A DNA stretch of 33,462 nt, taken from the NCBI GenBank assembly GCA_947478865.1, contig CANJXF010000009.1, forward strand, positions 1 to 33,462. Direction: 5' to 3'. Origin of the DNA: Verrucomicrobiales bacterium (GTDB lineage Bacteria > Verrucomicrobiota > Verrucomicrobiia > Limisphaerales > CANJXF01). This document shows, piece by piece, positions 1 through 33,462 of this stretch (position 1 is its first letter; every line of letters starts with the position of its first letter). The notes beneath the pieces were generated by a model. It was not told where the DNA came from and made no database searches. It was given only the letters and a program-made list of their open reading frames with translations. The position numbers were made by a program, and so were the translations under genes.

Positions 1-77
1 GCCTACGCTCCGCTTCGGCCTCCCTGCCTCCCGCACCGCAGGTCGAAGAAAACCAAACAGCAGAACCAAACAACCAA

Positions 78-130
78 GGGGACATTCTCTCCTGAGTTAA
101 AGAGGGGACATTTCTAAAGAGCTTTGACAC
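78..130. repeat. Short direct repeats resembling an insertion-sequence end
   Basis: The nonamer GGGGACATT occurs twice in direct orientation, at 78-86 and 104-112, 26 bases apart, followed by a CTTTGACA stretch. Repeated GGGGACATT-like blocks are, as I recall, common at the ends of rve/integrase-type insertion sequences. No transposase reading frame is visible to the right, so if this is an IS end the element lies to the left of the window or is a remnant. The 277 bases before the first gene hold nothing else I recognise. Confidence 0.35.
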
Positions 131-277
131 CGGCAGATTGCTGCGCCAACGCACCGCGTTTTTCGATGCAGATTGCCTCACGGACAGAGAAAAACGGCAT
201 GGTGCAAAGCAAACTTTGCTGGCGAACCTCTTGAAAAATCACTCGCAGGTTTTGTTCGTTCCAGCTATGTTTTTCGC

Positions 278-1765
278 GTGAGTCCTCAATCTGAATTGCA
301 TCCGTCGATCAAGGATTATATCCGCTATGAAACACGCCGGCAATTCTTCCGGCGCGGCGCCAGCTTTATGGGAGCCGCCGCGCTCGGAATGCTCGCGCCG
401 GAATGGCTTCGCGCCGCGGATAAAAAGACGTCGCTCGGTGCGGGATCCAAGTTCATCGCGCCACATTTTGCGCCCAAGGCAAAACAGATTATCTATCTCC
501 ACATGGTGGGCGGTCCGCCGCAGATGGATTTGTATGACTACAAACCGGTCATGCAGGATTACTATGACAAAGACCTTCCGGAATCGATTCGCAAAGGTCA
601 ACGTCTGACCACGATGACCTCCGGCCAGGCGCGCTTCCCGATTGCGCCATCGAAATACAAATTCCAGAAGCATGGCAAGGCGGGCATGTGGGTGAGTGAA
701 TTGTTGCCGTGGACTTCAAAGATGGTGGATGACATGTGTTTCATCCGCTCGATGCATACTGAAGCCATCAATCACGAGCCGGCCATTTGTTACATGCAGA
801 CCGGCAACCAGATTACCGGTCGCCCTTGTATCGGATCGTGGGTTTCGTATGGCCTCGGTTCGATGAATAAAGATTTGCCGACGTTCGTTGTCCTCGTGGC
901 CAAGCCGACTAACACCGAACAGATCCAGGCGATCTCCGGCCGGCTTTGGTCTTCGGGTTATCTGGAAGGCATCCACGCGGGGGTTTCGTTCCGTTCCGCC
1001 GGCGATCCCATTTTGTATATCAACAATCCGCCGGGGGTTTCTGCTGAGGTTCGGCGCAAGACGCTCAACGGTTTGAAGGCGCTGAACGAAATGAATTTCC
1101 GCAAAGTCGGCGATCCCGAAACGCACACGCGCATCGAGCAATTTGAACTCGCCTTTCGCATGCAATCGAGCGTGCCGAATTTGACCGATACCTCGGGCGA
1201 ACCGGAATCAACTTACCAACTTTACGGCGAAGAAGCGAAGAAGGCCGGGTCGTTTGCGCAAAGCGCTTTGCTGGCGCGGCGGATGGTTGAGCGCGGGGTG
1301 CGCTTCGTGCAGATTTATCATAATAACTGGGACACTCATTCAAATGTCTCGGGCCGCTTGCCGATGCAATGCAAAGACGTGGACCAGGCTTGTTACGGAT
1401 TAATCCAGGATCTCAAGCAGCGTGGCCTGCTGGACTCGACGCTGGTCATCTGGGGCGGGGAATTCGGGCGGACGATTTATTCGCAAGGTGGTTTATCGAA
1501 GGAAAATTACGGGCGCGATCATCATCCGCGCTGCTTTACGATGTGGATGGCGGGCGGCGGTTCGAAGGCTGGGACGATCTACGGCGAGACAGACGACTTT
1601 TCCTACAATATTGTGCAGAACCCGGTTCACATTCACGATTTTCACGCGACAGTTTTGCAGCTGCTCGGAATCGATCACGAGCGCTTCACCTACCATCATC
1701 AAGGTTTGGACATGCGCTTGACCGGAGTGGAACCGTCTCGCGTGATTCGCGAACTGATTGCGTAG
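278..1765 (+). CDS. DUF1501 family protein, Tat-exported (alkaline-phosphatase/sulfatase-like fold)
   Basis: About 495 residues from the GTG at 278. I prefer this start because it puts a twin-arginine signal near the N-terminus (T19-R20-R21-Q-F-F, then a hydrophobic Gly/Ala/Leu stretch). The open frame extends back to an ATG at 173, but those 35 residues look non-coding. Family hallmarks are visible: a VIWGGEFGRT block, a GRDHHPRCF block and an HIHDFHATVLQLLG block near the C-terminus. DUF1501 proteins belong to the alkaline phosphatase superfamily; they are abundant in Planctomycetes and Verrucomicrobia, usually beside PSD1 (DUF1549/DUF1553) genes. Their substrate is unproven, though a role in degrading sulfated polysaccharides is often assumed. 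Here the PSD1 partner is missing inside the window; possible IS debris lies upstream instead. The gene is convergent with the methyltransferase gene, whose stop is 15 bases away. Confidence 0.88.
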   Translation: MSPQSELHPSIKDYIRYETRRQFFRRGASFMGAAALGMLAPEWLRAADKKTSLGAGSKFIAPHFAPKAKQIIYLHMVGGPPQMDLYDYKPVMQDYYDKDLPESIRKGQRLTTMTSGQARFPIAPSKYKFQKHGKAGMWVSELLPWTSKMVDDMCFIRSMHTEAINHEPAICYMQTGNQITGRPCIGSWVSYGLGSMNKDLPTFVVLVAKPTNTEQIQAISGRLWSSGYLEGIHAGVSFRSAGDPILYINNPPGVSAEVRRKTLNGLKALNEMNFRKVGDPETHTRIEQFELAFRMQSSVPNLTDTSGEPESTYQLYGEEAKKAGSFAQSALLARRMVERGVRFVQIYHNNWDTHSNVSGRLPMQCKDVDQACYGLIQDLKQRGLLDSTLVIWGGEFGRTIYSQGGLSKENYGRDHHPRCFTMWMAGGGSKAGTIYGETDDFSYNIVQNPVHIHDFHATVLQLLGIDHERFTYHHQGLDMRLTGVEPSRVIRELIA

Positions 1766-1780
1766 TCGAGATGCCAGCGT

Positions 1781-2674
1781 TTACGGCGGGAAACCAAACG
1801 ACAGTTTCACTGCGGCGTACTCCGGGTGCACCGCGCCATTCGCGGTGCGAATGATCAGCGGCGGTTCTGTCCAAACCTGATTTCGCATTGCCTCGGGCAG
1901 ATCCTGCGAACGCATCATGCCGAACAATCCGAGCAGGGGACGTTCTCCCTCGCGCAACACAATGGGACGCGACCGCACAATGCTCAAACCTGCCGCAGCC
2001 GCCGCTTCCTTAACGCGGTTCGCTTGTTCGACTGGAGCAATTGGAAAAATGCAGGCGAAAAATCCGGCACGTTCCAGATGACGGGCCGCCACCAGGCAAT
2101 AATCGGCAATGGTTCCCCGCACTTCAAAACGGCACGCGATCTTCTGGGGATGATCTCCTTCCACTCCGGTGCCGAGCGGAAAATACGGCGGGCTTCCCAG
2201 GACGAGATCGAAACGTTCGTCAGTTCGCAAAACATTGGCATCACGGAAGTCGCCTTGACGAATTTCATAGCGCGCTTGCAAACCATTCCAGCAGGCCGAT
2301 TTTTGCGCCAGGCGAACGCTTTCCTCCTGCGCCTCCACGGTGACGAATTGGACGCCTTGCAAGCGCCACGCCGCAATCATCCCGACCGTTCCGATGCCGC
2401 TCCCGAGATCGAGCGCGCGCCGTGCGGTCGGGCACCAACTCGTGCCATACCACGCGGTCAGAACGTCGTCGGTGGAGAAGCGATGTCCGTTGGCCAGCTG
2501 GAATAGTCGAAAGTATCCGCTGATCGCGTCGAGGGTTTCGCCCGGTTCCACTTCGGGTCCGGAGCCGAGAGCGCCCGGCGGAATCGGTCCGGGTTTGCTC
2601 CATCCTTTGAAAACAGTTTCTGGCGCGGTCATTGAAAAGGAAGAAACAGCAAGTGCCCCACTCGGTTCAAGCAT
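1781..2674 (-). CDS. TrmN6/YfiC-like N6-adenine methyltransferase
   Basis: A class I SAM-dependent methyltransferase of 297 residues (283 if the internal Met at 2632 is used). Motif I is LDLGSGIG at about residues 88-95, the acidic end of strand 2 is VEAQ at about 113-116, and the catalytic motif IV is SPPYF at about 161-165. The start LFQLANGHRFSTDDVLTAWY resembles the substrate-side N-terminus of tRNA1(Val) A37 N6-methyltransferases, which carry NPPY; the first position here is Ser, which the wider motif allows. The likely job is adenine methylation of tRNA or another nucleic acid; the exact target is not decided by sequence. It lies 15 bases downstream of the Gfo/Idh gene on the same strand and may be cotranscribed. 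Neither candidate start has a clear Shine-Dalgarno sequence. Confidence 0.8.
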   Translation of the reverse strand: MLEPSGALAVSSFSMTAPETVFKGWSKPGPIPPGALGSGPEVEPGETLDAISGYFRLFQLANGHRFSTDDVLTAWYGTSWCPTARRALDLGSGIGTVGMIAAWRLQGVQFVTVEAQEESVRLAQKSACWNGLQARYEIRQGDFRDANVLRTDERFDLVLGSPPYFPLGTGVEGDHPQKIACRFEVRGTIADYCLVAARHLERAGFFACIFPIAPVEQANRVKEAAAAAGLSIVRSRPIVLREGERPLLGLFGMMRSQDLPEAMRNQVWTEPPLIIRTANGAVHPEYAAVKLSFGFPP

Positions 2675-2689
2675 TGGTTTAAACGGTTC

Positions 2690-3727
2690 TTAAACTTTGA
2701 TCTGTTTGCCGCTGCGCGCGGATTTGTAGCAGGCCTCTAATAAAATCTGGCTGCGAAGACCGGCTTGCGCGGAGTCGGTCGTGTCGCGGCCATCGAGCAG
2801 CGCCTGGCTGAACGCTTCGATTTCCGCCTGATAAATATTCACCTTCTTCGGGACAATCTTCTGCCCCCCATCCTTTGAACGAGGTGGCAATCCAGCGGAT
2901 GAGTCGTTGCTTTCCAGGTAAGCGGTCGCCTCGCCGTCGCTCTCCTGACCGATGGTTTCCTGCGCGAGAATGCTGCCCCGTGATCCATAAAGTTCGAGAC
3001 GGTTTTTGCTGCTTTTGTCGGGAATGCAAAAAAAAGTATCAACCGTCGCCAGCGCGCCATTTTTGAATCGCGCCATGACCACGCCGCTGTCCTCCGTTTT
3101 GTAGCGTTGCACCGTCCAATTGATCATGCAGGTGAGCGCGATGATTGGGCCGAAAAACATTTCCAGCAAATCCAGGCAATGGCCGGCGAGGTCGATCAAG
3201 GCGCCGCCGCCACCGAGTTTGGGAATCTGCCGCCACGCGCCGCGCGCGGGCGGATACCAGCACGAAAGTTGGGCGCGGGCGAAAACCGGTTGGCCGATCA
3301 TCCCGCTTTCAACCAATCGCAGGGCGGCTTGATGCTGGCTGTGATAGCGCATCATGAAGGCGGTCCCGAGATTCAGGTTGGCCTTCTCGCAAACGCGGAT
3401 CATCCGGCGCGCCTCATCCACCGTCATGCCCAGAGGTTTCTCGCAGAAAACATGCTTGCCCGCCGCCGCCGCCAGGCGCGTCTGTTCGAGGTGCGCGTGA
3501 TTGGGCGAGGCGATGTAAACTGCGTCGATCTCTGTGCTGAATAATTCGTCCAGGCTGCTTGCGGCTTGCGCTCCAAATTGTTTGGCGACCGCCGCATTGT
3601 TCTTTTTGTTTCGAGAGTAAACCGCAACGAGTTCGGCATTTTTCGCGGGCAAAATCCCCTCAGGAATCGTGCGGCGCGCCGCGATTCCGCCCGAACCAAT
3701 GACACCCCAACGAATTTTTCTTTTCAT
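2690..3727 (-). CDS. Gfo/Idh/MocA family NAD(P)-dependent oxidoreductase
   Basis: A 345-residue protein of the usual family length. The N-terminal Rossmann fold shows WGVIGSGGIA (nucleotide-binding glycine loop at residues 11-15), and the family signature EKP is at 96-98 in the segment KHVFCEKPLGM. The C-terminal alpha/beta domain follows, with GGGALIDLAGHCLDL supplying the conserved Asp and His of the substrate pocket. Members oxidise or epimerise sugars, inositols or related polyols using NAD(P); the substrate cannot be read from the sequence. No signal peptide is seen, so it is probably cytoplasmic. It opens a minus-strand pair with the TrmN6-like gene. Its upstream region contains a perfect palindrome at 3881-3900 that could be an operator. 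Confidence 0.92.
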   Translation of the reverse strand: MKRKIRWGVIGSGGIAARRTIPEGILPAKNAELVAVYSRNKKNNAAVAKQFGAQAASSLDELFSTEIDAVYIASPNHAHLEQTRLAAAAGKHVFCEKPLGMTVDEARRMIRVCEKANLNLGTAFMMRYHSQHQAALRLVESGMIGQPVFARAQLSCWYPPARGAWRQIPKLGGGGALIDLAGHCLDLLEMFFGPIIALTCMINWTVQRYKTEDSGVVMARFKNGALATVDTFFCIPDKSSKNRLELYGSRGSILAQETIGQESDGEATAYLESNDSSAGLPPRSKDGGQKIVPKKVNIYQAEIEAFSQALLDGRDTTDSAQAGLRSQILLEACYKSARSGKQIKV

Positions 3728-3880
3728 AAATTGCGAAAGCTGCGGCGAAGCGATTCAAGTGAAATTGAATCGGGCATGCGACATGATGGCGTCGGAAAAA
3801 ACATAACTATGACCGACTTTGCCTCCGCGGAATTTTCTGGTCAAGGCAGCGGTCCGCCTTTTGGGAAATCCCGATTCTGC

Positions 3881-3900
3881 TTGTTCCGCGATCGGAACAA
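3881..3900. promoter_or_regulatory. Perfect 8-4-8 palindrome between divergent genes
   Basis: TTGTTCCG at 3881-3888 and CGGAACAA at 3893-3900 are exact inverted repeats around CGAT. It lies 153 bases before the Gfo/Idh start and 177 bases before the small secreted-protein start, the expected place for an operator serving a divergent pair. The core half-site is TGTTC/GAACA, but the gap between those pentamers is 8 bases. As I recall, the LexA motif reported for Verrucomicrobia has a 4-base gap, so I do not call it an SOS box. It could also form an RNA hairpin. The rest of the 350-base gap 3728-4077 shows no other recognisable feature. Confidence 0.5.
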
Positions 3901-4077
3901 ACCTCGGAACGATCGCAACGACGGAAAAATTTCTTATTTCAATTCGCGTCACTTTTCAGAGTGAACTTCCATTGGGCCAAAGGATTGAGTCAATCCGTGG
4001 CATCGGGTTTGCTAAGACAAAGACGGTGATTCGCTCCGGGCCTGATGGGCTGGTGGGCGAGTGCCGAAAAGAAAACT

Positions 4078-4527
4078 ATGAAAACATTCTTCCGCTCATT
4101 TGGTCTGATCGCCTCAGTTTGCGTTGGCTCGGTTGCCATCGCTTCTGCGAGCGATTCCTCTTCGCTGCAACTGCCATTTTTAAATCTGGGCGTTGATCCT
4201 GACGCCACTGCGACCTTGAGCGCGCAACTCGGTGCGCACAGTTCGCAACTGACCGTCAAAGCCGCCAACCTTGTGCCGGGCCAAAGTTACACGCTGCGGG
4301 TCTGGGAGGTTTCGCAGTTCACCACCAACGCGGATTCGAAAGGCCGCTGGCAGGCTAGTTTTCGCACGCCGAACAAGAAAGGAGCGCAACCGCTTGATTT
4401 TGATCCTCGCGGTCAGACAGTTTCACTCGTCTCGGGAATCCAAATGAAAACATCCTCTTCTTGCGGACTAGATTATTTGGGGGCGATCTTCAGGAAGTTC
4501 AATCATCGCCCCTGGACCCCGCGGTGA
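4078..4527 (+). pseudogene. Small secreted protein, 3'-truncated and fused out of frame to a receptor remnant
   Basis: Translation from the ATG at 4078 gives a clear signal peptide (MKTFFRSFGLIASVCVGSVA, ending near ASAS), then a beta-rich stretch with SQLTVKAANLVPGQSYTLRV and FDPRGQTVSLVSG. This resembles a secreted domain I associate with Verrucomicrobia that usually continues past the FDPRG segment; I know of no function for it. After about position 4440 the frame reads nonsense (ending NHRPWTPR), while the neighbouring frame reads barrel-like sequence. The true 3' end therefore seems to have been lost at a junction around 4434-4446. A purine-rich stretch (AAAAGAAAA) precedes the ATG. A short signal-bearing peptide could still be made. 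Confidence 0.55.
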
Positions 4528-5666
4528 ATCTAAATTTCACGAATGATTTCACGCTTTATTCCGCCGAGCTTCTGCACATTTGGGAGACGCCCCGGTACTC
4601 CCTTCTGGTCGGCGGACGCTGGCAAACAGGCGACATACATTCGCACGAAGCGATGACGCGCTTTCTTCCCGCGATCGACGAAAGCGCCAGCGGCAATCTC
4701 GAGCGCGGCAACGCCTATGCCTACGGCTCATGGCAGGTTTTGGATCCACTGCGATTGATCGCGGGAGTGAGCTACGACCACGTGAGCTTTCCCGAAAACC
4801 TCGACGCGCCTCCGTTCGCCACCGGCCAAACTTCCCGCGACCTGCTCTCGCCCAAAGGGGGACTGGTGTTTGAACCGTGGAAACGCGGACTCCTTCGCGC
4901 GAGCTACACGAAGTCCCTTGGCGGGCTTTATTTTGATAACAGTGTGCGCATTGAGCCGACCCAGGTGGCTGGGTTCAACCAGTCCTTTCGCAGTTTGATT
5001 CCCGAGAGCGTGGCAGGCCTGGTTGCTGGAACGGAATTTGAAACGACCGCCGTGGGATTCGACCAATCGTTTTCGAGCGGAACATGGTTTGGCGTTGAAG
5101 CCGAGCAGTTGAAATCAAACGGAGAGCGCGAGGTCGGCGCGTTTCAAAGTTTCGTCGAATTGATCGGGCCCCAGACGGCAACCAGCACGCGGGAGACGCT
5201 CGACTTTCGCGAGCAAAGCATCTCCGCGTATGCCGGGCAACTGATTGGCGATCACTGTTCGCTCGGCGCGCGTTATCGCATCAGCGAAGCCAATCTGCAG
5301 GAGCGGTTTCCCGGCCTTCCGGACAACCTGGCCGAACATGGGCTCAACGAACTGGAAAGCGAAAAGCGCGCGACGCTCCAGCAGTTATCGCTGACGGCGA
5401 ATTTTTATCACCGCTGCGGAATCTTCGCGCAGTGGGAGACGGATTGGTATCATCAGGACAATTCTGGATTCAGTCCAACAACACCTGGCGACAGTTTCTG
5501 GCAGCACAACGTGACCGTGGGCTATCGATTTCCTCGTCGCTACGCCGAAATGCGGCTGAGTCTGCTGAACCTCCTGGATACCGATTACCGGTTAAACCCG
5601 CTCAATCTTCATGCTGATCTACCTCGTGGGCGCACTCTGGTGGCGAGTTTGCGGCTGAATTTTTAA
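4404..5666 (+). pseudogene. C-terminal half of a TonB-dependent-receptor-like outer-membrane barrel
   Basis: About 400 residues of amphipathic beta-strand sequence (for example YSLLVGGRWQTGD, LRLIAGVSYDHVSF, GLLRASYTKSLGG). It ends with LLNLLDTDYRLNPLN and a terminal GRTLVASLRLNF; the final aromatic residue is typical of an outer-membrane barrel. There is no signal peptide, plug domain or TPR domain, although relatives I would expect are far longer. The only start is a TTG at 4461, and an in-frame stop sits at 4401-4403 just before barrel-like sequence begins. The frame differs from that of the secreted-protein ORF running into it. I read this as the 3' remnant left by a deletion, not as a working receptor. 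Confidence 0.65.
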
Positions 5667-5794
5667 TTTTCAAAATTATCCCGAGGGAACCGATCGCACA
5701 TGACGGTTTCCACGCGGATTTTTTATTTTCGGGACTGTATTGTCCGGGTGGCCAGCGCCAGCGGCGCAGGTTTGCTGTTGCAAAGCTCCCTATC

Positions 5795-6061
5795 ATGGTA
5801 AAGAAAACGTGTCCCATGCAATCGAACGAAAAGAAGATTTGGTTTCCGGCAAAAAAGTACGGCTGGGGTTGGGGGCCGCCTTGCGCCTGGCAGGGCTGGG
5901 TGGTGTTGGCAGTCTGGACGCTATTCCTGTGCGCAGGTAGTTTGCTCCTGCCGCACCACATGGGAATTTACGTCGCGTATACTGTAGTGCTCTCGGTTAT
6001 CCTGATCGTCATCTGCTATTGCAAAGGGGAGAAGCCACGTTGGCGATGGGGAAAGGAATAG
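5795..6061 (+). CDS. Small two-helix membrane protein, unknown function
   Basis: An 88-residue protein (81 if it starts at the ATG at 5816). It has a tryptophan-rich head (KKIWFPAKKYGWGWGPP, then a second Trp motif), a first hydrophobic helix around VVLAVWTLFLCAGSLLL, a second around YVAYTVVLSVILIVICY, and a basic Trp-rich tail (KGEKPRWRWGKE). The FPAKKYGWGWG head and PRWRWG tail recur in small bacterial membrane proteins I recognise without a function. Both ends probably face the cytoplasm. It precedes the SDR gene on the same strand by 41 bases. Base composition and conserved motifs argue that it is real rather than a chance frame. Confidence 0.7.
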   Translation: MVKKTCPMQSNEKKIWFPAKKYGWGWGPPCAWQGWVVLAVWTLFLCAGSLLLPHHMGIYVAYTVVLSVILIVICYCKGEKPRWRWGKE

Positions 6062-6102
6062 ACGTGGTGAACAAATCTCCACCACTGGAAGTTCGAACTA
6101 AT

Positions 6103-6864
6103 ATGAGCATTGAAATAAATCTGGCCGCCAAGGTCGTGCTGATCACCGGCGCTTCTCAGGGCATTGGCGCGCAAATGGCCCGCACGTTTCACCGCGCAGG
6201 TGCGACGGTCGCAATTAATCATCCCGATATCGGAACGACCCGCCAGGACGCCGACGTGTTGGCGGCAGAACTGAACGGTTTTCGCTCGCAAAGCGCCTTC
6301 GCCATCGCCGCGGACGTGGCGAACGCAGAAGCGGTTCAAGGCATGATGCAAGAGCTCAAGCAACGCGTGGGCGGTATTGATTTCCTCATCAATAACGCTG
6401 CGATCTTGCGCGACCGAACTGTTTCCAAGATGTCGATCGAGGAATGGAATGCTGTCCTCGACGTGAACCTTTCCGGGGTTTTCCACTGCTGCAAGTTTGG
6501 CCTGGAAGTCATGCGCGATCGCGGCGCCATTGTCAGCATGGGCAGCATCGCGGCGATCCTCGGCGCTTACGGTCAGGCGAACTACGCGGCGACTAAGGGT
6601 GGCGTGCAGGCATTAATGCGCGTCATTAGCCGCGAAGCCGCGCGGCGTGGGATTCGCGCGAACACGATTGCGCCCGGCGTGATCGAGACCGCCATGTCCG
6701 CGACGATTCCCGAAAACATTCGCTCCGAAATGATGAAGAACATTCCGCTCGGTCGTTTTGGCGCGACGGAAGATGTTGCCAACGTCGCGCTTTTTCTTTG
6801 TTCCCCCCTCGCGGCCTATGTCACGGGGCAGACCATCGAGGTGAATGGCGGGTGGCGCGGGTGA
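6103..6864 (+). CDS. Short-chain dehydrogenase/reductase, FabG-like
   Basis: A 253-residue classical SDR. I place the start at the ATG at 6103, which has GGAAG at 6087-6091 before it and gives the usual short N-terminus; the frame is open further upstream, but that overlaps the membrane-protein gene. Cofactor motif TGASQGIG is at residues 15-22, NNA at 97-99, structural Asn at about 122, and the catalytic Ser148, Tyr161 and Lys165 follow (YAATK). The C-terminus ends VTGQTIEVNGGW, as in 3-oxoacyl-ACP reductases and glucose or sugar dehydrogenases. It is a cytoplasmic NAD(P)H-dependent carbonyl reductase or alcohol dehydrogenase; the substrate is unknown. No fatty-acid synthesis genes are nearby, so housekeeping FabG is unlikely. 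Confidence 0.9.
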   Translation: MSIEINLAAKVVLITGASQGIGAQMARTFHRAGATVAINHPDIGTTRQDADVLAAELNGFRSQSAFAIAADVANAEAVQGMMQELKQRVGGIDFLINNAAILRDRTVSKMSIEEWNAVLDVNLSGVFHCCKFGLEVMRDRGAIVSMGSIAAILGAYGQANYAATKGGVQALMRVISREAARRGIRANTIAPGVIETAMSATIPENIRSEMMKNIPLGRFGATEDVANVALFLCSPLAAYVTGQTIEVNGGWRG

Positions 6865-6909
6865 CAGTTGGAAAGCATGATTTCGACCACTGGTCGCCGC
6901 AAGATCGCT

Positions 6910-6929
6910 GCGCTTCCGCTTGGAAGTGC
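6910..6929 (+). terminator. Possible hairpin after the SDR gene
   Basis: GCGCTTCC (6910-6917) can pair with GGAAGTGC (6922-6929) through eight pairs, one of them G-U, around a GCTT loop. It lies 45 bases past the SDR stop and about 60 bases before the next start. There is no T-run after it, so an intrinsic terminator is doubtful. A smaller palindrome, CGACCA-C-TGGTCG, sits at 6884-6896. Confidence 0.25.
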
Positions 6930-6989
6930 GCCGGGTAGGCTGATCAATCTTCGCTGAAATTGAAGCACCTATTTAAATAATTAACTGAT

Positions 6990-9152
6990 ATGCCACGACT
7001 CACTTCCTGGGCGGCGATTGCAGCCCTCTTTCTCGGCACGAACATAATCTCTGCAGCCGGTGCTGATTGGCTGATTGATTCAACGCCTTTCAAGGCACGT
7101 GTCACGATTAGCAAAGACCGGCGCGAGGTGGAGATGAATAACGGGCTGCTTCGGCGTGTGATCCGCCTGGAACCCAACGCCGCAACGGTGGCGCTCGATA
7201 ACCTGGTCAGCGGCGAATCGCTGCTGCGCGGAGTGAAGCCCGAAGCGCTGGTGGAAATCGATGGCAGGCCATTCGAAATTGGCGGGCTGAAGGGGCAACC
7301 AAATTACGCCTTCCTTCGACCAGAGTGGGTTGGGAAACTGCGCGCTGACCCTGCGGCCTTTCGTTTTGTCGGTTATGAGGTAGGCAAACCGCAAGAACGC
7401 CTGGCGTGGAAACGAGTCCGACATCACGCGCCCGACGTGAAATGGCCGCCGGACGGAATCTCGCTGCGATTGGACTTTGTCATGCCGAACTCCACGAATG
7501 GAACACCGTCTCCACGTGTGAATGTCTCGGTGCACTACGAACTCTATGATGGTCTTCCCTGCTACAGCAAATGGATCACGGTATCCAATGGAACGGATAA
7601 GGTGGCGCGCCTGGATCGGTTTTCGAGTGAGACGCTCGCGGTCGTGGAGCGTACGTCAGAGGTGGATGAGCTAAGTGAAGGCCGCACTCCGCCGAACATC
7701 CACGTTGAGACGGATATGTCTTTTGGCGGCATGCACGCCTCAGGTGCAAATCGTCGTTCGTTTCGCTGGTTGGCGGACCCGGATTTTCGCTCACAAGTTA
7801 ATTACGAGAAGAAAACGCCTTGCCTGCTCGACATCGGCCCGGATCTCGGGCCGGCACAGGACATCGCTCCCGGCGGCACATTTGAATCCTTCCGCGCGTG
7901 GGTGTTGCCCTTCGATAACATGGACCGTGAACGTTGCGGACTGGCTCTCCGCCGCATGTATCGAGTCATCGCACCGTGGACGACTGAGAACCCTTTGATG
8001 CTCCACCTTGTCACCTCCAATGGAAGCAGTGTGACAAATGCAATTGACCAATGCGCGGCAGTTGGATTTGAGATGCTGATCCTTAGTTTCGGCAGCGGCT
8101 TCGACATGGAGAACGAACAGCCTTCAACCCTCCAAGCTGCAAAAAATTACTCCAGCTATGCTCAGAGCAAAGGTATGGAGATCGGCAGTTACTCCTTGCT
8201 GGCGTCGCGGCGGGTAGGTGGCGGCAACGACGTGGTTATGCCGCCGGGCAAGAAGCCTGCTTTCGGCGAATCGCCGTGTCTGGAGAGTCGCTGGGGCACG
8301 AACTATTTTCGACGGCTCTACGAGTTTCATCGCGAGAGCGGCTTCACGTTGCTAGAGCACGACGGCTCCTATCCCGGCGACGAATGCGAGAGCCATCAGC
8401 ACCCCGGGCATCATGGTCTGGCGGATTCACGCTGGAATCAGTGGCGTGAAATTGATGGCTTCTACAAGTGGTGCCGCGCGCAGGGCGTCTATCTGAACGT
8501 GCCGGACCACTACTTCCTTTCCGGATCCACAAAATCTGGCATGGGTTATCGCGAGGAGAACTGGTCATTGCCGCGCGAGCAGCAGGTCATCCACACGCGC
8601 CAGAACATCTATGACGGCACCTGGCAGAAGCTGCCAAGCATGGGTTGGATGTTCGTCCCGTTGACCGAGTATCAGGGTGGTGGCGCTGCGGCGACCATCG
8701 AACCGCTCGTCCAGCACCTCGATCATTACGAGCGCATGATGGAGAGCAACCTCGCGCTGGGCGTGCAAGCCTGTTACCGCGGTCCGCGGCTCTTCGACAC
8801 CGATCGCACCAAGACAATGGTTAAAGCGAAAGTGGATTGGTTCAAGGCACACCGGGATATACTCGAAAGCGATCTCATTCACGGCCGCCGCGCTGATGCA
8901 CGGGATCTCGATTGGATGCTGCACGCCAATCCGAAGTTAAAGGAGAAAGGTTTGCTCGTGGTTTTCAATCCACTGAACGAAACCGTAACAAAGAAGCTGC
9001 GCGTGAATCTCTACTACACCGGCCTTGCCGCTGCCGCGCGGATTCGAGAAAATGGCGGTTCTGCAAAGCGCTATAAACTGAATCGTGACTATTCCGTAGA
9101 AATTCCGGCCCGAGTTCCGGCCCAGTCTATGAGTTGGTTTACCGTGGAATAA
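6990..9152 (+). CDS. Secreted glycoside-hydrolase-like protein (alpha-galactosidase/clan GH-D-like)
   Basis: A 720-residue protein with a signal peptide (hydrophobic AAIAALFLGTNIISA, cleavage near AAG-ADW). The first half is beta-rich, as in the N-terminal sandwich of GH36-type enzymes (for example NNGLLRRVIRL, YDGLPCYSKWITVSNGT). The second half has TIM-barrel-like spacing: MLHLVTSNG, FEMLILSFGSGFD, GMEIGSYSLLASRR, then FTLLEHDGSYPGD with Asp458, and QNIYDGTW with Asp542. Those two Asp residues stand where clan GH-D enzymes carry nucleophile and acid/base, but this is pattern reading, not alignment. The C-terminal beta domain includes LLVVFNPLNETV. It is probably periplasmic or extracellular and acts on a glycan; the substrate is unknown. 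The gene stands alone on the plus strand. Confidence 0.65.
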   Translation: MPRLTSWAAIAALFLGTNIISAAGADWLIDSTPFKARVTISKDRREVEMNNGLLRRVIRLEPNAATVALDNLVSGESLLRGVKPEALVEIDGRPFEIGGLKGQPNYAFLRPEWVGKLRADPAAFRFVGYEVGKPQERLAWKRVRHHAPDVKWPPDGISLRLDFVMPNSTNGTPSPRVNVSVHYELYDGLPCYSKWITVSNGTDKVARLDRFSSETLAVVERTSEVDELSEGRTPPNIHVETDMSFGGMHASGANRRSFRWLADPDFRSQVNYEKKTPCLLDIGPDLGPAQDIAPGGTFESFRAWVLPFDNMDRERCGLALRRMYRVIAPWTTENPLMLHLVTSNGSSVTNAIDQCAAVGFEMLILSFGSGFDMENEQPSTLQAAKNYSSYAQSKGMEIGSYSLLASRRVGGGNDVVMPPGKKPAFGESPCLESRWGTNYFRRLYEFHRESGFTLLEHDGSYPGDECESHQHPGHHGLADSRWNQWREIDGFYKWCRAQGVYLNVPDHYFLSGSTKSGMGYREENWSLPREQQVIHTRQNIYDGTWQKLPSMGWMFVPLTEYQGGGAAATIEPLVQHLDHYERMMESNLALGVQACYRGPRLFDTDRTKTMVKAKVDWFKAHRDILESDLIHGRRADARDLDWMLHANPKLKEKGLLVVFNPLNETVTKKLRVNLYYTGLAAAARIRENGGSAKRYKLNRDYSVEIPARVPAQSMSWFTVE

Positions 9153-9166
9153 GCCCGCTGCGTTGG

Positions 9167-9182
9167 TTCTCTTGCGAGAGAA
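9167..9182 (+). terminator. Hairpin just after the glycosidase-like gene
   Basis: TTCTCT (9167-9172) and AGAGAA (9177-9182) are exact inverted repeats around TGCG, 14 bases past the stop codon. It is followed by mixed sequence, not a T-run, so it is at best a weak or factor-dependent terminator or an mRNA 3'-end stabiliser. The remaining bases to the tRNA show nothing else I recognise. Confidence 0.3.
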
Positions 9183-9317
9183 TTCGATCAGGCATTTCGG
9201 CGTCGCGAGCGCTTTTGTTTCATGGCAAAACGAGGTTCAAGAGAATGCTTTTGAGACTTGTCCCAATGGGAAAATGAACCTGGGGAATCGGAAAATCTAA
9301 CAGACTTGTATTCTGGA

Positions 9318-9404
9318 TGGTACCGACGGAGGGGGTCGAACCCACACACTCTTACGAGTACTAGATTTTGAGTCTAGCGCGTCTGCCAATTCCGCCACAT
9401 CGGC
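9318..9404 (-). tRNA. tRNA-Leu(CAA)
   Basis: An 87-nt class II tRNA read on the minus strand. The acceptor stem GCCGATG pairs with CGTCGGT (with G-U wobbles at positions 1-72 and 6-67), followed by discriminator A and an encoded CCA at 9318-9320. The anticodon stem CTAGA/TCTAG encloses CTCAAAA, giving anticodon CAA at 9368-9370. The long variable arm (TACTCGTAAGAGTG) and the GGTTCGACCC T-arm are as expected for leucine. It decodes UUG. It lies between the glycosidase-like gene and the sulfatase gene, downstream of a nested inverted repeat on the same strand. Confidence 0.96.
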
Positions 9405-9488
9405 CACCAGATTTATCATCCTAAAGTGCAACAGCTTCGATCAACTTGATCCTGCTTGTCCGCTTGGTAAGAAAGAACTAGGAGTTCT

Positions 9489-9571
9489 CACTTGCGCTTC
9501 ACGAACTGTCCGCTCGCACTCCGAGGAGATCGGCGCGGACAATATCAGAGAATTTCAGATGAACGCAAGTG
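9489..9571. repeat. Nested inverted repeat (structured RNA or MITE-like element)
   Basis: The outer arms are CACTTGCG (9489-9496) and CGCAAGTG (9564-9571). After one unpaired C they extend through TTCA (9498-9501) with TGAA (9560-9563). The inner arms TGTCCGC (9507-9513) and GCGGACA (9535-9541) are also exact, and the apical loop contains CTCC/GGAG. A further small palindrome, AGAACT-AGG-AGTTCT, lies beside it at 9474-9488. No protein frame is supported here. It could be a small RNA, the 3' structure of the sulfatase mRNA, or a miniature transposable element; the sequence alone does not decide. Confidence 0.45.
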
Positions 9572-9635
9572 CCCAGTTCAAAGACTTTGATTTAGAATGA
9601 ATCTCTGGGGCAAAGTTCCTGCAACCAGCCTTATT

Positions 9636-11204
9636 TCAGGGCAACTGTTTTGGCAGGGAATCAACCAGCGGACGCGCGCCGCGCCATCCTTGTTTCCATT
9701 GCGCCATCAGGAGATCCACGTTCGCCGACTGAGCCGGGTCTTTGGCGATATTCATGTTTTCCTGCGGATCATTCTGGTGATCGTAGAGTTCAATTGCATC
9801 CACCTTGCTGTGATCCTTGCGGTTCACCCATGCCGTAAAGCGATAGCGGTCGGTTCGCATGGAATAACCCATCAAATCCTGTCCGCGCGGATATTGGCTG
9901 AAGGCAGCGGTCTTCCAGCAGCGTTTCGGGTCGTCGAGCAGCGGCTTGAAGCTGGTGCCCTCGAGATGGCCGGGCAGCGGCAAGCCGGCCAGCTCGGACA
10001 ACGTCGGATAGATGTCCACAAACTCGACGAGCGCCTGAGTGTGTTTGCCGGGGTTCTTCATGCCAGGCACGAAAAGGATTAACGGCGCGTTCACGTCGTT
10101 TTCCACGGTGCTGTGTTTGCACCAGGCATCGTGCTCGCCGAGTTTCCAACCGTGATCGCCCCAGAGGACCACGATGGTATTGGTGCGCAGGCCCAAGCGG
10201 TCGAGTTCGTCGAGAACCTTTCCCAGTTGCGCGTCCATGTAACTGATGGAGGCGTAATATCCGTGCTTCAACTGGCGCGCGAGGTCATCGGGAATGTGGC
10301 CGTCAGGGATGCCATGATAGGCGCGCATTTCTGAGCCGGGCAGAATAGAGTAGTCCGGCGCACCTTTCTGGCGAAATGGATTCGGGGCAAGTTGGATTTT
10401 CGCCGGGTCGTAGAGATCCCAGAACTTTTTTGGCGCGACAAAAGGCAGGTGCGGTTTAATGAAACCGACAGCCAGAAAGAATGGCTCGGGCTTCCGGCTG
10501 AGTTCGCGCAGAGTTTCCACGGCGAATTCAGCCACCTTGCCGTCTTGAAAGGTGTTGTCTGGCACATCGGCGCCCTCGAATGCCGGGCCTCGGGAATTTT
10601 GTTTCGAAGCGAAGGTGTCATCTGCAGTTCCGGTGGTGCTGTCTCGGCGCTTGGTTTTCCGCCGGGGATTGGCTGCATCCGGTTCACCTTCAAACTGGCG
10701 CTGATTCAAATCCATGTTTTCCTTGAGTCCATAGGCGACCGCCCGGGGCGTCTTCCATGGCACCGACCAGGACGGCGGATCGTCGTAGCTGCCGTGAAAA
10801 ATCTTGCCCATGCCTTGAACGAAGTAACCGTGGTTTTTGAAATTTTGTTGAAGCGTGACAACGTTTGGCAGGGCGGTGCGAAAATGCGTTTTCAGATCCC
10901 AGACCTTCGTCGTGTCGGGCCGCGTGCCGGTCAGGAGGCTGGAACGTGTGGGAGAGCACACCGCCTGCTGGCAATAGGCTCGCTCAAAGACCATGCCGGC
11001 CCGCGCAAGGCGGTCAATATTCGGACTCTTGATATAATCGCGGCCGTAGCAACCCAGTTCCGGTCGCAAATCGTCCACGGCGACAAACAAAACGTTGAGA
11101 CGATTGGTTGTCGCTGCCGTCGCGGTGTTGGAGGCTCCAGAAAAAAGGGCCAGTGCCAAAAAGATCGGCCAGGCCAGGCAACAGGTTGGTCTGTTTGGAT
11201 TCAA
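9636..11204 (-). CDS. Sulfatase (iduronate-2-sulfatase-like arylsulfatase), secreted
   Basis: A type I sulfatase of about 520 residues. The formylglycine site is CSPTRSSLLTG (C-x-P-x-R, about residue 83 of the chosen start). The calcium-binding DD is in LFVAVDDLRPELGCYG, and further conserved blocks are FFLAVGFIKPHLPFVAP and VVLWGDHGWKLGEH. The order and spacing match iduronate-2-sulfatase-like proteins of Verrucomicrobia and Planctomycetes. A signal peptide (LAWPIFLALALFSGAS) sends it to the periplasm or outside to remove sulfate esters from glycans. The start is uncertain: there is no in-frame ATG before the catalytic core. I chose the TTG at 11204; the frame is open back to a GTG at 11291, inside the PSD1 gene. 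It is the last gene of the DUF1501-PSD1-sulfatase operon. Confidence 0.9.
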   Translation of the reverse strand: MNPNRPTCCLAWPIFLALALFSGASNTATAATTNRLNVLFVAVDDLRPELGCYGRDYIKSPNIDRLARAGMVFERAYCQQAVCSPTRSSLLTGTRPDTTKVWDLKTHFRTALPNVVTLQQNFKNHGYFVQGMGKIFHGSYDDPPSWSVPWKTPRAVAYGLKENMDLNQRQFEGEPDAANPRRKTKRRDSTTGTADDTFASKQNSRGPAFEGADVPDNTFQDGKVAEFAVETLRELSRKPEPFFLAVGFIKPHLPFVAPKKFWDLYDPAKIQLAPNPFRQKGAPDYSILPGSEMRAYHGIPDGHIPDDLARQLKHGYYASISYMDAQLGKVLDELDRLGLRTNTIVVLWGDHGWKLGEHDAWCKHSTVENDVNAPLILFVPGMKNPGKHTQALVEFVDIYPTLSELAGLPLPGHLEGTSFKPLLDDPKRCWKTAAFSQYPRGQDLMGYSMRTDRYRFTAWVNRKDHSKVDAIELYDHQNDPQENMNIAKDPAQSANVDLLMAQWKQGWRGARPLVDSLPKQLP

Positions 11205-11233
11205 TTTTGTTCGATCTAACAAAGATTGCCGCT

Positions 11234-13663
11234 TTAATTTACAAACAGCGCTTCGTTGGTTTGCAGCAGGGCGTGGGCGAGTTTTTCCCACGCTCCCAGA
11301 CGGCGTAAGGCGGATGCGGGAACGCTGGCGAGGGACATTGCGGGCTGGTTTTTCTTTTTCCCTTTTTCTCGGTTCGCTTTATCCTGTCGAAATTGCTCGC
11401 GCTTTTCGTTGCTAATTTTTTCGGGAGGCGGCGAGCTGCTGACGAAGCCCAAGGCGAGCTTCATTTCAATGTCGGTTGCTTTGCGCTGGAAAATGCGGTC
11501 GTAAAGAAACTGGATCCGGTTCTCGTCATCGCGGAGGGCTTCGAAGGCTGTCTGCTCTACCAATTTTCTCGCCTGTTCGATTACCAGTGGGCTGTTCATC
11601 ATGAAAAGCGCTTGCTGAGGAACGGTTGTTTCATAGCGTTTCCCGCTCGTGATGTCGGGGTTGGCAAAATCGAATTGATTGTAAACTTCCGGCAAGTTTC
11701 TTCGGTCAATGTAGCCGTAAACCGTTCGACGCTTGGAATAGGATTGCTCGCCCAGATTCACTGGTCGTCCGCCCGCAGTCAGATCGAGATTCCCGCTGAT
11801 CGCCAGAATGGAATCGCGAACCGCCTCAAATTCCAAACGGTGAATGTTCGCGCGCCAGAGCAAGCGGTTTTGCGGGTCGAGCTGGGCAAAGCGCGGGTTG
11901 CTCTCGCTGCTTTGCTGGTAGGTGTTTGAGAGCATGATTTCACGATGGAGTTTCTTCATCGACCAGCCGTCTTGAATGAAATGCGCCGCCAGATAATCCA
12001 GTAATTCCGGATGGCTCGGTGGTTCTGATTGATTGCCAAAATCATCGGGCGTGGTGACGAAACCTTCTCCGAAATGATGCATCCAAACGCGATTCACGGC
12101 GACGCGCGCAGTGAGCGGGTTGTAAGGATTGGCGATGGCGTAGGCGAGCTCGAGCCGACCGCTCCCTTTCTTGAACGGCACACGGTTGAGGCCGGACAGA
12201 ATTTCCAGAAAGCGGCGCGGCACGACATCGCCCTTATTTTCAGCCTCGCCACGAAGGAACACGGGCGAATCTTTGGGGGTTTTGCTGTCCAGTAGAACCA
12301 TGGCGCGAGCTGGTGCGCCGGCGTGGGTCATATCGAGTCGGGCCAGATCGCGCCGGACTTCGATTTCTTCTTTCAGCAACTCTTTCCTCGGTTTTTTTCC
12401 ACCCGATTTGCGCAATGCCCGCCGCTCTGATTCCAGCATCGCCATTTTTTGGTTAAGGACATTTTGTTTTTGGAGATAATCGTTGTAATCGGGCGTGATC
12501 TTCAACGTGCCGAGAATGGGTTCTTCCCTGGGTTCAACCGAACTGGCGAAAACGCCGCGCAGCGAATAGTAATCTTTCGTCGGAATCGGATCGAATTTGT
12601 GATCGTGACAGCGCGCGCACGTCACCGTCAAACCCATCATCCCTTTCGTCATGACGTCGATACGGTCGTTGATAATATCATTCTGATTTCCGTTGAAGTG
12701 ATCGCCCAACGTTAAAAATCCCAGGGCCGCGAGCGAACTCCGGTCTTTATCCAACGGCAGTTTGTCCGCGGCGATTTGTTCGAGAATGAATTGATTGTAC
12801 GGCTTGTCCTGATTGAACGCGCGAATGACGTAATCGCGGTAAGTCCAGGCGAACGGGAAAAACGGCGCTTCCTGATTTCTTTTCACATCGCCTTTGGTGT
12901 CGGAATAGCGAGCGATGTCCAGCCAGTAGCGGCCCCAGCGTTCGCCATATTGCGGCGAGGCCAGCAGGCGATCAACCAACTTGGCAAACGCGTTCGTGGA
13001 GGAATCATTCACAAATGCCAGAACTTCTTCAGGCGTTGGCGGCAAGCCGATCAAATCAAAAGTCGCGCGGCGAATCAGCGTGCGTTTGTCGGCGGGCGCG
13101 GATGGTTTCATTGAGTTGGATTCCAACTTTGCCAAAACAAACGCGTCAATCGGTGTCGCAGCCCAATCGGTTTGTTTTACCGTTGGAACGGTGGTTTTTT
13201 GAATCGGCTTAAAGGACCAATGTTCCTTGGCCGTTTTGCCCCAGCCTTTCGTTGCCACCGCCGCGCCAGGAATGCGCGGATCGGGCGCGCCCATTTTTAT
13301 CCAGCTCACGAGATCGTTGATTTGCGCGTCGGAAAGCTTTTTGTTCTTCGGCGGCATTTCCAGATCCGGGTCGTTGTAGCGAACCGCTTTGATCAAGAGG
13401 CTCTTCTCCGGATCGCCGGGGACAATCGCCGGGCCGTTTTCGCCGCCTTTTAAAATGCTCTCGCCGTATTCGAGCGAGAGGCCGCCTTTCAATTTTTCCG
13501 CTTCACGGCTGTGACACTTGTAGCAATTGTCCACGAGGATCGGGCGGATTTTGCTTTCGAAGAAAGCGAGTTGATCGGGCGTCGGTGGAGCGGCGGAGGC
13601 GCTTTGGAAAATTGCGGAGGCGATTGCGGTCAGGGCAACAGAGTGGAAAAACAGCTTGGCCAT
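11234..13663 (-). CDS. PSD1 protein: PSCyt1 (heme c) - DUF1549 (PSCyt2) - DUF1553 (PSD1)
   Basis: An 809-residue exported protein with a signal peptide (MAKLFFHSVALTAIASAIFQ, cleavage near SASA-AP). Residues about 30-110 are the planctomycete cytochrome C domain: CYKCH at 47-51 binds heme c and LEMPPKNKKLSDAQI supplies the distal Met. Residues about 155-375 are DUF1549 (AFVLAKLE through RRATFDLIGLPPTPEEV and RWGRYWLDIARYSDT), ending with a second CxxCH, CARCH at 349-353. Residues about 500-760 are DUF1553 (NPLTARVAVNRVWMHHFGEGFV). The family is typical of Planctomycetes and Verrucomicrobia, always near DUF1501 and often near sulfatases. Its activity is not established; an extracytoplasmic redox role in polysaccharide degradation is a guess. 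It starts 12 bases after the DUF1501 stop. Confidence 0.93.
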   Translation of the reverse strand: MAKLFFHSVALTAIASAIFQSASAAPPTPDQLAFFESKIRPILVDNCYKCHSREAEKLKGGLSLEYGESILKGGENGPAIVPGDPEKSLLIKAVRYNDPDLEMPPKNKKLSDAQINDLVSWIKMGAPDPRIPGAAVATKGWGKTAKEHWSFKPIQKTTVPTVKQTDWAATPIDAFVLAKLESNSMKPSAPADKRTLIRRATFDLIGLPPTPEEVLAFVNDSSTNAFAKLVDRLLASPQYGERWGRYWLDIARYSDTKGDVKRNQEAPFFPFAWTYRDYVIRAFNQDKPYNQFILEQIAADKLPLDKDRSSLAALGFLTLGDHFNGNQNDIINDRIDVMTKGMMGLTVTCARCHDHKFDPIPTKDYYSLRGVFASSVEPREEPILGTLKITPDYNDYLQKQNVLNQKMAMLESERRALRKSGGKKPRKELLKEEIEVRRDLARLDMTHAGAPARAMVLLDSKTPKDSPVFLRGEAENKGDVVPRRFLEILSGLNRVPFKKGSGRLELAYAIANPYNPLTARVAVNRVWMHHFGEGFVTTPDDFGNQSEPPSHPELLDYLAAHFIQDGWSMKKLHREIMLSNTYQQSSESNPRFAQLDPQNRLLWRANIHRLEFEAVRDSILAISGNLDLTAGGRPVNLGEQSYSKRRTVYGYIDRRNLPEVYNQFDFANPDITSGKRYETTVPQQALFMMNSPLVIEQARKLVEQTAFEALRDDENRIQFLYDRIFQRKATDIEMKLALGFVSSSPPPEKISNEKREQFRQDKANREKGKKKNQPAMSLASVPASALRRLGAWEKLAHALLQTNEALFVN

Positions 13664-13675
13664 AAAAACAATAAG

Positions 13676-15085
13676 CTAAGCCATGACCCCTTTAACGACC
13701 TGGCCCGAAACATCGGTCAACCGAAAATCACGTCCGTTGTAACGGTAGGTCAGTTTTTCGTGATTGAAGCCAAGCAGTGCCAAAATCGTCGCGTGCAAGT
13801 CGTGGACGTGAACGGGATCGACCACGGACTTCGCTCCGAATTCATCCGTCGCACCGAAAACCGTTCCGCCTTTCGCGCCTCCGCCCGCGAGCCAAACTGA
13901 AAATGCTTTGGCATTGTGATCGCGCCCCGGATTGTCATTTCCATTGCGGTCGCGCGTCGGCTGTCGGCCAAATTCGCCACCCCAAATCACCAGCGTGCTG
14001 TCCAGCAAGCCCCGTTCTTTTAAATCCGTGAGGAATGCGCTGAGCGGGCGGTCGATTTCGCGGGCGCGCTCCGGCAGTTTCGTTTCGATGTCCTGATGAT
14101 GGTCCCAGCCGCCCGCCCAAACTTGCACGAAGCGAACGCCGCGTTCGAGCAGGCGCCGCGCGATCAGCATCTGCCGCCCCTGGCCGGTATTGCCGTACAT
14201 TTCCTGGATATTGGCCGGCTCCTTTCTGTAATCGAACGCATCGGACGCGGCCGATTGCATTTTGAAAGCGATTTCGTAAGCCTCGATGCGCGCTTCGAGT
14301 TGCGCATCCTTCTGTAAATTCTGCGAATGCAATTCGTTGAGTTGATGCACTAAATCGAGCTGCCGCCGTTGTTCCGTCTGGGAGACGTAAGGATTCTTGA
14401 TGTTTTGAATCATCTCTTCGACGGTGCCAGCCTGGGTGTTGACGCTGGTTGCCTGGAAGGCGCCAGGTAAAAATGCGGAACCCCAATTTTGCGTGCCGCC
14501 GGGTGGCAACCCGCCGCCGTTGCGCAGTGAAATAAAGCCCGGCATGTTTTGATTCTCGCTGCCCAAACCGTAAACCGTCCACGATCCGAGACATGGTTTG
14601 GCGAGTTGACGCGAACCGGTGTTCATCATCACCGTGGCGATTTCATGAGCAGGAACATCGGTATGCATCGAGCGAATAATCGCCATTTCGTCCACGTGTT
14701 TTGCCAATTCTGGAAAAACTTCGCTGACTTCAATTCCTGATTTTCCGTGCTTTTGAAATTTGAACGGCGAAGCCATCGCCACGCCGCGTCCGCCGGGGAT
14801 TGATTGGCCCGCGTATTTCGACAGGGCCGGTTTCGGATCCCACGTATCGACTTGCGACGGTGCGCCGTTGGCAAAAATATGGATGACGCGTTTTGCCTTA
14901 CCCGGGAAATGCGGCGTTTTCGGCGTGAAGGGCGAAAGACTATTTTCCGCCGCCGCCGCTTTGAAAAGTTCATCGCTCAGCAAAGTGGATAAGCCAAGAG
15001 CGCCCAATCCCATGCCCATTCGCTCGAGAAAATGTCGACGCGAAAAAACAGGTGTCGCGATACGATTGTTGCAGGTTTCAAACAT
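13676..15085 (-). CDS. DUF1501 family protein, Tat-exported
   Basis: A 469-residue protein starting at an ATG with a textbook twin-arginine signal: S15-R-R-H-F-L followed by GMGLGALGLSTLL. Conserved DUF1501 blocks are present: VIHIFANGAPSQVDTWDPKP near the N-terminus (metal-site Asp), IRSMHTDVPAHE, VIWGGEFGRQPT, NPGRDHNAKAF and VHVHDLHATILALLG. It is the first gene of the minus-strand operon DUF1501-PSD1-sulfatase, with only 12 bases before PSD1. Family knowledge gives an alkaline-phosphatase-like fold exported folded through Tat; the substrate is unknown. It clearly differs from the DUF1501 protein at the left edge of the window, so the two are paralogues rather than a recent duplication. 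Confidence 0.92.
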   Translation of the reverse strand: MFETCNNRIATPVFSRRHFLERMGMGLGALGLSTLLSDELFKAAAAENSLSPFTPKTPHFPGKAKRVIHIFANGAPSQVDTWDPKPALSKYAGQSIPGGRGVAMASPFKFQKHGKSGIEVSEVFPELAKHVDEMAIIRSMHTDVPAHEIATVMMNTGSRQLAKPCLGSWTVYGLGSENQNMPGFISLRNGGGLPPGGTQNWGSAFLPGAFQATSVNTQAGTVEEMIQNIKNPYVSQTEQRRQLDLVHQLNELHSQNLQKDAQLEARIEAYEIAFKMQSAASDAFDYRKEPANIQEMYGNTGQGRQMLIARRLLERGVRFVQVWAGGWDHHQDIETKLPERAREIDRPLSAFLTDLKERGLLDSTLVIWGGEFGRQPTRDRNGNDNPGRDHNAKAFSVWLAGGGAKGGTVFGATDEFGAKSVVDPVHVHDLHATILALLGFNHEKLTYRYNGRDFRLTDVSGQVVKGVMA

Positions 15086-15216
15086 AACAGGGCAGGTGGT
15101 AGATCATGTTAATCATCTGGGTCGCCGCACAATATACAACAATGTGCATGGACCTGAACTGAATGACGGGCGGACATGCGGTGAAGTTACAGCGCAACCG
15201 CGAAACTCCGAGTGAG

Positions 15217-15945
15217 CTAATCGGCAATGGCCATATCCATGTCGCGCGTGTAATAGAGAATTCGCCCGCAGTTGGGGCAGGTGACCAATTCCTCTTCGCG
15301 CCGACACGATAAAATAATTTGGGTGGGAAACTTCATGTGACACCCGCCGCAAACACCGTGTTGGATGCCAACGACGACGCTGCCGCCTTTGTTTTTCAGG
15401 AGCCGTTCGTAACGGGAGCGCGTGCTTTCATCCACCGCCGCGGCCAAGGCTTCGCGGTTGGCTGACAACTCAGCGAGCTCTTTTTTCAAATTCTCTTCGC
15501 GACCTGACAATTCCGCAATCTGCCCATCCAAATGCTTCTTCGCTTCACCGGCGGTTTGTGTGGCCGCGTTTACTTCCTTCTGGGCTGCTTCAGCGACTTC
15601 CATTAACTCAAGCTGCTGATCTTCCAGCTTTGTAATCGCAGCCTTGCAGGCTTCGATCTCGTGCCCGATGGCGCGGAACTCCTCGTTTTTCTTGGTCTGA
15701 AATTGTTGGATGGAATATTTCTCGATTTTTTGCTTTTGCGCCAAGGCTTCGAGCTCGAGATCTTTGCGCTGCGATTCAATTGTCTTCGCCCGCAACTTCG
15801 CTGCATCAAGACTGGATTGCGTGTTGGCGGCCCGACCTTGCAATAATTGCCGCTCCGGCTCGATTCGAGCCAGTTCGTCGTTGACGTGGGCAATTTTGCG
15901 ATCGCGATCCTGGAGAATGAGAAGTTTTTCTATGGCTTCAAGCAT
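15217..15945 (-). CDS. Coiled-coil protein with C-terminal C4 zinc ribbon (DUF164 family)
   Basis: A 242-residue protein. Residues 1 to about 185 are a long antiparallel coiled coil rich in Glu, Lys, Ala and Leu, with the conserved QFQTKKNEEFRAIGHEIEACK segment. Residues about 195-240 are a zinc ribbon, with one pair of cysteines in GVCGGCHMKFP and the other in VTCPNCGRILYY. This architecture is the DUF164/C4-type zinc-ribbon family, widely conserved and proposed to bind nucleic acid; the precise function is unknown. It is probably cytoplasmic. It follows the MOT1-type transporter gene on the same strand after 78 bases. The 131-base gap after its stop contains no rnpB, which neighbours this gene in some bacteria. 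Confidence 0.9.
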   Translation of the reverse strand: MLEAIEKLLILQDRDRKIAHVNDELARIEPERQLLQGRAANTQSSLDAAKLRAKTIESQRKDLELEALAQKQKIEKYSIQQFQTKKNEEFRAIGHEIEACKAAITKLEDQQLELMEVAEAAQKEVNAATQTAGEAKKHLDGQIAELSGREENLKKELAELSANREALAAAVDESTRSRYERLLKNKGGSVVVGIQHGVCGGCHMKFPTQIILSCRREEELVTCPNCGRILYYTRDMDMAIAD

Positions 15946-16023
15946 GGATAAATCCGGTTTCTGAAAAGACGTTATCGGTCGATTTCTGGCAAGTCAATGC
16001 GCGGTTGCAGTTGGCGGTTCGCG

Positions 16024-17220
16024 TTAAAAACCTTTCTTAAATTTTTGCAATCCATGCGCCAAAATCGTTCCAGCAACCATTGCAATCAAATAGCCGTAAG
16101 GTAACCCGCTGGCCATCAAGCCCACCAGCAATGCAATGAATAAATCTGATTTCGCCATGCTCACGTCGCGAATTAGAAGCATCAGGGCAAGCCCTTCAAA
16201 CAAAAGAATTACGCCGAGAATTGGCATTGGGAAAACCTGGATCACGTTTTGAAATCCGCTGCTGAAGAACAATCCGAGCATTAGATAAAGCGTGCCGTAA
16301 ATGATGACTGAACCGCCGGTCCGCGCTCCAAACGCGTAATGTCCGGCTAATCCGCCTGAGCCGTGACAGGTCGGAATGCCGCCGAAGAGCGGGTTGATCA
16401 AATTCATCAGCGAGTAAGTGAAGCTGATTTTGCGAAGGCTCGGCGCGCGATCGGGAAATAAATCATGTGCAGTTTGCCTCGCAGCCAGAATGGAGTTTCC
16501 GATGGAAAGCGGCACTTGGGGAAGGGCAAGCAACAGAAACCCGGCAACCAAATTGTTCCATTGCGGCGCATGGGTTTTCGGCACCTGAAAACTAATCTGC
16601 TGCGAGGCTGAGTATAAATCCAGATGCAGGCGAAACATGGAATAACCCGCCCCGAGAACGAGAATGAAAAGGGCCGCGGGATATTTTCTGTTTCCGTAGA
16701 GCAAAACACTGATTACAAACGCAATCGCCGCCAATCCGTAACCACTGAGGCCTTCGCGCTGCACGTAATCTTTCATCGCCAGGCTCGCGAGTTGAAGGCC
16801 CAGCCCGAATTGAATTCCGCGAACCACAATCCTGGGAACGACACGCCCCAGCCAATCTACCAGCCCGGTCACGGTCAGAAGCAGCATCGTTATTCCGATT
16901 GCAAACCCGCCACCGTAAAGAACATCGCTCGTGATCTTATTGCTCGCTGTTTGCGCGATCACCATGACTGCGACCGCCTTGAGCGGTTGAACGGGCATTG
17001 GCAGTCGATAAACCAAGCCCGTCAATATCTGCATTGCGCCGTAAACAATGAGAACGCTCGCGGCATCCAATCCGGCCGCGAGAATCATTCCAACGACGAG
17101 TGGCAGATCGGTTCCGATATCGCCAAATGCACCAGCCAGCTCGTTGCGATCAAAGCGAATACTTCCGCGCGAAGGCGCCGAAGCATTAGAATTTTCGTTG
17201 GGCGATCCCGTTTTCATCAA
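16024..17220 (-). CDS. MOT1-type molybdate/sulfate permease
   Basis: A 398-residue polytopic membrane protein with about ten to twelve hydrophobic helices after a polar N-terminal 22 residues. Family signatures are FDRNELAGAFGDIGTDLPLVVGM near the start and LPMPVQPLKAVAVMVIAQ, followed later by GGIPTCHGSGGLAGHYAFGARTGGS, which resembles the substrate-site block of MOT1 and related SulP-superfamily transporters. It would import molybdate, possibly sulfate, across the inner membrane. It is divergent from nuoB, sharing a 184-base region that contains the CRP-type palindrome, so both could respond to the same regulator. No molybdenum-cofactor or molybdate-sensing genes are beside it, so the choice between molybdate and sulfate is inferred from family resemblance only. 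Confidence 0.85.
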   Translation of the reverse strand: MMKTGSPNENSNASAPSRGSIRFDRNELAGAFGDIGTDLPLVVGMILAAGLDAASVLIVYGAMQILTGLVYRLPMPVQPLKAVAVMVIAQTASNKITSDVLYGGGFAIGITMLLLTVTGLVDWLGRVVPRIVVRGIQFGLGLQLASLAMKDYVQREGLSGYGLAAIAFVISVLLYGNRKYPAALFILVLGAGYSMFRLHLDLYSASQQISFQVPKTHAPQWNNLVAGFLLLALPQVPLSIGNSILAARQTAHDLFPDRAPSLRKISFTYSLMNLINPLFGGIPTCHGSGGLAGHYAFGARTGGSVIIYGTLYLMLGLFFSSGFQNVIQVFPMPILGVILLFEGLALMLLIRDVSMAKSDLFIALLVGLMASGLPYGYLIAMVAGTILAHGLQKFKKGF

Positions 17221-17326
17221 AATGACCGCGCACTGTTTTCAGCAAAATCGAGTCAAAGGAAAGATCGAATGTGGGGAGAAGGCAATTGCGGAAGAATTCT
17301 TCACTTGGGAAAGGGGGATTTGTGAG

Positions 17327-17346
17327 TTTGTGAAAAAAATCACAAA
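17327..17346 (+). promoter_or_regulatory. CRP/FNR-family operator-like palindrome in the nuo leader
   Basis: TTTGTGA (17327-17333) and TCACAAA (17340-17346) are exact inverted repeats around six A residues. The inner part is TGTGA-N6-TCACA, identical to the CRP consensus half-sites and spacing. It lies 58 bases before the nuoB start and 107 bases before the divergent transporter start. A direct copy of TTTGTGA precedes it at 17319-17325. A CRP-type factor binding here is inferred; no regulator gene is in the window. Confidence 0.6.
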
Positions 17347-17350
17347 GTTC

Positions 17351-17378
17351 TTGCCACCCCAAAAAAGGGGTGTTTAGT
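17351..17378 (+). promoter_or_regulatory. Possible nuoB promoter overlapping a C4/G4 hairpin
   Basis: TTGCCA (17351-17356) and TTTAGT (17373-17378), 16 bases apart, could be -35 and -10 boxes just downstream of the CRP-type palindrome. The same stretch holds CACCCC (17355-17360) and GGGGTG (17367-17372), an exact inverted repeat around six A residues, followed by TTTAGTT. As RNA this would be a hairpin, so an attenuator or terminator-like leader is the alternative reading. Only one of the two roles is likely. Confidence 0.3.
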
Positions 17379-17404
17379 TACCTCAGATTCGCGGTCATTC
17401 GTCC

Positions 17405-17977
17405 ATGAAATCCAGTACTGAATACGCATACAATTCGAAAATCGAAGGTGACGTTGTCATCACGCGAGTCGATGCTGCCCTGAATTGGTTTCGCAAGAAT
17501 TCTGTCTGGCCAATGCCGATGGGGTTGGCCTGTTGCGCGATTGAATTAATGGCTGCGGGCGCGAGCCGTTATGACATTGCGCGCTTTGGATCGGAAGTGA
17601 TGCGGTTTTCGCCGCGCCAATCCGATGTGATGATTGTCGCCGGCACCGTCACATACAAAATGGCGCTGGCTGTCAAACGCATTTATGACCAAATGCCAGA
17701 GCCGAAATGGGTCATCGCGATGGGCGCGTGCGCTTCGACTGGCGGCATGTATCGCAGTTACGCGGTTTTGCAGGGCGTGGATAACATTATTCCGGTAGAT
17801 GTTTATGTGGCTGGTTGCCCGCCGCGGCCCGAAGCGCTGCTCGACGCTCTGATTCGTCTGCAAAATAAAATCGGAAGCGAACCCGTGGATCATCGCCCAC
17901 GTGATTTGGAGCAGCTGGATTCCACTGCGAACCCCGGCACAGCTAAACCTGAATTTGAATTAGCCAATAAGAAATGA
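17405..17977 (+). CDS. nuoB: NADH-quinone oxidoreductase subunit B
   Basis: A 190-residue subunit of the complex I peripheral arm. It binds [4Fe-4S] cluster N2, which passes electrons to quinone. The ligands are visible: tandem Cys43-Cys44 in [11 protein letters not shown], Cys109 in MGACAS and Cys138 in VAGCPPRPE. Length and signatures match the family, with an acidic C-terminal tail. It is the first gene of the nuo operon here, with no nuoA before it. No clear Shine-Dalgarno sequence precedes the ATG. The stop overlaps the nuoC start by 4 bases (ATGA), indicating translational coupling. Confidence 0.98.
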
Positions 17978-18645
17978 GCGCATTGGAATCAGCTCAAAAA
18001 CTTCAGGAGAAATTCGGCGGATTAATTTCCGCTCCGACGGAGTTCCGCGGCGAAATCACGGTCTTGGTCACCGACGCGGAAAAAATCGTGGAAATTTGTT
18101 CGTTCGCAAAAAAAGAATTGGGCTTCGATTATCTCGTCGATCTCAGCAGCGTGGATAATTACGGTAACGATCCGCGTTGGACGCTGGTTTACGAGCTTTA
18201 TGGCTACGGCCATCGTTGCCATTTGCGCCTGAAAACGGACGTGAGCGAGGAGAAATCCGAGTTGCCGACGATCAGCAATGTCTGGCGCACCGCGGATTGG
18301 CACGAGCGCGAAATCTACGACATGATGGGTATTCGTTTTCGCGGACATCCTGACCTTCGCCGCATTTTAATGTGGGACGGTTATCCTTATTTCCCGTTGC
18401 GCAAAGATTTTCCACTTTCTGGCAAACCGAGCGAAATGCCGGACGTCGCTTTCACAAACAAAGCTCCGTTGGAAGGCGGGCCCTTCGTCACGATTTCCGG
18501 CGGAAAAGACACGATCGCCCGCGAACCGCGCGTGCGCATTCCTGAAACGGACGCGCTGGATACGACGAATCGCGTGGAGCGCCGCACGGACATCAAAGAT
18601 TTGCACGGCCACTCGCATGGGCCTGGGCCGATTGAGAAGAAATAG
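17974..18645 (+). CDS. nuoC: NADH-quinone oxidoreductase subunit C
   Basis: A 223-residue 30-kDa subunit, separate from NuoD (the two are fused in E. coli). It has no cofactor and joins NuoD and NuoB in the connecting module. The family signature is visible in [19 protein letters not shown] and [13 protein letters not shown], followed by FPLRKDFPL. The C-terminal tail after about residue 155 is variable and ends in a His-rich HGHSHGPGP segment that could bind metal by chance. It overlaps nuoB by 4 bases and is 2 bases from nuoD. Confidence 0.97.
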
Positions 18646-18647
18646 CA

Positions 18648-19931
18648 ATGGCGACGACTGAAGAAATTCAATTTCGTGATCCCGCAGCGCGTGTTGCGGC
18701 AGCGCAACCGATTTACTCTGCTCCGGTCGGTTCGCCGAACGAGGACTTGCCCGACATGCAGACCGAGAAAATGGTCTTGAACATGGGGCCGTCACATCCG
18801 GCGACACATGGCGTGCTGCGCATTGTTCTCGAAATGGACGGCGAAATTATCACGAAGGCGATTCCCGACGTCGGCTATCTCCATCGCGGCGACGAAAAAA
18901 TCGCCGAGAACATGACTTACACCCAGTTCATTCCTTACACGGATCGACTGGATTATCTCGCGCCACTCGCCAACAACGTCGCCTACGCGCTCGCTGTCGA
19001 AAAGTTGATGGGCATCGACAAACAACTTCCGCCGCGCTGCCAATATATTCGTGTGATTTGCTGCGAGCTCGCTCGTATTTCCGCGCACTTGCTCGGTCTC
19101 GGCGCGTTCGCGATGGATGTAGGCGCGCTCACCGTTTTTCTACACACCTTCACTGAGCGTGAAAAAATTTATAATCTCATCGAAGCGCTGACCGGCGCGC
19201 GTTTCACCACGACTTACACGCGCATCGGCGGACTTTCCCGTGATTTGCCCGTTGGCTGGGTTGAGCAATGCCGAAAATTTCTCGACGAAGTTGTCGTCAA
19301 TTTTGACGAGTCAGAAAAATTGCTCACGCGCAATCGCATCTTCGTCGATCGTACCCGCGACATCGGGGTGATTTCCAAAGAAGACGCGATTGATTACGGA
19401 TTGACTGGACCGAATCTGCGCGGCAGCGGCGTCGATTACGATTTGCGGAAGGCTCATCCGTATCTTTGCTACGCTAATCTGGAATTTGATATTCCGCGCG
19501 GCTCCGTCGGCGATTGTTATGATCGCTATCTCGTTCGCATGGAAGAAATGCGCCAGAGCATTCGAATTTTGAAGCAGTGCCTCGATCAATTGCCCGATGG
19601 TCCAATCAACATCGCCGATGGCAAAATCGTTTTACCGAAAAAGGAAAAAGTCCTGACGAGCATGGAGGAATTGATTCATCAATTCATCCTCGTCACGCAA
19701 GGCGTCAACGCGCCGGTTGGTGAGGTTTATTTCGGTGCAGAAAACCCGAAGGGCGAGCTCGGTTTTTACATCAACAGCAAAGGCGGCGGCACGCCGAACC
19801 GCATGAAAATCCGCGCGCCATCGTTCGTAAACCTGAGCATTTTATCCCACTTGCTGCCGGGCCACATGATGAGTGACACGGTCGCCATTCTGGGTTCGCT
19901 AGATTTCGTGATGGGAGAATGTGATCGATAA
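18648..19931 (+). CDS. nuoD: NADH-quinone oxidoreductase subunit D
   Basis: A 427-residue 49-kDa subunit related to the large subunit of [NiFe] hydrogenases. Together with NuoB it forms the quinone-reduction site. Signatures include NMGPSHPATHGVLRIVLEMDGE (quinone-site His), YLHRGDEKIAE, GGLSRDLPVGW and, near the C-terminus, GELGFYINSKGGGTPNRMKIRAPSF. An N-terminal extension of about 35 residues precedes the conserved core. A purine-rich AGAAGAA lies before the ATG. The stop at 19929-19931 is 1 base before the preferred nuoE start. Confidence 0.98.
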   Translation: MATTEEIQFRDPAARVAAAQPIYSAPVGSPNEDLPDMQTEKMVLNMGPSHPATHGVLRIVLEMDGEIITKAIPDVGYLHRGDEKIAENMTYTQFIPYTDRLDYLAPLANNVAYALAVEKLMGIDKQLPPRCQYIRVICCELARISAHLLGLGAFAMDVGALTVFLHTFTEREKIYNLIEALTGARFTTTYTRIGGLSRDLPVGWVEQCRKFLDEVVVNFDESEKLLTRNRIFVDRTRDIGVISKEDAIDYGLTGPNLRGSGVDYDLRKAHPYLCYANLEFDIPRGSVGDCYDRYLVRMEEMRQSIRILKQCLDQLPDGPINIADGKIVLPKKEKVLTSMEELIHQFILVTQGVNAPVGEVYFGAENPKGELGFYINSKGGGTPNRMKIRAPSFVNLSILSHLLPGHMMSDTVAILGSLDFVMGECDR

Positions 19932-19932
19932 A

Positions 19933-20418
19933 ATGAGTTTCACCATTCCAATCGAATTAGAAGCCGAGTTGAACGAACTCGTGACGCATTATCCGCAGAA
20001 GCGGAGCGCGTCGCTCATGTTCCTCCACGCGATTCAGGAACACTTCGGCTACATCTCAAAAGAAGCGATGGAATGGACGGCGGCGAAGCTCGAATTGTCG
20101 CCGATCAACATTTACGAGTTGGTGACTTTTTATCCGATGTTCCGCCAGGAACCGGCGGGCAAATATCAGATCAAAGTTTGCCGCACCTTGAGCTGCGCTT
20201 TGGCTGGTTCCGGAAAACTGCACAAACATTTTTGTGAAAAATTCGGTTTGGATTCCCATGCGCACGGAGTGCAAACGAGCAAAGACGGAGAGTTCTCCGT
20301 CGAATTTGTCGAGTGCCTCGCCAGTTGCGGCACCGGCCCGGTGATGATGTGCAACGAAGATTTTTACGAAGCCGTTTCAAATTCCAAAGCAGACGAGATT
20401 TTACAGACGTGCAAGTAA
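19933..20418 (+). CDS. nuoE: NADH-quinone oxidoreductase subunit E
   Basis: A 161-residue 24-kDa subunit carrying the [2Fe-2S] cluster N1a in the NADH-oxidising module with NuoF and NuoG. The thioredoxin-like domain contains the ligands Cys83 and Cys88 (CRTLSC) and Cys128 and Cys132 (CLASC). The N-terminal helical part (YPQKRSASLMFLHAIQEHFGYI) is typical. The ATG at 19933 is preferred; a GTG at 19921 is in frame, but the GGGAG before it is only 3 bases away. After its stop comes a 157-base gap before nuoF, which holds an antisense tRNA-Gln gene. Confidence 0.97.
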   Translation: MSFTIPIELEAELNELVTHYPQKRSASLMFLHAIQEHFGYISKEAMEWTAAKLELSPINIYELVTFYPMFRQEPAGKYQIKVCRTLSCALAGSGKLHKHFCEKFGLDSHAHGVQTSKDGEFSVEFVECLASCGTGPVMMCNEDFYEAVSNSKADEILQTCK

Positions 20419-20425
20419 CGAAAAT

Positions 20426-20499
20426 TGGCTGCCCGACATGGATTTGAACCATGACAAACAGATTCAGAGTCTGTTGTGCTACCGTTACACCATCGGGCA
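20426..20499 (-). tRNA. tRNA-Gln(CTG), antisense inside the nuo operon
   Basis: A 74-nt tRNA on the minus strand. The acceptor stem TGCCCGA pairs with TCGGGCA (U1-A72, usual for glutamine), with discriminator G and an encoded CCA at 20426-20428. The D-arm reads GGTGTAACGGTAGC, the anticodon stem ACAGA/TCTGT encloses CTCTGAA (anticodon CTG), and the T-arm contains GGTTCAAATCC. It decodes CAG. It sits between nuoE and nuoF, opposite to their direction, and has its own promoter-like boxes on the minus strand. Confidence 0.97.
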
Positions 20500-20514
20500 G
20501 GCCGGAGCGGTTCA

Positions 20515-20542
20515 AAGGTAAAAGATTGGTTTTGAGAGTCAA
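20515..20542 (-). promoter_or_regulatory. Promoter-like boxes for tRNA-Gln
   Basis: On the minus strand TTGACT (20542-20537) and TACCTT (20520-20515) are separated by 16 bases and lie 15 bases before the tRNA 5' end. The -35 box differs from the sigma-70 consensus at one position; the -10 box matches at the key T, A and final T. This supports separate transcription of the tRNA against the nuo operon. No transcript evidence is available. Confidence 0.5.
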
Positions 20543-20547
20543 GTTTT

Positions 20548-20564
20548 GCCCGGTATTTCCGGGC
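20548..20564 (+). other. Perfect hairpin just before the nuoF start
   Basis: GCCCGG (20548-20553) and CCGGGC (20559-20564) are exact inverted repeats around TATTT, ending 11 bases before the nuoF ATG. No T-run follows, so it is not an intrinsic terminator on the plus strand. It may set the 5' border of a processed nuoF transcript, influence translation start, or act as an upstream element for the antisense tRNA promoter. Confidence 0.4.
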
Positions 20565-20575
20565 GCAAATTAAGT

Positions 20576-22000
20576 ATGCCGCAACAATATCGGCTCATTT
20601 TAAAAAATATCGACGCGCCAGGTTACACGAACGACCTCGATTGTTACGTGCGCCACGGCGGCTACGAAGCTTTGAAAAAAGCGTTCGAGATGGGCCCGCG
20701 TGTTTCGCCCGATGGCGGCACGGTGAGCGGTCCTGAAAAGATTCGTAAAACCGTCCTCGAATCGGGTTTGCGCGGTCGCGGTGGTGCGGGTTTTTCCGCG
20801 GGTTTGAAATGGAGTTTCGTTGATCGCAAGAGCGGCAAGCCGATTTATCTCATCTGCAACGCCGACGAATCCGAGCCCGGCACCTTCAAAGATCGCCAGA
20901 TCATTTACAAAGATCCGCACCAGTTGATCGAAGGAATGATCATCTCCTGCTACGCGAACGACGTTCATCTCGCTTACATTTACATTCGCGGCGAATTTCC
21001 CGAAGGCGCGCGCATTTTGAAACGAGCTTTGGCTGAAGCGAAGGCGAAAAATCTCCTCGGCAAAAAGATTCTCGGCAGCGATTACGATCTGGAGATTTAC
21101 ATTCATCGCGGCGCGGGCGCTTACATTTGCGGCGAAGAAACCGGCCTCATCGAATCGCTTGAAGGCAAGCGCGCTTACCCCCGCATCAAGCCGCCGTATT
21201 TTCCGGCGATCCTCGGCCTCTACATGTGCCCGACCATCGTCAACAACGTTGAGACGCTTTGCCACGTGAGGCACATCGTCAACATGGGCGGCGCGGATTA
21301 CGCGAAGCTCGGCACGCCCAACAACACCGGGACACGCATCGTCAGCTTGAGCGGCCAGGTTAAAAAGCCCGGGTATTACGAAATCGAAGTCGGAAAAGTG
21401 ACGATCGGTGAATTAATTAATCACGAGAATTTCGGCGGCGGTTTGCTTGACGGTCGAAAGTTGAAAGCAATTATCCCCGGCGGGTCATCCGCGAAAGTTT
21501 TTAAAGCGGGCGAAAAATTCAAGCTCAAGAAAAAAGGCGCCGACGGCCAGATGACCACCGTCGAAGTGGACATGCTCGATTTGCCTTATGATTTCGATTC
21601 ACTGCAAGCTGCCGGCAGCATGTCCGGTTCGAGCGCGATCATCGTCATGGACGACAGCGTGGATATCGTCGAAGCGCTCGCGAATCTCAGCGAATTCTAC
21701 GCGCACGAAAGTTGCGGCCAATGCACCCCGTGCCGCGAAGGTTCGCTCTGGATGAGCAAAGCGCTCCATCGCATGACGCACGGCGAAGGCCGCAAACAGG
21801 ATGCCGATTATTTGCTGAACATCGCGCAGAATATTCAGGGCCGAACAATCTGCGCCTTCGGCGAAGCCTGCTCCTGGCCGGTGTTGAGTTTCGTGAAGAA
21901 ATTCAAAGACGAATTCGAAGCCAAAGGTGCCGCTGACGAATCTCGCAACAAAGTCGCGGCAACAAGCAAAGTGACAATCGCGGCCAGTCCGCAACGTTGA
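20576..22000 (+). CDS. nuoF: NADH-quinone oxidoreductase subunit F
   Basis: A 474-residue 51-kDa subunit that binds NADH and FMN and carries [4Fe-4S] cluster N3. Signatures are GLRGRGGAGFSAGLKWSF (nucleotide and FMN loop at about residues 65-82), CNADESEPGTFKDR, YICGEETGLIESLEG, and the cluster ligands in HESCGQCTPCREGSLWM plus Cys in RTICAFGEACSWP. I start at the ATG at 20576; an in-frame TTG at 20546 falls inside the hairpin and is unlikely. No good Shine-Dalgarno sequence is seen. The stop codon is followed 5 bases later by the DUF4160 start. Confidence 0.97.
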   Translation: MPQQYRLILKNIDAPGYTNDLDCYVRHGGYEALKKAFEMGPRVSPDGGTVSGPEKIRKTVLESGLRGRGGAGFSAGLKWSFVDRKSGKPIYLICNADESEPGTFKDRQIIYKDPHQLIEGMIISCYANDVHLAYIYIRGEFPEGARILKRALAEAKAKNLLGKKILGSDYDLEIYIHRGAGAYICGEETGLIESLEGKRAYPRIKPPYFPAILGLYMCPTIVNNVETLCHVRHIVNMGGADYAKLGTPNNTGTRIVSLSGQVKKPGYYEIEVGKVTIGELINHENFGGGLLDGRKLKAIIPGGSSAKVFKAGEKFKLKKKGADGQMTTVEVDMLDLPYDFDSLQAAGSMSGSSAIIVMDDSVDIVEALANLSEFYAHESCGQCTPCREGSLWMSKALHRMTHGEGRKQDADYLLNIAQNIQGRTICAFGEACSWPVLSFVKKFKDEFEAKGAADESRNKVAATSKVTIAASPQR

Positions 22001-22005
22001 CGGCG

Positions 22006-22311
22006 ATGCCCAAACTTTACGTTTATTTTGGTTTGGTGGTTTATTTTTACGCGAACGAGCATGAACCGATTCACGTTCACGGAGAATTTCAGGGGCAAGA
22101 ATGCAAAGCAGAATTTGTTTTGAAAAACGGGAAAGTGGTGCGGATTATTTTTTGCAATATTACCGGAAGGCCGCCGTTAACAGGCGTGCATTTGAAGGAT
22201 TTCAAAGCGCTGGTGCGTGTTAAGGCTAATGACATTGTTAAGCGTTGGGTGGATTTCTTTGTGCTCAAGAAGCACAACAAACCAGAAATCATCACACGAA
22301 AATTAAAATGA
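22006..22311 (+). CDS. DUF4160 family protein (toxin-antitoxin-like cassette)
   Basis: A 101-residue protein starting at the ATG at 22006, 5 bases after the nuoF stop. The N-terminus (MPKLYVYFGLVVYFYANEH) and the EPIHVHGEF motif are the DUF4160 hallmarks, followed by a small beta sheet and a C-terminal helix (LKDFKALVRVKANDIVKRWV). It has no signal peptide, membrane helix or metal-cluster motif and is not a complex I subunit. DUF4160 genes often neighbour DUF2442 genes, as here, and the pair is widely suspected to be a toxin-antitoxin-like or regulatory cassette; I know of no proven activity. The stop overlaps the DUF2442 start (ATGA). This stretch is visibly richer in A and T than the nuo genes, which suggests later insertion. 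Confidence 0.85.
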   Translation: MPKLYVYFGLVVYFYANEHEPIHVHGEFQGQECKAEFVLKNGKVVRIIFCNITGRPPLTGVHLKDFKALVRVKANDIVKRWVDFFVLKKHNKPEIITRKLK

Positions 22312-22568
22312 AAACAACAGCGATAAAATATTTGGAGATTGAGGAGGCCGAATACGTTTCGGGCTACAAGCTTCGCCTTGTTTTCAATGATGGTATTTAT
22401 CAAACCGTAGATTTCGAGCCGTTTTTGCGCCAGGCACAAAATCCCGACCTCACTCAGTATCGCCAGTTGCGAAAGTTCAAAAACTTTCATCTGCATTACG
22501 GAAACCTCATGTGGGGCGATTACGAAATGATCTTCCCCATCGCAGATTTGCACGCTGGAAAAATTTAA
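22308..22568 (+). CDS. DUF2442 family protein (partner of DUF4160)
   Basis: An 86-residue protein starting at the ATG at 22308, overlapping the DUF4160 stop by 4 bases. It has the DUF2442 (NE0471-like N-terminal domain) pattern: IKYLEIEEAEYVSGYKLRLVFNDG, then VDFEPFL, then a C-terminal strand around LHYGNLMWGDYEMIFPIADLH. The family is short and sometimes fused to a helix-turn-helix domain; none is present here. It could be the antitoxin or partner of DUF4160. The stop is 2 bases before nuoG, so the pair is transcribed and probably translated together with complex I. Whether it acts on complex I is unknown. Confidence 0.85.
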   Translation: MKTTAIKYLEIEEAEYVSGYKLRLVFNDGIYQTVDFEPFLRQAQNPDLTQYRQLRKFKNFHLHYGNLMWGDYEMIFPIADLHAGKI

Positions 22569-22570
22569 TC

Positions 22571-24283
22571 ATGTCGAACGCGACAACAACTGAAACAAAA
22601 CCCGCGCCGCCGCCGGTCGATAAGATGAAAATCAAAATCGACGGGCGCGAAATTGAAGTGCCCAAGATGATGCCGGATTGGCAGGGCAAACTTCAGCCGA
22701 CGACCATGCTCCAGGCTTGCGCCGCCGCCGGCCACGACGTGCCGCATTATTGTTATCATCCGAAACTTCCCATCGCCGGAAATTGCCGGATGTGCCTCGT
22801 GGAATTCGGCACGCCCGCCATGGGGCCTGATCGCAAGCCCGTTCTCAACGAAGACGGCTCTGCGAAAATCGCCAAATCCGTTTTGCCTTACGAACCTACT
22901 TCGCCGCGCGGCGCGATTGCCTGCGCGACTCCGATTTCGCCAGGAATGGAAATTTATCCAAACTCGCCTGCGACCAAACAAATGCGCGAAGCCGTTTTGG
23001 AATCGCTGCTCATCAATCATCCGCTCGATTGCCCGATCTGCGATCAGGCTGGCGAATGCAAACTGCAGGAATACTCCGTCGATCACGGAAATGCCGCGAG
23101 CCGTTTCGTTGAAGAAAAAGTTCACAAACCCAAGCACGTCGATCTTGGCCCGCGCATCGTTCTCGACGACGAGCGTTGCATTCTCTGTTCGCGTTGCGTT
23201 CGGTTCACGAAAGATATCGTGGGCGACGATGCGCTTGGCTTCGCGCAACGCGGCAGCCACAACACGCTCACCAATTTTCCAGGTAAACAGTTCGACAACA
23301 ATTACACGCTCAATACCGTGGACATCTGTCCCGTTGGCGCGCTGACTTCGAAAGATTTTCGTTTCAAAATGCGCGTCTGGTTTTTGAAGGAAACCAAAAG
23401 CATCTGCACGAGTTGCGCAACCGGTTGCAACGTCATCGTCGGTTCGCGCGAAGGGAATGTTTATCGATACGAGCCGCGCGAGAACGACGCCGTGAATTCC
23501 TGCTGGATGTGCGATTCTGGTCGGCTCAATTATAAGTGGATCAATCGCGAAGATCGGCTGACCGAAGTCCAACATCTAAAATCCAAAGCCCAAAGTTGGC
23601 CGATGGCGCTCAAAGAAATTTCTGAAGTTTTGCGTAAAGCTTCGTCGGGTTCGGTCGCCATCGTCGCTTCCGCTCGTCAGACGAACGAAGAACTTTATTT
23701 GCTAAAAAAACTCGCAACGAAATTCAATGCGATTACCGATTCCGTTCCGCGCCATGGTGAGAGCGACAAGCTTTTGTTGAACGCGGATCGCAATCCGAAC
23801 AGCAACGGCGCGAAACTCATTGGCATTTCTCCCGCGCAAATGGGTTCCAATCTGCCGAAGATCGCCGACGGCATTCGCAACGGAACCATCAAAACCTTAA
23901 TCGTTTTCGGCGAAGATGTGACCAAACACGGCATCGGCACGGATTTGCTCGTCAAGCTCGACCACTTGATTGTTTCTGACATTTTGCCAAACAAAACGAC
24001 GGAATCGGCGCATTATCTTTTGCCCGGCTGCGCGCACGCCGAGAAGCGCGGCAGTTTTGTGAATGCCAAAGGTCGCGTGCAACGTTTCCTCCAGGCGATT
24101 CAGCCGAAAGGCGACGCTCGCCCCGAGTGGGAATTTTTGCACGAACTCGTTTTTAATGTCACCGGCCAGAATGGTTTTGCGAGCATCGAAGGTTTATTCA
24201 ACCAAATGGCGCAGGAAATTCCCGCGTTCAACGGCGTGACCTGGGCCGTGCTCGGTGATGCCGGCGTGACCATCCCAACTTGA
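22571..24283 (+). CDS. nuoG: NADH-quinone oxidoreductase subunit G (short form, N7 site kept)
   Basis: A 570-residue iron-sulfur subunit of the NADH module. Cluster ligands are visible: [2Fe-2S] N1b by Cys61, Cys72, Cys75 and probably Cys118; N5 by the His-Cys3 motif in NHPLDCPICDQAGEC; N4 in CILCSRCVRF and the later DICPVGALT. A further motif C-x2-C-x3-C-x27-C at Cys279, 282, 286 and 314 matches the off-path cluster N7 known from E. coli and Thermus. The molybdopterin-oxidoreductase-like C-terminal part is short, about 250 residues, so the protein is well below the roughly 900 residues of E. coli NuoG. The frame is intact to a stop 1 base before nuoH, and the last residues look natural, so I read it as a short variant, not a pseudogene. 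Confidence 0.96.
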   Translation: MSNATTTETKPAPPPVDKMKIKIDGREIEVPKMMPDWQGKLQPTTMLQACAAAGHDVPHYCYHPKLPIAGNCRMCLVEFGTPAMGPDRKPVLNEDGSAKIAKSVLPYEPTSPRGAIACATPISPGMEIYPNSPATKQMREAVLESLLINHPLDCPICDQAGECKLQEYSVDHGNAASRFVEEKVHKPKHVDLGPRIVLDDERCILCSRCVRFTKDIVGDDALGFAQRGSHNTLTNFPGKQFDNNYTLNTVDICPVGALTSKDFRFKMRVWFLKETKSICTSCATGCNVIVGSREGNVYRYEPRENDAVNSCWMCDSGRLNYKWINREDRLTEVQHLKSKAQSWPMALKEISEVLRKASSGSVAIVASARQTNEELYLLKKLATKFNAITDSVPRHGESDKLLLNADRNPNSNGAKLIGISPAQMGSNLPKIADGIRNGTIKTLIVFGEDVTKHGIGTDLLVKLDHLIVSDILPNKTTESAHYLLPGCAHAEKRGSFVNAKGRVQRFLQAIQPKGDARPEWEFLHELVFNVTGQNGFASIEGLFNQMAQEIPAFNGVTWAVLGDAGVTIPT

Positions 24284-24284
24284 A

Positions 24285-25391
24285 ATGATCAGCGCACTGA
24301 CAAATTTATATGATGGTTTAGGTCCGGTGGGCCAATTCGCCCTCTGGAGCTTTGTCAAAATTGCAGCGCTGTTTGGCGCTGTGATGACGTTCGTCGCCTA
24401 TTCGGTGTTGGCCGAGCGAAAAATTTCCGCCTTCATTCAAGATCGCGTTGGACCAAATCGCGTCGCACTTCCGCTGATTGGATCGATTCCGATTATCGGT
24501 CCGTTCCTGACAAATCTCGGGGTTTGGCAACCTTTGGCGGATGGCGTGAAATCATTTCTAAAGGAAGATTTTACTCCGAGCTACGTGAGGAAAGCTTATT
24601 TCTGGATTGCTCCTGCGATCACGTTTATTCCGGCATTCCTCGTTCTCGCGGTGATTCCGTTCGGCTCCTTTTTGGGCGAACAGAAAATGGTGATCGCCGA
24701 TTTGAACGTCGGAATTTTGTTCACGTTCGGAATTATTTCACTCGGCGTTTACGGAATCGTTTTGGCCGGTTACGCATCGAATTCCAAATATCCGTTTCTC
24801 GGCGGAATCCGTTCCAGCGCGCAAATGATTTCGTACGAAATTTCGATGGGACTCGCTGTCATTCCAGTTTTTCTGATTGTTGGTAAACTGAACCTGGGCG
24901 AAATCATCCTCCATCAGGCGCAGCATGGTTGGCTGATTTTTTATGCGCCGATTTCGTTCGTCATTTTCATCGTCTCTGCTTTCGCGGAAACCAATCGTCT
25001 GCCATTTGATTTGCCTGAATCCGAAACCGAGCTTGTCGCCGGATACAACACTGAATACAGCTCGATGAAGTTCGCGCTCTTCTTCATGGGCGAATACACG
25101 AACATGATCGCCGCTTCCGCGATGATGGTTGTTTTGTTTTTCGGCGGCTGGACGTTGCCGTTCGGTGGGCTTGACCAGCCGGCGCAACCAGCTGAATGGC
25201 TGCGAGGCCTGGCGCACATCGGAATTTTCGTCGCCAAAATGCTGGTGTTCATGGTGATCTTCATCTGGATTCGCTGGATGCTCCCGCGCTTCCGTTACGA
25301 CCAACTGATGGACCTGGGTTGGCGCAGATTTTTGCCATTGGCCCTGATCAATATTTTGATCACAGCGGTGGTGCTTTGGTTGAGAAGTTAA
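24285..25391 (+). CDS. nuoH: NADH-quinone oxidoreductase subunit H
   Basis: A 368-residue membrane subunit linking the quinone cavity to the proton-pumping arm; about eight helices, all hydrophobic stretches visible. Signatures include ERKISAFIQDRVGPNRV in the first cytoplasmic loop, GGIRSSAQMISYEISMGLAV and ETNRLPFDLPESETELVAGYNTEYSS with the acidic residues lining the quinone tunnel. The start ATG lies 1 base after the nuoG stop. A 4-base gap separates it from nuoI. Confidence 0.98.
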   Translation: MISALTNLYDGLGPVGQFALWSFVKIAALFGAVMTFVAYSVLAERKISAFIQDRVGPNRVALPLIGSIPIIGPFLTNLGVWQPLADGVKSFLKEDFTPSYVRKAYFWIAPAITFIPAFLVLAVIPFGSFLGEQKMVIADLNVGILFTFGIISLGVYGIVLAGYASNSKYPFLGGIRSSAQMISYEISMGLAVIPVFLIVGKLNLGEIILHQAQHGWLIFYAPISFVIFIVSAFAETNRLPFDLPESETELVAGYNTEYSSMKFALFFMGEYTNMIAASAMMVVLFFGGWTLPFGGLDQPAQPAEWLRGLAHIGIFVAKMLVFMVIFIWIRWMLPRFRYDQLMDLGWRRFLPLALINILITAVVLWLRS

Positions 25392-25395
25392 GAAA

Positions 25396-25962
25396 ATGAT
25401 CGTTGAACGTAAAAAATTAAATTTTTGGGAACGGCTTTACCTGCCCGCCATTTTGGGCGGAATTAAAGTCACCGCGCGCCACTTCGGGCGAACCCTGTTC
25501 AAAGGCAAAACGGCCGGAAAAGAATTGTCCGGCGGTTATTATCCCGAGAAAAAATGGACCGTAGCCGAAGGCTATCGCGGCGCGCCCTACCTCGTCAGAG
25601 ATCCAGAAGGCAACACCAAGTGCGTGTCCTGCCAGCTCTGCGAATTCGTCTGTCCGCCCAAGGCCATCAAAATTACTCCGCCGGGTCCGGTCATGAGCAA
25701 TGCCGATCGTCCAAACGCGGAAAAGATGCCGAAGGAATTCGAGATCAACATGCTGCGTTGCATCTTCTGCGGCTTCTGCCAGGAAGTTTGTCCCGAAGAA
25801 TCAATTTTTCTGCAAAAGGATTATTCGCTCAATGGCCTGAGCCGCAGCGAAATGATTTACAACAAAGAAAAACTTCTCGCACTCGGCGGCGTGAACAACA
25901 GCCCGATTTTCAAGTGGAAACAAAAAGCCGAAGAAGCCAAAGCCCAAGGCATCGCTCCTTAA
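25396..25962 (+). CDS. nuoI: NADH-quinone oxidoreductase subunit I
   Basis: A 188-residue ferredoxin-like subunit holding [4Fe-4S] clusters N6a and N6b, which relay electrons from NuoG to NuoB. Ligand sets are C76-x2-C79-x2-C82-x3-C86 (CVSCQLCEFVCP) and C122-x2-C125-x2-C128-x3-C132 (CIFCGFCQEVCP). The amphipathic N-terminal part (FWERLYLPAILGGIKVTARHF) sits at the membrane. Length is in the usual range. The next gene begins 11 bases after its stop. Confidence 0.98.
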   Translation: MIVERKKLNFWERLYLPAILGGIKVTARHFGRTLFKGKTAGKELSGGYYPEKKWTVAEGYRGAPYLVRDPEGNTKCVSCQLCEFVCPPKAIKITPPGPVMSNADRPNAEKMPKEFEINMLRCIFCGFCQEVCPEESIFLQKDYSLNGLSRSEMIYNKEKLLALGGVNNSPIFKWKQKAEEAKAQGIAP

Positions 25963-25973
25963 AAATGTAATCG

Positions 25974-26483
25974 ATGCAAACCCAGGACATTTTCTTTTAT
26001 GTTTTCGCGCTGCTCACCGTGATTTGCGCCGTGATGGTGGTCGCCAATCCACTCAGCCGGAATCCGGTCACGAGCGCGATGTTTCTCGTTTTGACCATTG
26101 TTTGCATGGCCGGCCTTTTCGTTTTGCTCCACGCTTTCTTCCTGGCAGCCGTGCAGATTCTGGTTTACGCCGGCGCGGTGATGGTGCTGTTCCTTTTCGT
26201 TATCATGTTGCTCGATCTGAAAGAAGAAGAGCGGCGCAAGGTTAAAATTGTTGGCGCTGGTTTGGGAACAATATCCGTTGGCGCTGTCGCGTTTCTTCTC
26301 TTCCGAATAATTCTTACCTCTTCGAAAGGTGCCGCAAATGCAGCGCCTCAACTCGAAGGCTCAACCTCTTCTCTGGGAACGCTGCTCTTCTCAAAATACG
26401 TTTTGCCTTTTGAAATTTTGTCGTTGCTGTTGTTGGTGGCGATGGTCGGTGTGATTCTCCTGAGCAAAAAGGATTTAAAATGA
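25974..26483 (+). CDS. nuoJ: NADH-quinone oxidoreductase subunit J
   Basis: A 169-residue membrane subunit with five predicted helices. The conserved third helix with its pi-bulge is seen in AAVQILVYAGAVMVLFLFVIML. It sits next to NuoA and NuoK at the joint of the two arms and takes part in coupling quinone reduction to proton movement. The loop before the last helix (KGAANAAPQLEGSTSS) is typical low-complexity sequence. Its stop overlaps the nuoK start by 4 bases. Confidence 0.96.
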   Translation: MQTQDIFFYVFALLTVICAVMVVANPLSRNPVTSAMFLVLTIVCMAGLFVLLHAFFLAAVQILVYAGAVMVLFLFVIMLLDLKEEERRKVKIVGAGLGTISVGAVAFLLFRIILTSSKGAANAAPQLEGSTSSLGTLLFSKYVLPFEILSLLLLVAMVGVILLSKKDLK

Positions 26484-26788
26484 CCCCGGTTGGACTCGAA
26501 CATTTTCTCGTCGTCAGCGGAGTGCTTTTTTGCCTCGGACTCTGGGGCGTCATTGTGCGCCGCAATCTGCTCATCATGTATATGTCGCTGGAGTTGATGC
26601 TCAACGCCGCCAATCTCGCGCTCGTTTCCTTTTCCCGGTTCAACAACAGACTCGATGGCCAGATCATGGTGTTTTTCATCATCACGGTTGCGGCGGCGGA
26701 AGTCGCTGTCGGGTTGGCGCTGATTGTGGCGCTCTATCGAAAGAAACAAACCGCGCACGTCGAAGATTTGGCGACGATGAAATTGTAA
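26480..26788 (+). CDS. nuoK: NADH-quinone oxidoreductase subunit K
   Basis: A 102-residue membrane subunit, related to MrpC, with three helices. The two conserved membrane glutamates needed for proton transfer are visible: Glu38 in MYMSLELMLNAANL and Glu74 in TVAAAEVAVGLAL. The length is exactly that expected. It overlaps nuoJ by 4 bases and is 3 bases from nuoL. Confidence 0.97.
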   Translation: MTPVGLEHFLVVSGVLFCLGLWGVIVRRNLLIMYMSLELMLNAANLALVSFSRFNNRLDGQIMVFFIITVAAAEVAVGLALIVALYRKKQTAHVEDLATMKL

Positions 26789-26791
26789 TCG

Positions 26792-28666
26792 ATGAACGAT
26801 TTGCTTCCAAATTTACCGTGGTCGGTCCTGTTTTTGCCGCTGCTATCGGCGGTGGCAATTGCCTTGTTCACCAAAAAAAATCGCGGGCTCAGCGCCGGTA
26901 TCTCCATCGGCGCGATTGTAATCTCGTTTCTGCTCAGTGCTTTCCTGTTCTTCCAATATCGTGACGCAAAACAAATTCCAGACACAGTTCTTTCATGGGT
27001 ATCCGTAGGCAATCTCAGCGTCGATATTGGCATAAAGTTGGACTCGCTCAGCTTGCTCATGTTGCTGATCGTTACCGGCGTCGGCAGTGCGATTCATATT
27101 TATTCCTGGGGTTACATGCACGAAGATCGCGCCGTCTCGCGCTACTTCGCCAGCCTGAGTCTCTTCACGTTCTCAATGCTCGGAATCGTGCTTGCCACCA
27201 ATTTTTTCCAAATGTTCATTTTTTGGGAACTGGTCGGCGTCTCCAGTTATTTGCTCATCGGATTCTGGTATGAGCGCGCCTCGGCCGCGGACGCTGCGAA
27301 AAAAGCTTTTATCACCAACCGCCTTGGTGACTTCGGATTTCTGATTGGCATCATCATGGTTTGGGCATTGGCGGGTTCACTAAGCTTCGGCACGCTGCAA
27401 GAATCCTTCAAAGCCAACCCTCAAATTCTGGGAGCTTCTGCGACTCTCGCCGGCCTTTTGATTTTCTGCGGAGCGATGGGCAAGTCCGCGCAATTTCCGC
27501 TGCACGTCTGGTTGCCAGACGCGATGGAAGGCCCGACTCCCGTCAGCGCATTGATCCACGCCGCGACGATGGTTGCTGCTGGCGTCTACATGCTCTGCCG
27601 CGTTTTTTTCCTGTTCAATTTGCCCGCGCTCGAAATCATTTCCTGGATCGGTGGTTTCACGGCATTGCTCGCCGCCGTCATTGCTGTCCAACAAAACGAC
27701 ATCAAACGCATTCTTGCTTATTCCACGCTCTCGCAACTCGGTTACATGGTTATGGCCGTAGGTGTGGGCGGCCCGGCTGCCGCAATGTTTCATCTCACCA
27801 CGCACGCGTTTTTTAAAGCGCTTTTATTTCTCGGCGCCGGTTCGGTGATTCATGCGCTCCATCATGAACAGGACATTTGGAAAATGGGCGCGCTGAAAAA
27901 GAAAATGCCCGTCACGTTCTGGACCTTTCTAATCGGAACGCTCGCGCTCGCTGGAATTCCGCCGTTCAGCGGCTTTTACAGCAAAGACGCCGTTCTCGCC
28001 GCTGCGTTCGAACACAACGCCATTCTATTCATCGTCGCAACGCTTGTCGCCGCGCTCACTGCGTTTTACATGTTCCGCCTTTTCTTCGTGGCCTTTCTCG
28101 GCGCGCCGAAATCCGACGCCAGCGATCATGCGCACGAATCGCCGAAAATAATGACCATGCCGCTTCAAATATTGGCGGTGCTCGCGGTCATTGGCGGATT
28201 GATCGGCATCGACACTTTCATTGGAAAAACATTTCAGCCTGAGGCGCACGCTGTCCATTTCGCGGAAAGATTTTTAGCTCCGTTTGGCCACGCTCCAATG
28301 GCTGCGCTATTCGGGATTCTGGCCTCAGTTATCGGATTCAGCATCGCCTGGTCGCTTTACGCAAATGCCTCTTGCGATCCGCTTCCCGAAAAACTCGGCG
28401 TCCTCTCTCGCGCTATGCGGAACAAGTTTTACTTCGATGAAATCTATTCCGGTCTCATCGCCATCACGCATGAAGCGGCGTCGCGACTCGCAGATTTCAT
28501 CGACCGCTGGATTGTCGCCGGTCTCATGGTACGAGGTGCGCATGGCACCACTGAGCTTTTTGGCCGCGCGCTGCGATTGGTCCAGACCGGCAATCTGCAA
28601 ATCTACGCGTTCCTCTTTGTCGCTGGCGTGGCGGTTGTGCTCTATTTCGTCCTGTTCCGCTCATGA
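26792..28666 (+). CDS. nuoL: NADH-quinone oxidoreductase subunit L
   Basis: A 624-residue Mrp-antiporter-like proton channel at the far end of the membrane arm, with about sixteen helices and the long lateral amphipathic helix near the C-terminus. Key features are Glu146 in FIFWELVGVSSYLLIGFW, the Lys in MGKSAQFPLHVWLPDAMEGPTP, and HHEQDIWKMGALKKKMP. The C-terminal part (KLGVLSRAMRNKFYFDEIYSGLI) is the usual family ending. It overlaps the nuoM start by 4 bases. Confidence 0.98.
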   Translation: MNDLLPNLPWSVLFLPLLSAVAIALFTKKNRGLSAGISIGAIVISFLLSAFLFFQYRDAKQIPDTVLSWVSVGNLSVDIGIKLDSLSLLMLLIVTGVGSAIHIYSWGYMHEDRAVSRYFASLSLFTFSMLGIVLATNFFQMFIFWELVGVSSYLLIGFWYERASAADAAKKAFITNRLGDFGFLIGIIMVWALAGSLSFGTLQESFKANPQILGASATLAGLLIFCGAMGKSAQFPLHVWLPDAMEGPTPVSALIHAATMVAAGVYMLCRVFFLFNLPALEIISWIGGFTALLAAVIAVQQNDIKRILAYSTLSQLGYMVMAVGVGGPAAAMFHLTTHAFFKALLFLGAGSVIHALHHEQDIWKMGALKKKMPVTFWTFLIGTLALAGIPPFSGFYSKDAVLAAAFEHNAILFIVATLVAALTAFYMFRLFFVAFLGAPKSDASDHAHESPKIMTMPLQILAVLAVIGGLIGIDTFIGKTFQPEAHAVHFAERFLAPFGHAPMAALFGILASVIGFSIAWSLYANASCDPLPEKLGVLSRAMRNKFYFDEIYSGLIAITHEAASRLADFIDRWIVAGLMVRGAHGTTELFGRALRLVQTGNLQIYAFLFVAGVAVVLYFVLFRS

Positions 28667-30213
28667 ATTCAATTTTAACATACATCATTTTAGCGCCGCT
28701 GATTGGAGCGCTGGTCGTGCTGCTCGTTCCGCGCAATTTCCGGTTCATCATCCGGGGAATTGCGCAGGCGGCCACTCTGATTTCGATGGTTCTGGCCATT
28801 AAAATGTTCTTCTTCGATTTCACCACCAACTTTCCGCGCGAGCAATTGACGGAAAAAATCCAGTGGGTTGCTTCGCTCGGAATTAACTACCACGTCGGAG
28901 TCGATGGACTGAATGTCGGGTTGATTCTGATGGGAGCGATTGTGGCGTTCGCGGCGGTCTGCGTCTCGCACAACATCAAAACCTACGAGAAAGAATTTTA
29001 CATTCTCCTGCTCGTGATGACCGGTGGCATTCTCGGCGCGTTTGCGTCGCTCGACTTATTCTTTTTCTACTTCTTTCACGAACTCGCGCTCGTTCCGACC
29101 TTCATCATGATTGGCGTTTGGGGACGCGGCGAAAATAAAAACTACGCCACTTTTCAAATTACTCTTTACCTCAGCATCGGAGCATTGCTGGCCTTGGTGG
29201 GCCTGATCGCACTTTATCTTCAGCTCCCTCTCGGGAATCGCACGTTCAACATCATCGAGCTCACAAAATATTTCAAAGCGCAGCCGATGAACCTCGCCGC
29301 GCAACAATTTATTTTCCCGCTGCTCCTGTTTGGCTTTGGCATTCTGGTTTCGCTTTGGCCGTTTCACACCTGGGCGCCTCTCGGTTACGGCTCTGCTCCG
29401 AGTGCGACCGCCATGCTGCACGCCGGCGTTCTGAAAAAATTTGGCCTTTACGGCCTCATTCGCATCGCCCTTCCGCTCATGCCGGATGCTTCCCAAAGCT
29501 GGCTGCACGTCCTCGCCGTTCTCTGTTTAGGCAATATTGTTTACTGCGGATTTGTGGCAATGCGCCAACGCGATCTCAATTTGCTCATCGGCAATTCCAG
29601 CGTCGCGCACATGGGTTTTTGTTTTCTCGGCATCGCGAGCCTCACCCTGATTGGAATTACCGGCGCTGTCACTGTGATGGTTGCGCACGGGTTACTCGCG
29701 GCGCTGACGTTCGCCTTGAGCGGCTACATTTATCAGCAAACCGGCACGCTCGATATTAGGCAAATGGGTGGACTGCTTCGCCAGATTCCGTTCATCGGCG
29801 CGGCGCTCGTCATGGCGGCGATGGCGGGTTGCGGCCTTCCTGGATTTGCCAATTTTCCGGGTGAAGCGCTGGTGCTATTCGGCGCTTGGAAGGCATTTCC
29901 GCTCGTCACCGCGCTCGCAGTTTGGGGCGCGCTCGTCATTGGCGCCGTTTATATGCTGCGTGCGGTCCGCAATATTTTGCATGGACCGATGGCTGCCAAT
30001 CAAACCCCCATCGCCGACGCATCGCTCTTGCGCAAATTGCCTTACGCTTTGCTCCTCGCAACGTTGCTTCTCTTCGGCTTTGTCCCAAGTCTGTTGACCG
30101 ACAAGATCAAACCGAGCGCGCAGTCGATTGTGGAAATGGCCACGCGACCGTTAAAGATCCAGAAAATGGAAAAGGATTCCTCCGCGACCGCACCTCGAGC
30201 TGCGGTGAAATGA
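28663..30213 (+). CDS. nuoM: NADH-quinone oxidoreductase subunit M
   Basis: A 516-residue antiporter-like proton channel of the membrane arm with about fourteen helices. Conserved Glu140 lies in YFFHELALVPTFIMIG, and the broken-helix block is WPFHTWAPLGYGSAPSATAMLHAGVLKKFG. Then come NSSVAHMGFCFLG and LPGFANFPGE. The last 30 residues are a polar tail (EKDSSATAPRAAVK) beyond the usual end. It overlaps nuoL by 4 bases and is followed 1 base later by nuoN. Confidence 0.98.
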   Translation: MNSILTYIILAPLIGALVVLLVPRNFRFIIRGIAQAATLISMVLAIKMFFFDFTTNFPREQLTEKIQWVASLGINYHVGVDGLNVGLILMGAIVAFAAVCVSHNIKTYEKEFYILLLVMTGGILGAFASLDLFFFYFFHELALVPTFIMIGVWGRGENKNYATFQITLYLSIGALLALVGLIALYLQLPLGNRTFNIIELTKYFKAQPMNLAAQQFIFPLLLFGFGILVSLWPFHTWAPLGYGSAPSATAMLHAGVLKKFGLYGLIRIALPLMPDASQSWLHVLAVLCLGNIVYCGFVAMRQRDLNLLIGNSSVAHMGFCFLGIASLTLIGITGAVTVMVAHGLLAALTFALSGYIYQQTGTLDIRQMGGLLRQIPFIGAALVMAAMAGCGLPGFANFPGEALVLFGAWKAFPLVTALAVWGALVIGAVYMLRAVRNILHGPMAANQTPIADASLLRKLPYALLLATLLLFGFVPSLLTDKIKPSAQSIVEMATRPLKIQKMEKDSSATAPRAAVK

Positions 30214-30214
30214 A

Positions 30215-31702
30215 ATGAATTTGATCACGCTAGAAATTGCAGTCGTCATTCTTGCCCTCGCGGTTTTGCTGGGTGATTTGTGGACGCCGGTCGCGCACAA
30301 GCGAAGTCTTGGCTATGCCGCGGCGGGTGGTCTCATCATAATCTTTAGCTACAGCTTTTTCGCGGCTCCGGCTTTTGGTTCCGGTTTCAATGACATGCTG
30401 GTTGTCGACGGCCTTTCGCTCTTTTTTAAACGCTTCTTTTTGGTCGCCGCAATCATCGTCATTTTCATCGCCCTAGAGTTCGCCGACCGTATTGAAACCG
30501 GCATATCGGAATTCTATTCCCTGATTCTCTTTGCTCTGACCGGGATGATGTTTGCCGCTTCGGCTAACGATTTCGTGCTCGTATTTGTCTCGCTCGAATT
30601 GGTTTCCGTGACGTTTTACGTGCTGAATAGTTTCCAGCGTAATCGACTCGCTTCATTGGAAGCGGGAATCAAATACCTGATTCTCAGTGCGCTTTCCGCC
30701 GCATTCCTCGTTTTCGGAATCGCGTTCATCTTTGGCACCAGTGGCACAACAAATTTTTCGGCAATTCACGGATTGCTCGAGACAGGTCCAGATTTCGGAA
30801 AGAACTCGGCGTTTCTGCTCGGGATTTTATTCGTGATCGTCGGGCTCGGATTCAAAATCGCGACGTTCCCGTTTCAAATCTGGGCGCCAGACGTTTATCA
30901 GGGCTCGCCTGCGCCCGCGACGGCATTTCTTGCCATCGGTTCCAAAGCCGCAGGAATTGTTTTGTTGCTGCGCGTATTATTCATTGCTGTGCCCCAAGTT
31001 GCGCTGCACTGGAACACGTTGCTCATCGTGCTGGCGGCAATCACGATTCTTTACGGAAATCTTTGCGCAATTCCGCAACGAAATCTGAAACGGCTCCTCG
31101 GCTATTCCAGCATCGCGAACGCCGGTTATTTGCTGCTTGGATTTGCGGCGCTGAACCAAACCGGTTTCGCTGCCATCCTCTATTATTTGTGCGGCTATTT
31201 GTTTGCCGTGCTCGCTGCGTTCATGGTCATTTCCATCGTCACGTGTGGACGCGATTCCGAAGACGTCACCGTTCTCGCGGGCTTGAATCAGCGCTCACCG
31301 CTCCTCGCCACCGTCCTGACTTTGGCCATGATTTCGCTCGCGGGCATCCCGCCGCTCGCTGGATTTTTTGGAAAATTCCTTTTGTTGAAGGCTGTCGTGG
31401 AACAAGGCGCAACCAACTCCGCTTACTATTGGCTCGTTGGCATCACGCTCATTGGGGTGGTGATTTCGCTCTACTACTATTTTGGAATCATCCGCGCAAT
31501 TTATTGGTCGAAAGAACCTGCCGATCTTTCCCCGGTGATCGTTTCGTGGCCCGCGCGAGCCGTGCTCATCGTTTGCGCTGCCGGAATGCTTTATCTCGGC
31601 CTGCTGCCCGATCGAGCCGTTCAGCAGACGCAGCTCGCGGTGCAAGTCCTGAAGGTCAACTCGCCCGCGGTCCAAATTCAAAAAGAGGCGCGCCATCCAT
31701 AG
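30215..31702 (+). CDS. nuoN: NADH-quinone oxidoreductase subunit N
   Basis: A 495-residue antiporter-like proton channel, the last gene of the operon. Glu128 lies in FVSLELVSVTFYVLNSF; the broken-helix block is FPFQIWAPDVYQGSPAPATAFLAIGSKAAG; and RNLKRLLGYSSIANAGYLLLG follows. The C-terminus carries a short polar tail. It is convergent with pyruvate kinase, with only 32 bases between the two stop codons and no obvious terminator hairpin there. Confidence 0.98.
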   Translation: MNLITLEIAVVILALAVLLGDLWTPVAHKRSLGYAAAGGLIIIFSYSFFAAPAFGSGFNDMLVVDGLSLFFKRFFLVAAIIVIFIALEFADRIETGISEFYSLILFALTGMMFAASANDFVLVFVSLELVSVTFYVLNSFQRNRLASLEAGIKYLILSALSAAFLVFGIAFIFGTSGTTNFSAIHGLLETGPDFGKNSAFLLGILFVIVGLGFKIATFPFQIWAPDVYQGSPAPATAFLAIGSKAAGIVLLLRVLFIAVPQVALHWNTLLIVLAAITILYGNLCAIPQRNLKRLLGYSSIANAGYLLLGFAALNQTGFAAILYYLCGYLFAVLAAFMVISIVTCGRDSEDVTVLAGLNQRSPLLATVLTLAMISLAGIPPLAGFFGKFLLLKAVVEQGATNSAYYWLVGITLIGVVISLYYYFGIIRAIYWSKEPADLSPVIVSWPARAVLIVCAAGMLYLGLLPDRAVQQTQLAVQVLKVNSPAVQIQKEARHP

Positions 31703-31734
31703 TCGCCTTGGCCGGACTCTTCAATTCTTCAGCC

Positions 31735-33141
31735 CTAAACCTCTCGCATCTGCACGGCTTTGACCGTTTGCCCATCGACCTGAATTGAGCTGATCACCAC
31801 GACGGTGTTTCCTTTGCTCAACCAATTCTCCTCGACCAGTTTTGCAATGGAACGCGAAATGGTTTTGTCGCGATTGCCATGATCGAACGGAAACAGCGTT
31901 GCCCGCACGCCCCAGTTCAGCGCCAGGGAATCCGCGACCGGTTGCGTGTCGCAAATTGCAAGAATGGGCGAGTGACGTGGACGCATCCATGCCGCATAAC
32001 GAGCGGACGTGCCGGTCAGCGTGAAGACCAAAATCGCGTCGGCTTTCAATTCGTCCGCCATGACCACGGCGCTTTTGACGATCTTCTGTCGTGGGTTGGT
32101 GAGCTCCGCGTGTTCCTGAAAATTCGCGCCTCCGCTGCGCTCGGTTCTCTTGGCCACCCGATCGAAAACTTCCAAACATTTCAGTGGATATTTACCGACG
32201 GTGGTTTCGCCGCTGAGCATGATTGCGTCAGCCTGTTCGAAAACAGCGTTGGCAACATCGGTCACTTCGGCGCGAGTGGGGATCGGATTCTCAATCATGC
32301 TTTCGAGCATGTGCGTGGCGACGATCACGGGCCTGCCAATGTGCAAACAATACTTCACCGCGCGCCGCTGGATGATGGGCAATTCTTCGTAGGGCACCTC
32401 AATTCCCAAATCACCGCGAGCGATCATTAGCGCGTCAGACTCCTGAATAATCTCCTTCAGATTCGCGACGGCTTGCTGGTCCTCGATTTTGGCGACGATG
32501 AGCGGTTTGTGGGTGGCGCTATTGGCAATGACCGCTTTCAACTGGCGGATGTCTTTGGCCTCGCGCACGAACGAAAGCGCGATGAAATCGAGATTCAATT
32601 CCAGTGCGAGCGCGACATCTTTCAAATCCTTTTCCGTCAGTGCCGGCAAACCCACCTTTACGCCCGGCAAATTGATGTGGCGACGGCTGCCGAGCTTTCC
32701 CGGCGTCAGAACTTCGCATTCAATTTTGTTGGCGAATTTTTTGAGAACCTTCATTTGAATCTCGCCGTTATCAAGCAGTACGGTGTCGCCCACGCTGATG
32801 TCGTTGACGAAATTCTCGTAGTTCACATCGACGGATGATTCCTCCTCGCTCTTTTCGCCGCGAACCGTAAGTGTGAATTTTTGGCCCGGTTTTAAATCCA
32901 GCGAGATTGGCAAATCTCCAGTGCGGATGGCTGGTCCCTGTGTGTCCATGAGAATGCCGACGCAAACATTTCGCGCCGCTGCTGCCGCGCGAATATCTTT
33001 CACGACCCGACGAACCCAATCATGGGTGCCATGCGACATGTTGAGCCGCGCAACATTCATTCCGCCGTCGATCATGCGACCGAGCATTTCTGGCGAATCG
33101 GTGGCCGGTCCGAGCGTGGCTATGATTTTTGTTTTTCTCAT
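31735..33141 (-). CDS. pyk: Pyruvate kinase
   Basis: A 468-residue enzyme that makes pyruvate and ATP from phosphoenolpyruvate and ADP in glycolysis. Signatures are KIIATLGPATDSPEML and NVARLNMSHGTHDW at the N-terminus, the catalytic Lys and metal-binding Glu in PLIVAKIEDQQAV, MIARGDLGIEVPYEELP, and ATHMLESMIENPIPTRAEVTDVANAVFEQADAIMLSGET. The usual DTKGPEIRTG is DTQGPAIRTG here, a mild variation. The C-terminal domain of about 115 residues is complete. The ATG at 33141 with GGAAAA at 33152-33157 is preferred over the TTG at 33159. It starts 1 base after the stop of the esterase gene, so the two may be translationally coupled. Confidence 0.97.
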   Translation of the reverse strand: MRKTKIIATLGPATDSPEMLGRMIDGGMNVARLNMSHGTHDWVRRVVKDIRAAAAARNVCVGILMDTQGPAIRTGDLPISLDLKPGQKFTLTVRGEKSEEESSVDVNYENFVNDISVGDTVLLDNGEIQMKVLKKFANKIECEVLTPGKLGSRRHINLPGVKVGLPALTEKDLKDVALALELNLDFIALSFVREAKDIRQLKAVIANSATHKPLIVAKIEDQQAVANLKEIIQESDALMIARGDLGIEVPYEELPIIQRRAVKYCLHIGRPVIVATHMLESMIENPIPTRAEVTDVANAVFEQADAIMLSGETTVGKYPLKCLEVFDRVAKRTERSGGANFQEHAELTNPRQKIVKSAVVMADELKADAILVFTLTGTSARYAAWMRPRHSPILAICDTQPVADSLALNWGVRATLFPFDHGNRDKTISRSIAKLVEENWLSKGNTVVVISSIQVDGQTVKAVQMREV

Positions 33142-33142
33142 T

Positions 33143-33462
33143 TCAATGTGGTTTTCCAAAATGTTTGTCGGCGAAATCGAGGAAGATTTTCCAATCGTCG
33201 GCAGTCATCGAATGTTTGCCAGGCCGAATGTAATAGCCAAGCGTGCTCTCGATTAACCTGCCTTCTTCGGGCATGGCATTTGAAGCGAGTCCGTCCGTTC
33301 CAACCAGGCGATACACCTTGTCTGCGGCTTTGAGCATCTCAAATTGGCCGGCGGGATTTGCCCACGTGTCTTCCGTCGCGTTTGAAAGTAGAACGGGTCG
33401 CGGCGCGCAGAGTGCGATCAAGCAATGTTGGTCGAATGGCAATCGCTCTGGTTGGTCGTTAA
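33143..33462 (-). CDS. CE15-like (glucuronoyl/acetylxylan) esterase, C-terminal part only
   Basis: The last 105 or so residues of a gene that enters from the right edge. The frame is open to the final base (reading NDQPERLPFDQHCLIAL). The motif LPFDQHCLIALCAPRPVLLSNATEDTWANP followed by LGYYIRPGKHSMTADDWKIFLDFADKH matches the end of CE15 glucuronoyl esterases and related alpha/beta-hydrolases; the His in DQH is probably the catalytic histidine. The Ser and acid residues lie outside the window. Full-length relatives are about 400 residues and are secreted to act on plant cell-wall polysaccharides. It ends 1 base before pyk. Confidence 0.8.
   Translation of the reverse strand, partial: NDQPERLPFDQHCLIALCAPRPVLLSNATEDTWANPAGQFEMLKAADKVYRLVGTDGLASNAMPEEGRLIESTLGYYIRPGKHSMTADDWKIFLDFADKHFGKPH

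Follow-up and report, generated by a model that had tools for sequence, protein, structure and literature searches.

A DhiTA-type toxin–antitoxin cassette between nuoF and nuoG, probably a mobile operon parasite of complex I operons in one order of Verrucomicrobiota

Introduction

The closest described relative of the locus presented here is dhiTA of Dickeya dadantii, a type II toxin–antitoxin (TA) system in which a DUF4160 toxin gene stands first and a DUF2442 antitoxin gene second, with an overlap of a few nucleotides and co-transcription of the two (PMC8198452). This module is driven from a repressed promoter of its own, and its description does not place it within a respiratory operon (PMC8198452). 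A second relative is the Persistence Enhancing Module (PEM) of Thermus thermophilus plasmids, a tandem of DUF4160 and DUF2442 genes located behind a replication gene, which stabilises the plasmids that carry it. Attempts to introduce into Thermus a construct that kept DUF4160 but lacked DUF2442 failed, and DUF4160 was therefore taken to be the toxin (PMC12724237). With regard to setting, the nearest parallel is provided by PabI-family restriction–modification systems of Helicobacter and Campylobacter, which are addiction-type modules that reside in host metabolic operons, are maintained for long periods and yet transferred horizontally, compete with different modules for one operon site, and contain broken toxic genes (PMC10273834). 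A search of the literature returned no report of TA insertions in nuo, nor in nuo of Verrucomicrobiota.

The pair described here lies between nuoF and nuoG in a window of 33,462 nt, meaning the whole stretch of DNA that was analysed. It is a further member of a known TA type, so that novelty resides in its setting and not in the pair itself. We consider it likely that the pair represents a type II TA cassette of the DhiTA kind, which persists as a mobile operon parasite, or addiction cassette, expressed in step with nuo. G, C, L and f numbers are our labels for genomes, contigs, loci and families, respectively.

Position, borders and composition of the locus

The host operon and the pair within it are arranged as follows:

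17405..20418, + strand: nuoB, nuoC, nuoD and nuoE of the host operon (Pfam)
20426..20499, − strand: tRNA-Gln(CTG) gene in the nuoE–nuoF interval, antisense to the operon (ARAGORN; Rfam tRNA, 65.9 bits)
20576..22000, + strand: nuoF, the upstream host gene (Complex1_51K, 157 bits)
22001..22005: spacer of 5 nt from the nuoF stop to the toxin start
22006..22311, + strand: DUF4160 gene, putative DhiT-type toxin, 101 aa (Pfam PF13711; EHxPxHVHG motif; AlphaFold2 model; toxicity of homologues, PMC8198452, PMC12724237)
22308..22568, + strand: DUF2442 gene, putative DhiA-type antitoxin, 86 aa (Pfam PF10387; A3 alignment; kept where the toxin is lost)
22569..22570: spacer of 2 nt from the antitoxin stop to the nuoG start
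22571..24283, + strand: nuoG, the downstream host gene (Fer4_Nqo3, Molybdopterin and other nuoG domains)
24285..31702, + strand: the host genes nuoH to nuoN (ORF positions, and a matching gene order in relatives, from tblastn; the names rest on order and similarity, not on a Pfam scan)

The toxin gene begins with the ATG at 22006 and nuoG with the ATG at 22571, whilst the DUF2442 start (22308) falls within an ATGA that creates the 4-nt overlap between the two small genes. An earlier note on this DNA, made from the sequence alone, had given this layout of two spacers and one overlap, and its coordinates are exact. Both nuoF and nuoG are full-length on either side of the pair. At other sites where a toxin gene directly follows a host gene, the spacer is similarly short, at 5–9 nt. 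The same note had described the stretch as richer in A and T than the nuo genes, in agreement with G+C contents of 54 % in nuoF and nuoG but 41 and 44 % in the two small genes. Because the pair is also poorer in G+C than its hosts in all 12 of the other loci of its clade that were compared, this would appear to be a lasting trait of the cassette rather than proof of recent arrival. A wrong assembly join between nuoF and nuoG, the error that the note had feared, is excluded by the identical arrangement in independent genomes of other families, and the locus is therefore not an accident of assembly.

Of 32 relatives whose nuo loci were scanned, 31 contain a tRNA-Gln(CTG) gene. Read on its reverse strand, the tRNA gene yields a spurious ORF, WLPDMDLNHDKQIQSLLCYRYTIGQ, which is at risk of mistaken annotation as a gene. 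Elsewhere in the window genome (G000) there is a second, decayed DUF4160/DUF2442 locus (contig C4, 68885–69265; L148), which has two stops in the DUF4160 frame and a DUF2442 frame that is open over a partial match.

Identity of the pair

Both products pass the curated Pfam cut-offs, with 34.6 bits against 23 for DUF4160 (PF13711) and 29.1 bits against 23.9 for DUF2442 (PF10387), and the arrangement of toxin gene first and antitoxin gene second, with a 4-nt overlap, is in the same order as in Dickeya dhiTA. From its homologues we infer that the pair is a DhiTA-type TA system with a toxic DUF4160 product. The earlier note had ventured that the two were suspected TA-like partners; their TA-like nature stands, but the wording was too cautious, as such pairs are already known from experiment to act as TA systems (PMC8198452; PMC12724237). 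An EHxPxHVHG motif is conserved among DUF4160 relatives, and is a candidate for the active region of the toxin. An AlphaFold2 model of DUF4160 built with 28 relatives displays strands followed by two helices (pLDDT 93.8), an earlier model from six sequences having been too poor for use (pLDDT 46.5). A fold search with the better model gave no match at E 0.001 in the PDB or among viral models (best VIA-align Z 5.4), a sequence search of solved structures returned no significant match for DUF4160 or DUF2442, and PADLOC called nothing for the pair itself.

The locus would seem to differ from the Dickeya module in its expression, as the 5 nt that separate nuoF from the toxin gene are too few to accommodate a promoter. 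A promoter scan, confined to sigma-70-like types, gave three matches against a mean of 1.6 (sd 1.3) in shuffled sequences, which is near chance.

Distribution of the pair in the order

A profile of the DUF2442 clade was run over 320 genomes of the same order, together with a scan of named genomes (records titled Verrucomicrobia, and one Pedosphaera). Members of the close clade occur at nuoF–nuoG in 13 genomes, and as a remnant in one more (G141), giving 14 genomes from 11 families. Two of these (G216 and G157) have only one flank visible owing to a contig end, and G266 displays only a short end of nuoF, with nuoG not found in the 5 kb covered. The earlier note had reckoned with the pair being absent from this site in all relatives; instead, it is present there in other families. 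Two further copies of the close clade are found at nuoC–nuoD (G105 and G107), and one contig carries a copy beside cimA (L092; cimA was named by reading the sequence rather than by a domain scan). Eight loci form a sister clade (L140–L147, from G207, G204, G248, G234, G154, G219, G156 and G006), which spans three families and is flanked by a P-type ATPase-like gene on one side and an ABC-transporter gene on the other (names likewise read from sequence), with the toxin lost in three of the eight. A more distant DUF4160/DUF2442 subfamily, with strong Pfam scores, is located at nuoH–nuoI of G036 and G018 (L040 and L069).

As to what might carry the cassette, there was no relative of the window DUF2442 in a plasmid collection, none of the window DUF4160 in a phage collection, and no member of the DUF2442 clade among viral contigs; thus, no carrier was found. 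This sets the pair, which is chromosomal and within nuo, apart from the plasmid-borne PEM of Thermus (PMC12724237). The two-gene cassette itself contains no mobility gene and no transposase.

The nuo operon of G036 holds two DUF4160/DUF2442 pairs and one DUF4258/DUF2283 pair, and at nuoC–nuoD of G107 (L133, 5110–6752) a DUF2442 gene without DUF4160 lies behind HigB/HigA-like genes (no Pfam scan) and before a long uncharacterised gene.

The nuoF–nuoG junction and its other residents

Amongst 51 one-per-family genomes, which leave out the window genome, a long insert is present at nuoF–nuoG in ten and absent from 41. The contents of the ten are varied:

G002 and G036: DhiTA
G036, in front of DhiTA: DUF4258/DUF2283 (DUF4258 match below the Pfam cut-off)
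G005: DhiTA remnant
G033, G037 and G021: ParE with antitoxin (ParE match below the cut-off in G037)
G003: Type II methyltransferase and Type II restriction enzyme (E 1.9e-76 for the restriction enzyme)
G017: methyltransferase with an unassigned partner
G050: PD-(D/E)XK protein
G023: unassigned gene, a relative of which follows the pair in G082

The ParE/addiction-antitoxin and DUF4258/DUF2283 pairs resemble the window pair in being two small coupled genes at the same junction, but belong to unrelated protein families. In this order the spot repeatedly seats TA or restriction–modification genes, and these are probably operon parasites and not parts of complex I. In contrast to the PabI-family cases (PMC10273834), the host operon here encodes complex I in the phylum Verrucomicrobiota, a TA pair is its chief occupant, and a single junction accepts both TA and restriction–modification modules across many families. 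That DhiTA and further addiction modules settle time and again in the nuo operon of a single order extends the known idea of operon insertion by such modules (PMC10273834), and shows that TA and restriction–modification modules can share one seat in a host operon, as was earlier reported for restriction–modification in amino-acid operons.

One alternative is passive tolerance, in which the nuo operon of this order simply accepts inserts at a range of junctions, and the pair, an ordinary chromosomal TA system, landed there with neither preference for the site nor benefit from addiction. In its favour, nine of the ten nuo junctions examined contained inserts, amongst them IS200-like transposases, nucleotidyltransferases and a ferritin-like gene, the exception being B–C (0 of 32). 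Of the 54 DUF2442 loci counted in 58 genomes, just six fall within nuo. Those six are, however, well above the 0.18 expected by length, and even when the nuoF–nuoG clade is counted once, to allow for copies that share part of their descent, p is about 7e-4. Long inserts occur at 35/416 nuo junctions in all, with 10/51 at nuoF–nuoG as opposed to 25/365 at the other junctions (p 0.005, for a junction picked after seeing the data). Tolerance alone is, on this evidence, an unlikely account. Outside nuo, gaps of more than 250 bp were found at 2/357 ribosomal junctions and 0/94 ATP synthase junctions (20 genomes each); these control operons may simply be less permissive of insertions. Amongst 34 loci from other orders of the class, 26 nuoF–nuoG junctions were measurable, and two of these junctions exceed 300 bp, one with a long ORF; the site is thus not closed there, but less used in this small sample.

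Some of the other inserts within nuo also recur. Nucleotidyltransferase-like genes are found at nuoE–nuoF or nuoD–nuoE in G051, G037, G033, G024 and G018 (L038, L053, L060, L064 and L069), two of them being AbiEii-like with a small gene in front. Long inserts at nuoG–nuoH occur in G033 (L060, 7124–8476) and G020 (L068), and one of these inserts encodes 450 aa with similarity to AAA and NUDIX proteins.

Single or repeated insertion

All nuo-linked copies fall into a single clade with support of 100/99, and most copies across the order share the nuoF–nuoG junction with near-identical borders. Both features would be expected of an ancient vertical insertion, that is, a single entry at nuoF–nuoG in the ancestor of the order that was mostly lost and only rarely moved to nuoC–nuoD or cimA. 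The copies of G002 and G082, from two families, similarly look vertical, having diverged about as much as nuoF and nuoG. Against this, AU tests reject the nuoF–nuoG copies as one clade (p 2.9e-9), and also three copies from the one genus that contains G216, G225 and G244 (p 1.2e-5). Pair identity amongst the nuoF–nuoG copies shows no correlation with NuoF identity (r = −0.03), and a moderate one with NuoG identity (r = 0.40). G216 (family f42, nuoF–nuoG) and G105 (family f60, nuoC–nuoD) have toxins that are 94 % identical at different junctions, as compared to 84 % for NuoF, with dS values of 0.59 and 1.02, the lower being that of the pair. A single entry would also require very many clean losses, and we regard it as quite improbable. 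The comparison with nuo genes proposed in the earlier note thus yields a pair tree that fits neither those genes nor a single insertion. Profiles of flank identity revealed no clear block of raised identity of the kind that would prove homologous transfer. As the G002 and G082 copies look vertical, mobility is intermittent, and the cassette can stay at a site for long periods and yet be transferred and re-inserted.

A probable mobile operon parasite

The earlier note had left two alternatives, a selfish cassette or a stress-response pair, and it is the former that finds support: sites are empty in most relatives, the tree is incongruent, close kin occur at nuoC–nuoD and beside cimA, and unrelated TA and restriction–modification cassettes occupy the same junction. 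In the mobile operon parasite that we favour, the DUF2442 antitoxin would neutralise the DUF4160 toxin, as has been shown for homologues, and the spacing makes it most likely that the cassette is transcribed with nuo and translated by coupling. Were the segment lost or disrupted, leftover toxin would presumably outlast the antitoxin, making the insertion hard to delete. Comparison amongst genomes further shows that the cassette moves horizontally inside the order and inserts anew between genes, mostly at junctions of nuo, and that it often ends with an inactivated toxin and a remaining antitoxin. A more specific version, in which one lineage of DhiTA has become a specialist of the nuo operon in a single order, prefers nuo junctions for re-insertion and, through its tie to nuo transcription, guards the operon by punishing loss or silencing of respiration genes, seems to us improbable. 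Sites that are empty, occupied, occupied anew or decayed form a natural series in a core energy operon, and this makes it directly testable whether chromosomal TA systems are selfish or useful.

Toxin decay and selection

In seven loci (G005, G225, G266, G107, G204, G154 and G156) the toxin is absent or broken and the antitoxin frame open, for instance by deletion of the toxin in G005 and by a stop at codon 7 in G225. No intact toxin without antitoxin was found among the loci examined; the G141 remnant consists of a toxin that has no start codon and is fused to an antitoxin tail. The resulting seven antitoxin-only against zero toxin-only loci give a two-sided sign test of 0.016, or of 0.03 if G154 and G156 are counted as one event (six against zero). 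As judged from the reading frames, this asymmetry fits the roles proposed for toxin and antitoxin.

The pair is not a component of complex I, as it is missing from nuoF–nuoG in most relatives where presence with nuo would be expected of a subunit or assembly factor, and a role in assembly is not supported. Functional recruitment, whereby the pair is expressed with respiration and either adjusts complex I synthesis or assembly or stops growth when the operon is silenced, could draw on the tight coupling on both sides, the strong bias of the clade to nuo junctions, the purifying selection on both genes and the retention of antitoxin without toxin, but is very unlikely given that no long insert separates the intact nuoF and nuoG genes in about 80 % of relatives, that unrelated cassettes, restriction–modification included, occupy the same place, that the toxin is broken in several copies and that one close copy lies beside cimA. 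The stress-response pair of the earlier note, tuning complex I, accordingly finds no support, with toxins decaying whilst the operon persists.

With regard to the strength of selection, dN/dS is ≤ 0.16 for both genes wherever it was measurable. Between G154 and G156, both of which are without toxin, the antitoxin has a dN/dS of 0.09, which hints that it retains a function after the toxin has gone.
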